Made by a program: the position numbers and the translations under genes. Under the pieces are notes generated by a model. The model did no database searches. It was not told where the DNA came from and was given only the letters and a program-made list of their open reading frames with translations. A stretch of DNA of 64,000 nt from Rhodanobacter thiooxydans (GTDB lineage: Bacteria > Pseudomonadota > Gammaproteobacteria > Xanthomonadales > Rhodanobacteraceae): positions 1,054,001 to 1,118,000 of the forward strand of contig NZ_CP127409.1 of the NCBI RefSeq assembly GCF_030291135.1, in the 5' to 3' direction. Shown here piece after piece: positions 1 to 64,000 of this stretch (positions are counted from its first letter, which is position 1; every line of letters starts with the position of its first letter).

Positions 1-384
1 ACCCACCTGCTGGAGGAGGTGCATGCGCTGTGCAACCGGGTGGTGATTATCGCGCGCGGCAAGCTGCTGGCCGATGCCACGCCGGCCGAGCTGGAGGCGC
101 GCTCGCGCTACCACGGCGCGGTGTCGTTCAGCGCGCCGGGCAGCGGCATGTCGCAGGAAATGCTGGGCCGCCTGCCGCAGGTGGCGGCGATCGAGGTGGA
201 CCCGCTGGACGGCCGCATCACGGTGTTCCCGAAGCCGGGCGCGCGGATCCTGGAACCGGTCGAGACGCTGCTGCGCGAGCAGGGGCTGGAGGTGTCGGAG
301 ATCCAGCTCGAACGCGGCCGGCTGGACGAGGTGTTCCGCCAGATCACCACGGGTGACGGCGATGGCGCCGGAGGCCGCGCGTGA
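1..384 (+). CDS. ABC transporter ATP-binding protein, C-terminal part (5' end outside window)
   Basis: This is the tail of an ABC-type ATPase whose start lies before the window. The first visible residues, THLLEEVHALCNRVVIIARG, carry the switch (H-loop) histidine and the usual beta strand after it, so only the last 127 residues are present. The Walker A, signature and Walker B motifs are off the left edge. The C-terminal extension after residue 30 is typical of GldA/NatA-like exporter ATPases. Its stop overlaps the GTG start of the permease gene by four bases (GTGA), so the two are translationally coupled. It should energise the membrane complex encoded next. The substrate is unknown. Confidence 0.85.
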   Translation, partial: THLLEEVHALCNRVVIIARGKLLADATPAELEARSRYHGAVSFSAPGSGMSQEMLGRLPQVAAIEVDPLDGRITVFPKPGARILEPVETLLREQGLEVSEIQLERGRLDEVFRQITTGDGDGAGGRA

Positions 385-1115
385 ACCCGGTCAACGCGGT
401 GCTGCGGCGCGAACTGCGCAGCTATTTCGTGACGCCGGTGGCATACGTATTCCTGGTGATCTTCCTGGTGCTGGCCGGCATCCTCACCTTCTACGTGGGC
501 GACTTCTACGAGCGCGGCCAGGCCGACCTGCAGCCGTTCTTCACGATGCACCCGTGGCTGTACCTGATCCTGGTGCCGGCGATCACCATGCGCATGTGGG
601 CGGAGGAGGTCAAGGGCGGCACGCTGGAACTGCTGCTGACCCTGCCGCTGACGCTGTGGCAGGCGATGCTGGGGAAGTTCCTTGCCGCGTGGCTGTTCAT
701 CGGGCTGGCCTTGCTGCTGACCTTTCCGATCTGGATCACCGTCAACTACCTCGGCTCGCCGGACAACGGCGTGATCCTGGCCGGTTACCTGGGCAGCTGG
801 CTGATGGCCGGCAGCTTCATCGCGATCGGTGCCTGCCTGTCCGCGTTGACCCGCAGCCAGGTGGTGGCGTTCATCCTTACTGCGCTGGTGTGCGTGCTGC
901 TGATCCTGGCCGGCCAGCCGCAGGTGCAGGATTTCTTCTCCGGCACGCTGCCGCGCAAGCTGATCAATGCGGTGGCGCACCTGTCCATGCTGCGGCACTT
1001 CGAGGCGATCGCGCGCGGCGTGCTGGATGTCCGCGACCTGGTGTACTTCCTGCTCAGCACGGTCGGCTGGCTGATCGCCGGCGTGCTGTTGCTCGACCTG
1101 AAGCGGACGCGCTGA
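381..1115 (+). CDS. ABC-2 type permease (GldF-like)
   Basis: This is a 244-residue integral membrane protein starting at GTG and overlapping the preceding ATPase gene. Hydrophobic helices are evident at about residues 17-37, 55-70, 95-120, 135-160, 165-182 and 220-238, the usual six-helix layout of ABC-2 permeases. The residue run WAEEVKGGTLELLLTLP near position 75 is characteristic of the GldF/NosY branch. With the upstream ATPase and the downstream GldG-like protein it forms a three-gene exporter set. In Bacteroidetes such sets serve gliding. In non-gliding proteobacteria the role is not established, so no substrate is assigned. Confidence 0.85.
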   Translation: MNPVNAVLRRELRSYFVTPVAYVFLVIFLVLAGILTFYVGDFYERGQADLQPFFTMHPWLYLILVPAITMRMWAEEVKGGTLELLLTLPLTLWQAMLGKFLAAWLFIGLALLLTFPIWITVNYLGSPDNGVILAGYLGSWLMAGSFIAIGACLSALTRSQVVAFILTALVCVLLILAGQPQVQDFFSGTLPRKLINAVAHLSMLRHFEAIARGVLDVRDLVYFLLSTVGWLIAGVLLLDLKRTR

Positions 1116-1119
1116 CGCC

Positions 1120-3036
1120 ATGCCACGCTCGCGCCTGTATCGCCTGTTCACCACCCCGCTGCAGCTGACCCGGCGCGGCGTGCTGTATGGCGCGCTGGTG
1201 CTGCTGGTGCTGTTGTTCGTGCCATTGATCGTGGCCAGCAGCCGCTGGCTGCACGCCTCGCGGGTCGACCTCACCACCGACAAGCTGTACACGTTGACGC
1301 CGGGTACGCTGCATATCGTCGATACGCTGCAGCGGCCGCTGCGGCTGACCCTGTACTTTTCCGAACACGCCACCCGCGACCTGCCGCAGCTGCGCAGCTA
1401 CGAACAGCGCGTGCGCGAGATGCTGCAGGAGATGGTGGCGCGCTCGCATGGCCATATCCGCCTGCAGATCATCGACCCGGTGCCGTATTCCGACGACGAA
1501 GCCAGCGCCGAGGGCAACGGCCTGACCGCGGCGAACGGCGGCAGCAACGGCGAGCGGGTGTTCTTCGGCCTGGCCGGCAGCGCCATGTCCGGCGGTGTCG
1601 AGAACGAAGGCACCGACGACCGCGTGCCGGAGAAGACGCTGGCGATCGCCTTCTTCGACCCGGCCCGCGAGGCCTTCCTGGAATACGACATCGCCAAGCT
1701 GCTGTACGAGTTGAACCAGGCCAGCAAGCCGCCGATCGGGGTGATCAGCTCGCTGCCGGTCGAAGGCAACCCGATGCTCAGCGAGCAGCCATGGACGGTG
1801 CTGCAGCAGCTCGGCCAGCTGTTCGACGTGAGGACGCTGGATGCATCGACGCTGCAGAAGGTCGACGACAGCATCAAGGTGCTGCTGCTGATCCATCCCA
1901 AGCGGCTGCCGGCCGACGCGCAGTATGCGATCGACCAGTACGTGCTGCGAGGCGGCCACCTGGTGGTGTTCGTCGATCCCGATGCGGAACTCGACACCTC
2001 GCCGTATGCGCCGGACAGCACCACCTTCCCCGACCACGGCTCCGACCTGCCGCGGCTGTTCAAGGCCTGGGGCGTGAGCTACGACCCGCACAAGGTGGTG
2101 CTGGATCGCGCGCGCGCACTGCAGATCGAACTGGCCGGCAGCAGCCTCAACCATCCGGCGATGCTCGACCTGGGCGCGCAGGAGCTGAACCGCAACGACG
2201 TGGTCACCGCCAGTTTGCAGCGCATCAACGTGTCCACCGCGGGTTACTTCGACCTGGCCGCGGATGCGCGGACACGGCTGGTACCACTGCTGCAAAGCAG
2301 TGCGGAGGCCGAGGTGGTACCGACCCAGCGGGTGCTGGACGCGAGCAGCGATCCGACCACGCTGCTGCAGGATTACAAGCCCGACAACGCGCACTACGTG
2401 CTGGCGGCGCGCCTGCGCGGCACTTTCGACAGCGCGTTCCCCGAACGGGCCGGCGTGGCGGGCCACCGCGCGCGCTCGGCGCCGGATGCTGAGGTGATCC
2501 TGGTTGCCGACACCGACCTGCTCAGCGACCGGCTGTGGGTGGAGCCGCAGACCATCCTGGGCCAGACCATGATGCGGATCTTCGCCAACAACGGGGACTT
2601 CGTCACCAACCTGGTGGACAACCTCAGCGGCTCCTCGGCGCTGCTGTCGATCCGCGGCCGCTCCACTTCGCAGCGGCCGTTCACGCGGGTGCAGGCCCTG
2701 CGCAACGTGGCCGACCAGAAATTCCTGCAGAAGGAGCGGGAGCTGGAGCAGGAACTGGCCGATACCCGGCGCCGGCTGGACGAGCTGCAGCCGGCCAAGG
2801 GCAGTCGCGGTGGCACCGCCAGCGCCGAGCAGCGCCGCGAGATCGAGCAGTTCCGCCAGCGCCAGCTGGCGATCAACAAGGAATTGCGCGACGTGCAGCA
2901 CCAGCTCAACGCGGAGATCGACGCGCTGGGCCTGCGCCTGAAGTTCATCAACATCGTGCTGGTGCCGGCGCTGGTGGTGCTGCTCGGCCTGTTGTATGGC
3001 TGGCGGCGTACCCGCTACAGCCGTCGGCGCCGGTGA
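1120..3036 (+). CDS. GldG-family ABC transporter auxiliary protein
   Basis: The 638-residue protein starts four bases after the permease stop. It has one membrane helix near the N-terminus (about residues 22-42) and another close to the C-terminus (about 610-630), so most of it lies outside the membrane. The central part, with segments such as DLTTDKLYTLTPGT and PPIGVISSLPVEGNP, fits the GldG / COG3225 family. A charged, coiled-coil-like stretch precedes the final helix (about residues 535-600). Family and context indicate the auxiliary subunit of the exporter begun by the two upstream genes. The biochemical role of GldG-like proteins is not known, and the call rests on family resemblance and gene order. 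Confidence 0.8.
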   Translation: MPRSRLYRLFTTPLQLTRRGVLYGALVLLVLLFVPLIVASSRWLHASRVDLTTDKLYTLTPGTLHIVDTLQRPLRLTLYFSEHATRDLPQLRSYEQRVREMLQEMVARSHGHIRLQIIDPVPYSDDEASAEGNGLTAANGGSNGERVFFGLAGSAMSGGVENEGTDDRVPEKTLAIAFFDPAREAFLEYDIAKLLYELNQASKPPIGVISSLPVEGNPMLSEQPWTVLQQLGQLFDVRTLDASTLQKVDDSIKVLLLIHPKRLPADAQYAIDQYVLRGGHLVVFVDPDAELDTSPYAPDSTTFPDHGSDLPRLFKAWGVSYDPHKVVLDRARALQIELAGSSLNHPAMLDLGAQELNRNDVVTASLQRINVSTAGYFDLAADARTRLVPLLQSSAEAEVVPTQRVLDASSDPTTLLQDYKPDNAHYVLAARLRGTFDSAFPERAGVAGHRARSAPDAEVILVADTDLLSDRLWVEPQTILGQTMMRIFANNGDFVTNLVDNLSGSSALLSIRGRSTSQRPFTRVQALRNVADQKFLQKERELEQELADTRRRLDELQPAKGSRGGTASAEQRREIEQFRQRQLAINKELRDVQHQLNAEIDALGLRLKFINIVLVPALVVLLGLLYGWRRTRYSRRRR

Positions 3037-3137
3037 AGGCGGCGATCTGCCGCAAGCCCGCGGCTGACTCCGCCGGCGCGCGGCATTATGCTGGGCGGTC
3101 GCCGGCCGTCGCCGGTGCAGACTGAAGTGCCGTTGCA

Positions 3138-4019
3138 GTGACCGCTACCTTGCTGAAATGGATCGTGCCGTGGGAGTTCTCGTGGGTGCTGCTCGCGTGC
3201 TTCGTGACGGCCGCCGTGCTGTACCTGCGCGGCAGTCGCCGGCGGCCGGTCGGTTTCGGCCGCAAGCTGGCGTTCTGGTGCGGCATGGCGATCATCTACC
3301 TGTCGCTGCACACTTACCTGGATTACTACGCCGAGCATGAGTTCTTCATGCACCGCATCCAGCAGTTGCTGCTGCACCACATCGCGCCATTGCTGATCGT
3401 TACTGCATACCCGGCCACGGTGTTGCGCGCCGGCCTGCCGCTGGCCTGGCGGCTGCGCCTGTTGCGGCCGCTGCAGCGTTCATGGCCGTGGCGGCTGGTC
3501 AGCGGCGTGCTGTTGAATCCCACCGTGGCGACGCTGCTGTTCATCGCTTTCATCCTGGTCTGGCTGATCCCGTCCATGCAGACGCTGGCGATGCTGGACT
3601 GGCGCATCTACCGCTTCATGAACTGGAGCATGCTGGTCAGCGGCTTCGCCTACTGGTCGCTGGTGCTGGACCACCGGCCGCATCCGCCGGGGCGGATGAC
3701 CGCCGGACTGCGCGTGCTGTCGCCGGCGATCACCATGACGCCACAGATCGTGGCCGGCGCGATCATCACGTTCTCCAAGACCGACCTCTACCCGATCTTC
3801 GAGATCTGCGGCCGCGCGTTCACCTTCAACGTGCTGACCGGGCAGCTGATCGGCGGCGTGATCATCTGGGTGCCGTCGGCGCTGGTGGAGTCGATCGGCG
3901 GCCTGATGGCGCTGCGCCTGTGGCTGCGGCTGTCGCGCAATGGACGGCTGCCGCGCAAGCCGCTGCATCGGCCGGCCGGCCGTCGTGCGGCGGTGGTCGA
4001 CACGGTCGTGTCGGACTGA
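3138..4019 (+). CDS. CtaG/caa3-type cytochrome c oxidase assembly protein
   Basis: This is a 293-residue polytopic membrane protein with a GTG start. It shows about seven hydrophobic helices and a histidine-rich helix (HEFFMHRIQQLLLHHIAPLL, about residues 68-87) typical of the caa3_CtaG family, which assists copper loading of heme-copper oxidases. A second conserved block, PAITMTPQIVAGAIITFS, lies near residue 200. The convergent neighbours are a PCu(A)C copper chaperone and an Sco protein, so all three genes concern delivery of copper to the oxidase CuA/CuB sites. The cytoplasmic C-terminus is Arg-rich. The precise division of labour among the three proteins cannot be read from sequence. Confidence 0.85.
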   Translation: MTATLLKWIVPWEFSWVLLACFVTAAVLYLRGSRRRPVGFGRKLAFWCGMAIIYLSLHTYLDYYAEHEFFMHRIQQLLLHHIAPLLIVTAYPATVLRAGLPLAWRLRLLRPLQRSWPWRLVSGVLLNPTVATLLFIAFILVWLIPSMQTLAMLDWRIYRFMNWSMLVSGFAYWSLVLDHRPHPPGRMTAGLRVLSPAITMTPQIVAGAIITFSKTDLYPIFEICGRAFTFNVLTGQLIGGVIIWVPSALVESIGGLMALRLWLRLSRNGRLPRKPLHRPAGRRAAVVDTVVSD

Positions 4020-4034
4020 GCGTTACGCCGCGGC

Positions 4035-4535
4035 TCAGTGGCCGTGTGGCATCGCGCCGTGATCCATCGCCGGCATCGCGTGATCGTCGCCCGCATCCAT
4101 GGCATTGGCCGGCCGCGCGACGAAGTCGGTGGCCAGCGTGCTGCCGTCAGCGAACTTCAGTGTCAGTCGCACCGTGTCGCCGGGTTTCACCGGCGCGTGT
4201 GCCCGCATCAGCATCAGGTGGTAACCGGCGGGGGCCAGCACGGCCTTGCCATGCGCCGGCACGTTCAACGCGTCGACCATGGTCATCCGGCTCATGCCAC
4301 CTTCGGTCGAGCTGTGGTGCAGCATCACCTCGGCATACACGCTGCTGCTGGCGCCGCTCAGCGCGACCGGCTGGTCGCCGTCGTTCTCCAGCGTGACATA
4401 GGCGCCGGCCGGCAGCGTGCCGGGCAGCACGCGGATCCAGGCGTGGCTGGTGCGGATGTGCCCGGCGTCGGTGGCGTGGACACCGCCGGCCAGCAGCAGG
4501 CTGGACAGCAGCAACGACAGCGTGGATGTCTTCAT
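4035..4535 (-). CDS. Periplasmic copper chaperone PCu(A)C
   Basis: This is a 166-residue protein with a Sec signal peptide (about residues 1-21, ending VHA). It contains the PCu(A)C motif: MLHH near residue 70, a downstream Met pair in GGMSRM, and YHLMLM about 27 residues later. These Met and His residues bind Cu(I). The C-terminus ends in a His/Met-rich tail (HAMPAMDHGAMPHGH) that may add copper capacity. Its ATG overlaps the stop of the Sco gene by four bases, so the two are coupled. The family hands copper to the CuA site of cytochrome oxidase together with Sco, in the periplasm. It faces the CtaG gene tail to tail. Confidence 0.9.
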   Translation of the reverse strand: MKTSTLSLLLSSLLLAGGVHATDAGHIRTSHAWIRVLPGTLPAGAYVTLENDGDQPVALSGASSSVYAEVMLHHSSTEGGMSRMTMVDALNVPAHGKAVLAPAGYHLMLMRAHAPVKPGDTVRLTLKFADGSTLATDFVARPANAMDAGDDHAMPAMDHGAMPHGH

Positions 4536-5149
4536 GGCGTGGCTCCGGTGTCGAGCAGCAGGTGCAGGTCGTGCACCAGGTCGTCCTGCGAGGCGGACGG
4601 GGTGGCCAGCACGCGCGCGTGGCCGTCGCGATCGAACACGTAGATCGCCGAGCTGTGGCTGACTTCGTAGGTGCCGTCGGCCGAACTCGGCTCGCGGGTG
4701 AACGCCGAGCGGTAGCGCTTGCTCAAGGCCTCCACCGCGCGTGCATCGCCGACCAGGCCGACCGCGCGCGGGTCGAACGCGTTGACGTAGGCGTGCATGA
4801 TCGCCGGCGTATCGCGCGCCGGGTCGACGCTGACGAACAGGATCCGCGCGCCGTCGGCCAGCGGCCCCAGCCGCTGCATCACCACGTGCAGCTGCGCCAG
4901 GGTCAGCGGGCAGACGTCGGGGCAGTGGGTGTAGCCGAAGTACAGCAGCGCCACCTTGCCGCGATAGTCGGCGCCGGTGACGGCCTTGCCGTTGTCGTCG
5001 GTGAGCTTGAAGTCGAGGTCGGGCATGTGCCCGCTGATGTTGGTCAGCCGGAACGGCAGCGGCTCGCCGCGGTGGCAGCCGCCCAGCAGCAGGCCGGCGG
5101 TGAGCAGCAGCAACAACAGGGCGGGGCGCAGCCAGTGGCGGGGCTTCAT
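4532..5149 (-). CDS. Sco1/SenC family copper-binding lipoprotein
   Basis: This is a 205-residue thioredoxin-fold protein. The chosen ATG gives a lipoprotein signal ending in LLLGGC and has an AGGA about seven bases upstream. A start 21 bases further upstream is possible. The metal-binding CPDVCP motif follows the strand LLYFGYTH (about residues 75-85), and a distal histidine lies in VSHSSAIYVFD near residue 175. The family acts as a thiol-disulfide and copper chaperone for the CuA centre of cytochrome c oxidase. The gene is translationally coupled to the PCu(A)C chaperone and lies opposite the CtaG-like gene, so this is a cytochrome oxidase copper-loading locus. Confidence 0.9.
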   Translation of the reverse strand: MKPRHWLRPALLLLLLTAGLLLGGCHRGEPLPFRLTNISGHMPDLDFKLTDDNGKAVTGADYRGKVALLYFGYTHCPDVCPLTLAQLHVVMQRLGPLADGARILFVSVDPARDTPAIMHAYVNAFDPRAVGLVGDARAVEALSKRYRSAFTREPSSADGTYEVSHSSAIYVFDRDGHARVLATPSASQDDLVHDLHLLLDTGATP

Positions 5150-5232
5150 GCGAGAATCCTGGGTCTTCATCCGTTCAAGCATACGACACCGGCCGCATGG
5201 CCGGGTTCGCTGGCCTTGGGAGTACGCGCACG

Positions 5233-5610
5233 ATGCGACAACCTGTCGGTACCCGTGTCGCCCTGCTGATCGGTCTGGCCGGTGCCAGCGCGGTGCTGCT
5301 GGGTGCGTTCGGCGCGCATGCGTTGCGCGGTGTGCTCGATGCCCGCGGCAGCGAGCTGTGGCGCACGGCGGTGGACTACCACGTGTGGCATGCGCTTGCG
5401 CTGGCCGTGGCGGCCGGGCTGGGGCGCGGCCGCAGCGGGCGGGTCGCGATGGGAGCATTCGCCGCCGGCATCGTGCTGTTCAGTGGCAGCCTGTACGCGC
5501 TGGCACTCGGTGCGCCGCGCTGGGTCGGCATCATCACGCCGTTCGGCGGACTCGCCTTCGTCATCGGCTGGCTCGCGCTCGGCTGGACATTGCGCACCCG
5601 CAACGAATAA
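5233..5610 (+). CDS. DUF423 family small membrane protein
   Basis: This 125-residue protein has four predicted helices and the conserved opening LGAFGAHAL (about residues 23-31), which marks the DUF423 (YgdD) family. The ATG at this position is preferred because a GGGAG sits nine bases upstream. An in-frame start 36 bases earlier lacks such a site. Further family features are the histidines in VDYHVWHALAL and the block PFGGLAFVIGWLAL near the end. It starts divergently from the Sco gene, about 80 bp away. The function of DUF423 proteins is unknown. Family length is about 120-130 residues, so the protein looks complete. Confidence 0.85.
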   Translation: MRQPVGTRVALLIGLAGASAVLLGAFGAHALRGVLDARGSELWRTAVDYHVWHALALAVAAGLGRGRSGRVAMGAFAAGIVLFSGSLYALALGAPRWVGIITPFGGLAFVIGWLALGWTLRTRNE

Positions 5611-5659
5611 TTCCTGAAGGTGTCATCCGGCAGTCATGACCGGCTGCGATGGTGTCCGC

Positions 5660-6070
5660 ATGGACACGCAAACTGCCCTTTGGCATCGCTCCCATGCGAC
5701 ATGGTCGTGCAGCCATCTGCTGCGCGGTCTCGGCCTGGTTCTGCTTGCCGCGTTGTCGTCATGCCTGCTGTGGTCGTGGTCTGCGGCTCCTGCCGGAACG
5801 ACAGAGACCCGTTCAATCGGTCAACTGGTGCACTGGCAGGACGCCGGTCATGACTGGTTGCTGGTGGCCGATCCGGCGACCCGCGAACTTGTCGTTTACG
5901 ACGCCAACAATGGTCGCCCGCTGGAGCGTCTGGGCGCGGACGATGGCCTGCCTGACGTGCAGTCGATCGCGCAGCGGGGGTCGTTGCTGTTCGTGACAGG
6001 CAGGCAGCCGGAGCAAGTGCACCTGCTGAAGCTGCCCCAATTGCAGGAAGTGGCCTTCAACGCCCGTTGA
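5660..6070 (+). CDS. Hypothetical protein with N-terminal signal anchor
   Basis: I do not recognise the family. This start gives 136 residues with a hydrophobic segment at about residues 17-37 (GLGLVLLAALSSCLLWSW), which could be a signal peptide or anchor. An ATG 24 bases earlier is also in frame. The remainder reads like beta-propeller strands (DWLLVADPATRELVVYD, GSLLFVTGRQPEQVHLL), reminiscent of one or two blades of a PQQ- or NHL-type repeat, but it is too short for a full propeller. Base composition is slightly less GC-rich than its neighbours. It stands alone between DUF423 and a convergent CPBP protease gene. Moderate confidence that it is expressed. Confidence 0.5.
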   Translation: MDTQTALWHRSHATWSCSHLLRGLGLVLLAALSSCLLWSWSAAPAGTTETRSIGQLVHWQDAGHDWLLVADPATRELVVYDANNGRPLERLGADDGLPDVQSIAQRGSLLFVTGRQPEQVHLLKLPQLQEVAFNAR

Positions 6071-6075
6071 GCGAA

Positions 6076-6861
6076 TCAGGCCATGTCGGCCAGCGGCATG
6101 GCCACGTGCAGTACCAGGTCGGCGCAGAAGTGCGCCAGCATCGCGTGCTCCAGGCCGTACTTCCAGAACAGCGTGCCGCTGACAACGCCTACCACCGCAT
6201 TCAACAACACGATTCTGCCGATCAGCAACGGCGTGTGCGCCATGCCGGTGGCGAATGCCGCCGGCAGATGGCCGGCGCCGAACAGCAGGGCGGCCAGCAC
6301 GATGGCGACCACGAACATCCACGACCTTGCCTGTCGCCGGGACGTCCATGCCAGCAGCCAGACGAACAGGCTGACCAGGAACAGGCGGCACTCGGTCTCC
6401 TCGACGATGCCGCCGTAGAACGAAGCCAAGCCACCCCGCCAGGCCGAGTCGAGCGCCGCGTGGGCATCAGTGGCATGCCAGGGTGATCCGATCAGGTCGA
6501 TGCCAATCACCACCAGCGCACTCACTGCGCCGAGCACCGCAGCCAGCCACCAGTGCGACTGCCGGCCTGCCTCGCGCGGCTGGCGATAGACCCATGTGCG
6601 CAGCCATGGTGCGTCCAGTCGATGGCGCGCGCCGAGGAACAGGCCCAGCCAGCCAAGCAACCAGCACAGCACGCCGGCTTGCAGCGCCTGCGCGCCCAGT
6701 ACTACCCACAGTGGAACCGGCAGCAGCGCAAACTTCAGCGGCATCAGCGCCATCAGATACGGACTCAGCGCGAGTGTGGCGAGGGTTCCCGCCACGCCAA
6801 GCAGCAGCGCCAGTTTCAGGTGTGGCCCGCGCACCGGCAGTTCAGTCGGCATCATGTTCAT
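6076..6861 (-). CDS. CPBP family intramembrane glutamic endopeptidase
   Basis: This is a 261-residue membrane protein with roughly seven to eight helices. All three CPBP (CAAX protease and bacteriocin-processing) motifs are visible. EETECR at residues 154-159 supplies the EExxxR catalytic pair. FGAGH contributes histidine 198. HFCAD contributes His244 and Asp248. The family cleaves within the membrane (Rce1-like). In bacteria, roles range from bacteriocin self-immunity to processing of small peptides, and the substrate here is not evident. It is 64 bp downstream of the small ribbon-helix-helix gene on the same strand, so it could be the last gene of that transcript. Confidence 0.85.
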   Translation of the reverse strand: MNMMPTELPVRGPHLKLALLLGVAGTLATLALSPYLMALMPLKFALLPVPLWVVLGAQALQAGVLCWLLGWLGLFLGARHRLDAPWLRTWVYRQPREAGRQSHWWLAAVLGAVSALVVIGIDLIGSPWHATDAHAALDSAWRGGLASFYGGIVEETECRLFLVSLFVWLLAWTSRRQARSWMFVVAIVLAALLFGAGHLPAAFATGMAHTPLLIGRIVLLNAVVGVVSGTLFWKYGLEHAMLAHFCADLVLHVAMPLADMA

Positions 6862-6925
6862 GGCTCAATCCAGCGACGCCGATGGAAACGGCAAGCTTCA
6901 GCATGACTTTTCCCCTTCGATCAAA

Positions 6926-7117
6926 TCAGTCGTGGTCGTCATCCGTCACGGGGTCCGGCTTGCCGGGTTTCAGGCGGCCGGCCTTGCGCAGCGCCTCGCG
7001 CAACACGTATTCGATCTGTGCGTTGACGCTGCGCAACTCGTCGTCCGACCAGCGCTGCATCGCATCCAGCACGGCGGCGCTGATGCGCAGCGGGTAGGCT
7101 TTTTTCTCGGCGGCCAT
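6926..7117 (-). CDS. Arc/MetJ-like ribbon-helix-helix small protein
   Basis: The 63-residue protein has the pattern of a ribbon-helix-helix DNA-binding domain. A short strand (AYPLRI, residues 7-12) is followed by two helices ([14 protein letters not shown] and [18 protein letters not shown]), then an acidic tail. Arc-type RHH dimers insert the paired strand into the DNA major groove at short palindromes or tandem sites. The gene starts nine bases after the SPFH gene stop, so the two form an operon. A plausible target is the 25-bp palindrome upstream of that operon. That link is an inference. No toxin partner is seen, so an antitoxin label is not warranted. Confidence 0.75.
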
Positions 7118-7126
7118 CGTGACGCG

Positions 7127-8002
7127 TCAGTACAACGTGCCGGTGTTCAATACCGGCTGGGTGCCGCGCTCGCCGCACAGCACCACCAGCAGATTGCTGA
7201 CCATCGCCGCCTTGCGTTCTTCGTCGAGTTCGACCACGCCGCGCTGGCTGAGCTGGTCCAGCGCCATCTCGACCATGCTCACCGCGCCCTCGACGATCTT
7301 CGTGCGGGCGGCGATGATCGCGCCGGCCTGCTGCCGCTGCAGCATCGCCTGGGCGATTTCCTGGGCGTAGGCGAGGTGGCTGATGCGTGCCTCGACCACC
7401 TGCACGCCGGCCTTGCCGAGCCGGGCCTGGATCTCGTCGCGCAGGTGCGAGTTGATCACCTCGCCGTGGCTGCGCAGCGACGGCTTGCCGTCGTCGTGGG
7501 CATCGTACGGGTAGCTCTGTGCCATCTGGCGCAGTGCCGACTCGCTCTGGATGTGCACGAAGTTCTCGTAGTCGTCCACGCAGAACACGGCCTCGGCGGT
7601 GTCGATCACCTGCCACACCACCACTGCGGCGATCTCGATCGGATTGCCGTCGCTGTCGTTGACCTTCAGCTTGCCGCTCTCGAAGTTGCGCACGCGCAGC
7701 GAGATGCGACGGCGGCTGCAGAACGGGTTGGTCCAGCGCAGGCCTTCCGTGCGCACGCTACCGGCGTACTTGCCGAACAGCTGCAGCACCTGGCCTTCGT
7801 TCGGCGCGACCTGGAAGAAACCCTTGAGCAGGAAGGCGTCGATGGCGATCAGCAGCACGCCGCCAAACAACGGCACGACGGGCGGTGCGTCCGGCTGGCC
7901 GTGGATGGCGCCGACCACCAGCCACACGCCGATGGCGGCCAGGACCAGGCAGAAGCCGACGAAGGGAATGCCGGCGACGGAAAAACCTTGATGTTCGTTC
8001 AT
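7127..8002 (-). CDS. SPFH/band 7 (stomatin-like) membrane protein
   Basis: This start gives 291 residues and is preferred for a GGGAG nine bases upstream. Two hydrophobic helices (about residues 10-32 and 41-60) are followed by a band-7 domain (about 65-260). Recognisable blocks are [26 protein letters not shown] and the alanine-rich helical stretch [23 protein letters not shown] proteins oligomerise at the membrane, organise microdomains and often modulate proteases. The C-terminus keeps a short hydrophobic stretch ([12 protein letters not shown]). Co-transcription with a ribbon-helix-helix protein suggests local autoregulation. An AT-rich palindrome lies 25-49 bp upstream of the start. Confidence 0.85.
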
Positions 8003-8026
8003 GAGTGGTCTCCCAAAGGTGGAGTG

Positions 8027-8051
8027 ATTAGATATCAAAATGATATCTAAT
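8027..8051. promoter_or_regulatory. Perfect 11-bp inverted repeat, probable operator
   Basis: ATTAGATATCA and TGATATCTAAT form perfect arms around an AAA spacer, in the divergent gap between the SPFH/RHH operon and purT. Only 6 of its 25 bases are G or C if the spacer is included, which stands out in this genome. The position, 25-49 bp upstream of the SPFH start, is where a repressor would block that promoter. The RHH protein of the operon is one candidate binder; a dimeric helix-turn-helix regulator encoded elsewhere is another. Confidence 0.6.
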
Positions 8052-8128
8052 ACAAGAAGGCCATCCTGCCGACACGGGCGATGCCGGGTAGCCGCTTACA
8101 ATGCGGGTTTGCCACCCCGGAGAACCCG

Positions 8129-9310
8129 ATGAAGCCCTTTGGCACCCCCCGTTCCGACCACGCGCTGCGCGTGCTGCTGCTTGGCGCCGGCGAGCTGGGC
8201 AAGGAGGTGGCGATCGAGCTGCAGCGTTACGCGGTGGAGGTGATCGCGGTAGACCGCTACGCGAACGCGCCGGCGATGCAGCTGGCCCATCGCAGCCACG
8301 TGATCGACATGCTGGACGGCAAGGCGCTGCGCGCGGTGATCGAACAGGAACAGCCCGACCTGGTGGTGCCGGAGATCGAGGCCATCCATACGCCGACCCT
8401 GATCGAACTGGAAAAGGAGGGGCAGCGGGTGATCCCGACCGCCCGCGCGGCGTGGCTGACCATGGACCGCGAAGGCATCCGCAAGCTGGCCGCCGAGGAA
8501 CTGGCATTGCCGACGTCGCCGTACCGCTTCTGCGACGACGAGGCACAGTACCGCGAGGCGGCGGCCGCGATCGGCTACCCGTTCGTGATCAAGCCGGTGA
8601 TGAGCTCCTCCGGCAAGGGCCAGAGCGTGGTGCGCGGCGCCGACGCGCTGCAGCAGGCGTGGGATTACGCGCAGTCCGGCGGGCGCGCCGGCAAGGGGCG
8701 GGTGATCGTCGAGGGCTTCGTCGACTTCGACTACGAGATCACCATGCTGACCGTGCGGCACGTCGATGGCGTCAGCTTCTGCGCGCCGATCGGCCACCGC
8801 CAGGAAGAGGGCGACTATCGCGAGTCGTGGCAGCCGCAGCCGATGAGCGACGCCGCGCTGGCCGAGGCGCAGCGGCAGGCGGCCGCGGTCACCGGCGCGC
8901 TGGGCGGCTGGGGCGTGTTCGGCGTGGAGTTCTTCGTCAAGGGCGATGCGGTGATCTTCTCCGAGGTCAGCCCGCGGCCGCACGACACCGGCCTGGTCAC
9001 CCTGATCTCGCAGGAGTTCTCCGAGTTCGCGCTGCATGCGCGGGCGATCCTCGGCCTGCCGATTCCGGTGATCCACCAGTACGGACCCTCGGCCTCGTGC
9101 GCGGTGCTGGTCGAGGGCGACGGCGCGGGGCCGCGCTACCACGGCGTGGCCGCGGCGCTGGCCGAGCCGGACACGCAGCTGCGCATCTTCGGCAAGCCCG
9201 AGGTGAAGGGCCGCCGACGCATGGCGGTGACGCTGGCGCGCGCCGGCACGCTGGAGGCAGCGGTGGGCAAGGCGGTGCGTGCGGCGGGTCATCTGCGCAT
9301 CGAGTTGTGA
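8129..9310 (+). CDS. purT: Formate-dependent phosphoribosylglycinamide formyltransferase
   Basis: This is a 393-residue ATP-grasp enzyme, the normal length for PurT. It converts GAR to formyl-GAR in purine synthesis using formate and ATP, independently of folate. The N-terminal Rossmann-like strand ([17 protein letters not shown], about residues 16-32) is followed by an ATP-binding region ([13 protein letters not shown], about 155-167) and the metal and substrate site in [21 protein letters not shown] (about 268-288). The ATG was chosen because GGAG lies just upstream and it matches the usual N-terminus. It is transcribed away from the SPFH operon across the palindrome. No other purine gene is adjacent. 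Confidence 0.95.
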
Positions 9311-9402
9311 GCGCGGGCGTCCGGGCAGCCTGATGCGATAGGCTTGGCGGTGGCGGTCACGGTCGTCGTCACCGGCATTCGATTGACGAAAGGAGAGAAC
9401 GG

Positions 9403-10926
9403 ATGGAATCCACCGGCTTTGCGCACTGGCTGATCGTGCTGGTCGAACTGGTCACGACGTTTGCCATGCTGATGCTGGCGCTGGCGGTGGTGGTGCTGGC
9501 GGTGACCTGGGTGGTTGACCGGAACCAGACCGGCAACGCGGTGCTGCGCAATTTCCCGGTGATCGGCCACTTCCGCTACTGGTTCCTGCACCTGGGCGAG
9601 TTCTTCCGCCAGTACCTGTATTCCAGCGACCGTGAGGAAATGCCGTTCAACCGCGCCCAGCGCACCTGGGTCTATCGCGCCGCGAAAAATGTCGACAACA
9701 CCAACGCCTTCGGTTCCAGCCGCGACCTGCGTGGCGAGGGCGTGCCATTCTTCGTCAACGCGCCGTTTCCCGACCTGGGCGTGGATCACGTCGAGCCGGT
9801 GCCGGTGACGATTGGTCCGTACGCGCGTGAACCGTACAGTCATGCGGCGTTCTTCAACATCTCGGCGATGAGCTTTGGCGCGCTGTCGGCGCCGGCGGTG
9901 CGTGCGCTGTCGCGCGGCGCGGCCAAGGCCGGCATCTGGATGGACACCGGCGAGGGCGGTCTGGCGCCGTATCACCTCGAAGGCGGCTGCGACATCATCT
10001 TCGAGATCGGCACCGCCAAGTACGGCGTGCGCACGAGCGACGGCAAGCTCGACGACGGCAAGCTGCTGGCGATCTGCGCCCACCCGCAGGTGAAGATGGT
10101 CAGCATCAAGCTGGGCCAGGGCGCCAAGCCCGGCATGGGCGGCCTGCTGCCGGGCGCCAAGGTCACCGCCGAGATCGCGGCGATCCGCGGCATCCCGGTC
10201 GGCGAGGATTCGCAGAGCCCGAACCGCCATCTCGACATCGGCAACGTCGCGCAGCTGATGGATGCCATCGCGCACATCCGCGAGCTCACCGGCAAGCCGG
10301 TGGGTTTCAAGGCGGTGCTCGGCGGGGTGGATTGGATCGGTGAGCTGTGTGACGAAGTGCGCAAGCGCGGCATCGAGAGTGCGCCCGACTTCATCATCGT
10401 CGACGGTTCCGAGGGCGGTACCGGCGCCGCGCCGCAGACCCTGATGGAAGGCGTCGGCCTGCCGCTGCACGAGGCACTGCCGGCGCTGCTCGACATGCTG
10501 ATCGTCAAGGGCCTGCGCGAGCGCATCAAGGTGGTCTGCTCGGGCAAGTGCATCACCGCCTACGACGTGGCGTGGGCGCTGTCGATCGGCGCGGATTTCG
10601 TCAACTCCGCGCGTGGCTTCATGCTGGCGCTGGGCTGCATCCAGTCGCTGCAGTGCAACCGCAACACCTGTCCCACGGGCATCACCACGCAGAACCCGAA
10701 ACTGCAGCGCGGCCTGGTGGTCAGCGACAAGAGCGAGCGGGTGTTCCACTATGCGAAGAACGTGATGCACGAGGTCGGCATCATCGCGCACAGCTGCGGC
10801 GTCAGCGAGCCACGCCAGCTCAATCGCGGCCACTGCCGCGTGGTGGGTGACGACGGCCTGTCGATCCCGCTGGAGAAACTGTTTCCGTACCCGCAGCCGC
10901 AGGCGTCGGGGCTGGAGACCCGGTAG
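9403..10926 (+). CDS. FMN-binding glutamate synthase family protein
   Basis: The 507-residue protein has an N-terminal membrane anchor (about residues 7-35) followed by a glutamate synthase alpha-subunit-type FMN barrel. Diagnostic segments are ISAMSFGALS (about 150-160), GEGGLAPYH, KLGQGAKPGMGG (about 230-242), and GSEGGTGAAP. The Cys-rich block CIQSLQCNRNTCPTGI (near 410) corresponds to the iron-sulfur region of the synthase domain. It lacks the amidotransferase and beta-subunit domains, so it is not a complete GltB. Such stand-alone proteins are common, and their natural reaction is not established. A GGAGAG lies upstream of the start. It converges on bpt, with a palindromic repeat pair between them. 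Confidence 0.85.
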   Translation: MESTGFAHWLIVLVELVTTFAMLMLALAVVVLAVTWVVDRNQTGNAVLRNFPVIGHFRYWFLHLGEFFRQYLYSSDREEMPFNRAQRTWVYRAAKNVDNTNAFGSSRDLRGEGVPFFVNAPFPDLGVDHVEPVPVTIGPYAREPYSHAAFFNISAMSFGALSAPAVRALSRGAAKAGIWMDTGEGGLAPYHLEGGCDIIFEIGTAKYGVRTSDGKLDDGKLLAICAHPQVKMVSIKLGQGAKPGMGGLLPGAKVTAEIAAIRGIPVGEDSQSPNRHLDIGNVAQLMDAIAHIRELTGKPVGFKAVLGGVDWIGELCDEVRKRGIESAPDFIIVDGSEGGTGAAPQTLMEGVGLPLHEALPALLDMLIVKGLRERIKVVCSGKCITAYDVAWALSIGADFVNSARGFMLALGCIQSLQCNRNTCPTGITTQNPKLQRGLVVSDKSERVFHYAKNVMHEVGIIAHSCGVSEPRQLNRGHCRVVGDDGLSIPLEKLFPYPQPQASGLETR

Positions 10927-10979
10927 GGCACTGCCCGCCGCTGGTTTCGCATGGGGCGGCAGGCACGGCCTGCCCTACG
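10923..10979. repeat. Palindromic repeat pair (GTAGGGC family)
   Basis: The gap between the convergent glutamate-synthase-like gene and bpt opens with GTAGGGC and closes with GCCCTAC. Inside it holds a hairpin GGCAGGC-ACG-GCCTGCC. Similar head-to-head pairs occur at 22644-22711 and 52175-52242. The element may also act as a bidirectional terminator for the two genes. Confidence 0.6.
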
Positions 10980-11682
10980 GTATCGCGACCCAGCCCTCGG
11001 CTGTACGGATCTGCAGTGGCCTGAATCGCCGCTTGTAATCCATCTTCGGATGGCCGTCGATCCAGAAGCCCAGGTACAGCCATGGCAGGTTGCGGCGGCG
11101 GGTCAGTGCCACCTGCTGCAGGATCGCGTAGGTGCCCAGGCTGCGTGTGGTTTCGTCGGGGTCGTAGAAGGTGTAGACCGCTGACACGCCGTTGGGGCAG
11201 ATATCGGTGACCGCCACCGCGAGCAGGCGTTCGCCCAGGCGCAACTCCATGAACAGGGTGGGGCTCCACGGTGCGGTGAGGAAGCGGCGGAAGTCGCTGG
11301 CCTCGGCATCGTCCATGCCGCCGCCGGCATGGCGGCTCTGCAGGTAGCGTTCGTACAGCGTGTGGCGCTCGCGGTTGTAGCCGGGGAGCGACTCGCTGAG
11401 CACGAGGTCGGCGTTGCGCTTCAGGCAGCGGCGCTGGGTGCGGTCCGGCCGGAAGTTCGCCACGTCGATGCGGCACGGCGTGCAGGCGTGGCACTGCGCG
11501 CAGTGAGGGAAGTACAGGTGGCCACCGGCGCGACGAAAGCCGCGTTCGAGCGCCGGGCCGTACAGTTTGTCGAGGTTCGGCGCGGCCGGGTCCAGCACCA
11601 GGTTCTGCGCCGTGCGGTCGGCGTAGTAGCCGCACGCGTGGGGCAGGGTCTGGAACAGACGGACTTGGTCGGAACGGCGCAT
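10975..11682 (-). CDS. bpt: Aspartate/glutamate leucyltransferase (N-end rule)
   Basis: The 235-residue protein matches the bacterial Bpt/ATE family, which transfers leucine from Leu-tRNA to N-terminal Asp or Glu and so marks proteins for ClpAP via ClpS. Family landmarks are the Cys cluster CAQCHACTPCR (about residues 61-71) and HLYFPH just before it. A C-terminal block, VALTRRRNLPWLYLGFWIDG, is followed by MDYKRRFRPLQI. The reaction takes place in the cytoplasm. The gene follows a DUF2007-like gene on the same strand by 43 bp and could be co-transcribed with it. Length agrees with the family (about 230-250). Confidence 0.92.
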   Translation of the reverse strand: MRRSDQVRLFQTLPHACGYYADRTAQNLVLDPAAPNLDKLYGPALERGFRRAGGHLYFPHCAQCHACTPCRIDVANFRPDRTQRRCLKRNADLVLSESLPGYNRERHTLYERYLQSRHAGGGMDDAEASDFRRFLTAPWSPTLFMELRLGERLLAVAVTDICPNGVSAVYTFYDPDETTRSLGTYAILQQVALTRRRNLPWLYLGFWIDGHPKMDYKRRFRPLQIRTAEGWVAIP

Positions 11683-11725
11683 TTCCCGATTCTATGCCCG
11701 CGCGGCGGGCGTCGCACCATCGGGT

Positions 11726-12118
11726 TCAGAGCACCCGCAAATAGCGCAGCATCGCCATGGCGAGTACGGCCAGCACCGCCAGCAGCACGATGCGGCGGGC
11801 GCGGGCCACCGTATGCGCGCGCCGGTCGGCCGGGGTGGGATTGCGTGCGGCGGCCAGCTCCTCGCCATGGCGGATCACCGGCTCGATGCCGATCTCGCGC
11901 AGCAGGGTGCGCGCCTTGGTGTAGTCGTCGGCGTGGGTGATCCACACCTGCGCCCAGCTGCCGCGGTCGTCCTGCCGCTGCGAATAGCTGAAACGCTGCC
12001 AGGTCGGCCGGTTGTAGTTGGACCGATTGGCCACGGTGGCCTCGATGCCGTGTTCGGCCATCAGGGCGACCACGGTATCGATGTTTTCCTGGCGGGGCGA
12101 GGTATAGATCTGGCGCAT
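11726..12118 (-). CDS. DUF2007-like small protein with C-terminal membrane anchor
   Basis: The protein has 130 residues. The N-terminal half (MRQIYTSPRQENIDTVVALM to about residue 80) has the alternating strand-helix pattern of the DUF2007 putative signal-transducing domain (ferredoxin-like). The end is one hydrophobic helix (about residues 109-128, IVLLAVLAVLAMAMLRYLRV), so it is probably tail-anchored in the inner membrane facing the cytoplasm. Xanthomonad homologues have been called pathogenicity-like, without functional support. It lies 13 bp downstream of tesB and just upstream of bpt, all on the minus strand. Function unknown. Confidence 0.7.
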   Translation of the reverse strand: MRQIYTSPRQENIDTVVALMAEHGIEATVANRSNYNRPTWQRFSYSQRQDDRGSWAQVWITHADDYTKARTLLREIGIEPVIRHGEELAAARNPTPADRRAHTVARARRIVLLAVLAVLAMAMLRYLRVL

Positions 12119-12131
12119 GGCTGCAGTTTAC

Positions 12132-12998
12132 TCAGTCGCCGCGCACGCGGATCAGGCCTTCCTGGGCGGAGGAGGCGACCAGCCGGCCATCGCGACTGAA
12201 GATCTGCCCGCGCGCCAGGCCGCGACCGCCCTGTGCGGTGGGGCTGTCGAACGAATACAGCAGCCATTCGTCGACGCGGAACGAGCGGTGGAACCACAGC
12301 GCATGGTCGAGGCTGGCCATCTGCACGTTGTGGGTCATGTACGAGATGCCGTGCGGCAGCGTGGCGGTGCCGATCAGGTGGAAATCCGAAGCGTACGCGA
12401 GCAGCGCGCGATGCAGGATCGCCGCATCGTCGATCGGCGCGGTGAGCCGGAACCAGATGTGCTGGATCGGCGGGCGCTTGACCGGATGCAGCTCGTCGCG
12501 CGGCCACACCTGGCGGAACTCGAACGGGCCATCGATGCCGAGCCAGCGCTGCAGCTTCACCGGCAGTCGCGCCAGTTCGTCCGGCGGCAGCGGATGCAGC
12601 GGTTCGATGTCTTCCGGTGCCGGCACTTTCGGCATGCTGGTCTGGTGTTCCACGCCCGGCTCGGGCAGCTGGAACGAGATCGAGCCGTTCAGGATCGGCT
12701 GGCCATGCTGGATCGCCACCACCCGCCGCGAGGAAAACGTGCCGCCATCGCGGGTGCGCTCCACGCTGTACACGATCGGCGCCTCGATGTCGCCGGCGCG
12801 CAGGAAATAGGCGTGCAGCGAATGCGCTTCGCGCGACGGGTCGACGGTCTGCTGCGCCGCCGCCAGCGCCTGCCCCAGCACCTGGCCGCCGAACACGAAG
12901 CGGGTGCCGATGTCGCGGCTCTGGCCGCGGAACAGGTTGTCCTCCAGCCGTTCCAGCTGCAGCAGCTCGACAAGTTCGGCAACGTGGTCTTCGCTCAT
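12132..12998 (-). CDS. tesB: Acyl-CoA thioesterase II
   Basis: This is a 288-residue double-hotdog thioesterase of the TesB type, hydrolysing medium- to long-chain acyl-CoA to free fatty acid and CoA. FVFGGQVLGQALAAA (about residues 30-44) is the first hotdog helix. The family's catalytic Asp lies in MASLDHALWFH, and the Gln in SSAQEGLIR near the C-terminus (AQEG is a conserved TesB block). The start MSEDHVAELVELLQL matches family N-termini and is preferred over a longer in-frame reading. It heads a minus-strand group with the DUF2007-like gene and bpt. Confidence 0.92.
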   Translation of the reverse strand: MSEDHVAELVELLQLERLEDNLFRGQSRDIGTRFVFGGQVLGQALAAAQQTVDPSREAHSLHAYFLRAGDIEAPIVYSVERTRDGGTFSSRRVVAIQHGQPILNGSISFQLPEPGVEHQTSMPKVPAPEDIEPLHPLPPDELARLPVKLQRWLGIDGPFEFRQVWPRDELHPVKRPPIQHIWFRLTAPIDDAAILHRALLAYASDFHLIGTATLPHGISYMTHNVQMASLDHALWFHRSFRVDEWLLYSFDSPTAQGGRGLARGQIFSRDGRLVASSAQEGLIRVRGD

Positions 12999-13121
12999 GG
13001 CGTGTCCTTGCAGGGGGCGCCAGTATAGCGGTGGCGGCGCCCGAACCCGTGGACAGGCGAGGAGGCGACGCCGGGTCATGCCCGGCGCCGCCGGCCGTAC
13101 GGCAGGTGCAGGCCTGGCCGC

Positions 13122-13259
13122 TTACGATTGCGCTTCCGCCTCGCGCAGCTTCTGCGCGCACTCCTCGCAGCAGACTTCGACGGTGCGGCCGCCGATGGTG
13201 ACCTTGATGGCGTTGCCATCGAGCGGGTAGTCGCAGGCGGCGCAGGTGGTCTCGTTCAT
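13122..13259 (-). CDS. Very small Cys-rich protein, predicted zinc ribbon
   Basis: The 45-residue protein starts at an ATG with GGAG seven bases upstream. Two cysteine pairs, CAAC at residues 6-9 and CCEEC at 27-31, are spaced like a TRASH/YHS-type metal-binding ribbon, separated by the strand pair NAIKVTIGGRTVEV. It probably binds one zinc or another soft metal. Very short TRASH-like proteins often accompany metal-responsive genes. Here the upstream minus-strand neighbour is an AraC-type regulator, 84 bp away. Function unknown. The Cys pattern, strong ribosome binding site and clean stop make it a likely real gene. Confidence 0.7.
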   Translation of the reverse strand: MNETTCAACDYPLDGNAIKVTIGGRTVEVCCEECAQKLREAEAQS

Positions 13260-13343
13260 GCTTGGTCTCCGGTGGATGCCCGGGATCGGGCAGGCACAGA
13301 AGACCACCGGCCGCCGACGGCGGCTGTCAGGATCTTTAGTGAT

Positions 13344-14180
13344 TCACGACGAGCGCGACAGCGCGGCCTGGCGGAATGCCGTGGGCGTGCGGCCGTAGGC
13401 CTGGCGGAAGGCGGCACTGAAATGGCTGTGGCTGGAGAAGCCCAGGTCCTGCGCCAGCGCGGCGACGTCCTCGCAGTCGGCCACACGGTCCAGCGCGCGG
13501 GCCAGACGCAGGCGCAGGTGGTAGCGGTACAGCGGCATGCCTTCGACCTGCTGGAAGGCCTGGGTGAGGTAGACCGGCGAGCCGCCGACTTCCGCGGCGA
13601 TATCCGCCAGCGCCCAGCGCCGGGTGAGGTCGCTGGCGAGCAGCAGTTTGGCCCGGTCCACCAGTCGTTGCCGCGCACGGGTCGCGCCGGGCGCATGGGT
13701 GGTGCGCGGGCCGAGGCTGCGGCACACCAGGGTCAGCGCCAGGCTCTCGGCCTCCAGCGGCTCGATGCCGCCGTTGCGCAGGCTGTGGCGCAGCAGCGCC
13801 ACCAGCACCTGTGCGCGCTCGTCGATGCGCAGCGCCTGGTGGCGGAACACGGGCTGGTCGCGCCGCTGCAGCATCGCGACCGGCGCAAGCTCGCGCAGCA
13901 GCGGCTGCGACACCGACAGCGACAGGCAGGCATCGCCGCCGGCCGCCGGGTGGCTGACCTGATAACTCTCGCCGGCGTTGAAGAACAGCACGTGGTTGGC
14001 GTCAGCCACCGATTGCGTGCTGCCGACGTGGCGCAGGAACAGCCCGCGATACGGGAACACCAACTGGGTGGCGGCGGCGCATTCCTCGGCGCCGCGATGG
14101 CGGCAGGCGCCGCGGCAGCACACGTCGTGCACCGCGACGGTGGACGATTGCAGCAGCGGCTGGGCGTCGAACTCCGGCAT
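13344..14180 (-). CDS. AraC family transcriptional regulator
   Basis: The 278-residue protein has a C-terminal AraC/XylS double helix-turn-helix domain (about residues 175-275). Landmarks are WALADIAAEVGGSPVYLTQAFQQVEG and the second-helix block LAQDLGFSSHSHFSAAFRQAYGRTP, which matches the family signature. The N-terminal half shows a cupin-like pattern (LFLRHVGSTQSV, VLFFNAGESYQVSHP) and an unusual Cys group (HDVCCRGACRHRGAEEC, about 18-34) that could bind metal or sense thiols. That last point is an inference. Co-orientation with the tiny Cys-rich gene suggests a shared signal. The targets are not evident. Confidence 0.88.
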   Translation of the reverse strand: MPEFDAQPLLQSSTVAVHDVCCRGACRHRGAEECAAATQLVFPYRGLFLRHVGSTQSVADANHVLFFNAGESYQVSHPAAGGDACLSLSVSQPLLRELAPVAMLQRRDQPVFRHQALRIDERAQVLVALLRHSLRNGGIEPLEAESLALTLVCRSLGPRTTHAPGATRARQRLVDRAKLLLASDLTRRWALADIAAEVGGSPVYLTQAFQQVEGMPLYRYHLRLRLARALDRVADCEDVAALAQDLGFSSHSHFSAAFRQAYGRTPTAFRQAALSRSS

Positions 14181-14210
14181 GGCGGTGGGTCGAGGGAAGC
14201 TCGGCGCAGT

Positions 14211-14765
14211 CTAGCGCAGGCGCTGCAGGCCGCAGGCCGGGACGATGGCGTCCCATGGAAACATCGGGCCGGGATCGAGCTTGCGATGAACTTCGAGCGC
14301 GGAATCGTCGCTGGCCGGCATCAGCGCGGTGTCCAGATCCTCGTGCCCGGCGATCTGGCGCAGGTTCGGAAATTCGACACGCAACTGCGCCAGCAATGCA
14401 CGCAGTGCGGCCAGCTGCGCTTCGGGGTAAGCCTCGTCCATCTGCTGGTGGCGCGAATCCCACCAGTGCGGATAGCGGCCCCGGTTGACCAGCTCGATGC
14501 CGATCGAGTTCGGGTTGTGGCCGCGCACGTGGTTTGCCACGCGGGTGCCGGGCACGTAGCGATACACCGCACCGTCGCGGTCGACGTAGTAGTGGCCGCT
14601 GTTGCCGGCGCCACTGGCGTGCAGCACCTTCTCGCCGTACTCGCGCGCCATCGCCAGGTCCGGCAGCTCGGTGCAGTGGATCACCACCAGTTCGACCGCG
14701 TCGACCGGGCGCTCGGGAAGGAGGTCGACGTAGGGCAGCGGCTGCTCGTGGATGCTCAGGCTCAT
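14211..14765 (-). CDS. N-acetylmuramoyl-L-alanine amidase (amidase_2/AmpD-like)
   Basis: From the chosen ATG there are 184 residues. The zinc amidase pattern is clear: VVIHCTE with His30, the GHYYVDRDGAVYRYV substrate loop, NHVRGHNPNSIGIELVN, a second metal histidine in IAGHEDLD, and the closing KLDPGPMFPW with the third ligand (Asp). The family cleaves the bond between MurNAc and L-Ala of peptidoglycan or its recycled fragments. No signal peptide is seen, so a cytoplasmic recycling role like that of AmpD is favoured. An in-frame ATG 24 bases upstream would add eight residues. It diverges from the hydrolase-rlmKL pair. Confidence 0.88.
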   Translation of the reverse strand: MSLSIHEQPLPYVDLLPERPVDAVELVVIHCTELPDLAMAREYGEKVLHASGAGNSGHYYVDRDGAVYRYVPGTRVANHVRGHNPNSIGIELVNRGRYPHWWDSRHQQMDEAYPEAQLAALRALLAQLRVEFPNLRQIAGHEDLDTALMPASDDSALEVHRKLDPGPMFPWDAIVPACGLQRLR

Positions 14766-14855
14766 GCGCGGCAGTTTCGCATGCGCCAAGGCCCAGCGGA
14801 AACGCCGCCTGTTACCATGCGCGCCTTGCTTCCAGCAGTTTCATGGAGACGCGCC

Positions 14856-15383
14856 ATGCGCGGCCAGATCATTCTTTCGCACGGCTCGGACTCCAGTCCG
14901 GACGCCACCAAGGTCAGCGCGCTGGCCGCACTGGCCGAATCGCTGGGCTGGCGCACGCAGCGACCGGACTACCGCGCCGACGATGCACGCGGCTTTGCCG
15001 GATCGGTGGCGCCGCGGATCGCCCGCCTGCGCGCCACCATCGAGGCGCTGGGCGCGCCGCCGCTGCTGGTCGGCTCCAGCATGGGTGCGTTCGTTTCCGG
15101 CCTGGTCTCGCTGGACGTGCCGGTGGCCGGCTTGCTGTTGCTGGCCACGCCCAGCGAAATCCCCGGCTACGCACGCTCGTTCGACCTGCGTGCCGGCGTG
15201 CCCACGCTACTGATCCATGGCTGGCGCGATGAGGTCTGTCCGCTCGCCGGCGTGCATGCGTTCGTCGCGAAGCGCCGACTGCCGTTGCTGGTGCTGGACG
15301 ACGACCATCGGCTGGGTGCCAGCATGGCGATGATCGACGCGCAGTTCCGCCATCTGCTCGACCAGCTGGCGACCGCCGCATGA
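14856..15383 (+). CDS. Small alpha/beta hydrolase
   Basis: The 175-residue protein has an alpha/beta-hydrolase core. It begins with an oxyanion strand (QIILSHGSDSSPDA), has a nucleophile elbow LVGSSMGAFVS (Ser around residue 72), a later acid-bearing loop (LIHGWRDEVCP) and a histidine near the end (DDDHRL). It is short for the fold and lacks a lid, like YqiA/RsbQ-type minihydrolases. The ATG is preceded by GGAG at the right distance. Its stop overlaps the rlmKL start by four bases (ATGA), so the two are co-translated, which may hint at an RNA- or nucleotide-related role. Substrate unknown. Confidence 0.82.
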   Translation: MRGQIILSHGSDSSPDATKVSALAALAESLGWRTQRPDYRADDARGFAGSVAPRIARLRATIEALGAPPLLVGSSMGAFVSGLVSLDVPVAGLLLLATPSEIPGYARSFDLRAGVPTLLIHGWRDEVCPLAGVHAFVAKRRLPLLVLDDDHRLGASMAMIDAQFRHLLDQLATAA

Positions 15384-17566
15384 ACCACTACTTCGCCACC
15401 TGCCCGAAAGGCATGGAATACCTGCTGCGCGACGAACTGGTCGCGCTCGGTGCCAGCGACGTGCGCGAGGCGCTGGCCGGCGCGCATTTCTCCGGCACGC
15501 TGGAAACCGCCTACAAGGCCTGCCTGTGGTCGCGCCTGGCCAGCCGCATCCTGCTGCCGCTGGCCGAGTTCGACGCGGCCGACGACGAGGCGCTGTACCG
15601 CGGCGTGCAGGACATCGACTGGAGCCGGCATCTGGCCGCGCACGCCACCTTCGCGGTGGACGCCGGCACCGCGCTGAGCAAGCTGACCCACAGCCAGTTC
15701 ATCGGCCTGCGCACCAAGGACGCGGTGGTCGACCAGTTCCGCCAGCGCGACGGTTCGCGCCCCGGCATCGACACCGACGAGCCGGACATCCGCATCAACG
15801 TCCGTGTGCGCCGTGACCGTGCCACGCTGTCGCTGGACCTGGCCGGCTCGCCGCTGCACCGGCGCGGCTGGCGCGAGGAGCAGGGCGAGGCGCCGCTGAA
15901 GGAAAACCTCGCCGCCGCGATGCTGCTGCGCGCACGCTGGCCGGAGGTGTATGCGGCCGGTGGCGCCTTGTTCGATCCGATGTGCGGCTCTGGCACCTTG
16001 CTGGTCGAGGGTGCACTGATGGCTGCCGACGTCGCCCCCGGTTTGCGTCGCGAATATTTCGGTTTCCTCGGCTGGCAGCAGCACGACATCGCGTTGTGGC
16101 GCGGCCTGCTGGACGAAGCGAAGCAGCGCGCCGAAGCGGGCCTGCGCGGCCTGCGCAGTGTGTTCTTCGGCAGCGACGCCGATCCGCGCATGGTTCAGAC
16201 GGCCAAACGCAACGCGCAGGCCGCGGGCGTGGCCGGCTTCTTCACCCTGGACCGGCAGGACGTGAGCCACGCCGCACCGCCGCCGGGCGTCGGTTACGGC
16301 CTGGTCATCACCAATCCGCCGTACGGCGAGCGCCTCGGCGACCGCGCCGAGATGCCAAAGTTGTACCGCGCGCTGGGCGACACCCTGCGCCAGCGCTTCA
16401 CCGGTTGGCGCGCCGCGGTGCTGGCCGGCGACGTGGAACTGGGCCGGGCGATGCAGCTGCACGCGGACAAACGCTACGCGCTGTACAACGGCGCACTGGA
16501 AACCGTGCTGCTGACCTTCGACCTGAAGCCGCGCGACGAGACACCGCGCGAACCCAGGCCGCTCTCGCCGGGCGCGCAGATGCTGAAGAACCGGCTGGAG
16601 AAGAACGTCAGGCACCTGCGCAAGCGGCTGGCGCGCGAAGACATCCATTGCTGGCGCGCCTATGACCAGGATCTGCCCGAGTATGCCGCCGCGATCGACG
16701 TCTACGGCGACACCGGCGGCGACGACCACCTGCACATCCAGGAATATCGCGCGCCGGCCGACATCCCCGCCGACGTGGCGCGATTGCGCCTGCGCGAGAT
16801 CGCCCGCGTCGCTGGCGAGGTGCTGGGTGTGCCGCGTGAACGCATCGCGATCAAGACACGCGAGCGTGGCAAGGGCGGCTCCAAGTACGGTCAGCTCGAC
16901 CAGCGCAACGAGTTCATCGAGGTGGAAGAGGGCGGCCTGAAGTTCCTGGTCAACCTCACCGACTACCTCGATACCGGCCTGTTTCTCGATCACCGGCTGG
17001 TGCGTGCGAAAGTGCGCGAGCTGGCCAATGGCAAGTGCTTCCTCAACCTGTTCGCCTACACCGCCACCGCCAGCGTGCACGCCGCGGCCGGCGGCGCGCT
17101 GGAAACCACTAGCGTGGACCTGTCGGCCACCTATCTGGAGTGGGCGTCGCGCAACCTGGCGCTGAACGGCTTTACCGGCACCGATCATCGGCTGATGCAG
17201 TTCGACGCGCTGGAATTCCTGCAGCGCGACCGCGGCCATTACGGGCTGATCTTCGTCGACCCGCCGACGTTCTCCAATTCCAAGCGCGCTGAGGATTTCG
17301 ACGTGCAGCGAGACCACGTGAAGCTGCTGGAAGCCTGCAACGCACGGCTGACCCGCGACGGAGTGATCGTGTTCTCCAACAACTTCCGCCGCTTCAAGCT
17401 GGATCGCGAGGCGCTGGAACCGCACTTCGCGATCGAGGACTGGAGCGCGCCCAGCATCCCGTTCGACTTCGCTCGCCGCGCCGACATCCACGGCTGCTGG
17501 CTGCTGCGCCGGCGCCCGGCTGTGACGGGGATCAACCCCTGGGATACAGCACACATTAAAAAATGA
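15380..17566 (+). CDS. rlmKL: Bifunctional 23S rRNA methyltransferase RlmKL
   Basis: At 728 residues this matches the fused RlmL/RlmK enzyme of gammaproteobacteria. The order is an N-terminal THUMP domain (about 1-160), an RlmL methyltransferase with FDPMCGSGTLLVEGAL (about 197-212) and the catalytic ITNPPYGERL (about 310-319), then an RlmK methyltransferase with NLFAYTATASVHAA (about 556) and FVDPPTFSNSK (about 630). It makes m2G2445 and m7G2069 in 23S rRNA. Both SAM sites and both catalytic loops look intact. It is coupled to the upstream hydrolase by an ATGA overlap. Confidence 0.95.
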   Translation: MNHYFATCPKGMEYLLRDELVALGASDVREALAGAHFSGTLETAYKACLWSRLASRILLPLAEFDAADDEALYRGVQDIDWSRHLAAHATFAVDAGTALSKLTHSQFIGLRTKDAVVDQFRQRDGSRPGIDTDEPDIRINVRVRRDRATLSLDLAGSPLHRRGWREEQGEAPLKENLAAAMLLRARWPEVYAAGGALFDPMCGSGTLLVEGALMAADVAPGLRREYFGFLGWQQHDIALWRGLLDEAKQRAEAGLRGLRSVFFGSDADPRMVQTAKRNAQAAGVAGFFTLDRQDVSHAAPPPGVGYGLVITNPPYGERLGDRAEMPKLYRALGDTLRQRFTGWRAAVLAGDVELGRAMQLHADKRYALYNGALETVLLTFDLKPRDETPREPRPLSPGAQMLKNRLEKNVRHLRKRLAREDIHCWRAYDQDLPEYAAAIDVYGDTGGDDHLHIQEYRAPADIPADVARLRLREIARVAGEVLGVPRERIAIKTRERGKGGSKYGQLDQRNEFIEVEEGGLKFLVNLTDYLDTGLFLDHRLVRAKVRELANGKCFLNLFAYTATASVHAAAGGALETTSVDLSATYLEWASRNLALNGFTGTDHRLMQFDALEFLQRDRGHYGLIFVDPPTFSNSKRAEDFDVQRDHVKLLEACNARLTRDGVIVFSNNFRRFKLDREALEPHFAIEDWSAPSIPFDFARRADIHGCWLLRRRPAVTGINPWDTAHIKK

Positions 17567-17628
17567 ACCCTTCAGTGCATATTAAGCGTGATCGGACGAG
17601 CATCCGTCCCGTACAACGGAGAACGATC

Positions 17629-18051
17629 ATGACCCAACGTTTCAGTGGTGCAGGCAAGCTGGCAGCCATCGGTCTGGCGGTCGCGGCGGCGGTGGCGATG
17701 CCGTTGAGCGCTTCCGCGCACGATCATGATGGCTATCGTGGATGGCGTGGCGGCTACCACGGCGGTTACCACGGCTACGACGGTGGTCGTTACCATCACG
17801 GCGGCTACTGGAGCGGCGGACGCTGGATCGCCGGAGCCATCGTCACCGGTGCCGTGGCCGGCCTGGTCAGCGACGCGTTGCGTCCCGCACCGGTGTATTA
17901 CGAGGCACCGGTGGTATACGGCCCGCCGCGGACGGTGATTTACGAGGACGCCCCGGTCGTGCGTCGCCGCGTGGTCGAGACCCGCACCGTGGTGTACGGC
18001 GACCCGTACCAGACGCGGTATGTCCGCGGATATGACGACGATGACGATTGA
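17629..18051 (+). CDS. Secreted Gly/Tyr/His-rich protein
   Basis: This start gives 140 residues with a clear Sec signal peptide (about residues 1-31, ending SASA before HDHDGY). The mature N-terminus is a low-complexity run of His, Gly and Tyr (GYHGGYHGYDGGRYHHGGY). A short glycine-zipper-like hydrophobic helix follows (GAIVTGAVAGLVSDAL, about 70-85). The rest is a Pro/Tyr/Val-rich tail ending in five aspartates. Such His-rich proteins may bind metals, but no family can be named with certainty. It is preceded by a 60-bp gap after rlmKL and followed by a strong hairpin, so it is likely a single-gene transcript. Confidence 0.75.
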   Translation: MTQRFSGAGKLAAIGLAVAAAVAMPLSASAHDHDGYRGWRGGYHGGYHGYDGGRYHHGGYWSGGRWIAGAIVTGAVAGLVSDALRPAPVYYEAPVVYGPPRTVIYEDAPVVRRRVVETRTVVYGDPYQTRYVRGYDDDDD

Positions 18052-18081
18052 TCCGGCGCGCCGGATCATCGCTGCGCAGAA

Positions 18082-18110
18082 CGAAGAGCCCGGCATGTCC
18101 GGGCTCTTCG
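18082..18110. terminator. Hairpin terminator between convergent genes
   Basis: A perfect 12-bp stem (CGAAGAGCCCGG / CCGGGCTCTTCG) with a five-base loop lies 30 bp after the Gly/Tyr-rich gene and 22 bp before the end of the convergent minus-strand gene. There is no T-run, so it may be factor-assisted, serving both directions. Confidence 0.7.
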
Positions 18111-18132
18111 CGTGTTGAGGGTCGACAGCATC

Positions 18133-18585
18133 TCAGTGTGCAGGCAGGGCCGTCGGCAGCTCGACGCCGCTGCCGTGCCGTATCGCGTGTTCGCCGAGCT
18201 GTCTGAAGCGGGCCTTGTCGATCTTGCTCACCGACTCGATCGCGCATGGCGGCTGGTAGCGCGAGCGCACCGTTTCACCGACCTCGCCGCAGATGCGGCC
18301 CCGGTTGACGATGGCGTTAGACGGGTTGGGCCGGAATATAAGCCCGGGCGGCGGCGTGCCCAGTCGCGGGCAATCGTTCTGCAGCGTCACCAGGTAATGT
18401 TTCGGACCGGTGCGCACGATGGCGGTGCGTGCGTCGACGATGTACCACTCGTTGATCTGCGTGGTGTCGATGCAGTCCGCCGCCGGCAGCGGCGAGCGGA
18501 CCGGCGCTGTCTCGGCGGCCTGCGCGGCACCGGTACCGGTACCGACGACGAGAGCGAGCAGCAGGGGGGGGAGGATCGTTTTCAT
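18133..18585 (-). CDS. Secreted hypothetical protein (DUF6491-like)
   Basis: The 150-residue protein has a signal peptide (about residues 1-23, ending AQA). The mature part begins with a Pro-rich linker, then DCIDTTQINEWYIVDARTAIVRTGP. This resembles the DUF6491 family common in Xanthomonadales, in which a Cys and a DxR-like strand precede a beta-rich domain. Four cysteines (DC, NDC, RIC, PPC) could form two disulfides in the periplasm. Function unknown. It lies opposite egtB with a 230-bp divergent gap that holds the promoters of both genes. Reading further upstream is possible but gives no signal peptide. Confidence 0.75.
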   Translation of the reverse strand: MKTILPPLLLALVVGTGTGAAQAAETAPVRSPLPAADCIDTTQINEWYIVDARTAIVRTGPKHYLVTLQNDCPRLGTPPPGLIFRPNPSNAIVNRGRICGEVGETVRSRYQPPCAIESVSKIDKARFRQLGEHAIRHGSGVELPTALPAH

Positions 18586-18817
18586 GGGCGTTACCTCGTC
18601 CGTTCGGGTAATACGCATACCGTGATTCGGCCACGGGGCCATATGCCGGCCCGCACGGTCAGCGGCATGGGGAAGGCCGCTGCAAAGTATCTGCCATCTT
18701 CGTATCACAAGAAGTGAACGGTTGACCCGGCATGCTGGTGGATATGCTTTTGAACGATTCGCGCTGCGTGAACCTGCTTGTCGCGATCCCGCGGGCGACC
18801 GTGTCAGGGAGCTGGTC

Positions 18818-20068
18818 GTGACGACCTTGCCGTCGCCCACGCCAGCAAGCGTTGCCTTGCGATTCACGCAGGCGCGGCAACGGACGATAGAGCTGTGCGC
18901 CAGCCTCAGCGCCGAGGATCTGCAACTGCAGTCGATGCCCGACGCCAGTCCCGGCAAGTGGCATCTGGCGCATACCAGCTGGTTCTTCGAGCAGTTCGTG
19001 CTGGGCCGCGACCCGGCGTACCGGCCGCGCGATCCGGCCTGGCATTACCTGTTCAATTCCTACTACCAGTCGGTCGGGCCGATGCACGCACGGCCGCAGC
19101 GCGGGCTGCTGTCGCGGCCGTCGCTGGACGAGGTGTGGGATTACCGTCGCCGCATCGACGACGCGGTGGGCGAACTGCTCGGCCGTGCCGATGACGCGGA
19201 ACTGCCCGGGCTGGTCGAGCTGGGCCTGCAGCACGAACAGCAACACCAGGAATTGCTGCTGACCGATATCAAGCACGCGCTCTGGTGCAACCCGCTGCAG
19301 CCGGCGTATCGCGCGCCGATCGCCGCGGCGACGGAGGCGAACGCGATGCCGCTGCATTTCGTCGCGGGCCGCGAGGGCATCGTCGAGATCGGCCACCGCG
19401 GCGAGGGCTTCGCGTTCGACAACGAGACGCCGCGCCACCGCGCCCTGCTGCAGCCGCACGCGCTGGCCAACCGGCTGGTGACCAACGCCGAATACCTGGC
19501 CTTCGTGCGCGAAGGCGGCTACCGCGAACCCGGCCTGTGGCTGTCCGACGGCTGGGCCACGCTGCAGCGCGAAGGTTGGCAGCATCCGCTGTACTGGCAG
19601 GACGACCTGGCCAGCGAATTCACCCTGGCCGGCGTGCGCGCGCTCGATCCGCACGAACCGGTCTGTCATCTCAGTTTTTACGAGGCCGAGGCGTTCGCGC
19701 GCTGGGCCGGCGCGCGGCTGCCCACCGAGGCGGAGTGGGAGTCGGCGGCGCAGGGCGTGGCGATCGACGGCAACCTGCAGGACACGCAGCGCTTCCAGCC
19801 GCGCGCGGCCGGCGCCGGCAGCGGTTTGCAGCAGCTTTACGGCGACGTGTGGGAGTGGACTGCCTCACCCTACGTCGGCTATCCGGGCTTCCGCCCGTTG
19901 CCCGGTTCGCTGGGCGAGTACAACGGCAAGTTCATGTGCGGGCAGTGGGTGTTGCGCGGCGGTTCCTGCGCCACGCCGCGCGATCACATCCGCGCCTCCT
20001 ACCGCAATTTCTTTCCACCCCAGGCCCGGTGGCAATTCGCCGGGCTGCGACTGGGACAGGACCGATGA
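18818..20068 (+). CDS. egtB: Ergothioneine biosynthesis protein EgtB
   Basis: The GTG start has GGGAG six bases upstream and gives 416 residues, a typical EgtB length. The DinB-like N-terminal domain carries iron ligands in HLAHTSWFFEQF (His49/His52) and HEQQHQELLLTDIKH. The C-terminal FGE-sulfatase domain is marked by RLPTEAEWESAA, YGDVWEWTASPY and WVLRGGSCATP. The enzyme is a non-heme iron sulfoxide synthase that joins hercynine to a thiol donor (gamma-Glu-Cys or Cys) using O2. Its stop overlaps egtD by four bases, so the two steps are co-translated. EgtA/EgtC/EgtE are not adjacent. Confidence 0.93.
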   Translation: MTTLPSPTPASVALRFTQARQRTIELCASLSAEDLQLQSMPDASPGKWHLAHTSWFFEQFVLGRDPAYRPRDPAWHYLFNSYYQSVGPMHARPQRGLLSRPSLDEVWDYRRRIDDAVGELLGRADDAELPGLVELGLQHEQQHQELLLTDIKHALWCNPLQPAYRAPIAAATEANAMPLHFVAGREGIVEIGHRGEGFAFDNETPRHRALLQPHALANRLVTNAEYLAFVREGGYREPGLWLSDGWATLQREGWQHPLYWQDDLASEFTLAGVRALDPHEPVCHLSFYEAEAFARWAGARLPTEAEWESAAQGVAIDGNLQDTQRFQPRAAGAGSGLQQLYGDVWEWTASPYVGYPGFRPLPGSLGEYNGKFMCGQWVLRGGSCATPRDHIRASYRNFFPPQARWQFAGLRLGQDR

Positions 20069-21054
20069 GCAGCGTGCAACCCTTTGGCCTCAGCGACGAC
20101 GAGCGCCGTCCGCCGTCGAGCGATTTGCTGGAAGTCGTCCAGCGCGGCCTCGGCGCGAAACCGAAACGGCTGCCGTCGTGGCTGTTCTACGACGAGCGCG
20201 GCTCGGCCTTGTTCGAGCGCATCTGCGAGCAGCCGGAGTACTACCTCACGCGCTGCGAGATCGCGCTGATGGACGAGCACGCCGCCGACATTGCCGACGC
20301 GCTCGGCAGCGGCGTGCGGCTGGTCGAGTACGGCAGCGGCAATGCGCACAAGACCCACATGCTGCTGCAGCACCTGCACGAGCCGGTGGCCTACGTGCCG
20401 GTGGAGATTTCGCCGGAGCCGCTCAGGCAGAGTGTCGAGCGGCTGGCGACGGCGTTCCCGCAGCTGCCGCTGCAGCCGTTGTGCGCGGATTTCAGCAAGC
20501 CGCTGCGGCTGCCGATTCCGCCACGCGCGCCGCGGCGCACCGTGCTGTATTTCCCCGGCTCCACCATCGGCAATTTCGAGAACCGCGAGGCGGCCGTGCT
20601 GCTGCGCAAGATGCGCAACGAGATGGGCGATGCCGGCGGCATCCTGATCGGGGTGGACCTGAAGAAGGACCACGCGCTGATCGAGGCGGCCTACAACGAC
20701 CGCGCCGGCGTCACTGCCGAATTCACCCTGAACATGTTGGCGCGGCTCAACCGCGAGATCGGCAGCAACTTCGAACTGTCGGCGTTCGCGCATCGCGCGC
20801 ACTACAACCCGATGGCCGGGCGCATCGAGACGCACATCGTCAGCCGCCGCGAGCAGCAGGTGAAGGTGGGCCGCGCGAACGTGCCGTTCCACACCGACGA
20901 GACGATCCAGGTCGAATACAGCTGCAAGTATTCGCTGGAGGACTTCGCTGCGCTGGCCGCCCGCGCCGGGCTGGCCGTGCAGCGCGTGTGGACCGATTCG
21001 CAACGCATGTTCAGCGTGCAGTACCTGGTGCGTGCCGGCGCCGCGACGCGTTGA
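20065..21054 (+). CDS. egtD: L-histidine N(alpha)-methyltransferase EgtD
   Basis: This is a 329-residue SAM-dependent enzyme making hercynine from histidine in three methylations, the first step of ergothioneine synthesis. SAM-binding blocks are VEYGSGNAHKTHMLLQHL (about 87-104) and FPGSTIGNFEN (about 165-175). LPSWLFYDERGSALFERICE at the start and FHTDETIQVEYSCKYS near the end are family signatures. ATGA overlap with egtB shows coupling. The last 180 bases of this gene occur again at 22411-22615 (see pseudogene entry), 105 of them without a mismatch. This copy is the intact one. Confidence 0.95.
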   Translation: MSSVQPFGLSDDERRPPSSDLLEVVQRGLGAKPKRLPSWLFYDERGSALFERICEQPEYYLTRCEIALMDEHAADIADALGSGVRLVEYGSGNAHKTHMLLQHLHEPVAYVPVEISPEPLRQSVERLATAFPQLPLQPLCADFSKPLRLPIPPRAPRRTVLYFPGSTIGNFENREAAVLLRKMRNEMGDAGGILIGVDLKKDHALIEAAYNDRAGVTAEFTLNMLARLNREIGSNFELSAFAHRAHYNPMAGRIETHIVSRREQQVKVGRANVPFHTDETIQVEYSCKYSLEDFAALAARAGLAVQRVWTDSQRMFSVQYLVRAGAATR

Positions 21055-21308
21055 ATGCAGCATTTGCGGCGGTGCCCTGCGACTTGCGGCAGCAAGGGCC
21101 GCATCGCACGGAAAGGAGGTCGTTGCCGGTTATGCCCTGCGACTGCGGCAAGAACTTGCCTGTTGACAGAGGCATGCCTCGAACCCGAGCGGCGCGGCAT
21201 ACTCACGACGCGCGAAGTTGGGGAACCGGTTTTCGACAGCTTGGTTCAGGCAGGGGCCATGCGCACGTGTTTGCCCATCGTTTTTCCAGCAATCAGTGAT
21301 GAACTGAA
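21055..21308. other. Intergenic segment after egtD with no supported gene
   Basis: These 254 bases hold short in-frame readings but none with a ribosome binding site and protein-like composition. Two partly matching 28-base stretches (about 21072-21099 and 21131-21158) both begin TGCCCTGCGACT, and the first can fold into a GC-rich hairpin. This may be the termination region of egtBD. GC content drops towards the right, where the low-GC genes start. Confidence 0.4.
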
Positions 21309-21902
21309 ATGGCCAAGCCAGTAAAGTTTGCCAAGATCATGTTTTGTTGCTTGATACTGGTGTTGCCTTATTCACTCCTCGCTCAAACCAGAAGTGACCA
21401 AGCCACATTGGAGTCACTTCACGGGTTCGTGCAGGAATTTTATGACTGATATGTTCCCGAGGCGTTGGGCGACAGCGTGGATCCGGCATGGAGCCTGGCT
21501 CTCAAGGCCAGGGGCTCGGTATTCAGTCATCAGCTGGCCAAGGCGCTCGAAGAGGACTCGGCTGCTCAGACCAGGGCGGAGGGGGAGATCGTGGGACTCG
21601 ATTTTGATCCCTTTCTGAACAGTCAGGACCCCGGCCAGCATTACAAGGTGGGTCGGATCACGCAAAAGGGTGATAGCTACTGGGTCGATATTCATGACGC
21701 CTCGTCATCGGGATGGCTGCACGAGAAACCCGGCGTGATTGCCGAGGTGGTGCGAAAGAACGGGCAATGGCATTTTGTGAATTTCCACTATTCGAATGGC
21801 CGCGATTTGCTTGATGCGTTGAAAGAACTGAAGGCGAGTCGCGGAAAGCCGTCATCGCAGGCGATTCGGGGAGCCGCCGACGAAAGCCGGCTGGCAACGT
21901 GA
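21309..21902 (+). pseudogene. DUF3828-like secreted protein interrupted by one in-frame TGA
   Basis: A single reading frame runs from ATG at 21309 to TGA at 21900-21902, but it is broken by TGA at 21447-21449. The first 46 residues have a good signal peptide (MAKPVKFAKIMFCCLILVLP then YSLLAQ). They are followed by LESLHGFVQEFYD, the stop, then YVPEAL and about 145 more plausible residues. In DUF3828 proteins the matching motif is usually FYxWY, so a TGG-to-TGA change is the simplest explanation. That identification is from memory of the family. The rest, with DFDPFLNSQDPG and WVDIH, fits a small secreted domain. GC content is clearly lower than in neighbouring genes. Confidence 0.7.
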
Positions 21903-22001
21903 CCGGACTCGCCGGCGTCCGCTGGGTGGTCGCGCCAAACGAGGCTTCATGCCGGATTGAAATATGTCGATCCCGGCCAATTGGGGGTGGGGGTTCTTGA
22001 C

Positions 22002-22304
22002 GTGACTATTCGAATTTTCGTCGCCACGCTGGTGGCGATTTTTGCGGGCGTGTCATGCGCCGCTCATGCCATTGACAAGAGCAAGGGAAAAGACATTGCA
22101 GAAAGCAAGCTGAAAGAGCTGGCTTCATCGAACTACTGTGCTGGCTTCCCTGTCGACGTATCGGCTTTACCGGCCCCTGTCGTGGAATCCCAGGGGGATG
22201 ATCTGCTTGTCGATTACAAGGATGCCAAGCAAAACGTGTGGATCGTGGTTGTGGTGCATCCCGGTGGCTCGGCCGAGCTGAGTTGCACGGGAATCAAGGA
22301 TTGA
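22002..22304 (+). CDS. Small secreted hypothetical protein in low-GC patch
   Basis: A GTG start gives 100 residues with a signal peptide (about residues 1-25, ending AHA). A TTG 45 bases upstream is in frame but would spoil it. The mature part contains KGKDIAESKLKELASSNYC, a hydrophobic strand NVWIVVVVHPGG and a final SCTG; the two cysteines could pair. I do not recognise the family. It follows the broken DUF3828-like gene by 99 bp and shares its low GC and codon use, so both probably arrived together. It ends about 100 bp before the egtD-derived duplicate. Confidence 0.55.
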   Translation: MTIRIFVATLVAIFAGVSCAAHAIDKSKGKDIAESKLKELASSNYCAGFPVDVSALPAPVVESQGDDLLVDYKDAKQNVWIVVVVHPGGSAELSCTGIKD

Positions 22305-22410
22305 CAAGGACGCGGTTGAAGTTCGTCTCTCTTGCGTCTTGGTGTGCTGGTTTCCAGCCGGCTTGCGACGCAGCGGATTCGACGCCTTCTCGCGTTGAGT
22401 GGTGGCCGGG

Positions 22411-22615
22411 CGGCGGGCAGCAGGTGCGGGGCGCGCGAACATGCGCGTTTCGCGCCGACGAGGCGATCCAGGTCGGATACAGCTGCAGGTATTCGCTGGA
22501 GGACTTCGCTGCGCTGGCCGCCCGCGCCGGGCTGGCCGTGCAGCGCGTGTGGACCGATTCGCAACGCATGTTCAGCGTGCAGTACCTGGTGCGCGCCGGC
22601 ACGCTGGCGCGCTGA
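22411..22615 (+). pseudogene. Truncated duplicate of the egtD 3' end
   Basis: Bases 22489-22593 are identical to 20928-21032 inside egtD (105 consecutive matches, constant offset 1561). To the left, similarity continues to about 22411 but with many substitutions and small indels that break the frame. The last 55 or so codons still read as the EgtD C-terminus (YSLEDFAALAARAGLAVQRV) and end in their own TGA. No start or SAM-binding region is present, so it is not functional EgtD. The pattern, decayed on the left and perfect on the right, suggests duplication followed by partial gene conversion, or integration by recombination within egtD. Confidence 0.85.
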
Positions 22616-22643
22616 CGCCACGGCGGCCTGTTGCCGGTTCTTC

Positions 22644-22711
22644 GTAGGGCGGGCACGGCCCGCCGGCTTTTGATTTCGTGGCACAACAGCGGCGGACAGT
22701 GTCCGCCCTAC
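22644..22711. repeat. Head-to-head palindromic repeat pair (GTAGGGCGG family)
   Basis: The left unit is GTAGGGCGGGCACGGCCCGCC. The right unit, GGCGGACAGTGTCCGCC followed by CTAC, is its inverse-orientation partner, with about 26 bases between them. Each unit forms a GC-rich hairpin. Related pairs lie at 10923-10979 and 52175-52242. This is REP/BIME-like arrangement, here between the egtD duplicate and the end of the peptidase gene. Confidence 0.7.
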
Positions 22712-22733
22712 AAAGCCGGGAAGGCGTACGCCT

Positions 22734-24239
22734 TCAGTGGACGCCGTACAACGCCTTCACGTCGGCGGTCAGCGCCGCCTGGCTGTCGGCCCGTGAGTAG
22801 AACATGTGGCCGCCGGGGTAGTTCTTCACCTGCACGCGGGTTGGGTCGCCCATCGCCGGCATCTGGTCGACGATCAGCACCGAGGCCATGAACGGGCAGG
22901 ACAGGTCGTCCCAGCCGTGCGCGATCAGCACGCGCAGGCCGGGATCGTTGGCGACCGCTTCGCGCAGTTGCGATACCGAACCCTTGTTCGCGTCCTCGTC
23001 CTCGTGCCACAGCTTGTTCACCTCGTAGCTGAGCGCGTTGTAGCGGCCGTCGTACTTCCAGCCGACCGTCTGGGTGACGAAGTTGACCATCGCCGTGGTG
23101 GTGGGCGCGATGATGCCGTTGAGGATCGGGTCGCCGGTCTGCTGGTGCGGCGCGTACGGGAACGGGTCCCAGGCGGTGACGTTGGAGTCGTAGCGGCTGC
23201 CCAGCTTGCCTTCGGCGCGGTATACCTCGCGCAGGTAGGCCTGGGTTTCGATGCGGCCGCCGGAGCGCTTCACGAACAGCGGATCGAGCCCGGTCAGCTC
23301 GGTGACCTTCTTCACCACGCGATCGGTGGCTTGCGGGTCGGAACGGCCGCGCATCAGATCGCTGGCGTATTCGCCGCGGGTGTATTCGACGATCGGCGCC
23401 ATCGCCGCGGCGCTGAGCTTGTGCTCGCGTTCCAGGTGCGCGGCGGCGATCGAGGGCAGGGTGAGCATCCACGGTAGCGGCGAGACGTTCTCGTCGTGGT
23501 ACGCCGCCGGGTCGAGGTAGGGCGACAGCAGCACCACGCCGTTCATCGCGACGCCGAGCCGCGTCTGCAGGTACTCGGTGATGCGCGGGCCACGGAAACC
23601 GCCGTAGCTCTCGCCGACCAGATACTTGCGTGAACCCATGCGGCCGTTCTTGACCAGCCAGTCGTAGACGATGCGCGACAGATACTTGATGTCGTTGTCG
23701 GTACTGTAGAACTGCTTGGTGGCTTCCTTGTCGTCGACCAGCGCGCGGCTGTAGCCGGTGCCGACCGGATCGATGAACACAAGGTCGGTGAAGCCCAGCC
23801 AGGTGCCGGGGTTGTCGTGCAGCGTGGCCGGGTCGGACGGGTTGTCGCCCTCGACGCCGAAGTTCACCTTCTTCGGTCCGATCGCACCGAGGTTGAGGTA
23901 CACCGACGAGGCGCCCGGGCCGCCGTTCAGCGCGAACGTCACCGGGCGATCCTTGCCGGCCATGGTGTAGGCGGTGAACACCACTTCGCCGGTGGTCTTG
24001 CCCTTCTCGTCGCGCACCGGCAGCGCGCCGACGGTGACCGTGTACTTGAGCGTCCTGCCGTCCACCGTGGCCGATTGCGTCACGTGTGCATCGGCCGGCA
24101 GCGGCGGCAGCTGGAAGCCATCGCTGCCGGCCGACTCCGGTGCTGCCGGCTTGTGGGTGTCGGCGGCGAGCACCGGGGCAAGGCTGGACCCGGCCAGCAC
24201 GAAGGCGGCCAGCAGGACGGAGGACAGGGACTTGCGCAC
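22734..24239 (-). CDS. S10 family serine carboxypeptidase, secreted
   Basis: This is a 501-residue protein with a GTG start, AAGGA six bases upstream and a signal peptide (about residues 1-25, ending VLA). The serine carboxypeptidase fold is marked by LNGGPGASSVYLNLGAIGPK (about 103-122), the nucleophile in YLVGESYGGFRG (about 206-217), an Asp in the segment LIAHGWDDLSCP and the histidine in YPGGHMFYSR near the end. The family removes C-terminal residues from peptides at acidic pH. Export points to the periplasm or outside. It is not obviously in an operon. Its end lies next to a palindromic repeat pair. Confidence 0.9.
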   Translation of the reverse strand: MRKSLSSVLLAAFVLAGSSLAPVLAADTHKPAAPESAGSDGFQLPPLPADAHVTQSATVDGRTLKYTVTVGALPVRDEKGKTTGEVVFTAYTMAGKDRPVTFALNGGPGASSVYLNLGAIGPKKVNFGVEGDNPSDPATLHDNPGTWLGFTDLVFIDPVGTGYSRALVDDKEATKQFYSTDNDIKYLSRIVYDWLVKNGRMGSRKYLVGESYGGFRGPRITEYLQTRLGVAMNGVVLLSPYLDPAAYHDENVSPLPWMLTLPSIAAAHLEREHKLSAAAMAPIVEYTRGEYASDLMRGRSDPQATDRVVKKVTELTGLDPLFVKRSGGRIETQAYLREVYRAEGKLGSRYDSNVTAWDPFPYAPHQQTGDPILNGIIAPTTTAMVNFVTQTVGWKYDGRYNALSYEVNKLWHEDEDANKGSVSQLREAVANDPGLRVLIAHGWDDLSCPFMASVLIVDQMPAMGDPTRVQVKNYPGGHMFYSRADSQAALTADVKALYGVH

Positions 24240-24321
24240 GATGTTTCCTTGCGGACGAAAGCGGCCAGCTTAACCGGCGGCGCGGCGGCGGAAGTGTGCA
24301 TAAAGGCATGGGTGGTGGCGC

Positions 24322-24948
24322 TCAGCGCCGCGCCGCCACCACGGGCTGCGGCCTGGCGAGCGGTGGCGCCACGCGTGCCATCCAGCGCTCGAATGCCAGC
24401 ATGAAGCCCTGCAGCGACTGTGCGGTGGCCGGATCGGCCAGCGTGCCGTCGGTGTCGAAGCGGCTGGCCGCGCCTGCCACAAACAGGGTCGGTGCCGGCA
24501 TGACCAGCGCGCCGCAAGTGTGCAGCACCTGGCGCAGCGAAGCCTGCGCCAGGCGCGTACCCCACGGGCCGCTGCTGGCGCCGAGCACGGCCATGGGTTT
24601 TTCCGGCAGCACATCGCCCGCAGGGCTTTCGCGCGACAGCCAGTCCAGCGCGTTCTTCAGCACGCCGGGGATGGCATGGTTGTACTCGGGCGTGGCGATG
24701 ACCAGGCCGTCCGCGGCGGCGATCGCCGCGCGCAGCGCCTGCACGCCAGCGGGGCCGGCCGGGTCGTGCTGCTCCAGGTCTTCGTCGAACAGCGGCACGG
24801 CAGCCAGCGCGTCGTAGACGTCCAGTTGCAGCGTCGCCGGTGCCTGGGCCACGGCGGCCCGAAGCAGGCGGCGGTTCCAGGAATCGCGGCGCAGGCTGCC
24901 GGCAAGGCACAGCACGCGGCGGACGGGAGCGGCGTGGAAGGTGGTCAT
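24322..24948 (-). CDS. NADPH-dependent FMN reductase family protein
   Basis: The 208-residue protein has a flavodoxin-like fold. The FMN phosphate loop is LAGSLRRDSWNRRLL (about residues 14-28), followed by DGLVIATPEYNHAIPGVLKNALDWLSR (about 78-104), the signature of the ArsH/ChrR/YieF branch. GASSGPWGTRLAQ is the second flavin loop. Members reduce quinones, azo dyes, chromate or flavin with NAD(P)H. The physiological substrate here is unknown. The start is favoured by GGAG eight bases upstream. It is 25 bp downstream of the lysE-type gene on the same strand, so the two may be one transcript opposing the LysR regulator. Confidence 0.88.
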   Translation of the reverse strand: MTTFHAAPVRRVLCLAGSLRRDSWNRRLLRAAVAQAPATLQLDVYDALAAVPLFDEDLEQHDPAGPAGVQALRAAIAAADGLVIATPEYNHAIPGVLKNALDWLSRESPAGDVLPEKPMAVLGASSGPWGTRLAQASLRQVLHTCGALVMPAPTLFVAGAASRFDTDGTLADPATAQSLQGFMLAFERWMARVAPPLARPQPVVAARR

Positions 24949-24973
24949 CTCGGTATCTCCGGTGAGCAAAGGG

Positions 24974-25570
24974 TCAGGGTTCGATCAGCAGCAGGAAGGC
25001 GCAGGCGACCAGCAGGACGCCCATCACGATGTCGACGCCGCGGCGCACCGCAGGGCGCACCAGCCAGCGGGCCAGCCATGCGCCCAGCGCGGCCCACAGC
25101 AGCAGGCACAGGGTGGGGATCAGCACGAACAGTCCGGCCAGCGGCAGGTAATCGCGCAGGCCGGTGGCCGGCATCGCCGCCAGCACGGTCAGCACGATCA
25201 CCCAGCTTTTCGGGTTGAGGAACTGGAATCCGATCAGGCCCAGGGTGCCGGCCGGCAAGGCCGCCGACGTCGCGGCGGCGTGTCGCGGCGCGCTGCCGGC
25301 GATGCACAGCGATACTCCCAACCAAATCAGATACAGCGCGCCGATCGCACCGGTCCAGCGCCTCAGCGGCAGGTACGCCGCGAAAGCTGCGCCCACACCC
25401 AGCGCCGTCGCCGCGAGCAGCAGCAGGCCGCCGCACACGATGCCGGCGATCGCCGGCAGCGCGCCGCGCAGGCCGGTATGCCCTGCCGCGCGCAGCACCA
25501 CCAGGTTGTTCGGGCCGGGCGTGATCGCGGCCACGCAGAGCAGGCCGCACGCGGCGAGCAACGGATCCAT
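24974..25570 (-). CDS. LysE family amino-acid exporter
   Basis: This is a 198-residue membrane protein with six predicted helices. The N-terminal ITPGPNNLVVLRAAGHTGLRG (about residues 16-36) is the family signature. The second half repeats the hydrophobic pattern (FLNPKSWVIVLTVLAAMP near 125). LysE/RhtB proteins export amino acids or related small molecules. Which one is not predictable. It is divergently transcribed from a LysR-type regulator 91 bp away, the classic arrangement in which the regulator senses the exported compound. The downstream flavin reductase is on the same strand. Confidence 0.9.
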   Translation of the reverse strand: MDPLLAACGLLCVAAITPGPNNLVVLRAAGHTGLRGALPAIAGIVCGGLLLLAATALGVGAAFAAYLPLRRWTGAIGALYLIWLGVSLCIAGSAPRHAAATSAALPAGTLGLIGFQFLNPKSWVIVLTVLAAMPATGLRDYLPLAGLFVLIPTLCLLLWAALGAWLARWLVRPAVRRGVDIVMGVLLVACAFLLLIEP

Positions 25571-25661
25571 GGGGTTCCCTCATCGGCAATGGTCGAATGA
25601 AGTGCATTTTCGAGCGCATCGGTGGTCCGTGTCGCAAGGTTTATGGTCTAAAATTCCGACC

Positions 25662-26561
25662 ATGAACGAATTGCCGTTGAATGCCCTGCGCGCGTTCGCC
25701 ATGGTCTACGCGCATGGCGGCGTGCGCGCCGCCGCGCGCGAGCTGGGCATGGCGCACTCGTCGGTGAGCCGGCACCTGGGCGAGCTGGACCGCTGGCTGG
25801 GCGTGCCGCTGCTGCGTGCGGCGGCCGGGCGCGGCCCGCTGGTGTTCACCCCGCAGGGCGAGGCGCTGGGTCGCGCCACGCTGTCCGGCCTGCGCGAGAT
25901 CGAACAGGCGGTGGCGGCGTTGCGCGAGACCCGCCCGGCGCACGCGGTGACCCTGTCCGCCTCGCCGTCGTTCGCGATCCGCTGGCTGCTGCCGCGGTTG
26001 CCCGCGCTGGAGAAGGCGCACCCGAAGATCGAGTTGTCGGTGCAGGTGGAGCAGCGGCTGGACGCGCTGGACGATGGCCGCATCGACCTGGCGATCCGCA
26101 TGGGCAACGGACCGTGGCCGGGGCTGCATGCCGAGCCGCTGATGGACGACGCGCTGTACCCGGTGATGAGCCCGGCGCTGTGGCAGGCGTCCGGACGTCT
26201 GTCGAAGCCGGCGCAACTGGCCGGCCTGCGCCTGCTGCACGACCGCGACCCGCAGGCGGCGTGGGAACTATGGCGGCAGGCGCACGGGCCGGCCAAGCTT
26301 TCGCTGCAGGGCGGCGCGCGCTACACCTCGTCCGACCTGGTGCTGCGCGCGGCGATGCAGGGCCAGGGCGTGGCGCTGGCGCGGCACCGGCTGGCCGCGG
26401 ACGACGTGGCGAACGGCAGCCTGCTGCGCCCGTTCGGCGACCTCGCCGTGGCGTTGGGGCCGTCGTACTGGATCGTGCGGCCGCCGGCAAAACCGCGCGC
26501 CGCGGTGGCCGCGGTGGTCGACTGGCTGCGCTGGCAGGCAGCCGGCGCCAGCGCGCGCTGA
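25662..26561 (+). CDS. LysR family transcriptional regulator (GcvA-like)
   Basis: This is a 299-residue LysR-type protein. The N-terminal winged helix-turn-helix (about residues 5-62: LNALRAFAMVYAHGGVRAAARELGMAHSSVSRHLGELD) is followed by a substrate-binding domain starting near 90 (VTLSASPSFAIRWLLPRLP). The latter opening is typical of the GcvA subgroup. It faces the LysE exporter gene across 91 bp, so it probably controls that gene and itself. An inverted repeat ATGGTC-N9-GACCAT overlaps its start codon. Its stop directly abuts that of trxC on the opposite strand. Confidence 0.92.
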   Translation: MNELPLNALRAFAMVYAHGGVRAAARELGMAHSSVSRHLGELDRWLGVPLLRAAAGRGPLVFTPQGEALGRATLSGLREIEQAVAALRETRPAHAVTLSASPSFAIRWLLPRLPALEKAHPKIELSVQVEQRLDALDDGRIDLAIRMGNGPWPGLHAEPLMDDALYPVMSPALWQASGRLSKPAQLAGLRLLHDRDPQAAWELWRQAHGPAKLSLQGGARYTSSDLVLRAAMQGQGVALARHRLAADDVANGSLLRPFGDLAVALGPSYWIVRPPAKPRAAVAAVVDWLRWQAAGASAR

Positions 26562-27005
26562 TCAGCCGCGCGCCAGCGCACCCTCGACGAACTGCTGAAG
26601 CTGCGCCGCGTTGAGTGCGCCGGATTGCCGCGCGATCTCGCGACCCTGCCTGAACATGATCAGGGTAGGGATGCTGCGGATGCCGAAGCGCCCGGCCAGT
26701 TGCGGCTGCGCCTCGGTATCCAGCTTGGCCAGCCGCAGGCGTGGTTCGAACTTGCCCGCGGCCTGCACGAACACCGGCGCGAAGCCGACGCACGGCCCGC
26801 ACCACGGCGCCCAGAAATCCACCAGCACCGGCAGGTCGCCGCGGCCGGCGATCGCGTCGAAATTCGCCGCGGTCAGCTCCACCGGATGCCCCTCGAACAG
26901 CGCCTGCTTGCAGCGGCCGCAGTTGGGGTGCTCGCCGAGGCGTTCGGCCGGCACGCGGTTCAGCGCGCCGCAGTGCGGGCAGGGGATGGCCAGCGGTGTA
27001 CTCAT
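26562..27005 (-). CDS. trxC: Thioredoxin 2 (zinc-ribbon thioredoxin)
   Basis: The 147-residue protein has the N-terminal zinc ribbon of TrxC (CPHC at residues 9-12 and CGRC at 29-32) and a thioredoxin domain with the active site WAPWCGPC (about 66-73) and the cis-proline loop SIPT (about 114-117). It reduces disulfides in cytoplasmic proteins. The zinc domain tunes its redox response, and in enterics it belongs to the OxyR regulon. All catalytic residues are present. The gene is tail to tail with the LysR gene with no space between stops. Confidence 0.95.
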   Translation of the reverse strand: MSTPLAIPCPHCGALNRVPAERLGEHPNCGRCKQALFEGHPVELTAANFDAIAGRGDLPVLVDFWAPWCGPCVGFAPVFVQAAGKFEPRLRLAKLDTEAQPQLAGRFGIRSIPTLIMFRQGREIARQSGALNAAQLQQFVEGALARG

Positions 27006-27089
27006 GGCAGACTCCGGTAACGGGTCAGGCGCCAGGCGCCAACGCCGACAAGATGGCGGCGCCCGTTGCCGAAACCAAGCCGAGCCGAC

Positions 27090-27563
27090 ATGCCGCGACG
27101 TCCCGCCCCACCCGCTTCACGCTGGCCGCAGCGAAGCCTGCTTGCGCTGGGCATGCTGTGGGCCTTGCCAAACAGCGTGGCCGGCCTGCTGCTGGGTTTG
27201 GCCGGCGTGGCCTTCGGCGCGCGGCTGCGCTGGCAGCAGCGCGAACTGGCGCTGGTGGTGCGGCGCTGGCCGTGGGGCGGCGGGGCGTTGACCCTGGGCA
27301 ACGTGATCGTGCACACCGGCGAGCGGCTGGACGTGCCGTGCTTCACCTATGCGCATCGCGCGGGCCGCTGCATCGAGCCGCCGGTGTCGCTGGCCGACCA
27401 CGAACGTGCCCACGTTTACCAGTACATGCTGCTCGGTCCGCTGTTCCTGCCGCTGTACCTGCTGTGCGGCGGGGTCAGCGTGCGCAACCCGTTCGAGCGC
27501 GCGGCCGATCGCTACGCCCGCACGAGGCGCGGCTGGTGGCCGTGGTCGCGGGAAGGCTGCTGA
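27090..27563 (+). CDS. Hypothetical membrane protein with HERAH motif
   Basis: I do not recognise the family. This start gives 157 residues. A hydrophobic region (about residues 20-45) is followed by strands (LALVVRRWPWGGGALTLGNVIVH), then SLADHERAHVYQYMLLGPLFLPLYLLCGG (about 105-133). HERAH resembles the HExxH zinc-protease motif and sits next to a hydrophobic helix, as in some small metalloprotease-like proteins, with a downstream NPFERAADRYA that could supply a third ligand. A structural role in a non-catalytic relative is equally possible. It diverges from trxC by 84 bp and converges on msrB. Confidence 0.65.
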   Translation: MPRRPAPPASRWPQRSLLALGMLWALPNSVAGLLLGLAGVAFGARLRWQQRELALVVRRWPWGGGALTLGNVIVHTGERLDVPCFTYAHRAGRCIEPPVSLADHERAHVYQYMLLGPLFLPLYLLCGGVSVRNPFERAADRYARTRRGWWPWSREGC

Positions 27564-27575
27564 GCCGCTTGCGCG

Positions 27576-28178
27576 TCAGGCTGCCGCGCGCGGCACGAAG
27601 CGCAGCGCCACCGAGTTCATGCAGTAACGCAAGCCGGTCGGTTGCGGGCCGTCCTCGAAGACGTGGCCGAGGTGGCTGTTGCAACCGGCGCAGCCGATCG
27701 CGATGCGGTCCATGCCGAACATGTTGTCGTGGCGCTCGATCACGTTGCGCTTCGCAATGGGCTGCCAGAAGCTGGGCCAGCCGGTGCCGGAGTCGAATTC
27801 GGTGGCCGCGTCGTACAGCGCGGTGGCGCAGGCCACGCAGCGGAACAGGCCGGGCACGGCGGGCCGTTCGTGCTCGCCGCTGAACGCGCGTTCGGTGCCG
27901 TCGTGACGCATGATCTCGTACGACGCCGGCGCCAGCCGCTGCCGCCATTGCGCGTCGCTCAGCACCAGCCGCGCCACCTTGCGCGCGCCGAGATCGTGGC
28001 CGGCATCGTCGAAGATTTCCAGCAGCACTTCGCCGGGTCGGCCGACCGGCGTGTTTGCCGCGGCGTGCAGGCGCGGCAGCAGCAGTCCGCCGCCGACGGC
28101 CAGCAGTGCGCCACCGCCGATTGCGGCACGCAAGAAGCGGCGGCGATCCATCGCGAGGGTTTCATCGATGCGGGACAT
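27576..28178 (-). CDS. msrB: Peptide-methionine (R)-S-oxide reductase, Tat-exported
   Basis: The 200-residue protein begins with a twin-arginine signal (DRRRFLRAAIGGGALLAVGG, residues 10-29), so it folds before export to the periplasm. The MsrB domain follows with zinc ligands in two CxxC pairs (CVAC about 115, CAGC about 164), SGTGWPSFWQP, and the catalytic Cys in LRYCMNSVALRF. It reduces methionine-R-sulfoxide in proteins. The gene starts 27 bp after dipZ on the same strand. A membrane DipZ would supply the electrons, and the divergent ECF sigma/NrsF pair probably controls both. Confidence 0.93.
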   Translation of the reverse strand: MSRIDETLAMDRRRFLRAAIGGGALLAVGGGLLLPRLHAAANTPVGRPGEVLLEIFDDAGHDLGARKVARLVLSDAQWRQRLAPASYEIMRHDGTERAFSGEHERPAVPGLFRCVACATALYDAATEFDSGTGWPSFWQPIAKRNVIERHDNMFGMDRIAIGCAGCNSHLGHVFEDGPQPTGLRYCMNSVALRFVPRAAA

Positions 28179-28205
28179 GGCAACCTCCGTGGAACGGTGG
28201 GTGGT

Positions 28206-29927
28206 TCAGCCGAACGTGAACGCGTACGCCTGCACGCCCGGGTCGAGGAAGGTGATCTCGAACAGCCGCTCGCCGCTGCCGTGGGCCTGGCGTACCAGCT
28301 GGTACAGCCGCTGGCCGGTGATCGTGCCGTTGCCGTCGGCATCGGTGTCCATGCCGTGGTCGGCGCCGGGCGGCTTGCCGTCGATGGTGACGCGGTAGCG
28401 GATCGGCTTGCCGTCGCTGGCGGGACCGAGCACCAGGTGCAGGTCGCGGCCGCGGAAGCGGTAGACGATGGCGCCGCCGGCCCGGTCCAGCTGCGCGTTC
28501 TCGCCGTGCACGGTCCAGCGGCCGTCGAGCGACCACTGGTCCGCGGCGAGCGAGGAGGGTGCGTGATAGTCGTGTGCGTCGTCGTGCGCCACCCGGCCGC
28601 CGACGAAGTTCATCGCGCGGGCGTAGCCGACGTAGGTCTCCGGCGAACGGGTGGGATCGTTCGACGCCGCGGCTTCGACGCCGCGATGGTCGTCGCTGAC
28701 GTAGCCGCCGGGCAGGTTCTTCTGGCCGGCCTCGACCAGCAGCTGGCGGATCACGTCCTCACTTTCCCGGTACTCGCCTTCGCCGAAGTGGTGATGGCGG
28801 ATCTGTCCCTGCGCGTCGATGAAGTAGTGCGCTGGCCAGTACTCGTTGTTGAAGCCTTTCCAGATCGCGTAGTCGTTGTCCAGCGCGACGGGATAGTTGA
28901 CGCCCAGATCCTTGATCGCCTTGGCGACGTTGGCCGGATTTTTCTCGAACGCGAACTCCGGTGCGTGCACGCCGATCACCACCAGGCCGTGGTCCTTGTA
29001 CTTGTCGGCCCAGCCGCGCACGTAGGGCAGCGTGCGGATGCAGTTGATGCAGGAGTAGGTCCAGAAATCGACCAGCACCACCTTGCCGCGCAGCGACTCG
29101 GTGGTCAGCGGCGGGCTGTTCAGCCATTGCGTGGCGCCGGCCAGCGACGGGAACGTGCCTTCCACCGGCAGCGGCTCGCCGGCCTTCGGCGCCGGCTGCG
29201 GTGCCGGTGCCGGACGCACCGCGTTGATCAGCTTCTGCTCGATGCCGCCGGTGCTGGCCAGCGAGACGCGGGTGAGCAGGCCGGTATCCAGGCCCAGCGC
29301 GATTGCGGCTACGCCGCACAGCACCAGCACGCCGAGCGTGCGGCGCACCCATTCGCCGGCGCCGAGCGAGCGCTTCATCAGGGCGAACACCTTGCCGCCG
29401 ATCAGCAGCGCCAGGCCCAGCGAGGTGGCCGCGCCGGCGGCGTAGGTCAGCAGCAGCAGCGTGGTCTGCACGCTGGCGCCATTCAGCGCCGCGCCGGTCA
29501 GCAGCAGGCCCAGGATCGGCCCCGCACACGGCGCCCACAGCAGGCCGGTGGCGACGCCGAGGCCGGTCGCGCCCCACACCGAATCGCCGTCGCCGGCCGA
29601 ACGCTGCGACAGGCGATTGCCCAGCGCCACGAACGGGCGGGTGATCCATTCGGCCAGGTGGGTCGACAGCAGGGTCAGGCCGAGGAAGGCCAGCACCGCC
29701 ATTGCCACCCAGCGGCCGTACTGGTTCGCGTGCACCGCCCAGCCGCCACCCAGCGCGGCCAGCGTGGCGACCGCGGCGAAGGTGATCGCCATGCCCAGCA
29801 GCATCGGGAAACCGTTGCGCATGAACGGCCGGTCGGAACGGGCGAACACGAACGGCAGCACTGGCAGGATGCACGGGCTGAGGATGGTCAGTACGCCGCC
29901 GAGGTAGGCGAGGATCAACACGAGCAT
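28206..29927 (-). CDS. dipZ: Cytochrome c biogenesis / thiol-disulfide transporter DipZ
   Basis: This is a 573-residue three-part protein. The N-terminal CcdA-like module has about six helices (residues 1-235), starting at ILAYLGGVLTILSPCILPVLP, and contains TGLLWAPCAGPILG. A periplasmic thioredoxin/TlpA-like domain follows with WTYSCINCIRTLP (about residues 290-302) and a C-terminal jelly-roll (about 430-573) typical of DipZ. It carries reducing equivalents from cytoplasmic thioredoxin across the membrane. With MsrB immediately downstream it forms a periplasmic methionine-repair relay. A GTAACC-N16-CGAAT promoter lies just upstream of the start. Confidence 0.93.
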   Translation of the reverse strand: MLVLILAYLGGVLTILSPCILPVLPFVFARSDRPFMRNGFPMLLGMAITFAAVATLAALGGGWAVHANQYGRWVAMAVLAFLGLTLLSTHLAEWITRPFVALGNRLSQRSAGDGDSVWGATGLGVATGLLWAPCAGPILGLLLTGAALNGASVQTTLLLLTYAAGAATSLGLALLIGGKVFALMKRSLGAGEWVRRTLGVLVLCGVAAIALGLDTGLLTRVSLASTGGIEQKLINAVRPAPAPQPAPKAGEPLPVEGTFPSLAGATQWLNSPPLTTESLRGKVVLVDFWTYSCINCIRTLPYVRGWADKYKDHGLVVIGVHAPEFAFEKNPANVAKAIKDLGVNYPVALDNDYAIWKGFNNEYWPAHYFIDAQGQIRHHHFGEGEYRESEDVIRQLLVEAGQKNLPGGYVSDDHRGVEAAASNDPTRSPETYVGYARAMNFVGGRVAHDDAHDYHAPSSLAADQWSLDGRWTVHGENAQLDRAGGAIVYRFRGRDLHLVLGPASDGKPIRYRVTIDGKPPGADHGMDTDADGNGTITGQRLYQLVRQAHGSGERLFEITFLDPGVQAYAFTFG

Positions 29928-29956
29928 GGTGGGCGTCCGTGGAAGGTTGTCTGGTT

Positions 29957-29983
29957 ATTCGCCGGCGCGCCGACGGTGGTTAC
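29957..29983 (-). promoter_or_regulatory. ECF-type promoter for dipZ-msrB
   Basis: On the minus strand GTAACC (29983-29978) is followed by a 16-base spacer and CGAATAA (from 29961). This matches the GTAACC-N16-CGAA pattern I recall for promoters of SigF-type ECF sigma factors such as Caulobacter SigF. The -10 is about 30 bp before the dipZ start, leaving a short leader. A mirror-image promoter serves the sigma factor gene. Confidence 0.7.
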
Positions 29984-29996
29984 CTGCAGGTACGGG

Positions 29997-30023
29997 GTAA
30001 CGCCGGGGCCGGATGCGGCGAAT
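29997..30023 (+). promoter_or_regulatory. ECF-type promoter for the sigma factor operon
   Basis: GTAACG (29997-30002), a 16-base spacer (30003-30018) and CGAAT (30019-30023) match the promoter facing dipZ with the same spacing. It suggests the sigma factor activates its own gene and dipZ-msrB from back-to-back sites. Confidence 0.65.
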
Positions 30024-30132
30024 ACTCCACAGGCGTTCCGCCGTGGAGCGAAGCATGTCGCAAGCCTTGACCGCCACCGTCTGCATGGGTCTAGATAGTG
30101 GACTTTCCCTGCGGAGGAGTCCCGCCCCGACC

Positions 30133-30720
30133 GTGTCAGCCGACGTCGCCACCGCGAACGACAGCGAAACGCCCGAGCGGCGCCGGGCGGCGTGGATGGC
30201 GGCTGCGCAGGCCGGCGACCGCCGCGCCTACGAGAGGCTGCTGGCCGATTCGGTGGCGCTGATCCGTGCCACCGCGCGGCGTCAGGGCGTGGCGCCGGAC
30301 GGCCTGGACGACGTGGTGCAGGAGACCCTGATCACCGTGCACCGGGTGCGCCATACCTACGACCCGACCCGCTCGTACGATGCCTGGCTGACCGCGATCG
30401 CCAGCCGCCGCGCGATCGATGCGTTGCGCAGCCGCGGCCGTCGCGACAGCCGCGAGCTGCGCGACGACTATGCGCTCGACCGGCACCCGGATGCCGACGA
30501 CGCCAGTGCCGCCACCGAGAGCGGGCAGCGCGCGCAACGGCTGCACGAGGCGATCGCCGAACTGCCGCCGGGCCAGCGCGAAGCGGTGGAACAGCTGGGC
30601 CTGCGCGAGCGTTCGCTCAGCGAGGCGGCCGAGCTGACCGGGCGCAACACCGGCGCGCTGAAAGTGAATCTGCACCGCGCGTTGAAGGCGCTGCGCGAAC
30701 GTTTCCATGGAGAACCCTGA
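30133..30720 (+). CDS. ECF sigma factor (SigF-like, NrsF-associated)
   Basis: This is a 195-residue sigma-70 family protein. Region 2 spans about residues 25-95 (LDDVVQETLITVHRVRHTYDPTRSYDAWLTAIASRRAIDALRSRGR in pieces). Region 4 is near 140-190 (PPGQREAVEQLGLRERSLSEAAELTG). The GTG start is preferred because the codons before it are atypical. GGAGGAG lies about 13 bases upstream. An ATG at 30055 is in frame and cannot be excluded. Its stop is next to the NrsF-type gene, as in ECF sigma/anti-sigma operons of the Caulobacter SigF kind, which respond to oxidants. Probable targets are itself and dipZ-msrB. Confidence 0.85.
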   Translation: MSADVATANDSETPERRRAAWMAAAQAGDRRAYERLLADSVALIRATARRQGVAPDGLDDVVQETLITVHRVRHTYDPTRSYDAWLTAIASRRAIDALRSRGRRDSRELRDDYALDRHPDADDASAATESGQRAQRLHEAIAELPPGQREAVEQLGLRERSLSEAAELTGRNTGALKVNLHRALKALRERFHGEP

Positions 30721-30721
30721 C

Positions 30722-31378
30722 GTGATGTTCGAGCCGTCATCTCATGAGGCGCTGATCGACCGTCTCGGCACCGGGCTGGTGCCGGTGCGGCGTCTGCTAC
30801 CGCCATGGCTGCGCACCGCCGGCTGGCTGCTGCTGGTGCTGGCGCTGGCGGTCGGGCTGCTGCTGCATTACGGCGCGGACCCGATGCTGCGGCGCTGGGC
30901 CGCCACGCCGGACCTGGCCTGGGCCGGCATCGGCGCAGTGATCACCACGATCAGCGCGGCGTGGGCCGCGTTCGCGCTGGGCGTGCCGGGGCGCCCAGCG
31001 GTGTGGGCATGGCTGCCGTTGCCCGGCGCCTTGCTGTGGATCGGTGCCAGTGGCCTCGGCTGCCTGCGCACGTGGATCGCGCCGGGGACGCAGCTTGCCG
31101 GCATGCATCAGACCGCCGACTGCCTGCTCTTCATCATCGGCTTCTCGGTGCCGCTGTCCGCGCTGCTGATCCTGCTGCTGCGCCGCGCCTGCCCGCTGCG
31201 GCCGGTGCTTACCGCCGTGCTGATCGGGCTGGCCAGCGCGGCCGCCTCGGCCAGCCTGCTGGAGATCTGCCACGCCTACGATTCGGCCGCCACCGATCTA
31301 CTGACGCATGCGCTGGCCGTCGTCGCGGTGGTGGGTATCAATGCCGCGATGGGCGGGCGGCTGTTGTCGAAAGCCTGA
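30722..31378 (+). CDS. nrsF: NrsF-type (DUF1109) membrane anti-sigma factor
   Basis: This is a 218-residue protein with six hydrophobic helices (roughly residues 30-50, 65-85, 95-112, 125-145, 155-180, 190-210). The short N-terminal cytoplasmic stretch (FEPSSHEALIDRLGTGLVPVRRL) would hold the sigma factor. GTG here or ATG three bases later fits a GGAG nine bases upstream. NrsF proteins sequester SigF-like sigma factors and release them upon oxidation or heavy-metal stress through conserved cysteines. Here cysteines occur in GCLRTW, DCLLF, RACPLR and EICHAY. Gene order and promoter pattern support the assignment. Confidence 0.85.
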   Translation: MMFEPSSHEALIDRLGTGLVPVRRLLPPWLRTAGWLLLVLALAVGLLLHYGADPMLRRWAATPDLAWAGIGAVITTISAAWAAFALGVPGRPAVWAWLPLPGALLWIGASGLGCLRTWIAPGTQLAGMHQTADCLLFIIGFSVPLSALLILLLRRACPLRPVLTAVLIGLASAAASASLLEICHAYDSAATDLLTHALAVVAVVGINAAMGGRLLSKA

Positions 31379-31444
31379 GGTCGCGCCCTACGTCGTTCCG
31401 GTGAGAGGTCGCCACGCAGTTGCCGTGGCGGGGTGAAACGCGGA

Positions 31445-31927
31445 TCAGTCGCGGAAGTTGTCGAACTGCAGCGGCAGTTCGACGTCCGACTTGCGCAGCA
31501 CCGCCATTGCCGCCTGCAGGTCATCGCGCTTCTTGCCGCTGACGCGCAGCTTGTCGCCGTTGATCTGCGCCTCGACCTTGAGCTTGGCCGCCTTCAGTTC
31601 GGCCACCAGTTTCTTGGCGATCGGCTGCTCGATGCCCTGCTTCACGGTGATCTTCTGGCGCGAGCCGCCCAGGTTGGTTTCCGGATCGCCCGCATCGAGC
31701 GCGCGGATGTCGATCTTCCGCGCGGTCAGCCGGCCGCGCAGGATGTCCAGCATTTGCTGCAGCTGGAATTCGCTGGGTGCGCTCTGGGTGATCACGCCAT
31801 CGTCCAGCACGTATTTCGCGTCCACGCCCTTGAAGTCGAAGCGCGTGGTCAGTTCGCGGTTGGCCTGGTCGATCGCATTGGTCAGTTCGTGCTTGTCGAC
31901 TTCGGAGATCACGTCAAAGGAAGGCAT
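31445..31927 (-). CDS. yajQ: YajQ family nucleotide/c-di-GMP-binding protein
   Basis: The 160-residue protein has the YajQ signature from the first residues: MPSFDVISEVDKHELTNAID, then TRFDFKGVDAKY, and IRALDAGDPETNLGGSRQ in the middle. It consists of two RRM-like halves. In Xanthomonas a member binds cyclic di-GMP and works with a LysR-type regulator in virulence control. Whether this copy does the same is an inference. Length matches the family (about 160). It stands alone between the NrsF operon (convergent) and an oxidoreductase (divergent). Confidence 0.95.
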   Translation of the reverse strand: MPSFDVISEVDKHELTNAIDQANRELTTRFDFKGVDAKYVLDDGVITQSAPSEFQLQQMLDILRGRLTARKIDIRALDAGDPETNLGGSRQKITVKQGIEQPIAKKLVAELKAAKLKVEAQINGDKLRVSGKKRDDLQAAMAVLRKSDVELPLQFDNFRD

Positions 31928-32016
31928 GGCGGCGGCTCGCTGGGAACAGGGACAAAGTGTAAGCGATGCGGCTGGGCGATAATGCGCGACCTGTGGCGGC
32001 GCGAGGATGCCGGTTC

Positions 32017-33195
32017 GTGAAAGTGGACGTGTTGATCATCGGCGCCGGCGCCGCGGGCCTGATGTGCGCGATCGCCGCCGGCCAGCGTGGCCGCCGCGTG
32101 CTGGTGGTCGACCACGCCAACAAGGTCGGCAAGAAAATCCTGATGTCCGGCGGCGGGCGTTGCAACTTCACCAACATGGGCGCGACGCCGGCGAACTACC
32201 TGTCGGCCAACCCGCATTTTGCCAAGTCCGCGCTGGCGCGCTACACGCCGTGGGATTTCATCGCGCTGGTCGAGAAGCACCGCATCGCCTACCACGAGAA
32301 GGAACTGGGCCAGCTGTTCTGTGACGACTCGTCGAAGCAGATCGTGCGCATGCTGCTGGACGAATGTGTCGCCGCTGGCGTCACGGTGGAGGCGAGCTGC
32401 GGCGTGCAGCACGTGCGCAAGACGCCGGAAGGCTTCGCCGTACACACCGCGCGCGGCGAAGTGCACGCTGAATCGCTGGTGGTCGCCAGCGGCGGCCTGT
32501 CGATCCCCAGCATGGGCGCCAGCGACTTCGGCTACGAACTGGCGCGGCAGTTCGGCCACGCCGTGCTGCCCACGCGCGCAGGCCTGGTGCCGCTGACCCT
32601 GAGCGGCAAGCACCAGGAGCACTACCAGGATCTTGCCGGCGTGGCGCTGCCCGTGGTGGAGACGCGGGTCGGCAAGCAGGGTTTCCGCGCCGGCCTGCTG
32701 TTCACCCATCGCGGGATCAGTGGCCCGGCGATCCTGCAGATTTCCTCATACTGGCAGCCGGGCGACGACCTGCGCATCGACCTGCTGCCGGATCTCGACA
32801 TCGGTGCGTACCTGGTCGAACAACGCACGGCGCGGCCGCTGGCGGAGCTGAAGACCGTGCTCGGCGAGGTGCTGCCGAAGCGCCTGGCGCAACGCCTGTG
32901 CGAGCAATGGTTCGACCATCGGCCAATGCGCCAGTACCGCGAGGCCGAACTGGTGCAGTTCGGCGCGCAGCTCAACGCGTGGCCGATCACCGCCAGCGGC
33001 ACCGAAGGCTACCGCACCGCCGAAGTCACCCTGGGCGGTGTCGATACCGACGGACTCTCCTCCAGCACCATGCAATCGAAGCGGGTGCCGGGGCTGTACT
33101 TCATTGGCGAGGTGGTCGACGTCACCGGCTGGCTCGGCGGCTACAACTTCCAGTGGGCGTGGGCTTCGGGGCAGGCGGCGGGGCAGGTGGCCTGA
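32017..33195 (+). CDS. HI0933/YhiN family flavoprotein
   Basis: The 392-residue protein starts at GTG with GAGGAT nine bases upstream. The FAD-binding Rossmann motif VDVLIIGAGAAGLMCAIAAG (residues 3-22) is followed by KVGKKILMSGGGRCNFTN (about 38-55), the hallmark of the HI0933/YhiN family. C-terminal GLYFIGEVVDVTGWLGGYNFQWAW is also conserved and closes the FAD site. Members are annotated as aminoacetone oxidase-like or BaiN-type reductases. The reaction here is not known. Length is normal. The yajQ gene is divergent. Confidence 0.9.
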   Translation: MKVDVLIIGAGAAGLMCAIAAGQRGRRVLVVDHANKVGKKILMSGGGRCNFTNMGATPANYLSANPHFAKSALARYTPWDFIALVEKHRIAYHEKELGQLFCDDSSKQIVRMLLDECVAAGVTVEASCGVQHVRKTPEGFAVHTARGEVHAESLVVASGGLSIPSMGASDFGYELARQFGHAVLPTRAGLVPLTLSGKHQEHYQDLAGVALPVVETRVGKQGFRAGLLFTHRGISGPAILQISSYWQPGDDLRIDLLPDLDIGAYLVEQRTARPLAELKTVLGEVLPKRLAQRLCEQWFDHRPMRQYREAELVQFGAQLNAWPITASGTEGYRTAEVTLGGVDTDGLSSSTMQSKRVPGLYFIGEVVDVTGWLGGYNFQWAWASGQAAGQVA

Positions 33196-33279
33196 GGCTC
33201 ACCGCGCACGGTGGATTTCGCATGGATTGAATATCCCGCGTGCTTCACTGGGTGCCGGTTTCGGCATGAGGACACCTGC

Positions 33280-34164
33280 ATGAAAGTCGGGTTCATCGGT
33301 CTCGGTGCGATGGGCAGCGCGATGGCCAGCAACCTGCTGGCGGTCGGCCACACGTTGACGGTGTGGAACCGTTCCGTCGCGGCCACCGAGCCGCTGGCCT
33401 CGCTGGGTGCCCGGGTCGCGCGCAGCGCCGACCGCGCTGCGCAGGGTGAGGTGCTGTGCAGCATGCTGGCGAACGACCAGGCGGTGCGCGAGGTGTTCCT
33501 CGATGGCGGCCTGCTCGATGCGATGGATCGCGGCACCGTGCACGTCAACCACGCCACCATCTCGGTGGCGCTGGCGCAGGAACTGGCCGCGGAACACGCG
33601 AAGCGTGGGCTGGAGTACGTCGCCGCGCCGGTGTTCGGCCGTCCGGACATGGCCGCCGCGGCGACATTGAATATCGTCGTGGCGGGCAAGCCCGCCGCCA
33701 TCGAACGCGTGCGGCCGCTGCTGGAGGCGATGGGCAGCAGGCTGTGGCCGTTGGGCGAGGCGCCGGAGCGCGCGAACGTGGCGAAGATCGCCGGCAACTT
33801 CATGCTGGCGGCGGCGATCGAAAGCATGGCCGAAGCCACCGCGCTGACCCGCGCCCACGGCGTCAGCGCGGCGGACTTTCTCGACGTGATGACGAGTACC
33901 CTGTTCGCCGCGCCGGCCTATCAGGGCTACGGCAAGTTGATCGCCGAGCAGCGCTTCAAGCCGGCCGGGTTCGCCTTGCCGCTGGGTTACAAGGACGTGG
34001 GGCTGGCGCTGTCCGCGGCGGAGGCGCAGCGCGTGCCGCTGCCGTTCGCCGGCGTGCTGCGCGACGCCATGCTGGAGGCGCTGGCCGCCGGCGATGCGGA
34101 GCTGGACTGGTCGGCGCTGGCGCTGGTCGCTGCGCGCCGGGCGCATCTGGACGAGCGCGACTAG
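33280..34164 (+). CDS. NAD(P)-dependent oxidoreductase, 3-hydroxyisobutyrate dehydrogenase family
   Basis: This is a 294-residue beta-hydroxyacid dehydrogenase. The N-terminal dinucleotide motif is MKVGFIGLGAMGSAMASNLL, then VWNRS, whose Arg suggests NADPH preference. HVNHATISVALAQEL (about residue 90) is the substrate loop with the conserved Ser/Thr. KIAGNFMLAAAIESMAEA (about 168-185) bears the catalytic lysine. GYKDVGLALSAAEAQRVPLP follows. It could be a glyoxylate/succinic semialdehyde reductase-like enzyme. The exact substrate is unclear. It is 84 bp after the HI0933 gene on the same strand and converges on the PhzF-like gene. Confidence 0.88.
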   Translation: MKVGFIGLGAMGSAMASNLLAVGHTLTVWNRSVAATEPLASLGARVARSADRAAQGEVLCSMLANDQAVREVFLDGGLLDAMDRGTVHVNHATISVALAQELAAEHAKRGLEYVAAPVFGRPDMAAAATLNIVVAGKPAAIERVRPLLEAMGSRLWPLGEAPERANVAKIAGNFMLAAAIESMAEATALTRAHGVSAADFLDVMTSTLFAAPAYQGYGKLIAEQRFKPAGFALPLGYKDVGLALSAAEAQRVPLPFAGVLRDAMLEALAAGDAELDWSALALVAARRAHLDERD

Positions 34165-34177
34165 CCGGTGCGGCGCG

Positions 34178-35056
34178 TTACGGCGTCCACGCCAGTGCGC
34201 CGTCGATCACCGTGTGGCTGCGCCCGCCGACCCAGATCGCGTTGCCGTCGATGTGCACGATCAGTTGCGCGTCGTGGCCGATCTCGCGACCCTGGCTGAC
34301 CTTGTAGCCGCGGGCCAGCGCGCCGTGAGGTTCGGCGTGCACGATATACGCGGCGATCAGTCCGTTGGCGGCGCCGGAAGCGGGGTCCTCGACGATGCCG
34401 ACACCGGACGGAAACGCGCGCACCACCAGCCGGTAGCCGGGGTGGCTGCTTCTCGCGAACGCGCACAGCCCCATGCTGTCGCTGGCCCGGGCCAATGCGG
34501 CGATCGCCGCGTGGTCAGGTTGCCACGCACGCAGGCTCGCTTCGTCCGCCACCTCGGCCAGCCACCAGCGGCGGCCGCCGTCGACCAGCGCCGGCGGCAG
34601 CGCACCCAGCTCGATGCCGGCCAGCGTGGCTGCCAGCAGCGGGTGGGCGTCGCGGCCGGTGTCCAGTACGCGTTCACCGGGTGATTGCAGCAGCAGCTCG
34701 CGCCCGGCGCCGCTGCCCTCGACGCGGATCGGCAGCACGCCGGCACCGCATTCCTGCCACAGCAGGCCGTCACGCGGTTTCGCCAGGCCGCATTCGAGCA
34801 CCGCATGCGCGCTGCCGATGCTGGGGTGGCCGGCGAACGGGATTTCCTTGTGCGGGGTGAAGATGCGCACGCGGTAACTGGCTTTCGGGCCGGTTGGCGG
34901 CAGCAGGAAGGTGGTCTCGACCAGCGCCGTCCAGCGCGCGAAGCGCTGCATCGCCTCGGTGTCCCAGTCATCCGCGCCGAGCACCACGCCGAGGTGGTTG
35001 CCACCGCCCTGCGTGGCGGGGAAGACGTCCAGGTGCAGGTAGCGAAGCGAAGTCAT
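34178..35056 (-). CDS. PhzF family isomerase-like protein
   Basis: The 292-residue protein has the DAP-epimerase-like fold of the PhzF family. LRYLHLDVFPATQGGGNHLGVVL at the start contains the usual opening. TTFLLPP is followed by RIFTPHKEIPFAGHPSIGSAHAV (about 68-90). PSGVGIVEDPASGAANGLIAAYI (about 220-242) supplies the second active-site half. The catalytic Glu is expected near residue 44 in ALVETTF, and it is present. Despite the family name there are no other phenazine genes nearby. Most such stand-alone members have no known substrate. Confidence 0.88.
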   Translation of the reverse strand: MTSLRYLHLDVFPATQGGGNHLGVVLGADDWDTEAMQRFARWTALVETTFLLPPTGPKASYRVRIFTPHKEIPFAGHPSIGSAHAVLECGLAKPRDGLLWQECGAGVLPIRVEGSGAGRELLLQSPGERVLDTGRDAHPLLAATLAGIELGALPPALVDGGRRWWLAEVADEASLRAWQPDHAAIAALARASDSMGLCAFARSSHPGYRLVVRAFPSGVGIVEDPASGAANGLIAAYIVHAEPHGALARGYKVSQGREIGHDAQLIVHIDGNAIWVGGRSHTVIDGALAWTP

Positions 35057-35238
35057 GGCATGCGTCGGGCGACCGTCGTGGCCGCGTAAGGCGGCGAATG
35101 ATAGCTGCCTGCCACGGCTGCCGGCAGTGATCTTTCGGAATATGGCGTGACGGAAGGTGCATGAGCCGGAAAGAAAGTCGACAAGTCGCGGCAGCGGCCC
35201 CAAGATGTGTGCTTTTGTTGCCGGACGTGGAACCGCCC

Positions 35239-35844
35239 ATGCTGATCACCCTGGCCATCATCGCCATCACTTGTATTGTCTCGTTCATGGCGCTCAAGAA
35301 TGGCCGTCTGCTGAACGACCTGATCCTGTGGCCGCCGGCGATCGCCCGCCAGCGCGAATACCATCGCCTGGTGACCTATGGCCTGGTGCATGCGGACTTC
35401 GGCCACCTGCTGTTCAACATGGTCACGCTGTTCTTCTTCGGCCGGGTGATGGAGGGCTTCTTCGCCTCGCGGCTGGGTCCGTTCGGCTTCGCGCTGTTCT
35501 ACATCGGCGGCCTGGTGGTCTCGATCCTGCCGACCTACCTGAAGAACCGCAACAACCCGAACTACCGCAGCCTTGGAGCCTCCGGCGCGGTGTCGGCGGT
35601 GCTGTTCGCCTTCATCCTGCTGGCGCCGTGGTCGCGCATCATCGTGCTGGTGATCCCGATGCCGGCGATTGTCTACGCGGTGCTGTACACCGGTTATTCG
35701 ATCTACATGGACCGGCGCGGGCAGGGCAACGTCAACCACAGCGCGCACCTGTGGGGTGCGGCATACGGCGTGGTCTTCACCCTGCTGGTGGAGCCGCGGG
35801 TGCTGCCGCATTTCCTCGATGCGCTGATGCGGCCCAGCTTCTGA
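35239..35844 (+). CDS. Rhomboid family intramembrane serine protease
   Basis: This is a 201-residue protein with six predicted membrane helices. The catalytic serine lies in SLGASGAVSAVLF (GASG near residue 116), and the partner histidine in VNHSAHLWGAAYG (about 160-175). GLVHADFGHLLFNMVTLFFFG (about 52-72) is the conserved loop and helix of rhomboids. All required residues are visible. The family cleaves other membrane proteins in or near their transmembrane segments. The start was chosen for family-like length. An upstream in-frame ATG would add 26 residues without similarity. Substrate unknown. Confidence 0.92.
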   Translation: MLITLAIIAITCIVSFMALKNGRLLNDLILWPPAIARQREYHRLVTYGLVHADFGHLLFNMVTLFFFGRVMEGFFASRLGPFGFALFYIGGLVVSILPTYLKNRNNPNYRSLGASGAVSAVLFAFILLAPWSRIIVLVIPMPAIVYAVLYTGYSIYMDRRGQGNVNHSAHLWGAAYGVVFTLLVEPRVLPHFLDALMRPSF

Positions 35845-35936
35845 TGATGCACGTTTCCTGCGCTGCGTAATGCCTGCCACGGCCGGGGCGTGCATACTGG
35901 TGATGGTTCCACCGCCCACCGCAGGAGAACGCACGC

Positions 35937-36419
35937 ATGGCCATGCCCCGCAAGTCGGCCGCGAGGACATCCGCGGCAAAGAAAGCCACCGCCAGCAAGA
36001 CGCCCGCCGCGAAAACGGCTGCGAAGAAGTCCACTCCGCGCAAGGCGGCGGTGAAGAAGGTTGCCGCGAAGAAGGTCGCGACAAGGAAAACGGCGATGCG
36101 GAAACCCGCGGCCGGCAAGCTGACGGTGAAGAAGGCAACGAAGAAGCCGGTGGCGAAGAAGACTGCGACAGGCAAGGTGTTCGCGAAGAAGGTGTCCGCG
36201 AAAAAGCCGGTGGCGAAACAGGCCCCGGCCAGGCAGGTCGCAGCGGGAAAGCCGGTCACCAAGCAGCCGGCGGTCCGGTCCGTGGCCCCCTCCGTCGTTG
36301 CTGCGAAAAAACCGGCCTCACGCGAACGTCCGCCGGAGCCGGTGCCGACCCGGTACCTCAGCCAGGAAGACGCCGTGGCGAAGATCCAGGCCCTGCTGGA
36401 AGCCAAGCGGGGCGGGTGA
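35937..36419 (+). CDS. Histone H1-like Lys/Ala/Pro-rich protein
   Basis: The 160-residue protein is dominated by repeats of the KKxxAKK/KPVAKK type from residue 5 to about 125. It is extremely basic and low in complexity, like bacterial histone H1-like proteins (AlgP/Hc1 type). The last 30 residues differ (RYLSQEDAVAKIQALLEAKRG) and could be a short helical interaction domain. AGGAG sits nine bases upstream of the start. Such proteins coat or compact DNA. Repeat number usually varies between strains. It is preceded by the rhomboid gene but separated by 92 bp. Confidence 0.85.
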   Translation: MAMPRKSAARTSAAKKATASKTPAAKTAAKKSTPRKAAVKKVAAKKVATRKTAMRKPAAGKLTVKKATKKPVAKKTATGKVFAKKVSAKKPVAKQAPARQVAAGKPVTKQPAVRSVAPSVVAAKKPASRERPPEPVPTRYLSQEDAVAKIQALLEAKRGG

Positions 36420-36688
36420 GGCGGGAATCAGGTCGGCCGGATGCCCAGCCTGACTCGGTCGGGATCGGGCAACGCCGGCGGCATGCGTACCGGCATCCAG
36501 CGAAGCGAGCAGGGCCGACGCAAGGGCTGATCGCCGCCGCTCCAGTGGCCGCTTCCACGATGCGAAGCGAGGCAGGACGGCAAGACATGGCTGGCGGCTA
36601 AACGCCGGCAGGCGGCGCGGCGAAACTCAGTGCGTGTTCAAGCAACCCGGCCTAACGTGAAACTGCTACTCCCACTCGGGGACGGATC
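36420..36688. other. Intergenic segment without supported gene
   Basis: These 269 bases separate the histone-like gene from the Tyr-rich lipoprotein. No reading frame has protein-like composition with a ribosome binding site. No strong hairpin or repeat was noticed. The right end contains the promoter region and a GGGGACGG before the lipoprotein start. Confidence 0.4.
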
Positions 36689-37096
36689 ATGAAACGCCTG
36701 CTGGCCATTGTTGTCCTGATCGTCGCTGCCGCGATGCTGTCAGGCTGTTATTACGATCCGGGCTACAGCTATGTACGTGGCTCCGGCTACAGCGGCGATG
36801 CCTACTATGGCGACGGCGGCAACGCCTACTACGTGGCGCCGGGTTACTACGACGGCTATTACGGCGGTTACTACGGCTGCTGCTATGCACCTGGCGTGAG
36901 CGTGGGCGTCAGCAGCACGTGGTACGGCGGCTCGCGCTACCGGCACGACGACTATCGCTACCGCGACCATCGCGATTATCGCGGCCATGCCGGCCAGTGG
37001 CAGGGCCATCGCGACGGCCACGGTGATTATCGTGACGGCAACCGGCAGCGGCGTGGTGGCCACCGCGACCGTGATGATCGCGACGATCGCCGCTGA
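36689..37096 (+). CDS. Tyr/Gly-rich lipoprotein with basic tail
   Basis: This is a 135-residue lipoprotein: signal MKRLLAIVVLIVAAAMLSGC, so the mature N-terminus is lipidated Cys20. Residues 21-70 are a Tyr/Gly-rich low-complexity run (YYDPGYSYVRG, YYDGYYGGYYG, then CCYAP). The C-terminal 55 residues are rich in Arg, His and Asp (YRDHRDYRGHAG) with a repeated HRD pattern. I cannot name a family. Such compositions are often seen in envelope stress or structural proteins. It precedes a lipoprotein aminopeptidase gene by 21 bp, so the two could be co-transcribed. Confidence 0.75.
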   Translation: MKRLLAIVVLIVAAAMLSGCYYDPGYSYVRGSGYSGDAYYGDGGNAYYVAPGYYDGYYGGYYGCCYAPGVSVGVSSTWYGGSRYRHDDYRYRDHRDYRGHAGQWQGHRDGHGDYRDGNRQRRGGHRDRDDRDDRR

Positions 37097-37117
37097 GGCT
37101 TGAGGCACCATCGGGGG

Positions 37118-38212
37118 ATGCCCGGATTCGTGCCGCCACGCATACGCATTCCTAGGCTCATCGCCGTCGCGGCGGTGGGCCTTTTGCTGGGTGCCTGCGG
37201 CAGCCTGCGCTACTACGCGCAGGCAGTGCACGGGCAGGGCGAGCTGGTCGTGCACCGGCGTGCGATAAGCCAGCTGCTGCGCGATCCGGCCACCGACCCG
37301 CAACTCGCCGCGCGGCTGCAGCAGGCGCAGCGGGCACGCCGCTTCGCCTCGCAGCAGCTGGCCCTGCCGGACAACCGCAGCTACACCGGTTATGTCGCGC
37401 TGGATCGGCCCTACGTGGTGTGGAACGTATTCGCCACGCCGCGCTACTCGGTGCAGGCCGTGCCGCAGTGCTTCCCGGTCAGCGGCTGCGTCGCCTATCG
37501 CGGCTGGTTCAGGGAAGCCGATGCGGAGGCCGATGCGGCGCGGCTGCGCGCGCGTGGCGATGATGTCTGGATCGGCGGCGTGCCGGCGTATTCCACGCTG
37601 GGCTGGTTCGCCGATCCGATCCTGTCGAGCATGCTGCGCTGGGATGACGACGAACTGGACGGCACGATCTTCCACGAGCTGGCGCACCAGCGGATATACG
37701 TGAAGGGCGACACCGCGTTCAATGAATCCTTCGCGACCTTCGTGCAGACCGAGGGCCTGCGCGAATGGCGCCAGTCGCGTGGCCTGCCGCCGCCGGACGG
37801 GCGTGCGCGGGCAATGGACGAGGGCTTCACCCGCCTGGTGCTGGACCTGCGTACGCGCCTGGCGAGCCTGTATGCCAGCGGCGCCGACGCAGCGGCGATG
37901 GAGGCGGGCAAGCAGGGCGAGATCGCGGCGTTCCGCGTCCGCTATGCGCAGTGGCGCGAGCGCGACTGGCCGGGCGACCACCGCCACGACGCCTGGGTGG
38001 CACAGCCGATCAACAATGCGCGGCTGCTGCCGTTCGGCCTGTACGAGCGGTGGACGCCGGCATTCGCCGTGCTGTTCCAGCGAGCTGGGCGCCACTGGCC
38101 GGCGTTCTACGCCAGCGTGCGCGAACTGGCGCGCGAGCCGGAGGCGCAGCGCGAGCAGGCGCTGCAGGCGTTGGGCGGTGCGCGGCCGGCCGAAGCACCG
38201 GCCGGGCCGTGA
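37118..38212 (+). CDS. Putative zinc aminopeptidase lipoprotein (COG4324-like)
   Basis: This is a 364-residue protein with a lipoprotein signal (LIAVAAVGLLLGAC, Cys27). The zinc site is HELAH at residues 186-190 with a downstream glutamate in AFNESFATFVQTEG (about residue 203), the gluzincin-like arrangement. Other family-like parts are LRYYAQAVHGQGELV near the N-terminus and the segment around NARLLPFGLYERW. Proteins of this group are annotated as predicted aminopeptidases. The activity is little tested. It follows the Tyr-rich lipoprotein closely and converges on a cytochrome gene. Confidence 0.8.
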   Translation: MPGFVPPRIRIPRLIAVAAVGLLLGACGSLRYYAQAVHGQGELVVHRRAISQLLRDPATDPQLAARLQQAQRARRFASQQLALPDNRSYTGYVALDRPYVVWNVFATPRYSVQAVPQCFPVSGCVAYRGWFREADAEADAARLRARGDDVWIGGVPAYSTLGWFADPILSSMLRWDDDELDGTIFHELAHQRIYVKGDTAFNESFATFVQTEGLREWRQSRGLPPPDGRARAMDEGFTRLVLDLRTRLASLYASGADAAAMEAGKQGEIAAFRVRYAQWRERDWPGDHRHDAWVAQPINNARLLPFGLYERWTPAFAVLFQRAGRHWPAFYASVRELAREPEAQREQALQALGGARPAEAPAGP

Positions 38213-38223
38213 GCGGGCTGCCT

Positions 38224-39030
38224 TCAACCGCCGCTTTTGCGCCCGGCCATGTGCCGCAGGTAGGCCAGCACGGCGTCGAGGTCGGCGTCGGACAGCGCGT
38301 GCGTGTCGAACCCCTGCATCTTCGCCTGCGGCCATCGCCGCAGCGACTGCGGGTTGCGGATGAACGCGCGCAGCAGGTCGGCGCGCAGGTATTCGGTGGG
38401 ATTGTGCGGGAGGTTCAGGTCGGGGCCGAGCCGTGCGTCGCCCTGGCCGTTGAGCGTGTGGCAGGCGAAGCAGGTGTGCTGGAATACCGCGAAACCCCGC
38501 CGCACTTCGCTGTCCGGCGGCAGCGAGGAAGCGGGCAGGATCGCCGGGAAGCGTTCGGCCACGTCGGCCAGCTTGCGGATGCTGGCCAGCTGGTACGGCC
38601 ACTGTTCCGGGCCGACGCCGGCGGCCTGCGGCCGCGTCCACACCACATAGAACGGCCCGGCGCGGCCATGCCCGGGCAAGGCAGGCCACGGCCGCGCTGC
38701 CTCCTCGATCGCCAGCCAGGCTTCGCTGCCTTGCGTGTTCAGCAGCAGCGCGGCGGGTATCTCGGCGGCAAAGCCATCGCCGGCGACGAACTGCAGGTGA
38801 TCGCCGGGATGGATGCCTTCGAGCAGCGCGGCCAGCGGCACCGCGCGGAAGTGCATCGTGCGCCGGAACGCCACGTCGCCGGGCACGCTGATGGTGCGCG
38901 CGTCGCCGCGCTTGAGCAGGGTTTCGCTGTGGTAGGTGACGACGCCGTGACCGAGATCCACCTTCAGCTCGGCGGCCGTCGCGGGCAGGGCCAGGCACAG
39001 TGCGAGCAGGTACGCGGCGAGCAGCTTCAT
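38224..39030 (-). CDS. Periplasmic c-type cytochrome with extra N-terminal domain
   Basis: The 268-residue protein has a signal peptide (about residues 1-20, ending TAA). Residues 21-150 form a beta-rich domain without a heme motif, of the kind often placed beside sulfite/molybdopterin-type oxidoreductases. That resemblance is weak. The last 95 residues are a cytochrome c domain with heme-binding CFACH at 187-191 and a possible axial Met in AKMQGF (about 235). It should carry electrons in the periplasm. The start gives the only version with a signal peptide. It is a single gene, with the sRNA candidate upstream on the other strand. Confidence 0.82.
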   Translation of the reverse strand: MKLLAAYLLALCLALPATAAELKVDLGHGVVTYHSETLLKRGDARTISVPGDVAFRRTMHFRAVPLAALLEGIHPGDHLQFVAGDGFAAEIPAALLLNTQGSEAWLAIEEAARPWPALPGHGRAGPFYVVWTRPQAAGVGPEQWPYQLASIRKLADVAERFPAILPASSLPPDSEVRRGFAVFQHTCFACHTLNGQGDARLGPDLNLPHNPTEYLRADLLRAFIRNPQSLRRWPQAKMQGFDTHALSDADLDAVLAYLRHMAGRKSGG

Positions 39031-39171
39031 GGTCGATCCCTGCAGAGGTAAAGAAATTGTAGACGGCGGATGCGCGAATCGTCGCGTCCGTCCGTGGCGG
39101 CCAGCCTGTCGGAAAGCTGAACAAACATCGTCATACAGGTTGAACTCATCTGCTGCCGGCCACACTAAGCA

Positions 39172-39298
39172 CGTGTATCGCCGTGATGGCGACAGGAAGT
39201 GGCGCAATGCATCGCGTCACTGAGGGGCCGGCATTTCCTCCCCTGGATGCCGCCTGACAAACCCCATCAGTCCTCCCCTGGCTGATGGGGTTTTTTTT
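39172..39298 (+). ncRNA. Candidate small RNA with C-rich loops (sX13-like)
   Basis: A strong intrinsic terminator on the plus strand has no plus-strand gene within 1 kb upstream. Just before it lie two more hairpins. The first is 39198-39221 (AGTGGCGC/GCGTCACT, one wobble). The second is 39229-39252 (CGGCAT/ATGCCG). The second loop and the terminator loop carry the same 11 bases, TCCTCCCCTGG, which could pair with GGGGAGG-type ribosome binding sites. A -35-like TTGAAC lies at 39140-39145, with no clear -10. Three hairpins with C-rich loops recall the Xanthomonas sRNA sX13. Homology is not proven, and the 5' end is an estimate. Confidence 0.6.
39259..39298 (+). terminator. Intrinsic terminator of the candidate sRNA
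   Basis: A perfect 12-bp stem (AAACCCCATCAG / CTGATGGGGTTT) with an 11-base C-rich loop is followed by a run of T residues ending at 39298. It is one of the clearest rho-independent terminators in the window. Confidence 0.9.
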
Positions 39299-39361
39299 GT
39301 GCGGAACAAGCGGCGCGGTTCGCGTGGATAATGGCCATACCGCTCCATTCCCCGGCTCCCG

Positions 39362-40546
39362 ATGATCATCGATTCGCTGCTCGACACCGACCTGTACAAG
39401 TTCTCGATGATGCAGGTGGTGCTGCACCAGTACCCGGCCGCCCAGGTCGAGTACCGCTTCAAGTGCCGCACGCCCGGCATCGACCTGGTGCCGTACATCG
39501 ACGAGATCCGCACCGAGCTGAAAGCCCTGTGCCAGCTTCGCTTCGCGCCGGACGAGCTCGACTACCTGCGCACGTGGCGCTTCATCAAGAGCGATTTCGT
39601 GGATTTCCTGGGGCTGTTCCAGCTCAACGAGAAGTACGTGGAGATCGCACCGGCCGCGGCAGGCAACGGCGAGATCGAGATCCGCATCTGCGGGCCGTGG
39701 CTGCACACCATCCTGTTCGAGGTGCCGCTGCTGGCGATCATCAACGAGGTGTACTTCCGCAACACCAGCGGTGGCCTCGACCTTGCCGAGGGGCGCCGGC
39801 GGCTGCTGGCGAAGATCGAACTGCTGCGTGACACGCCGGACTACGCCGGCTGCAAGATCGCCGACTACGGCACGCGCCGGCGCTACTCGCGGGTATGGCA
39901 GGAAAAGGTGGTGACCCTGCTGCGCGAGGGGCTGGGCGAGCAACTGGCCGGCACCAGCAACGTGTGGCTGGCGCGCAAGCTCGACCTGACCCCACTGGGT
40001 ACGCTGGCGCACGAATACCTGCAGGCGCACCAGGCGCTGGGACCGCGCCTGCGCGACTCGCAGGTGGCCGCGCTGGAGGCGTGGGCGAAGGAATATCGCG
40101 GCGACCTCGGCATCGCGTTGTCGGACGTGTACGGGCTGGAGGCGTTCCTGCGCGATTTCGACATGTACTTCTGCAAGCTGTTCGACGGCACCCGCCACGA
40201 TTCCGGCGACCCGTTCGCCTGGGGCGAGAAGGTGCTGGCACATTACGGCGCGAACCGCGTCGATCCGCGCAGCAAGGTACTGGTGTTCAGCGACGGTCTG
40301 GACATCCCGCGGGTGATGCAGCTGTATGCGCACTTCCGCGGCCGCTGCCAGCTCGCGTTCGGCGTGGGCACCAACCTCACCAACGATGTGGGGCCCGCGC
40401 CTCTCAACATCGTGATCAAGATGATCCGCTGCAACGGCCAGCCGGTGGCCAAGCTCAGCGATTCGCCGGGCAAGAACATGTGCGAGGACGAGGCCTACGT
40501 GGCGTATCTGCGGAAGGTGTTCGACATCCCTGCCACGCAGGAGTAA
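39362..40546 (+). CDS. pncB: Nicotinate phosphoribosyltransferase
   Basis: This is a 394-residue enzyme of NAD salvage, converting nicotinate and PRPP to nicotinate mononucleotide with ATP hydrolysis. The family opening [17 protein letters not shown] is at residues 4-20. YGTRRRYS (about 169) carries the phosphoribosyl-binding arginines. The block [15 protein letters not shown] (about 278-292) and [10 protein letters not shown] (about 339-348) are further signatures. The regulatory active-site His is present in the TRRRYS/RHD region as expected. It lies just after the sRNA terminator. A pnuC gene at the right end of the window also serves pyridine-type precursors. Confidence 0.95.
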
Positions 40547-40556
40547 GCGTGCATCC

Positions 40557-41351
40557 TCAGAACGCCGGCAGCACGGCGCCGTGGTACTTCTGCTCGATGA
40601 ACGCCTTGATCTCGGGACTGTTCAGAACCCTGGCCAGTTTCTGCACGCGCGGGTCGTTCTGGTTGTCGGGGCGGCCGACCAGGTAGTTCACGTAGGGCGA
40701 GTCCTTGTCCTCGATCAGCAGCGCGTCTTTGGTGGGGTTCAGCCCGGCGGCCAGCGCGTAGTTGGTGTTGATCAGCGCCAGGTCCACCTCGTCCAGCGTG
40801 CGCGGCAGCATCGCCGCCTCCAGTTCGCGGAACTTCAGGTGTTTCGGGTTCGCGATGATGTCCTTCAGCGTGGCCATCTGGTCGGTCGGGTCCTTCAGCG
40901 TGATCAGGCCGTGCTTCGCCAGCAGCAACAGCGCGCGACTGTTGTTGCTGGGATCGTTCGGCAGCGTCACGCTGGCACCGTCGGGCAGCTGGTCGATGCT
41001 CCTGTATTTGTGCGAGTACGCGCCGAACGGCTCGATGTGCACGCCGGTGATGATGGTCAGGCGGGTGCCGCGTTCGCGGTTGAACGCGTCCAGATAGGGC
41101 TTGGTCTGGAAGTAGTTCAGGTCGATGGCCTTCTCGGCTACCTGGGTGTTCGGCTGCACGTAGTCGGCGAACACCTTGATCTGCAGCTCCACGCCTTCCT
41201 TAGCCAGCAGCGGCTTGGCCTGCTTGAGGATTTCCGCGTGCGGCACGGCGGTGGCGGCCACGGTGAGGACATTGTCGTTCTGCTTGCCGGGGCTGGAGCA
41301 GCCGGCCAGCAACAGCAGGGTCAGGGTGAGCGAAGCAAGCAGCAGTCTCAT
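40557..41351 (-). CDS. metQ: Methionine ABC transporter substrate-binding lipoprotein
   Basis: This is a 264-residue NlpA/MetQ family protein. The lipoprotein signal MRLLLASLTLTLLLLAGC gives lipidated Cys18. The mature part starts TVAATAVPHAEILKQAKPLL, with family blocks NYFQTKPYLDAFN, GVHIEPFGAYSHKYRS and TLPNDPSNNSRALLLL (about 115-130). It binds D- or L-methionine in the periplasm and presents it to MetNI. It is the last gene of metN-metI-metQ, but separated from metI by 227 bp that contain a possible tiny membrane peptide. The start with the signal peptide is preferred over a longer reading. Confidence 0.93.
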   Translation of the reverse strand: MRLLLASLTLTLLLLAGCSSPGKQNDNVLTVAATAVPHAEILKQAKPLLAKEGVELQIKVFADYVQPNTQVAEKAIDLNYFQTKPYLDAFNRERGTRLTIITGVHIEPFGAYSHKYRSIDQLPDGASVTLPNDPSNNSRALLLLAKHGLITLKDPTDQMATLKDIIANPKHLKFRELEAAMLPRTLDEVDLALINTNYALAAGLNPTKDALLIEDKDSPYVNYLVGRPDNQNDPRVQKLARVLNSPEIKAFIEQKYHGAVLPAF

Positions 41352-41434
41352 GGCAGATTCACTTGTGCGGTGCACCATGATAAGCCGTCTATACTGCCAA
41401 ACACAAACGCGTGGCACGCGAGGCTTCCGGCGCG

Positions 41435-41512
41435 TCACGACTTCGGCGCGGCATAGCCAGCCAGCAGGAGCAGGGCCAGGATCGCGGCGACGGCGGCGAG
41501 CAGCAGATTCAT
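41435..41512 (-). CDS. Possible 25-residue hydrophobic micro-protein
   Basis: In the metI-metQ gap a minus-strand frame reads MNLLLAAVAAILALLLLAGY followed by AAPKS and TGA. It is one membrane helix with a basic, polar end, the composition of known single-helix regulatory peptides. The ribosome binding site is weak (GAGAG nine bases upstream). It sits between subunits of one transporter, so it might modulate it. That is an inference from position only. Hydrophobic short frames also arise by chance in GC-rich DNA, hence low confidence. Confidence 0.3.
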   Translation of the reverse strand: MNLLLAAVAAILALLLLAGYAAPKS

Positions 41513-41578
41513 GGCGGCGACTCTCGTGGGCGGCCGATGAAAGTAGGCCTCCGATGCCGCCAGACGCAAATGACCAGA

Positions 41579-42256
41579 TCAGCGTTGCTTATAACGCATC
41601 ACGATGTGGTCGCCGATCATCTGCAACAGCTGCACCAGCACGATCAGCAGCACCACGGTGACCAGCATGTAATCGGACTTGTAGCTGAGGTAGCCGTAGC
41701 GGTAGGCCAGGTCGCCCAGGCCGCCGGAGCCGATCGCGCCGCCCATCGCGGTGTAGCCGACCAGCGCGATCGCTGTGACCGTGATGCCGGCGAACAGGCC
41801 GCCGCGGGCTTCCGGCAGCAATACGTGGCGAACGATTTGCCACAGGCTGGCGCCCATCGCCTGGCTGGCCTCGATCACGCCCTGCTGCACCTCGCGCAGC
41901 GCGGTCTCCACCAGCCGCGCGAAGAACGGCGCGGCGCCGATCACCAGTGGCGGGATCGCGCCGCGGATGCCCAGCTTGGTGCCGACCAGGGCGTAGGTGA
42001 CCGGCATCAGCACGATCATCAGGATGATGAACGGCACCGAGCGCAGGATGTTCACCAGCAGCGAGGTCACCGCATAGAGCTTCGGCATCGGCCGCAGCTG
42101 GCCCTTGCCGGTCAGATACAGCAGCACCCCCAGCGGCAGGCCGATCAGCAAGGTGAGGGCGAGCGAGCCGCCCAGCATCAAAAGAGTGTCGATGCAGGCA
42201 CGGCCGATCTCGGCCCAGTCGTCGATGTTCGGAAAGAGTCTTGGCAGCGGGTTCAT
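41579..42256 (-). CDS. metI: Methionine ABC transporter permease
   Basis: This is a 225-residue integral membrane protein with five helices. The MetI-type opening ([21 protein letters not shown]) and the coupling-loop segment [21 protein letters not shown] (about 120-140, the EAA-like motif) contact the ATPase. [22 protein letters not shown] (about 172-193) is a family signature. It forms the channel of the high-affinity methionine uptake system. Its start overlaps the metN stop by four bases. Confidence 0.94.
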
Positions 42257-43263
42257 CGGTGCAACTCCTCGATCTCGATGCCGGCCTCGCGCAGCATGGC
42301 CAGCGCGGCGTCCACCCGTTCGCCCTGCATCGCCAGGGTGAGCTGGCCGTAGGGCAGGTCCTTGATGCGGTCGATGCGGCCGGCGAGGATGTTGAACTCC
42401 ACGCCGGTCTCGCGCGCCACCTGGCTCAGCGACGGCGTCAGCGTCGCATCACCGCGGAAGCTCAGGCGCAGGATGCGCCCGGGCACCTGGGCGAATGGCG
42501 CCAGTTCGCTGGCCGCTTCCTCGGGCAAGGCCTCGTTGACGAAACGCTTGGTGGTGGAGTGCTGCGGATGCAGGAACACGTCGGCTACTGCGCCACGCTC
42601 CACGATTACGCCGGCGTCGAGCACGGCCACGCGATCGCACACGCGGCGCACCACGTCCATCTCGTGGGTGATCAGCACGATGGTGAGTTTAAGCTCGCGG
42701 TTGATCTCCGCCAGCAGCTCCAGCACCGAGGCGGTGGTCTGCGGGTCGAGCGCACTGGTGGCCTCGTCGCACAGCAGGATGGACGGCCGGTTGGCCAGCG
42801 CGCGGGCGATGCCGACGCGTTGCTTCTGGCCACCGGAAAGCTGAGACGGGTACTTGCCGGCGTGTGCGCTCAAGCCCACCCGCGCCAGCAACTCATCGAC
42901 CCGCGCGCGGATGACGCCGGCGTCGCGTTCGCCGGCCAGCCGCAGCGGAAACGCCACGTTGTCCGCCACCGTCTGCGAGGCGAGCAGGTTGAAGTGCTGG
43001 AAGATCATGCCGATCCGGCGCCGCTGCGCGCGTAGCGCCGGTTCGGCCAGCGCGGTCATCTCGGTGTCGCCCACGAAGATGCGTCCGCCGCTGGGGCGTT
43101 CGAGCAGGTTGATCAGCCGTATAAGCGTCGATTTGCCGGCACCGGACAGTCCGATGATGCCGAACACCTCGCCGTCGGCGATGTCGAGGCTGAACGGCTG
43201 CAGCGCGGGAATGTCCCTGCCGTCGACGCGGTAGGACTTGTGCACATCGACGAAGCGGATCAC
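42253..43263 (-). CDS. metN: Methionine ABC transporter ATP-binding protein
   Basis: This is a 336-residue ATPase with Walker [10 protein letters not shown] (about residues 38-46), the Q-loop, signature QLSGGQKQR (about 141-149), Walker [14 protein letters not shown] and H-loop VLITHEMD. The C-terminal ACT-like regulatory domain (about 265-336, [13 protein letters not shown]) is the part by which methionine inhibits transport in E. coli. The GTG start yields [11 protein letters not shown], like other MetN proteins. An ATG 33 bases upstream is also in frame. It is coupled to metI. Expression may respond to methionine, but no riboswitch or MetJ box was recognised. Confidence 0.94.
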
Positions 43264-43364
43264 GGCGGGGAAGTGGCCTGCGGGCGGGTGGGCCATTCTA
43301 TGCCACGGGCAGCGGCGGCGATGGCGTATGCTGACGGATTGATCCATCAAGATGGAGTGCGGCC

Positions 43365-43850
43365 ATGTCCAGCGTCTACGATTTCACCGTCCGCGATATC
43401 GACGGCAACCCGCGCTCGCTCGCCGAATGGCGCGGCAAGACCCTGCTGATCGTCAACGTCGCCTCCAAATGCGGTTTCACGCCGCAATACCAGGGGCTGG
43501 AAACACTGTGGCAGGACCAGCGCGACAAGGGCCTGGTGGTGCTGGGTTTTCCGTGCGACCAGTTCGGCCACCAGGAACCCGGCGACGAGGCCGAGATCCG
43601 GACCTTCTGCAGCACCCAGTACGACGTGACCTTTCCGATGTTCGCCAAGCTCGAGGTGAACGGCGAGCACGCCGATCCGCTGTACAAGTGGCTGAAGAGC
43701 GAAGGCAAGGGCATCCTCGGCAGCGAGTCGATCAAGTGGAACTTCACCAAGTTCCTGGTCGATGCGGACGGCCAGGTGGTGAAGCGCTATGCCTCCACCG
43801 ACACGCCGGAGAAGATCGGCAAGGACACGCGGGCGCGGCTGGGCGGCTGA
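43365..43850 (+). CDS. Glutathione peroxidase family (Cys-type thiol peroxidase)
   Basis: This is a 161-residue protein with the GPx fold. The peroxidatic Cys is in [12 protein letters not shown] (about residues 30-41), where selenocysteine occurs in animal enzymes. The Gln and Trp of the catalytic set lie in [12 protein letters not shown] (about 66-77) and [11 protein letters not shown] (about 127-137). The cysteine in FPCDQF is the usual resolving residue of thioredoxin-dependent members, so electrons may come from thioredoxin rather than glutathione. It diverges from metN over about 100 bp. Confidence 0.92.
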
Positions 43851-43990
43851 GCTGCCGTCCACGCCGGCAACTGGCAGCGCCTGGCGCGGCAATCCCGACG
43901 CAGCCTGCCGGCGGTTTGCTCGCTTCTGGTAACCTACGCGGTTCGTGTCGGCACCTGGCCGGCGGACTTGAACCTATTCGCGAGAACCTC

Positions 43991-44473
43991 ATGCAGATTG
44001 CCCAGAACTCCGTTGCCGCCTTCCATTACACGCTGACCGACGACGCGGGCCAGGTCATCGACAGCTCCGAGGGCCGCGAGCCGTTGACCTACCTGCATGG
44101 CAGCGGCCATATCGTGCCGGGCCTGGAAAAGCAGATGGAAGGCCGCGTGGTCGGCGACAAGTTCACCGCCGACGTGGCACCGGAGGAGGGCTATGGCGTC
44201 CATCACGCCGAACTTATGCAGGAAGTGCCGCGCGCGGCGTTTCAGGGCGTCGACGACATCCAGCCCGGCATGCAGTTCCAGGGCCACGGCCCGGAAGGCC
44301 AGATCAACGTCACCGTGACCAAGATCGAGAACGACGTGGTCTTCATCGACGCCAACCACCCGCTGGCCGGCAAGACCCTGCACTTCGCCATCGAGGTGAC
44401 CGATGTGCGCGACGCCACCGCGGAAGAGCTGGAGCACGGCCACGTGCACGGTGCCGGCGGTCATCACCACTGA
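43991..44473 (+). CDS. slyD: SlyD-like FKBP peptidyl-prolyl isomerase
   Basis: This is a 160-residue protein. The FKBP half is AAFHYTLTDDAGQVIDSSEG followed by YLHGSGHIVPGLEKQMEG (about residues 33-50). An IF (insert-in-flap) chaperone domain is at about 65-130 with GYGVHHAELMQEVPRAAF. The end is histidine-rich (HGHVHGAGGHHH) and would bind nickel, though it is much shorter than in E. coli SlyD. It accelerates proline isomerisation and holds unfolded chains in the cytoplasm. A hairpin follows the stop at 44509. Confidence 0.9.
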   Translation: MQIAQNSVAAFHYTLTDDAGQVIDSSEGREPLTYLHGSGHIVPGLEKQMEGRVVGDKFTADVAPEEGYGVHHAELMQEVPRAAFQGVDDIQPGMQFQGHGPEGQINVTVTKIENDVVFIDANHPLAGKTLHFAIEVTDVRDATAEELEHGHVHGAGGHHH

Positions 44474-44508
44474 GCACCGGCGCGGCCTGGCCGCGATCCG
44501 CTGATACG

Positions 44509-44538
44509 CGAAGGCCCGGTGCTTGCACCGGGCCTTCG
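44509..44538. terminator. Hairpin terminator shared by slyD and pldA
   Basis: CGAAGGCCCGGTGC and its exact complement enclose TT, giving a 14-bp GC-rich stem between the convergent slyD-like and phospholipase genes. No T-run follows on either side, so termination may be assisted. Confidence 0.7.
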
Positions 44539-44554
44539 TCGTTCGTGGGCCGAC

Positions 44555-45652
44555 TCAATACCAGTCGAGCAGCGACACGCCCAGTCCCAGATAGGTGGCA
44601 TTGTGGTTGTAGTCGATCAGGCTTTCGCCGTAGCCCTTGAACACCTCCATGTAGCCGCGCAGGTTGCCGGCCACCGGGAAGCTCCAGCTGAAGCGCGCCG
44701 AGCCGTGGCTGTCGCTGCCGCCACGCAGGGAATGGCGCAGCAGCATGCCGAATTCCTGGCCGCGCCATTCATGCACGATCTGCATCTCGCCGCGGCCCAT
44801 GTAGTTGCTGATGTCGGGGTTGTTGTCGTCGCGGCGCGCCTCCGGGACGCGCCACCACGGGCGCAGCATCACGGTCCAGCCGTCGCGCTCGAAGCCGATG
44901 TTGGCGATCACCCGGTTCCAGCTGCGCGACAGCGGATTGCTGCGGCCGTTGGACTGGTGGTTGAAGCCGATGCCGAGCATCCGCCCGTCCCAGCCAAGCA
45001 ACTGGTAGTGGGTGTCGAACACCAGCATCGCCTCGGGTTCGTAATTGGTTTCGCGGAACGGCCGCGACGCCTTGGCGTTGTACACCTGCCAGCGCGAGGA
45101 CTGGGTATAGCCCACCCACAGGTCGCCGGCGTCGCCGAATACGCCCTGCCACAGCTTGGACTTCAGGCTGAGCTGGAACTTCATCTCGGCATTGTCCAGC
45201 TGCTCCCCCGGGCCTGGCACGGTGTTGTCCGGGTTCGGGCTGTGCGGCCGGTTGTTCTGGTTGCTGGTGGCGAATATGGGCAGCACGAACACTGGCTTGT
45301 AGCCGCGGATGTTGAAGGTGCCGAGCTTGCTTTCCGGCGACAGCTCCCAGCGGCTGTCGAGCAGGGACAGCGGGGCGGCCACCTCGCGGTTGGTTTCCGC
45401 GTCGGTGCCGGACGCCTTCTGGCGGTCGCGGCTGAAGATGCCTGGCGTCGCGGTGGCCTGGTCCACCCGTTTCTGCGCGATCGGCAGGTTGACCCGGCCG
45501 GTCGCATGGTCGTAGCAGGCCAGCCGCTGGGCGTCGCTTTCGATCGCGGTACAGGCGCGGATGTCGGTGGGGTCAGGGTTCTGTGCATGCGCGGCGGCGG
45601 TCAGGGTGCCGGCGAACAAGGCCAGAAGGACAGCCGCGGTCGAACGTTTCAT
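44555..45652 (-). CDS. pldA: Outer membrane phospholipase A
   Basis: This is a 365-residue protein with a signal peptide (about residues 1-23, ending AHA) and an OMPLA beta-barrel. The catalytic motif GIGFNHQSNGRSNPLSRSWNR (about residues 229 onward) holds the active His and Ser and the calcium-binding region. The family Asn partner follows within the barrel. The C-terminal residue pattern ending in Trp-Tyr suits BAM insertion. Before the barrel, an N-terminal extension of about 80 residues (CTAIESDAQRLACYDHATGR) is common in Xanthomonadales homologues. It hydrolyses phospholipids that leak into the outer leaflet, as a dimer with calcium. Confidence 0.92.
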   Translation of the reverse strand: MKRSTAAVLLALFAGTLTAAAHAQNPDPTDIRACTAIESDAQRLACYDHATGRVNLPIAQKRVDQATATPGIFSRDRQKASGTDAETNREVAAPLSLLDSRWELSPESKLGTFNIRGYKPVFVLPIFATSNQNNRPHSPNPDNTVPGPGEQLDNAEMKFQLSLKSKLWQGVFGDAGDLWVGYTQSSRWQVYNAKASRPFRETNYEPEAMLVFDTHYQLLGWDGRMLGIGFNHQSNGRSNPLSRSWNRVIANIGFERDGWTVMLRPWWRVPEARRDDNNPDISNYMGRGEMQIVHEWRGQEFGMLLRHSLRGGSDSHGSARFSWSFPVAGNLRGYMEVFKGYGESLIDYNHNATYLGLGVSLLDWY

Positions 45653-45767
45653 GAAGGAAAGTTCCTGGCAGATCAGCGGAGCAGTCTAGCGGAGTGGCGA
45701 TGGACCACGATGACCTGCACATGAAAACGCCGGCCGCGTGTGCGGCCGACGTCTGCGGCACGCGGAC

Positions 45768-46214
45768 TTATTTGCCGGCGACCCAGCGTTCGTACTCGCT
45801 CTTGCTGATGTGGCCGTCACGGTTGTGGTCGGCGTAGAGGAAGTCATTGGCGAGCAGTGGATAGGCCGAAGCCTGCTCTTCGCTGATGTACTTCCCGCCG
45901 CCGGACAACTGCTCGAAAGCGGGTGCCGGGCCGGCCGGCGGAGGTGGCGGCATGCTCGAATGCACGACCAGTTCGCCGGCCGGCGTGTTCATGGTGGCGG
46001 TGTCGGACTGGCCGGTGGGTGAGGCTGTCGCCGGCATGCCCGGTGTAGTCGGCGTCGCTGGCGTCGGTGGCGTCGGTGGAACGGGCGGCACCGGTGTCAT
46101 GCCCGTGGGCGGCGGTGGGGGTGGCGGCGGTACGTCCTGCGCGATCAGGCTGCCGGCGAACAGCAGCGTTGCGGCGGCGAGGGCGGTCAGCAATGGCTTG
46201 CGGGATTTCATCAT
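45768..46214 (-). CDS. Secreted Pro-rich EF-hand protein
   Basis: This is a 148-residue protein with a signal peptide (about residues 3-25, ending LIAQ). A long proline/threonine-rich stretch (PPPPPPPTGMTPVPPVPP onward, residues 28-70) could span the periplasm or cell wall. The C-terminus holds one EF-hand loop DHNRDGHISKSE (about residues 127-138), with all expected oxygen ligands for calcium. A second degenerate hand may precede it. Function unknown. A single EF-hand usually pairs in a dimer. ATG ATG occurs at the start, and either could be used. Confidence 0.75.
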   Translation of the reverse strand: MMKSRKPLLTALAAATLLFAGSLIAQDVPPPPPPPPTGMTPVPPVPPTPPTPATPTTPGMPATASPTGQSDTATMNTPAGELVVHSSMPPPPPAGPAPAFEQLSGGGKYISEEQASAYPLLANDFLYADHNRDGHISKSEYERWVAGK

Positions 46215-46397
46215 CGGTACTCCATGCCAGAATGATCGGTGAGCTTGTGCGGATGCCCGCACTCCATCGGGCGGGAGTTCCGTCCGGCCCAATTCGGGTT
46301 TCACGCTAGCAGGGACTTTGTAAATGTCGGCTCAAAATCCGGGTCACGAGGGCGTGAAGACAGGCTGCCGTTGGGCGCCGCTTCAGGTGCTGGCCGC

Positions 46398-47633
46398 GTG
46401 TTGAGCCTGGCGCAGGCGCGGGCTCTGCAATTGTCGGCGCAGGGCCTGCTGCAGCCGCCGCGGCGAAGGGCCCGGCGCGACGAGGTGGTGGCGGCAGTCG
46501 GGCGCATGCGCCTGCTGCAGATCGATACCATCCACGTGGTGGCGCGCAGCCCCTACCTGGTGCTGCACTCGCGCCTGGGCGATTACCCCGCGGTCTGGCT
46601 GGACGAGGCGCTGGCGCAGGGGCGGCTGGCCGAGTGCTGGGCGCACGAGGCGTGCTTCGTCAGTGCCGCCGATATCGCCTGGCACCGTGGCGGGCACGAC
46701 CATCGTACGCACCACTGGGCACATCGGAACGCGGCGCGGATGCATCGCGAACAACGCGCCGACATGGATGCGCTGCTGCAGGCGATCCGCGTTTCCGGTC
46801 CCGTGCGGGCGGCGGATTTCGCGCGCAGGGACACCGCCAGCAAGCCGGGCTGGTGGGAATGGAAGCCGGAGAAGCGCTGGCTGGAGGCGTGGTTCGCGCT
46901 GGGCGAGCTGATGGTGGCGCGGCGCGACAACTTCCAGCGCGTTTACGATCTGGCCGAAAACGTGCTGGCCCGGCTCGACCCGCCATTCGATCCCGCCGCC
47001 GCACCTTCGGCGGCAGAGCGGCGTCGGCGTTTCATCGTCGACAGCGTGCGCGCGCTGGGGGTGACGCAGGCGGCCTGGATCGCCGACTACTTCCGCCTGA
47101 AGCCGAAGGTCAGCGATCGCGAACTGCTGCCGCTGGTGGCCAGCGGCGAGCTGCTGGCTGTGCCGGTGCAGGGCTGGCGCACGCCCGGCTACGTACACCG
47201 CGATCACGCCGACGCGCTGGACAAGGCGCTGGCCGGGCGCCTGCGCGCTACCCGTACCGTGCTGCTGTCGCCGTTCGACCCGCTGGTGTGGGATCGGGTG
47301 CGCCTGCTGGCGATGTTCGATTTCGAGTACACCCTCGAGTGCTACACGCCGGCGCCGAAGCGCCGCTACGGCTACTTCGTGCTGCCGATCCTGCATCGGG
47401 GCCGGTTGGTCGGCCGGCTCGATGCGAAAGCCCATCGCGGCACCGGCGTGTTCGAGGTCAAGGCCCTGTTCCTGGAACCCGAGGTGTCACCGGAGTCGGC
47501 ACTGGCGCAGGCGGTGGCCGGGGCCATTGCCGAGACCGCCCGCTGGCACGGCACCCCGGAGATCCAGCTGGGGCGCGTCCAGCCGGTGGCGCTGGCGCGG
47601 TTGTTGCGCGCAGCCTGGCGAGATGCCGGCTAG
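46398..47633 (+). CDS. YcaQ/AlkX-like DNA glycosylase family protein (winged helix)
   Basis: This is a 411-residue HTH_42 (YcaQ) family protein. Features are RMRLLQIDTIHVVARSPYLVLHSRLG (about residues 35-60) and LAECWAHEACFVSAADI (about 78-94), typical of the family, then GWWEWKPEKRWLEAWFALGELMVARR and SPFDPLVWDRVR near 290. E. coli YcaQ and the Streptomyces AlzA-type enzymes unhook interstrand DNA crosslinks. This protein is probably in that repair class. The exact substrate range is unknown. GTG is preferred, with TTG three bases on as an alternative. Confidence 0.85.
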   Translation: MLSLAQARALQLSAQGLLQPPRRRARRDEVVAAVGRMRLLQIDTIHVVARSPYLVLHSRLGDYPAVWLDEALAQGRLAECWAHEACFVSAADIAWHRGGHDHRTHHWAHRNAARMHREQRADMDALLQAIRVSGPVRAADFARRDTASKPGWWEWKPEKRWLEAWFALGELMVARRDNFQRVYDLAENVLARLDPPFDPAAAPSAAERRRRFIVDSVRALGVTQAAWIADYFRLKPKVSDRELLPLVASGELLAVPVQGWRTPGYVHRDHADALDKALAGRLRATRTVLLSPFDPLVWDRVRLLAMFDFEYTLECYTPAPKRRYGYFVLPILHRGRLVGRLDAKAHRGTGVFEVKALFLEPEVSPESALAQAVAGAIAETARWHGTPEIQLGRVQPVALARLLRAAWRDAG

Positions 47634-47670
47634 CCGGCGCCTTCGGGACTCGCCCTCGTCATTGACGGAT

Positions 47671-48144
47671 CTACGGTGTGCTGCTGGCCGGCGCCGGATT
47701 CGCCGCGCACGACTTGCCGTGCAGGGCCTCGCGCAGCTGGTTGGCCAGCGAGTTGCAGCGTGCCGCCAGCTGCGGCCGGATCTCCGGGTTCTTCGCGTCG
47801 CGCAGCAGGCTGCTGCGCATCGCCTCGTAGCGGGACTGCAGCTGGTCCGGCGGGAAGATCGCCGCCGCGCGGTGGCAGGCCAGGTAGCTGGAGAGGTAGT
47901 CGTCGCAGGCGGCGATGCCGGTGTTTTCGGACAGCTCGGGCTCGGCGGCGGGCCTGCTGCGGGTGCTCGCGGCACGCTCCCGATGGGTGGGGCTGCTGGC
48001 GGCTTTCGTGGTGGAGGCGGGCGGGGCTGTCGTGGTGGAGGTGGCCGTGGTCCGAGTGCTCTGGGGATGCTGCGCACAACCGGCCAGCAGCAGGAGACCT
48101 CCGAACGCGCTGATCAGGGTCAGGCGGGACAGGGCAGGCATCAT
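47671..48144 (-). CDS. Hypothetical Cys-containing lipoprotein
   Basis: This is a 157-residue protein with a lipoprotein signal (LISAFGGLLLLAGC, Cys near residue 23) and a strong ribosome binding site (GAGGAG five bases upstream). A Ser/Thr/Ala/Pro-rich linker (about 28-70) precedes a helical domain with ACDDYLSSYLACHRAA (about 78-95), RCNSLANQLREALHGKSCA and a last stretch ending in SSTP. The four cysteines of the helical part could pair. No family was recognised. It converges on the YcaQ-like gene. On the other side, the leader of a cold-shock gene begins about 165 bp away. Confidence 0.7.
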   Translation of the reverse strand: MMPALSRLTLISAFGGLLLLAGCAQHPQSTRTTATSTTTAPPASTTKAASSPTHRERAASTRSRPAAEPELSENTGIAACDDYLSSYLACHRAAAIFPPDQLQSRYEAMRSSLLRDAKNPEIRPQLAARCNSLANQLREALHGKSCAANPAPASSTP

Positions 48145-48307
48145 GACTCTCCTCAAGGTGACGACCGTGCCGGTCGGGCGGCCGGTGGATACTGATCCGG
48201 GGCTGGCCGCCACTAGACCGCGCCTGAGGTCAAGAAAATCTGAATTTACCGCCGAATCGGCAAAAGACGCAGAATTCACTCCATTCCGTTCAGCCCCGAT
48301 GTGCCGT

Positions 48308-48330
48308 TATGATCCGCCCACTGTGTTTGC
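48308..48330 (+). promoter_or_regulatory. Promoter and leader-start element of first cold-shock gene
   Basis: CCGTTATGAT (with -10 TATGAT at 48308-48313) is followed four bases later by CCACTGTGTTTGC (48318-48330). The second cold-shock gene has the same layout (48789-48811). Conservation at the transcription start resembles the cold box of csp mRNAs. The leader would be about 150 bases, the usual length for cold-regulated csp genes. Nothing else was found between 48145 and 48307. Confidence 0.5.
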
Positions 48331-48471
48331 CGGGGTCAGCAGAGTTTGTGGCCCGATGCAGCCGATCCGCGATCTGCCTCATCGTTCACCCCTGGGTTGT
48401 TTCCTTGCACACCAGTCAAGTCGGCCGGTCGCCCATGGTGGCCGCGTCCATAAACCCGTGGAGTGATTAAC

Positions 48472-48681
48472 ATGTCTGATCGTCAGATGGGTACCGTCAA
48501 GTGGTTCAACGACGCCAAGGGCTTTGGTTTCATTGCCCGCGACAATGGCCCGGACGTTTTCGTGCATTTCCGCGCCATTACTGGCGGCGGCTTCAAGAGC
48601 CTGCAGGAAGGCCAGCAGGTCTCGTTCAAGGTGGTGCAGGGCCAGAAGGGCCTGCAGGCCGAGGAAGTCACCCCGGCCTGA
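48472..48681 (+). CDS. Cold-shock protein, CspA family (copy 1)
   Basis: This is a 69-residue protein consisting of one cold-shock domain. RNP1 is KGFGFIAR (residues 17-24) and RNP2 is VFVHFR (30-35). It binds single-stranded RNA and DNA and melts structured mRNA. Its ribosome binding site GGAG is well placed. The neighbour at 48939 encodes a close paralogue (about 85% identical by eye), so the pair arose by duplication. The long leader suggests post-transcriptional cold control. A classic terminator follows. Confidence 0.95.
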
Positions 48682-48699
48682 GTGTCGCGTTTGCAGGGG

Positions 48700-48727
48700 A
48701 AAACCGGGCAGCCATGCCCGGTTTTTT
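48700..48727 (+). terminator. Intrinsic terminator after cold-shock copy 1
   Basis: An 11-bp stem (AAAACCGGGCA / TGCCCGGTTTT) with loop GCCA and a T-run to 48727 forms a textbook rho-independent terminator, so the two cold-shock genes are separate transcripts. Confidence 0.9.
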
Positions 48728-48788
48728 CCTGCCCGGATAATGTCCGCGACAGCCTGCTTGACAAATCACTCACGAGCTGAAAATCCGT

Positions 48789-48811
48789 TATGCTTGGGCC
48801 ACTGCGTCTGC
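48789..48811 (+). promoter_or_regulatory. Promoter and leader-start element of second cold-shock gene
   Basis: CCGTTATGCT (-10 TATGCT at 48789-48794) and, four bases on, CCACTGCGTCTGC (48799-48811) repeat the arrangement found before copy 1. The leader would be about 135 bases. Later in it, CGGCCCGTTGGGGCCG can form a short hairpin 40 bp before the start codon. Confidence 0.5.
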
Positions 48812-48938
48812 TTGGCTACGTGAGTGCCCGGTAGGGATTTCCTGAATCCGACTGTTGCACCGGACCCTGCATGCTCAGTAAACCGTCGGCCCGTTGGGGC
48901 CGGTTTGTCTCAGCGTCTGGATAGGATCGGAGTGAGTC

Positions 48939-49148
48939 ATGTCGGATCGTGAAGTAGGTACAGTGAAGTGGTTCAACGACGCCAAGGGTTTCGGTTTCAT
49001 CAGCCGTGAAAATGGCCCTGACGTATTCGTGCATTTCCGCGCCATCACTGGTTCGGGTTTCAAGAGCCTGCAAGAAGGCCAGAAGGTCAGCTTCAAGGTC
49101 GTCGACGGCCAGAAGGGCCTGCAGGCCGAAGACGTCACCCCCGTCTGA
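48939..49148 (+). CDS. Cold-shock protein, CspA family (copy 2)
   Basis: This 69-residue cold-shock domain protein is nearly the same as copy 1. RNP motifs are KGFGFISR and VFVHFR. Differences are mainly near the N-terminus (SDREVG) and in the last strand ([13 protein letters not shown]). It has its own promoter element, long leader and terminator. One member of such pairs is often constitutive and the other cold-induced. The sequence does not say which. Confidence 0.95.
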
Positions 49149-49172
49149 TCGTGGTGGCGGAATCCGCTTGAG

Positions 49173-49200
49173 GAGGCCGGCGCAAGCCGGCCTCTTTTTT
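49173..49200 (+). terminator. Intrinsic terminator after cold-shock copy 2
   Basis: A perfect 9-bp stem (GAGGCCGGC / GCCGGCCTC) with a GCAA tetraloop is followed by six T residues. Confidence 0.9.
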
Positions 49201-49233
49201 GTAGTGGCGAAGGCAATTCGCTAGCCTGTCGGG

Positions 49234-50151
49234 ATGTCCGAGCATTCCATCGAAAACATGCCTGCAGCGGCCGAGCCGCTGGCAATTCCGGTAACTGCCG
49301 CCGATGGCACCCGCTATGAATTGCTGGCCGTGCTGCCCACCGGTGCCTGGCAGTGTTTGCTGTACTGGCTTCCGGCGATGGGCATACCGGCCCGGCATTA
49401 CCTGCCACTGGCCCAGGCCCTGGCGGCGCGGGGCATCGCGGTGGTGTTGCACGAGTGGCGCGGCATCGGCTCCAGCGAGCGGCGCGCCGCTCGCGGCAGC
49501 AACTGGGGTTATCGCGAACTGCTGCAGGATGACCTGCCTGCCGGTCTGGCGGCGGTGCATCAACACTGGCCGCAGGCGCGCCGCTGGCTGGGCGGGCACA
49601 GCCTGGGCGGCCAGCTCGGCCTGCTCTACGCCAGCGGGCACCCGCACGACTTCGCCGGCCTGCTGCTGGTCGCCAGTGGTGCGCCGTACTGGCGCCGCTT
49701 TCGGCATGGCTGGCTGATCGGGGTGGCCTATGCACTGGCTCCGCTACTGGCAGGCCTGGTGGGTTACCTGCCCGGGCGGCGGATCGGTTTTGGCGGCAAC
49801 GAGGCGCGCGGGGTGATCACCGACTGGGCACGCAGCGGGCGCACTGGCCGCTACGCGGCAGCCGGGATGGCCCGGGACTTCGAGCGGCAACTGGCCGCGC
49901 TGCAACTGCCGCTGCTGGCGCTGTGCCTGCAGCAGGACTGGCTGGGCCCGCCGGCGTCGCTGGAGTGGCTGCTGGGCAAGCTCGGCCCGGGCGAGCGCCG
50001 CGTGGCCGTGATCATGCGGGAGGACATGGACGGGCTGCCGGCCGATCACTTCGGCTGGATGAAGACGCCGGCGCCGGTAGCCTCGCGCATCGCCGACTGG
50101 CTGGCTGCGGCGGACGCAGCGTTCGCCGCGCGCGACGGCTCGACAGGTTGA
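49234..50151 (+). CDS. Alpha/beta hydrolase
   Basis: This is a 305-residue serine hydrolase. The nucleophile elbow is WLGGHSLGGQLGLLYA (about 118-133). The oxyanion strand is LLYWLPAMGIPARHYLPLAQALAARG, and HEWRGIGSSERRA follows. The His is probably in LPADHFGWM near residue 272. COG4757-type predicted hydrolases share the PAMG-N12-HEWRG layout. No signal peptide is present, so it is cytoplasmic. Substrate unknown. It follows the cold-shock terminator, and the OYE-type gene starts 53 bp later on the same strand. Confidence 0.85.
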   Translation: MSEHSIENMPAAAEPLAIPVTAADGTRYELLAVLPTGAWQCLLYWLPAMGIPARHYLPLAQALAARGIAVVLHEWRGIGSSERRAARGSNWGYRELLQDDLPAGLAAVHQHWPQARRWLGGHSLGGQLGLLYASGHPHDFAGLLLVASGAPYWRRFRHGWLIGVAYALAPLLAGLVGYLPGRRIGFGGNEARGVITDWARSGRTGRYAAAGMARDFERQLAALQLPLLALCLQQDWLGPPASLEWLLGKLGPGERRVAVIMREDMDGLPADHFGWMKTPAPVASRIADWLAAADAAFAARDGSTG

Positions 50152-50203
50152 TTCTCCGCGAGCTCGCCAGCATGTCGATGTGTCCAATCCGCCGGATGTC
50201 CCC

Positions 50204-51265
50204 ATGAAACTGTTCGATCCCTTCACCCAACGCAGCCTGACCTTGCGCAACCGCTTCGTGGTGTCGCCGATGTGCGAGTACTCGGCCACTGACGGCGTGC
50301 CCAACGACTGGCACATGGTGCACCTGGGCAGTCGCGCGGTCGGCGGCGCCGCGCTGGTGATCGCCGAGGCTTCGGCGGTCTCCGCACAGGGCCGCATCTC
50401 GCCGCAGGACACCGGCCTGTGGAACCAGGCCCAGCAGGACGCGTGGCAGCCGATCACCCGCTTCATCAAGACGCATGGCGCGATCGCCGGCGTGCAACTG
50501 GCGCATGCCGGGCGCAAGGCCAGCACGCTGCGGCCGTGGGACGGGCATGGCCCGGTGCCGGCCGGGCAGGGCGACTGGCTTACCGTGGCGCCGTCGGCGC
50601 TGCCGTTCGATGCCGGCTGGCCGGCGCCGCAAGCGCTGGACGAAGCCGGCATCCAGGCGGTGATCGCGGACTTCCGCGCCGCCGCGCAGCGAGCGCTGGC
50701 AGCCGGCTTCGAATTGATCGAAGTGCATGCGGCGCATGGCTACCTGCTGCACCAGTTCCTGTCGCCGCTGAGCAACCGGCGCGATGATCGCTACGGCGGC
50801 AGCTTCGAAAACCGCACCCGCCTGGTGCGCGAGGTGATCGTCGCCGTACGCGAAGTGTGGCCGGCCGAACTGCCGCTATGGCTGCGCCTCTCGGCCACCG
50901 ACTGGGCGGACGAAGGCGGCTGGGACATCGGCCAGAGCATCGAACTGGCGCGCCAGGTGAAACCGTTGGGCGTGGACCTGATCGATGTCTCCAGCGGCGG
51001 CCTGCTGCCGCACGCGAAGATCCCGCTGGCGCCGGGCTACCAGGTGCCGTTCGCGGCGCAGATCCGGCGCGAGGCGGGTGTCGCCACCGGCGCGGTGGGC
51101 CTGATCACCGGCGCGGAGCAGGCCGCGCAGATCGTCGCCAACGGCGATGCCGACGTGGTGCTGATCGCCCGCGAGAGCCTGCGCGACCCGTACTTCCCGC
51201 GCCGTGCGGCGCAGCAGCTGGGTGCGAAGATCGACGCGCCGGTGCAATATCAACGAGCCTGGTGA
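50204..51265 (+). CDS. NADH:flavin oxidoreductase, old yellow enzyme (YqjM/XenA type)
   Basis: This is a 353-residue TIM-barrel flavoprotein. LFDPFTQRSLTLRNRFVVSPMCEYSA begins the barrel and includes the Cys of the thermophilic-like YqjM/XenA class. GVQLAHAGRKAS (about residues 95-106) and AAHGYLLHQFLSPLSNRRDDRYGGS (about 178-202) form the substrate and FMN site. It reduces activated C=C bonds with NAD(P)H. Its natural role is often stress-related. A GTG start 24 bases upstream is possible. It is followed 11 bp later by the pirin gene, so they are likely one operon. Confidence 0.92.
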   Translation: MKLFDPFTQRSLTLRNRFVVSPMCEYSATDGVPNDWHMVHLGSRAVGGAALVIAEASAVSAQGRISPQDTGLWNQAQQDAWQPITRFIKTHGAIAGVQLAHAGRKASTLRPWDGHGPVPAGQGDWLTVAPSALPFDAGWPAPQALDEAGIQAVIADFRAAAQRALAAGFELIEVHAAHGYLLHQFLSPLSNRRDDRYGGSFENRTRLVREVIVAVREVWPAELPLWLRLSATDWADEGGWDIGQSIELARQVKPLGVDLIDVSSGGLLPHAKIPLAPGYQVPFAAQIRREAGVATGAVGLITGAEQAAQIVANGDADVVLIARESLRDPYFPRRAAQQLGAKIDAPVQYQRAW

Positions 51266-51275
51266 GGAGCGCGCG

Positions 51276-52151
51276 ATGGAAGCCACCCCGATGCTGATTG
51301 CCGATGCCCGCGTGCACGATCTGGGCGACGGCTTCATGGTGCGCCGCATGCTGCCGGTGTTGCAGGCGCGCCACGTCGGCCCGTTCGTGTTCTTCGATCA
51401 CATCGGGCCGGCCACGTTCGCCGCCGGCAAGGGCATGGACGTGCGGCCGCATCCGCACATCGGCCTGGCCACGGTGACCTGGCTGTTCGACGGCGTGATC
51501 CGCCATCGCGACAGCCTCGGCAGCCTGGCCGATATCCACCCCGGCGCAGTGAACTGGATGACTTCCGGTCACGGCATCACCCATTCCGAACGCACGCCGC
51601 CGGAGGCGCGCCAGGGCGGCCAGTTGCTGCACGGCATCCAGGTCTGGGTGGCATTGCCGCAAGCCGATGCCGAGGTGGATCCGGAGTTCCATCACCACGA
51701 CCGTGCTGCGCTGCCGAAGATCCGCCAGCCCGGCATGGAGGCCGTGTTGATTGCCGGCACGGCCTACGGCGAGCGCTCACCGGTGAAGGTGTTCGCGCCG
51801 ATGTTCTTCCTGGAAGTGCAACTGGCCGCGGGCGCCGAACTGGCCTTCCCGCCGGAGCACGACGAGCGCGGTGTGCATGTCGTCGAGGGTGCCGTCCGCT
51901 GGGGCGAACTGGAGGTCCGTGCGCAACAGATGGCGGTGCAGGCAGGTCCCGCCGCGCCGCCGCTGCGCGCGCAGGAAGCGAGCCGCCTGATGCTGTTCGG
52001 CGGTGCGCCGCTGGATGGCGAACGGCACCTGTGGTGGAACTTCGTGGCCAGCACGCGCGAGCGCATCGAGCAGGCCAAGGCCGACTGGCGCGAGGGGCGC
52101 TTCCCGAATGTGCCCGGCGATGACAAGGAATTCATCCCGCTGCCGGAGTAG
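51276..52151 (+). CDS. Pirin family protein
   Basis: This is a 291-residue bicupin. The metal-binding part is in VRPHPHIGLATVTWLFDG and NWMTSGHGITHSERTP (about 45-100), where His and Glu residues hold iron, as in YhhW/pirin quercetinases. GVHVVEGAVRWGELEV is in the second cupin. A GAGGAG precedes the start. Members act as quercetin 2,3-dioxygenases in vitro or as regulators. The true function in this organism is open. Located right after the OYE-type reductase, it may share a role in dealing with electrophilic or phenolic compounds. Confidence 0.9.
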   Translation: MEATPMLIADARVHDLGDGFMVRRMLPVLQARHVGPFVFFDHIGPATFAAGKGMDVRPHPHIGLATVTWLFDGVIRHRDSLGSLADIHPGAVNWMTSGHGITHSERTPPEARQGGQLLHGIQVWVALPQADAEVDPEFHHHDRAALPKIRQPGMEAVLIAGTAYGERSPVKVFAPMFFLEVQLAAGAELAFPPEHDERGVHVVEGAVRWGELEVRAQQMAVQAGPAAPPLRAQEASRLMLFGGAPLDGERHLWWNFVASTRERIEQAKADWREGRFPNVPGDDKEFIPLPE

Positions 52152-52174
52152 GCGCACGCGGATTGCCTTGCTTC

Positions 52175-52242
52175 GTAGGGCGGACCCTGTCCGCCGCTCT
52201 CGGCTTCAACAAGGCAAAGGCCCGCGGCAGTGCCCGCCCTGC
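52175..52242. repeat. Palindromic repeat pair (GTAGGGCGG family)
   Basis: GTAGGGCGGACC-CT-GTCCGCCG begins the element. An inverse unit (GCGGCAGTGCCCGCCCTGC, about 52224-52242) ends it. The layout equals the pairs at 10923 and 22644. It lies between the pirin gene and the DUF962 gene. Confidence 0.65.
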
Positions 52243-52299
52243 AGCGCGCACGGATCGGTTGAGTGGCAGAATCGGCGCATCCCGTCGCGGAGTCGAAAC

Positions 52300-52602
52300 A
52301 TGTCCGGCTACAGCAGCTTCGCCGAGTTCTATCCGTTCTACCTCAGCGAGCACGGCAACCGCATTTGCCGCCGGATGCACTTCATCGGCAGCACGCTGGT
52401 GCTGGCGATGATCGTGCTGGCCCTGGCGAGCGGCCAGTTGCGCTGGCTGTGGCTGGCGCCGGTGTTCGGTTACGGCTTTGCCTGGATCGGCCACTTCGGG
52501 TTCGAGAAGAATCGCCCGGCCACGTTCAAGCACCCGCTGTACAGCCTGATGGGCGACTGGGTGATGTACGGCCAGATGCTGCGCGGCAAGATCCGCTTTT
52601 GA
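52300..52602 (+). CDS. DUF962/Mpo1-like small membrane protein
   Basis: This is a 100-residue protein with the DUF962 pattern. SFAEFYPFYLSEHGNRICRRMHFIG (residues 5-29) contains the first conserved histidines. Two hydrophobic helices follow. WIGHFGFEKNRPATFKHPLYSLMGDW (about 65-91) contains the second His set. In yeast, Mpo1 is an Fe(II)-dependent dioxygenase for 2-hydroxy fatty acids, using these histidines. The bacterial members probably act similarly on fatty acids, which is an inference from the family. Complete by length. Confidence 0.88.
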   Translation: MSGYSSFAEFYPFYLSEHGNRICRRMHFIGSTLVLAMIVLALASGQLRWLWLAPVFGYGFAWIGHFGFEKNRPATFKHPLYSLMGDWVMYGQMLRGKIRF

Positions 52603-52609
52603 CGATTTT

Positions 52610-52648
52610 CTCCCTCCCCTGCAGGCAGGGGAGGGCCGGGGTGGGGTC
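52610..52648. repeat. CTCCCTCCCC palindromic repeat, copy 1
   Basis: CCCTCCCCTGC and GCAGGGGAGGG form an 11-bp stem around AG, followed by CCGGGGTGGGG. Almost the same element is at 56750-56788. It separates the DUF962 gene from the convergent cytochrome gene and could end transcription. Confidence 0.7.
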
Positions 52649-52658
52649 GCTTTTCGCC

Positions 52659-53048
52659 TCAGCGATACTGCTGGTGGCAGCTCTTGCAGGTTTCGCCGAC
52701 CGGCTTGACCGCCGCGGCCAGCGCCTCGCAGGTAGCCGGTGCTGCCTGCACCGCCTGCTGCAGGCGGTTCTGCAACTGGCTGGCGTCGTCGGTGAAGGCC
52801 TTTTCGTCGATGCCGAACACCGGGGTAATGTCCGTGGCGGTGGACTGCAGGCGGGCCAGGTGGTGCTGCACCTTGGCCGGGTCGCACTGCTTCGCCTTGA
52901 TCGCGTTCTTCAATTCGCCCATGTGGTAGCCCATGGTTTCCATCACGGCCTTCGGCATCGGGTTGCGCGCGGCCAGCGCATTCATCACGTTGGCGGTGCC
53001 GATCACGCCGATCACCAGGCCGAGCAGGATCATCAGAGCTACGCGCAT
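52659..53048 (-). CDS. Cytochrome c' family (class II) protein
   Basis: This is a 129-residue protein with an N-terminal signal or anchor (about residues 1-27). A helical bundle with the heme-binding CKSCHQQYR is at the very C-terminus (about 121-129), the hallmark of class II cytochromes c. The axial ligand expected near the start of the mature chain could be a Met (VMETMGYHM region) as in cytochrome c556. A short Cys loop is also visible (KQCDP, ATCEAL). The family binds NO or mediates electron transfer. The role here is unspecified. It diverges from tcdA. Confidence 0.85.
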   Translation of the reverse strand: MRVALMILLGLVIGVIGTANVMNALAARNPMPKAVMETMGYHMGELKNAIKAKQCDPAKVQHHLARLQSTATDITPVFGIDEKAFTDDASQLQNRLQQAVQAAPATCEALAAAVKPVGETCKSCHQQYR

Positions 53049-53156
53049 TGCCACGATTCCAAGGATGAAGAGTCCGCAAGGATAGCTTGTGCAGACGCGT
53101 CGCAGCCACGCGGGCGCGATAAAATGGCGGATACGCAGCAGCAAGGCAGACCTGTG

Positions 53157-53984
53157 ACACACGCGGATATGACCCCGGACACCAGTGGCGACGCCATGCG
53201 CGAGGCGACCTTTCCGGCCGAACGCTTTGCCGGCGTCGAGCGCCTGTACGGCAGCGGCAGCGTGGCGACGCTGTCGCGCGCGCATGTCTGCGTGATCGGC
53301 ATCGGTGGCGTCGGTTCGTGGGCGGTCGAAGCACTGGCGCGCAGCGGCGTGGGCCGGCTTACCCTGATCGACGCGGACGAGGTCTGCGTGTCCAACACCA
53401 ACCGCCAGCTGCATGCGCTGGATGGTGAGTACGGCAAGTCGAAGGTGGGCGTGATGGCGGCGCGGGCGCACGCGATCAACCCGACGATCCGGCTGGAGGC
53501 GGTCGAGCGTTTCCTCACCCCGTCCACCCTGGACGAACTGCTTGATCGCGGTTACGACCTGGTGCTGGATGCCTGCGACGCGTTCCGGGTGAAGCTCGAA
53601 ACCATCGCCTGGTGCCGCCGGCGCAAGCTGCCGATCGTCAGCGTGGGCTCGGCCGGCGGACGCACCGACCCCACCCAGATCCGCGTGCGCGACCTGTCGC
53701 GCACCGAGCACGACGCGATGTTCAGCCTGATCCGCAAGAAGCTCCGCACCGACTTCAACTTTCCGCGCAACCCGGATCGCTACTTCGGCGTGTCAGCCGT
53801 CTATTCGCTGCAGAACGTGCAGTATCCGCAGCCTGACGGCACCGTCTGCGGCACCCGCCCGCCCGGCGGCGACGCGTTGAACCTGGCCTGCGGTGGTGGC
53901 CTCGGTGCGGCCACCCACGTCACCGGCGCGTTTGCGTTCGCGGCGGTAGGCAAGGTGCTGGAGAAGCTGTTGGCTTCCCCGTAG
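53157..53984 (+). CDS. tcdA: tRNA threonylcarbamoyladenosine dehydratase (TcdA/CsdL)
   Basis: This is a ubiquitin-E1-like protein of about 275 residues. It catalyses ATP-dependent cyclisation of t6A37 in tRNA. ERFAGVERLYG is followed by the Rossmann motif VCVIGIGGVGSWAVEALARSG and NTNRQLHALDGEYGKSKVGVMAARAHAINP, then DACDAFRVKLETIAWCRRRKLPIVSVGSAGGRTDPTQIRV, all family blocks. The exact start is uncertain. GTG here has AAGG seven bases upstream, and ATG codons at 53124, 53169 and 53196 are in frame. It faces phbB tail to tail across a perfect palindrome that includes its stop codon. Confidence 0.9.
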   Translation, partial: THADMTPDTSGDAMREATFPAERFAGVERLYGSGSVATLSRAHVCVIGIGGVGSWAVEALARSGVGRLTLIDADEVCVSNTNRQLHALDGEYGKSKVGVMAARAHAINPTIRLEAVERFLTPSTLDELLDRGYDLVLDACDAFRVKLETIAWCRRRKLPIVSVGSAGGRTDPTQIRVRDLSRTEHDAMFSLIRKKLRTDFNFPRNPDRYFGVSAVYSLQNVQYPQPDGTVCGTRPPGGDALNLACGGGLGAATHVTGAFAFAAVGKVLEKLLASP

Positions 53985-54006
53985 GAGCCCACCGGTGGGC
54001 TCCTAC
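53981..54006. terminator. 26-bp perfect palindrome between tcdA and phbB
   Basis: GTAGGAGCCCACC is followed directly by its reverse complement. It contains the TAG stop of tcdA and ends 11 bp before phbB's stop. It likely acts as a bidirectional terminator and resembles the GTAGGAGC repeats dispersed in related genomes. Confidence 0.75.
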
Positions 54007-54016
54007 TAGGGGGCGA

Positions 54017-54757
54017 TCACCAGCCCATGTAATGCCCGCCGTTGATCGCCAGGTTGGCGCCGGTGATCCAGGCGGCCTGGTCGCCGGTGAAGAACGCCAC
54101 CGCGTGGGCGATCTCGTCCGGCCGGCCGAGGCGGCCCACCGGGATTTGCGCCACGATCTTCTCGCGCACTTCCTCCGGCACTGCCATCACCATGTCGGTG
54201 CCGACGTAGCCGGGCGAGACGGTATTCACGGTGATGCCGAACTTCGCGTTCTCCTGCGCCAGCGAGATGGTGAAGCCGTGCATGCCGGCCTTCGCCGCGG
54301 CGTAGTTGGCCTGGCCGTACTGGCCCTTCTGGCCGTTGATCGAACTGATCTGCACGATGCGGCCCCACTTGCGCGCGCGCATGCCCTCGATCACCGGACG
54401 GGTGACGTTGAAGCAGGCGTTCAAGTTGGTGTTGATCACGTCCGTCCACTGCTGGTAGTTCATCTTGTGGAAGGTGGTGTCACGGGTGATACCGGCATTG
54501 TTGACCAGGATGTCGACCGCCCCGCACTTTTCTTCCAGGGCGCGGATCATCGCCTCGCAGGCGACCGGATCGGAGACGTCGCCGGACACCATGCACACCT
54601 CGATGCCGTCCGCCGCCATCGCCTTGCGCCAGGCTTCGGCCTTGCCCGGGTCACGATAATTGGTGGCCACCCGGTGCCCCTGTCCGGCGAGGTAGCGGAT
54701 GATCGCGCTGCCGATGCCGCCGGTGCCGCCTGTGACCAATGCCGTGCGCTGAGTCAT
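54017..54757 (-). CDS. phbB: Acetoacetyl-CoA reductase
   Basis: This is a 246-residue short-chain dehydrogenase. NADPH-binding TGGTGGIGSAI is at residues 9-19, NNAG near 88, and the catalytic Ser-Tyr-Lys in ISSINGQKGQYGQANYAAAK (Tyr about 153). The last residues NGGHYMGW are specific to PhbB-type reductases and distinguish it from FabG. It makes (R)-3-hydroxybutyryl-CoA for polyhydroxybutyrate. PhaA and PhaC are not in this window. The start carries a well-placed purine stretch. It is preceded by the convergent-side terminator. Confidence 0.93.
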   Translation of the reverse strand: MTQRTALVTGGTGGIGSAIIRYLAGQGHRVATNYRDPGKAEAWRKAMAADGIEVCMVSGDVSDPVACEAMIRALEEKCGAVDILVNNAGITRDTTFHKMNYQQWTDVINTNLNACFNVTRPVIEGMRARKWGRIVQISSINGQKGQYGQANYAAAKAGMHGFTISLAQENAKFGITVNTVSPGYVGTDMVMAVPEEVREKIVAQIPVGRLGRPDEIAHAVAFFTGDQAAWITGANLAINGGHYMGW

Positions 54758-54872
54758 GTCCTTGAATCTCCTGTGCAGGTGTAGCGGAGGGCTGTCTGTC
54801 GTACCGGATCATGGCGGCGACATGTTTCAGCCATGGCCGCGGGGCGCCGATGCGTTTTGCATTTATAGCGTT

Positions 54873-55739
54873 TCAGGCGAAGGAGTGATCGCTGCAATGC
54901 GGCAATTGCGCCGGATCGAAGTTCGCCAGCGCCTGCGCCAGCAGGTCGCGGGCATCCGCCGCCGCGGCCGGCGCCGGTACCCGCAGGAACGCCAGCGCCC
55001 GCCGCAGCGCCGGCAGCGGGTCGGCCGGGTCGACGGGGAAGGCCTGTTCGGACTTCGACAGCTTGCGTCCCTCGCCATCCAGCACCAGCGGCAGGTGGCG
55101 ATACGCCGGCGTGCGCAGCCCCAGGCAACGCTGCAGCCAGATCTGCCGCGCGGTGGAGTCGAGCAGGTCCTGCCCGCGCACCACCTCGGTGACGCCCTGG
55201 TACGCGTCGTCGACCACGCAGGCGAGCTGGTACGAATGGAACCCCTCGACCCGGCGGATCACGAAGTCGCCCACCTCTTCGCGCAGGTTCTGCCGCTGTG
55301 GGCCCTGCAGGGCGTCGTCGAATTCGATGGTGATGTCCGGCACGCGCAAGCGCCAGGCCGGTGGTTGACCGGCCTGTGGTGGCGCGATGCAGCGGCCGTC
55401 GCGATGAATGCCACCCGTCCCGGCCAGCTCGGCGCGACTGCACCAGCACGGGAACACCTGCTGCGCCGCACGCAGTTGTTCGAACGCCGCTTCGTACGCC
55501 GCGATGCGTTGCGACTGGAGCAACGCCGGCGCGTCGGCGACCAGCCCGAACGCCGGCAGCGCGGCCAGGATGCTCGCGGCCGACCCGGGAACCTCGCGCG
55601 GCGGGTCGATGTCTTCCACCCGCAGCAGCCACTTGCCGCCGGCATGCCGCGCGCACAGCCAGCTGCCCACCGCGGCGACCAGCGAGCCGAAGTGCAGGTG
55701 TCCGGTGGGCGAGGGGGCGAAGCGGCCGCGATAGCTCAT
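54873..55739 (-). CDS. gluQ: Glutamyl-Q tRNA(Asp) synthetase
   Basis: This is a 288-residue truncated GluRS-like protein: catalytic domain only, with FAPSPTGHLHFGSLVAAVGSW (HIGH-type) at residues 7-27 and KLSKSEQ (KMSKS-type) near 232. CWCSRAEL with CIAPP corresponds to its zinc region. It attaches glutamate to queuosine at position 34 of tRNA-Asp, not to tRNA-Glu. The absence of an anticodon-binding domain is as expected. It sits 115 bp upstream of phbB on the same strand. Confidence 0.94.
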   Translation of the reverse strand: MSYRGRFAPSPTGHLHFGSLVAAVGSWLCARHAGGKWLLRVEDIDPPREVPGSAASILAALPAFGLVADAPALLQSQRIAAYEAAFEQLRAAQQVFPCWCSRAELAGTGGIHRDGRCIAPPQAGQPPAWRLRVPDITIEFDDALQGPQRQNLREEVGDFVIRRVEGFHSYQLACVVDDAYQGVTEVVRGQDLLDSTARQIWLQRCLGLRTPAYRHLPLVLDGEGRKLSKSEQAFPVDPADPLPALRRALAFLRVPAPAAAADARDLLAQALANFDPAQLPHCSDHSFA

Positions 55740-55842
55740 CGGCGCATCTTAGATGCCGTGCCGAACCCTTGAAAGCGCCGGCCGTCGCCCCGAATTTTCA
55801 ATCCACCCCATCCCCTTCATGACTGCCACAAGAGAGACAGCC

Positions 55843-56736
55843 ATGCGTCGCATCGCATTGTTCATTGGTACCAACCTTGCCGTTTTGCTCCTGCTGAGCA
55901 TCGTCTGCCACCTGTTCGGCATCGACCAGATGGCTGCCGCCCGCGGCTACGGCGGCATGGGCGGCCTGCTGGCCTACGCCGCCGTGTTCGGCATGGGCGG
56001 CGCGTTCATTTCGCTGGCGATGTCCAAGACGATCGCCAAGTGGTCCACCGGCGCGCGGGTGATCGAGCAGCCGCAGAACGAGACCGAGCGCTGGCTGGTC
56101 GACACCGTGCGCCGCCACGCGCAGAACGCCGGCATCGGCATGCCCGAGGTGGCGATCTACGACGCGCCGGAAATGAACGCGTTCGCCACCGGCATGACCA
56201 GGAACAGTTCGCTGGTGGCGGTCAGTTCCGGCCTGCTGCAGCAGATGAACCGTGACCAGGTCGGCGCCGTGCTCGGCCACGAGATCGGCCACGTGGCGAA
56301 CGGCGACATGGTCACCCTGACCCTGATCCAGGGTGTATTGAACACGCTGGTGATCCTGGCCGCGCGCATCGTCGGGCGGCTGGTCGACAGCTGGATGAGC
56401 GGCGGCCGCGACAGCCGCGAAGGTGGCGGCGGCATCGGCTATTTCGTGGTGGTGATGGTGCTGCAACTGGTGTTCGGCCTGTTCGCCTCGATGATCGTGG
56501 CTGCGTTCTCGCGCTGGCGCGAGTTCCGCGCCGACGCGGCGGGTGCACAGTTCGCCGGCCGCGGCGCGATGATCTCGGCGCTGCAGCGGCTGCAGGCCAA
56601 CCACGGCGAAAACACGCTGCCGCAGACGATCGCCGCGTTCGGCATCTCCGGCCCGCTGGCCGATGGCTTCAAGCGGCTGTTCATGAGCCACCCGCCGCTG
56701 GAGGAGCGCATCGCCGCGCTGCAGAGCGGCCGCTGA
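55843..56736 (+). CDS. htpX: Membrane zinc protease HtpX
   Basis: This is a 297-residue protein with two N-terminal helices (about residues 4-24 and 40-58), the catalytic zinc site VLGHEIGHVANGD (about 142-154) and a Glu ligand in REFRADAAGAQFA (about 226). Two further helices lie after the active site. MFMSHPPLEERIAAL ends it, like other HtpX proteins. It degrades damaged membrane proteins alongside FtsH, with the active site on the cytoplasmic face. Heat or envelope-stress control is usual. It is followed on the same strand by htpG after a stretch of repeats. Confidence 0.94.
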   Translation: MRRIALFIGTNLAVLLLLSIVCHLFGIDQMAAARGYGGMGGLLAYAAVFGMGGAFISLAMSKTIAKWSTGARVIEQPQNETERWLVDTVRRHAQNAGIGMPEVAIYDAPEMNAFATGMTRNSSLVAVSSGLLQQMNRDQVGAVLGHEIGHVANGDMVTLTLIQGVLNTLVILAARIVGRLVDSWMSGGRDSREGGGGIGYFVVVMVLQLVFGLFASMIVAAFSRWREFRADAAGAQFAGRGAMISALQRLQANHGENTLPQTIAAFGISGPLADGFKRLFMSHPPLEERIAALQSGR

Positions 56737-56749
56737 CCGCCGCCGCCTT

Positions 56750-56788
56750 TCTCCCTCCCCTGCTCGCAGGGGAGGGCCGGGGTGGGGT
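56750..56788. repeat. CTCCCTCCCC palindromic repeat, copy 2
   Basis: CCCTCCCCTGC and GCAGGGGAGGG surround TC, then CCGGGGTGGGG. It is nearly identical to the element at 52610. Right of it are three tandem TTGATC units (56795-56812). Confidence 0.7.
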
Positions 56789-56846
56789 TCGTTCTTGATC
56801 TTGATCTTGATCTGAACAGCCAGGATCAAAGGCGACCCCCTGCCAA

Positions 56847-56870
56847 CCTCCCCCTGCATGCAGGGGGAGG
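56847..56870. repeat. 24-bp perfect palindrome in htpG leader
   Basis: CCTCCCCCTGCA is followed by its reverse complement, ending GGGGGAGG. The right arm provides the strongest ribosome-binding-like sequence before the ATG at 56878, so the hairpin would hide it. It is related to the CTCCCTCCCC repeats. Confidence 0.7.
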
Positions 56871-56913
56871 AGTCAAAATGTCCATCGTCAACTTCAGTAC
56901 GGAACATCCACGC

Positions 56914-58782
56914 ATGAACGCACCCGCCGAAACCCGCAAGTTCGAAGCCGAAGTCGCCCAAGTGCTGCACCTGGTCACCCACTCGCTGTACTCGCACAAG
57001 GAAATCTTCCTGCGCGAGTTGATCTCCAACGCCTCCGACGCCTGCGACAAGCTGCGCTTCGAGTCGATCGCCAAGCCGGAACTGTCCGCCGGCGACAGCG
57101 AGCTGCATATCGACGTCAGCTGGGATCCGGACGCGCGCACCGTCACTGTGCGCGACAACGGCATCGGCATGAACCGCGACGAGGTGGTGGCCAACATCGG
57201 CACCATCGCCAGCTCCGGCACGCGCCGCTTCCTGGAAGCGATGTCGGGCGAGCAGAAGGCGGACGCGCGCCTGATCGGCCAGTTCGGCGTGGGCTTCTAT
57301 TCGGCCTTCGTGGTCGCCGACAAGGTTACCGTGCTCAGCCGCCGCGCCGATGCGCCCGCGGGCGAGGGCGTGAAGTGGGAGAGCGACGGCAAGGGCGAGT
57401 ACTCGCTGGAGCCGATCGAACTGGCCGAGCGCGGCACCGCGGTGATCCTGCACCTCAAGGCCGACGAGGGCGAGTTCCTCAGCCGCTGGCAGCTGCGCGC
57501 GCTGATCACCCGTTACTCCGACCACGTGGCATTCCCGATCCGCATGCCGACCGAAAAGGACGGCAAGCCCACCGACGAGTTCGAGACCATCAACGCCGCC
57601 TCGGCGCTGTGGACCAAGCCGAAATCGGAGATCAGCGACGCGGACTACCAGAGCTTCTACAAGTCGCTCGGCCACGACTTCAACGACGCGCTGGCGTGGA
57701 CGCACAACCGCGTCGAAGGCAGCCAGAGCTTCACCACCTTGCTGTACCTGCCGTCGCAGCCGCCGTTCGACCTGATGATGGGCGGTCGCGACGAGCGCAA
57801 GGGGCTCAAGCTCTACATCAAGCGCGTTTTCATCATGGACGCGGCCGAGGAGCTGCTGCCGAACTACCTGCGCTTCGTGCGCGGCGTGGTCGACGCCGAT
57901 GACCTGCCGCTCAACGTCAGCCGCGAAATCCTGCAGCACAACCGCCAGCTCGATCGCATCAAGGCCGCCTGCGTCAAGCGCGTGCTGGACCTGATCGAGA
58001 AGCTGGCCAAGGACGAGCCGGAAAAGTTCGCGACCTTCTACAAGGCGTTCGGCAACACGCTGAAGGAAGGCATCAGCGAGGATGCCAACAACCGCGAGCG
58101 CATCGCCAAGCTGCTGCGCTTCGCCAGCACCAAGGGCGAAGGCACGGCGCAGAACGTCTCGCTGGACGACTACATCGGCCGCATGGCCGTCGGCCAGGAC
58201 GCGATCTGGTACATCACCGCCGACAGCTACGCCGCCGCCGCCGGCAGCCCGCAGCTGGAAGCGTTCAAGGCCAAGGGCATCGAAGTGCTGCTGATGTCTG
58301 ACCGCATCGACGAATGGATGATCGGCAGCTTGAGCGAGTACGAAGGCAAGAAGCTCAAGAGCGTTGCCAAGGGCGAAGTGCCGCTGGACGAGGCCGACAA
58401 GAAGAAGCAGGAAGAGGCCACCAAGGAAGCCGAGCCGCTGCTGAAGAAGCTCAAGGAACTGCTCGGCGATCGCGTGGGCGAGGTGAAGGTTTCGGCTCGC
58501 CTGACCGATTCACCGTCGTGTCTGGCGCTCTCCGATTACGAGATGGCGCCGCACCTGGCGCGGCTGCTGCGTGAGGCGGGGCAGGAGATGCCCGAGAGCA
58601 AGCCGACGCTGGAGATCAATCCGGCGCATGCGCTGGTCAGGCGGGTCGAGACCGAGGCGGATGAGGCGAAGGCTCGTGATCTGGCGATGTTGCTGCTGGA
58701 GCAGGCGGAAATTTCCGCCGGCGCGCAGTTGCCGGACCCGGCGGCGTTTGTGCAGCGGATGAACCGGGTGTTGATGGGGTAA
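56914..58782 (+). CDS. htpG: Molecular chaperone HtpG (Hsp90)
   Basis: This is a 622-residue Hsp90. The N-terminal ATPase has LHLVTHSLYSHKEIFLRELISNASDA (about 18-43), DNGIGMNRDEV and GQFGVGFYSAF (about 118-128). The middle domain contains LPLNVSREILQHNRQL (about 335-350). The C-terminal dimerisation domain ends with MNRVLMG. The chosen ATG matches the family N-terminus (ETRKFEAEVAQ). An upstream ATG at 56878 would add 12 residues and has a much better ribosome binding site, within the palindrome. ATP-dependent chaperone of the cytoplasm. Confidence 0.96.
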   Translation: MNAPAETRKFEAEVAQVLHLVTHSLYSHKEIFLRELISNASDACDKLRFESIAKPELSAGDSELHIDVSWDPDARTVTVRDNGIGMNRDEVVANIGTIASSGTRRFLEAMSGEQKADARLIGQFGVGFYSAFVVADKVTVLSRRADAPAGEGVKWESDGKGEYSLEPIELAERGTAVILHLKADEGEFLSRWQLRALITRYSDHVAFPIRMPTEKDGKPTDEFETINAASALWTKPKSEISDADYQSFYKSLGHDFNDALAWTHNRVEGSQSFTTLLYLPSQPPFDLMMGGRDERKGLKLYIKRVFIMDAAEELLPNYLRFVRGVVDADDLPLNVSREILQHNRQLDRIKAACVKRVLDLIEKLAKDEPEKFATFYKAFGNTLKEGISEDANNRERIAKLLRFASTKGEGTAQNVSLDDYIGRMAVGQDAIWYITADSYAAAAGSPQLEAFKAKGIEVLLMSDRIDEWMIGSLSEYEGKKLKSVAKGEVPLDEADKKKQEEATKEAEPLLKKLKELLGDRVGEVKVSARLTDSPSCLALSDYEMAPHLARLLREAGQEMPESKPTLEINPAHALVRRVETEADEAKARDLAMLLLEQAEISAGAQLPDPAAFVQRMNRVLMG

Positions 58783-58807
58783 GGCACGAAGCGCCCTGCT
58801 GATGTGA

Positions 58808-58832
58808 AAAGGCCGCCGATCTGGCGGCCTTT
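58808..58832 (+). terminator. Hairpin terminator after htpG
   Basis: A perfect 10-bp stem (AAAGGCCGCC / GGCGGCCTTT) with loop GATCT begins 26 bp after the htpG stop. The T-run is short. Confidence 0.8.
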
Positions 58833-58880
58833 CATTGATGCCATCCCCGACTACTCGCCGCTCCATCCATCAACGTTCGT

Positions 58881-59060
58881 GATTCCAGCGTAGGCCGGAA
58901 CCGCGTCATTCCCTCCACACCGTCATTCCGGCGAAGGCCGGAATCGCACTTGCCCTTGTCATTCGTGGCCAAGAGCTTTCGTCCGCCTTCGGCGCCCGGG
59001 TCACTTTTCACTTGCGTGGCCAAGAGAAAAGTAACTGAAAGAGAAGGCCGCCCCGCTTGG
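58881..59060. repeat. Cluster of dispersed-repeat fragments
   Basis: The 375 bp between htpG and the HNH gene carries no gene. It holds GATTCCAGCGTAGGCCGGAA (58881), the palindromic CGTCATTCCGGCGAAGGCCG element (58921-58945), and a third unit around 58999-59060 with GTCACTTTTCACTTGCGTGG and AGAAAAGTAACTGAAAGAGA. The second and third resemble repeats common in proteobacterial genomes. Such clusters often mark accessory insertions. Confidence 0.6.
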
Positions 59061-59157
59061 CGCTTGCCGCCCATCCAGGGGTGGCAAGTCCATGAGTCGC
59101 CTCACCAAGGGTTCCGAAACAAGGGTCGGTGCCGACTTCTTGCAGGCAAACTCGTGG

Positions 59158-60042
59158 CTAATGCTTGAAGCAGTGGTCGCGGTGCCACGCAAGGTAGGTG
59201 GCGTGAGGTCGAAGTTCGGGGTTGATTGGTATTCGTAACTTTCGATCTGGCAAGATCAACTTATCGAGCGCATCGGGTATGCCATGGGGTGAAAGCAAAA
59301 TGGTGTAGTCGTCGGCGAAGCTTAGTAGACCTCGGTCGAACAACCAGTGGGCCGTGCCGGTAAGGGCGATACCGTTGCGAACGGTGTCGGGGCCATCAGC
59401 TTCGACCGAGCGGATATGCGCGGCTTGTACCTCGGGGCGGCCACCTCCGTTGATCAATCGCAGGCCGGTGACGGCGCAGGTGTTAGCGTAGGCGCTTCGG
59501 ACGTGTCGTCGGAAGGCAACGTCTCGGAACTTCCGCAGACCAACCTGCTCGACGAGTGGATGGATGATGTATTCGGGTACGGGTTCGGCCACTCGGTCAG
59601 CCAGCTCCCAAGGTTCGGGTGCTACAGACATGCCTATCTGCACAATGCTTGCAAACTCATCTGGTGGAATCAGTCGGACAGAGCGACCAAACGCGCCCCT
59701 GTTGGAAGAGCCGTCTTCTTTCTGCAGGAGCGATTCGTAGTACTTAGCACCTTCGCGGAAAGGTACGGGTCGGTCAAACTCAAGGAAATTCTGCAGATGC
59801 GCGTAGTAGTGGTCTGCGCGCTCCGGGTCCTGCGTAACGCTCATCACCTGAGCAATCGCGAAATATGCCTGCCGGCCGGTAGCACTGTTCGGGCCGGCAG
59901 TTCTTCGCGGCTCGTAGTAGATGATCCAGTCGCCGACCGCCGCCTCAATCTGGCGCAGGTAGGTACGAGGAAAGTGATAACGCACCTCGATGAGATCGTC
60001 GTACGCCGAGCTTTCCGAAGCGGTGAATATCGCGTTGGCCAT
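59158..60042 (-). CDS. Predicted modification-dependent HNH endonuclease
   Basis: This is a 294-residue protein in two parts. Residues about 18-125 (RYHFPRTYLRQIEAAVGDWI, AYFAIAQVMSV, ADHYYAHLQNFLEFDRPVPF) look like a PUA/EVE-type domain that in other nucleases reads modified bases. This is judged by pattern only. The C-terminus has an HNH nuclease fold: CAVTGLRL (189-196), AAHI with His209, Asn223 in VRNGIAL, and His232 in HWLFDRG. Together this suggests a type IV-like restriction enzyme. GC content is lower than in the flanks. A short remnant-like gene precedes it by 41 bp on the same strand, and repeats lie on both sides. Confidence 0.75.
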   Translation of the reverse strand: MANAIFTASESSAYDDLIEVRYHFPRTYLRQIEAAVGDWIIYYEPRRTAGPNSATGRQAYFAIAQVMSVTQDPERADHYYAHLQNFLEFDRPVPFREGAKYYESLLQKEDGSSNRGAFGRSVRLIPPDEFASIVQIGMSVAPEPWELADRVAEPVPEYIIHPLVEQVGLRKFRDVAFRRHVRSAYANTCAVTGLRLINGGGRPEVQAAHIRSVEADGPDTVRNGIALTGTAHWLFDRGLLSFADDYTILLSPHGIPDALDKLILPDRKLRIPINPELRPHATYLAWHRDHCFKH

Positions 60043-60083
60043 GCTGCTCCCCTAAGCGATACCAGGTTAAGGTAAAAGCGGCG

Positions 60084-60245
60084 CTAAAGGAGGATGGCGT
60101 GGGACAGAACCGGGTTGTCGAGTGACGCGAGGTACCAGCTGATGCCGTGTCGTATCGCGACATACCCGATCAGGCCGATCAGGATGCCGAGCCACCATGG
60201 CATGGCCGCGACCTGTTCGAAGCCGCTTTTCGTGCGTTTGGCCAT
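60084..60245 (-). CDS. 53-residue single-helix protein, probable remnant of a membrane restriction endonuclease
   Basis: The ATG has GGGGGAG five bases upstream. The sequence, MAKRTKSGFEQVAAMPWWLG then a hydrophobic helix (ILIGLIGYVAIRHGISWYL) and a short tail, resembles the N-terminus of Mrr-type membrane-anchored restriction endonucleases, but it stops after 53 residues with no nuclease domain. That likeness is from memory and short. It could therefore be a truncated relic or a small independent membrane protein. It is directly upstream of the HNH gene, so they may be expressed together. Confidence 0.5.
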   Translation of the reverse strand: MAKRTKSGFEQVAAMPWWLGILIGLIGYVAIRHGISWYLASLDNPVLSHAILL

Positions 60246-60289
60246 TTCACTCCCCCTGAGCGATCCCTGGCGCGGCCACCGTACTGCAA

Positions 60290-60660
60290 ACCTCTGTGCG
60301 GAAAAACCGGCTGGCCACGCCGGAACATCCGTTCGCAACAGTTTTATCCCGGCGTGCAAGGCGAAAACTCCGAAGCGCAAGGCTGCGGAAGCTTGCACGC
60401 GGAGATCAAGGCGCTGCGGCCGGAGTTGTCGGCGTGGCGGGCAAGACTTGCCGCCTTGCGTCCGGGGCTTCGAGCCTTGCGGTTTCACGCCCCGGAGCCT
60501 TGCATGCGGAGTTCGAAGGCTTGCGCGAAAGGCTCAAGGCGTCATGCGGGAAGCCAGAGGCCTTGTGCGCCGAGTCCGGAAGTTCGGCGTATCGCGTCCG
60601 ACACCCTTGTGATTGAGGCTACGGGGCTTGCGCGCAAGGCATTGAACCTTGCGCATGACC
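60290..60660. repeat. Gene-free segment rich in CAAGGC/GCCTTG words
   Basis: About 370 bases with no credible gene. The hexamer CAAGGC appears five times and its complement GCCTTG four times, with near-matches besides, at irregular spacing between 60350 and 60655. Open frames through it have unnatural composition. It may be a decayed repeat array or protein-binding cluster. Confidence 0.45.
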
Positions 60661-60671
60661 GCCACGCAGGT

Positions 60672-61241
60672 TCAGTGGCCGGGTGCGGGAGCGCGCGCGG
60701 GCGCAGCGGCGGGGGCGTTGCGCATCGTGTTCTGGATGGCGGGCATGGGCGTGGACCGATAGCCCTGGCTGTTCCAGTTCCGGCTCATGTCGCGGTTGTC
60801 ACCGTAGCGCAGCCGCACCTCGCGGTTGAAGGAACCCTGGCTGGCGAGCGCCAGCCGGTGGCCGTCGATGTGCACCCAGTACCAGGAACCGGGAGGTACC
60901 GGGGAACTGGACACGTAGGCGAACTGGACGTCGTAGTCGCCCTCCTGGCGAGGTGTCGCCCGCAGCGCCAGGTTGGCGATGAACTGGCTGGCCACGGGGC
61001 GCCCGTGTTCGGTGGCCGGCTTGCTGATCAGTTCGTCCAGGTTCTGGCGCAGCAACCGGTTGAGCCGTGGCGAAAGCTCCGTGGCCGGCGAGGCGTTGGT
61101 GACCTTGCCCTGGGCGTTCACCTGCACCAGCACCGGCAGGACCTTGGGCCTGAATTGGTTGAGCGAACCGGAGGAAGCCATGGCAACGCCGGTTCCGGCG
61201 AGCAGCATGCCGAGCAGCAGGGGTAGCTGAATGGATTTCAT
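60672..61241 (-). CDS. Secreted hypothetical protein
   Basis: This is a 189-residue protein with a signal peptide (about residues 1-22, ending AMA). The mature chain has a proline-containing strand (FRPKVLPVLVQVNAQGKVTN), then LSPRLNRLLRQNLDELISKP and AYVSSSPVPPGSWYWVHIDG. It looks like a TonB-C-terminal-like or energy-transduction fold used as a stand-alone domain, but this is only a resemblance. The C-terminus is Ala/Pro-rich. Such proteins are frequent in Xanthomonadales. No operon partner is evident. Confidence 0.7.
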   Translation of the reverse strand: MKSIQLPLLLGMLLAGTGVAMASSGSLNQFRPKVLPVLVQVNAQGKVTNASPATELSPRLNRLLRQNLDELISKPATEHGRPVASQFIANLALRATPRQEGDYDVQFAYVSSSPVPPGSWYWVHIDGHRLALASQGSFNREVRLRYGDNRDMSRNWNSQGYRSTPMPAIQNTMRNAPAAAPARAPAPGH

Positions 61242-61453
61242 GACAGCCTCCTCGGGTCATCGTTGGGGGCGGCGCGAGCACGGTGCAGCGCCCTGCTCTC
61301 CAATATCGCCACTGTCCTCTGCCCCGGCTACCTCGTCAATCGGAAGCGGTCTGCCGGAACCGCGTACTGGCCCGTTCCAAAAGCCAGCTGAAAGGCGAGC
61401 CGCGTAGCTTGCGGCGGAAAGGCAGGCGCTGCCTGCCATGTGGGAGCCGCGAG

Positions 61454-62077
61454 ATGCCTGCATTTCGATCCTGGTTCTTCGTCGTCGCCATCCTGCTTTC
61501 GGGCGGCGTCCATGCGGGAGGCGGCCCCTTCGAGATCGACCACCGCATCCATTACGACAACAGCGGCATCTGGAAGCGCACCAACCAGAATGTGCTGATG
61601 TACGGCACGATCACGGCAGTCTTCGGGGGCGCGCTGGCCTTTGGCGACAACGACCAGCTGGGCGACACGTTCTGGCGCTCGGTGGACGCCATGGCGGTTA
61701 CCGGCCTCAGTGCCGAGGCGATGAAATACACGTTCCAACGCAAGCGGCCATCGCAGACCGACGACCCTAACGACTTCTTTGCCGGCAGCCACGCGCAGAG
61801 CTTTCCCAGCGGGGAAGTGGCGGCGATCTCGGCGGCGGTCACGCCGTTCATCGTCACCTATGGCCGCGACCATCCGGCCGTGTACGCGTTGGCCCTGCTG
61901 CCGGTCTACGACGCAGTGGCGCGGGTGAAGACGCGTGGCCACTGGCAGAGTGACGTGCTGGTCGGCGCCGCACTGGGCACCGGGATCGGCCTGTGGGCGG
62001 CGCACCGGGACTCGCCGCTGATCGTCAGCTGGCTGCCGGGCGGTTTCAAGGTGGGTTTCATTCACCGGTTCAAGTAA
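61454..62077 (+). CDS. PAP2 family phosphatase with altered second motif
   Basis: This is a 207-residue protein with a signal peptide or first helix (about 1-21). The phosphatase motif 1 is K91-x6-R98-P99, motif 3 is R157-x5-H163-x3-D167. Motif 2 reads FPSGE (117-121) in place of PSGH, so the usual acid/base histidine is missing. Glu may replace it, or the protein may have lost activity. The family dephosphorylates lipid phosphates such as undecaprenyl pyrophosphate and phosphatidates at the periplasmic face. GGGAG nine bases upstream supports this start. Confidence 0.82.
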   Translation: MPAFRSWFFVVAILLSGGVHAGGGPFEIDHRIHYDNSGIWKRTNQNVLMYGTITAVFGGALAFGDNDQLGDTFWRSVDAMAVTGLSAEAMKYTFQRKRPSQTDDPNDFFAGSHAQSFPSGEVAAISAAVTPFIVTYGRDHPAVYALALLPVYDAVARVKTRGHWQSDVLVGAALGTGIGLWAAHRDSPLIVSWLPGGFKVGFIHRFK

Positions 62078-62095
62078 GCGCGGTACGCCGCCGCC

Positions 62096-62716
62096 TCAGC
62101 ACTGCGTGCGGCCGCCGGCCAGCTGCTTGCATGGATGGAAGATCGGTTGGTCCGATACCGGTGGCGGCTGGTGGTCGCCGTCGTGGTCATGGTCGCGATG
62201 GCGGCGCGGGTATGGCGGCGCGACCCAGTAGGCGGGCGGGGCGTTGTAGACCGGCTGGCTCAGCTGGTTCTGGTAATCCGCGTTCTGCTGACGCAGCGCC
62301 TCGTTCTCGAGCTGCAGCCGATCGCGCTCCGCTGCCTGGTCGGCCAGCGCCTGCTGCTGTGCTTCTTCGGCCCGCTGCTGCGCTGCGTAGGCGTCGTCCG
62401 CATCGCGCTGGGCCTTTTCGTCCAGTGCCTGCTGGCGGGCCTCGACGCGTTGCCGGTAGAGCGCTTCGAGGTGGTGTGAAACCGCATAGCGCTTCGCCAG
62501 CTCGTCCTGGCCCAGGCGCAGGTAGCGGTCGATGACTTCGGTGTCGTCGGCCTGATGCAGCAGTTCGCCGCTGCCGCCCGGGCAGGGGTGGTCGGTGTAG
62601 GCGACCTGTCCGCCCTGCGTGCACTTGTAGATGTTCTGCGCACTGGCCGTTCCCGCGGCAGCCAGCAGCAGGATGGCGGCGTACAGGAACGGCATTCCAC
62701 CCGGCAGGGTTTTCAT
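62096..62716 (-). CDS. DUF4124 domain secreted protein with coiled coil
   Basis: This is a 206-residue protein with a signal peptide (about 1-26, ending ASA). DUF4124 is marked by NIYKCTQGGQVAYTDHPCPGG (the two Cys likely form a disulfide). An Ala/Gln-rich coiled coil (about 75-145, ALDEKAQRDADDAYAAQQRA) follows, then a Pro/Tyr/His-rich tail with HRDHDHDGDH and a final Cys pair. It is probably periplasmic. Function of DUF4124 is unknown; it commonly precedes coiled-coil regions in this order. Convergent with the PAP2 gene. Confidence 0.85.
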   Translation of the reverse strand: MKTLPGGMPFLYAAILLLAAAGTASAQNIYKCTQGGQVAYTDHPCPGGSGELLHQADDTEVIDRYLRLGQDELAKRYAVSHHLEALYRQRVEARQQALDEKAQRDADDAYAAQQRAEEAQQQALADQAAERDRLQLENEALRQQNADYQNQLSQPVYNAPPAYWVAPPYPRRHRDHDHDGDHQPPPVSDQPIFHPCKQLAGGRTQC

Positions 62717-62805
62717 CGTGGCATCCATCCGGCATCGGCGTTGCGTGCCGCCGTAGTGTCACCGCGACGGCGTTACGACGGGCTGAACATGCCGGGGCCT
62801 GGCTT

Positions 62806-63375
62806 TCAGGTCAAGGCCGGTGCCTGGTCCGCGCGCTGCCATGCGCGCAGCCCGATCACCGCCAGCAGCACGAAGCCGGCGTACAGCACCGAAGTGATCA
62901 GCAGGTGCTTGTAGACGTATTCGCCCACGTAGATCACGTCCACCACGATCCACAGCCACCACGCAGCAACGTGCCGCTTGGCCTGCCACCACTGCGCAAC
63001 CAGGCTGAAGGCGGTCAGCGCCGCGTCCAGCCAGGGCAGGGCAGCGTCGGTGCGGTAGTGCATGAAGGCGCCCAAGGCCAGCGCGCCGAGGCTGCCGATT
63101 GCCAGGTGCGCGAGCGCCTGTCGCGGCGGCAGCGCGGCCACTTCCACGCGGCCGTCCTCGCCCATGTGCTGTAGCCAGCGGTACCAGCCGTAGCCGATCA
63201 GCAGCGCGAACGCCAGCTGCAGCAGCGCGTCGGAGTAGAGCCTGGCGTCGACGAACACCCACGTGTAGGCCAGCACCGAGGCCAGTCCCACCGGCCAGCA
63301 CCACGGACGGCGGCGGGCGGTGAGCCAGACGGCCCAGGCGCTGACCAGCGCGGCGGCAAGTTCGACCCAGGTCAT
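62806..63375 (-). CDS. pnuC: PnuC family vitamin-precursor transporter
   Basis: This is a 189-residue membrane protein with about seven helices. Family blocks are NWYWW-like WWLWIVVDVIYVGEYVYK (about 140-157), the substrate-facing helix, and ARRRPWCWPVGLASVLAYTWVFVDARLYSDALLQLAFALLIGYGWYRW (in pieces, 20-68). PnuC proteins move nicotinamide riboside or, as PnuT, thiamine by facilitated diffusion. The gene begins 13 bp after the TonB-receptor gene on the same strand, so an outer-membrane receptor plus inner-membrane transporter pair is likely. The substrate (riboside or thiamine) is not decided by sequence here. Confidence 0.9.
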   Translation of the reverse strand: MTWVELAAALVSAWAVWLTARRRPWCWPVGLASVLAYTWVFVDARLYSDALLQLAFALLIGYGWYRWLQHMGEDGRVEVAALPPRQALAHLAIGSLGALALGAFMHYRTDAALPWLDAALTAFSLVAQWWQAKRHVAAWWLWIVVDVIYVGEYVYKHLLITSVLYAGFVLLAVIGLRAWQRADQAPALT

Positions 63376-63388
63376 GGCTGCCGGCCGC

Positions 63389-64000
63389 TCAGAACGCGTA
63401 CGTCACGGACAGCCGGGCCAGCCGCGGTGCGCCCGGGAACAGGTAGCTGTCGCCGCCGGAGTTGCCGGTGTCGCGCCAGTAGAAGTGGTTGAATACGTTG
63501 TCGACGCTGAGCCGCCAGGTCAGCGCATGGCCGTTCCACTGGCTGGCGTAGCGCAGGCCGGCATCGAACACGTGGTACGCCGGCACGCGGGTCAGACCGT
63601 TCGGCGTGGCCACGTTGGGGCTGGCGTAGCGCCAGCCGCCGAGCAGGCCGAACCGGGGCGCGAACGGCAGGCGGTAGTCGACATACAACGCGCTGCGCAG
63701 GCGCGGCACGTTGACCACCTGGTGGCCTTCGTAGCTGGGGGCGCCGGTGCCTTCGGCGCGCGCCCGGATCAGGTTGAGGCTGGCGGTGAGGCGCAGGTTG
63801 TCGGTGAGCTGGCCGGCGGCGTTGAGTTCCACGCCGCTGTGCACCTCGTTGCCCTGCTGCACGAAGGTGAAGCCTGCGGCGGTGCTGTCCGGCCGGGCGA
63901 ACTGGTACGGCTGGCGGAGGCGGTACAGCGCGGCCGAGAGGCTCAGCGCGTCGCTCCAGGCGTACTTCACGCCGGCTTCGGCCTGGCGCGCCAGCAGCGG
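63389..64000 (-). CDS. TonB-dependent outer membrane receptor, C-terminal part (5' end outside window)
   Basis: This is the last 200 or so residues of a TonB-dependent receptor; the N-terminal plug is past the right edge. Beta-strand alternation with aromatic residues (GVKYAWSDALSLSAALYRLR, LRSALYVDYRLPFAPRFGLLGGWRYAS) is followed by LTWRLSVDNVFNHFYWRD and the closing LARLSVTYAF with terminal Phe, which suits the BAM machinery. It is of the ferric-siderophore-type barrel (FhuA/FecA-like). The adjacent pnuC points to a vitamin or nucleoside substrate instead. Partial, so the ligand cannot be read. Confidence 0.85.
   Translation of the reverse strand, partial: PLLARQAEAGVKYAWSDALSLSAALYRLRQPYQFARPDSTAAGFTFVQQGNEVHSGVELNAAGQLTDNLRLTASLNLIRARAEGTGAPSYEGHQVVNVPRLRSALYVDYRLPFAPRFGLLGGWRYASPNVATPNGLTRVPAYHVFDAGLRYASQWNGHALTWRLSVDNVFNHFYWRDTGNSGGDSYLFPGAPRLARLSVTYAF

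Follow-up and report, generated by a model that had tools for sequence, protein, structure and literature searches.

A candidate small RNA with two C-rich loops upstream of pncB in Rhodanobacter, co-resident with a polA-linked sX13-like match

Among small RNAs (sRNAs) with C-rich loops, the Xanthomonadaceae sRNA sX13 (Rfam RF02232), known from Xanthomonas, is the closest described counterpart of the locus analyzed here. Schmidtke et al. (PMC3771888) describe sX13 as always sitting downstream of polA; it carries three C-rich stem-loops (4C, 4C, and 5C). Experiments reported there showed that repression by sX13 requires the C-motifs of its loops together with G-motifs in the target mRNAs, and that repression of G-motif mRNAs is Hfq-independent. 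The same source mentions S. aureus RNAIII and H. pylori HPnc5490, whose C-rich loops contact mRNAs at ribosome-binding sites or G-tracts (PMC3771888); their likeness to the present element is an analogy only. Furthermore, PMC3927594 describes Rhizobiales RNAs with CCUCCUCCC anti-Shine-Dalgarno loops, in which the number of hairpins varies.

We analyzed a 64,000-nucleotide stretch of the Rhodanobacter thiooxydans genome (the window), where an initial annotation had proposed, between divergent genes, an sRNA with three hairpins, the last one a terminator, and with an identical 11-mer in two loops. The features are listed below; R1 denotes a covariance model built from 17 close copies of the element, whose E-values are rough owing to a short calibration.

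38224–39030, minus strand: gene for a cytochrome c domain protein (PF00034), the divergent neighbour; start set at ATG
39117–39122, plus strand: CTGAAC motif, a possible activator site or second −35-like site; 43 of 49 pncB-linked copies have CTGAA[CT] 31–62 nt before the element
39140–39168, plus strand: promoter-like block TTGAACT-N16-CACTAA, with −35-like TTGAAC at 39140–39145 and −10-like CACTAA at 39163–39168
39174–39298, plus strand: predicted sRNA of ~125 nt, ends inferred (R1 match, covariation, fold z −4.25)
39178–39192, plus strand: hairpin 1 (UCGCC...GGCGA), conserved stem, loop GUGAU
39198–39221, plus strand: hairpin 2 (AGUGGCGC...GCGUCACU), loop not C-rich
39222–39258, plus strand: hairpin 3, which bears the first C-rich loop and opens with the G-rich block GAGGGG
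39236–39246, plus strand: first copy of TCCTCCCCTGG, anti-Shine-Dalgarno-like loop (exact sequence match)
39259–39293, plus strand: hairpin 4, a predicted intrinsic terminator with the second C-rich loop; T-run at 39291–39298
39271–39281, plus strand: second copy of TCCTCCCCTGG, within the terminator loop (exact sequence match)
39326–39332, plus strand: GGATAAT, a possible −10 element of a promoter of pncB itself, downstream of the sRNA terminator
39362–40546, plus strand: pncB, nicotinate phosphoribosyltransferase (PF04095 and PF17767), the syntenic neighbour, outside the sRNA

As shown, the sequence, coordinates, and neighbours given for the candidate were correct, and its designation as an sRNA gained support from conservation and covariation (below). 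Four hairpins are present rather than three, the 5′ hairpin at 39178–39192 having been overlooked, and the reading of the last hairpin as a terminator agreed with the terminator scan, which predicted a terminator-like site at 39259–39293. The fold energy of the element was −60.3 kcal/mol, compared to −43.7 ± 3.9 kcal/mol for dinucleotide-shuffled sequences (z −4.25; 0 of 200 shuffles as good). In the predicted fold, the loops of hairpins 3 and 4 both read UCCUCCCCUGG; strictly, only UCCCCU is unpaired, with CC/GG as its closing pairs within the 11-mer TCCTCCCCTGG. This 11-mer occurs twice on the forward and never on the reverse strand of the 3,516,421-base genome, both times in the loops of the sRNA (reversed-pattern control, 1), and among 5000 mononucleotide shuffles of the sequence, 5 gave an exact 11-nt direct repeat with a spacing of 12–59. 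A small open reading frame within the RNA (ATG at 39186) was rejected: the ATG is ACG in two related copies (L009 and L017) and lacks a base in a third (L015), so the short frame is not conserved.

The conservation of the element was analyzed upstream of pncB in 81 sources, consisting of the window and the best 80 of 589 pncB relatives. An R1 match was observed in 49 sources, every one upstream of pncB on its strand. The 32 sources without a match comprised 24 Burkholderia/Paraburkholderia, four Luteibacter, three Frateuria, and one Fulvimonas contig having only 228 bases upstream. Across the 49 copies, 95.8% of cells were paired and 20 of the 39 pairs had changed on both sides. Both-side changes numbered 205 cells, a value that none of 500 shuffles reached (mean, 68), and slid structures paired in 29–45% of cells, indicating that the stems vary while pairing persists; the alignment was fitted to R1, and these counts therefore lean towards the model. 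Both-side changes were distributed over 7 of 8 pairs in hairpin 2 (94.8% of cells paired), 5 of 11 pairs in the helices of hairpin 3 (helices 3–5), and 8 of 12 pairs in the main helix of hairpin 4 (99% of cells paired). Five of the six pairs of hairpin 1 were invariant in the 49 sequences, so this hairpin receives no covariation support.

The C-rich stretches themselves were constant. CCCC was present in both stretches of all 49 copies, on covarying stems, which supports the earlier proposal of selection on both; relatives were checked for loss of both loops, and it was not seen. When each sequence was folded singly, a hairpin loop contained the terminator C-rich stretch in all 49 copies and the first C-rich stretch in 46 (exceptions L021, L023, and L047). 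The element thus has the conserved C-rich loops on covarying stems that characterize C-rich-loop sRNAs. The identity of the two loops is, as judged from these copies, a trait of close relatives only: TCCTCCCCTGG occurred twice in seven of the 49 copies and CCTCCCCTGG twice in twelve. The C-rich loop of the terminator could partly reflect terminator design. Separately, hairpin 3 starts at its foot with a GAGGGG/GGGG block (39222–39227) that all 49 copies retain; this block could pair with the C-rich loops of the same RNA or with a second RNA copy.

These data also bear on whether the hairpins arose by chance, from a terminator of the divergent region and a repeat-derived C-rich palindrome. The genome contains 30 exact copies of a REP-like palindrome, CCTCCCCTGCnnGCAGGGGAGG, including those at 52613–52634 and 56754–56775 of the window, and this palindrome and the sRNA loops have CCTCCCCTG in common. 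However, the element itself does not have the form of this palindrome, no further genomic copy of its loop 11-mer exists, and the stem covariation and the promoter-like block are kept across genera, which makes a chance origin extremely improbable. The element is very likely to be a genuine gene for a small regulatory RNA, conserved through evolution in Rhodanobacter and its relatives. As a separate observation, transcripts of the CCTCCCCTGCnnGCAGGGGAGG palindrome could in principle titrate the sRNA.

The relation of the element to sX13 was analyzed with Rfam models. No family reached its gathering score in a scan of the whole window. In a 332-base search, RF02232 was the top Rfam match of the element (positions 1–115, E 7.5e-05), but its 33.4 bits fell below the gathering score of 50. 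The layout proposed earlier, a chain of hairpins with C-rich loops resembling sX13, was borne out: both RNAs are ~115–125 nt long, both carry C-rich loops including that of the terminator, and both have G-rich sites near start codons as predicted pairing partners. In contrast to sX13, with its polA locus and three C-rich loops, the element lies upstream of pncB and has four hairpins, two of them with C-rich loops, the first hairpin being the conserved 5′ UCGCC/GGCGA stem. The 6C RNA (RF01066), an actinobacterial RNA, similarly presents C-rich loops on two hairpins, of which the second precedes a T-run; however, the element scored 25.3 bits against a threshold of 47.

The same genome contains a second, better RF02232 match at 3122140–3122253 (L003), which scored 36.7 bits, itself also below 50, lies directly downstream of polA, and has three C-rich hairpin loops. 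RF02232 was found at E ≤ 0.01 in 95 of 97 genomes of the window's family (30 over the cut-off), compared to 1 of 14 named control genomes (none over the cut-off); searches of more than 40 genomes, including those with RF02232, used stricter filters, by which weak matches are lost. In tables compared by eye, all 42 family genomes with the pncB-side RNA had a separate RF02232 match elsewhere, and RF02232 at E ≤ 0.01 reached the pncB-side copy itself in six of these 42, never over the cut-off. By tblastn, a polA neighbourhood was confirmed for 28 of 31 RF02232 loci (L003 and 30 others, some within the 42 genomes); polA was not detected at L102, which begins near a contig end, L108, and L109. It is therefore very unlikely that the element is a divergent sX13 orthologue of this genome, as could be supposed from its top Rfam match. 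The initial annotation had left open a divergent or a new member of sX13, and the latter is nearer the truth, given the sub-threshold score, the non-polA locus, the polA copy elsewhere, and the two C-rich loops. The best reading of these comparisons is that the element represents a second, co-resident sX13-like RNA with no matching Rfam family. Apart from this, one locus (L105, G056:C69) showed two RF02232 matches ~400 bases apart downstream of polA, possibly tandem sX13 copies.

The region upstream of the element was then compared among the pncB-linked copies. TTGAAC and CACTAA of the promoter-like block are separated by N17, and 47 of the 49 copies have TTGAAC-N19-CTAA with no deviation in spacing. 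In an alignment of 48 copies anchored on CTAA, which is therefore invariant by design, every base of TTGAAC and of the CA before CTAA was kept in 47–48 copies, and the spacer positions were mostly variable. The conserved CTGAAY (39117–39122) stands ~23 nt upstream of TTGAAC. A sigma-70 scan found no promoter match at the sRNA. Promoters of the GAACTT-N16-TCTAA type are sigma-E-type, and the spacing observed here resembles them. The pattern GAACTYN16WCTAA had one exact match in the genome, at the promoter-like block of the sRNA, and its reversed control also had one, so this rarity says little; a sigma-E-type promoter was not adopted, and no sigma factor is assigned to the block. By eye, many polA-linked copies in the family also have an AACTT...CTAA-type layout upstream.

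The constant position on the strand of pncB and upstream of it, in all 49 copies, would also fit a cis-acting pncB leader or attenuator (5′ UTR plus terminator) serving NAD salvage. Such a leader would be expected to show obligatory linkage, constant geometry, and a shared promoter, none of which was found. Among the 49 copies, 63 to 349 nt lie between the element and the pncB start, and 41 have a separate GGATAAT after the terminator: this motif was found no more than 110 nt from the start of pncB at 41 of 49 loci with the sRNA compared to 4 of 32 without it. The pairing of the loop with the pncB leader was predicted at −3.7 kcal/mol, weaker than the shuffled mean of −6.6 kcal/mol. The best matches of pncB itself include that of Rhodanobacter sp. 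Soil772 (95% identical).

Linkage to pncB was further assessed in the 97 genomes of the window's family, a sample that overlaps in species with the pncB-locus sample, so that the two counts are not independent. R1 matches were found in 65 genomes, and the surroundings were examined in 57: pncB lay downstream in 41 (in one case at ~1.5 kb), one locus was cut by a contig end, and 15 matches lay elsewhere. In the other eight genomes, R1 matched weakly (E 3e-5 to 3e-3), at positions likewise detected by RF02232. The 41 linked genomes, with the one cut locus, again favour a leader; matches away from pncB, in other genera, adjoined genes with RecN/SMC, AICARFT (purH-type), biopterin-hydroxylase (phhA-type), or GDSL-lipase domains. 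Together with the promoter-like block of the element and the GGATAAT before pncB, these displaced matches make a mere pncB leader unlikely.

Individual loci illustrate the range of neighbours, which were typed by Pfam for L147, L164, and L172 and by eye for the remaining loci. Matches L147, L166, and L146 stand beside a RecN/SMC-type gene; L164 has an adjacent purH-type gene and two tandem matches; L165 also has two matches; and L169–L173 have a GDSL-lipase gene and a phhA-type gene nearby. From such loci, the C-rich-loop RNAs seem to form a small multi-locus group in related genera, partly in tandem.

At the level of the order, R1 matched at E ≤ 0.01 in 40 of 200 genomes, 13 of them outside the window's family. 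Seven of these 13 were examined: six, in another family (f2), lay beside polA, and one, in a further family (f9), had neither polA nor pncB in its locus. Among these seven, no pncB-linked copy was seen outside the window's family in the 200-genome sample. At E ≤ 1e-6, the matches were confined to the window's family and, outside it, to two f2 genomes, where they lay beside polA. A description of the pncB-linked RNA was found neither in the open-access literature searched nor in Rfam.

This distribution also bears on acquisition by transfer of an alphaproteobacterial anti-Shine-Dalgarno RNA of the ar14/cuckoo type (RF02344), to which we take the Rhizobiales group with CCUCCUCCC loops to correspond. 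Like ar14 and SmelA075/A099 of the CCUCCUCCC-loop group, the element presents repeated, near-identical anti-Shine-Dalgarno loops on variable stems, and the ar14 model matched it at 30.5 bits. However, this score lies below the gathering value of 58.8, the loop is UCCUCCCCUGG rather than CCUCCUCCC, the bacterial class and the locus differ, and stringent R1 matches outside the family were limited to the two polA-side ones among the 200 genomes. Transfer of such an RNA is thus highly improbable, and the likeness is more likely to represent convergence.

The gene anatomy, its conservation, the stem covariation, the constant C-rich stretches, the promoter-like block, and the co-residence with an sX13-like match, all observed directly in the genomes, are best explained by a ~125-nt trans-acting sRNA gene with a putative promoter of its own, a predicted terminator, and two anti-Shine-Dalgarno loops, i.e., a second sX13-like RNA beside pncB; we give this reading a probability of roughly 0.77. 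The sRNA would be transcribed from its own promoter and end at the intrinsic terminator. By analogy with sX13 and with the Rhizobiales RNAs that bear CCUCCUCCC loops, it would probably act in trans through its C-rich loops on G-rich ribosome-binding sites. Most likely, a target mRNA would have its G-rich ribosome-binding site, (A)GGGGAGG, covered by either loop (UCCUCCCCUGG) through base pairing, which would block its translation. In Rhodanobacteraceae, the sRNA would act alongside the polA-linked sX13 copy, which could bind the same G-rich sites.

Predicted targets were analyzed from the distribution of the G-rich motif. GGGGAGG occurs 52 times in the genome compared to three times for the reversed control. 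This count was rejected as target evidence: many matches derive from the REP-like palindrome and the rest may be plain strong Shine-Dalgarno sequences, and hence no enrichment P value is given. The count in the window was likewise rejected: its three matches include the antisense of the sRNA itself, 1.27 would be expected, and as many were reached in 17 of 100 shuffles. The initial annotation had named htpG as a target because of a GGGGAGG near its start, which found no support: this G-tract lies inside a palindrome of its own (56847–56870) that resembles the REP-like repeat, and the htpG hairpin, at −21.8 kcal/mol, outweighs the pairing with the sRNA loop at −18.4 kcal/mol, so htpG was rejected as a target. 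As an observation in its own right, the htpG Shine-Dalgarno sequence is sealed in a perfect palindromic hairpin, CCTCCCCCTGCATGCAGGGGGAGG (56847–56880), just before the start codon, and through this repeat the heat-shock gene might be controlled in cis.

Sites of the form AGGGGAGG-N3-11-ATG numbered 20 in the genome, of which 14 looked associated with the REP-like repeat (by eye), one was the antisense of the sRNA, and five were left. Genes for TonB-dependent receptors (plug domain) lie downstream of three of these five (L209, L217, and L220); the genome has 26 plug-domain matches, 23 of them without a AGGGGAGG start site. In another genome of the genus (G093), 40 of 42 GGGGAGG sites were examined, one other being the antisense of the sRNA. 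A plug-domain receptor in that genome, 71% identical over 265 residues to the one at L209, keeps GAGGGGAGGA; counterparts of the other two receptor candidates were not found among the 40 sites. The loop was predicted to pair with the three TonB-receptor leaders at −18.8 to −19.1 kcal/mol, and minima for shuffled leaders were −17.4 to −19.8 kcal/mol, so energy alone does not single out these leaders. GGGGAGG is also close to an ordinary strong Shine-Dalgarno sequence, and the target idea is post hoc. Nevertheless, from these predictions, the three TonB-receptor genes are better candidate targets than htpG. A more far-reaching and doubtful proposal is that the sRNA is a dedicated outer-membrane regulator of Rhodanobacteraceae, in which two interchangeable loops might shut down selected TonB-dependent receptors beside sX13, its transcription being driven by a promoter pattern that matches exactly nowhere else in the genome. 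The enterobacterial MicA and RybB would be its functional counterparts in outer-membrane regulation.

By all the sequence evidence, the element is a new RNA of the familiar C-rich-loop kind. It provides a candidate new Rfam family with covariation support, together with specific and cheap target predictions. Redundancy of the loops, or a division of labour between such RNAs, would be testable in Rhodanobacter. The sX13-type C-rich-loop RNAs would thus not be one polA-linked gene but would have a second locus in many genera of one family.
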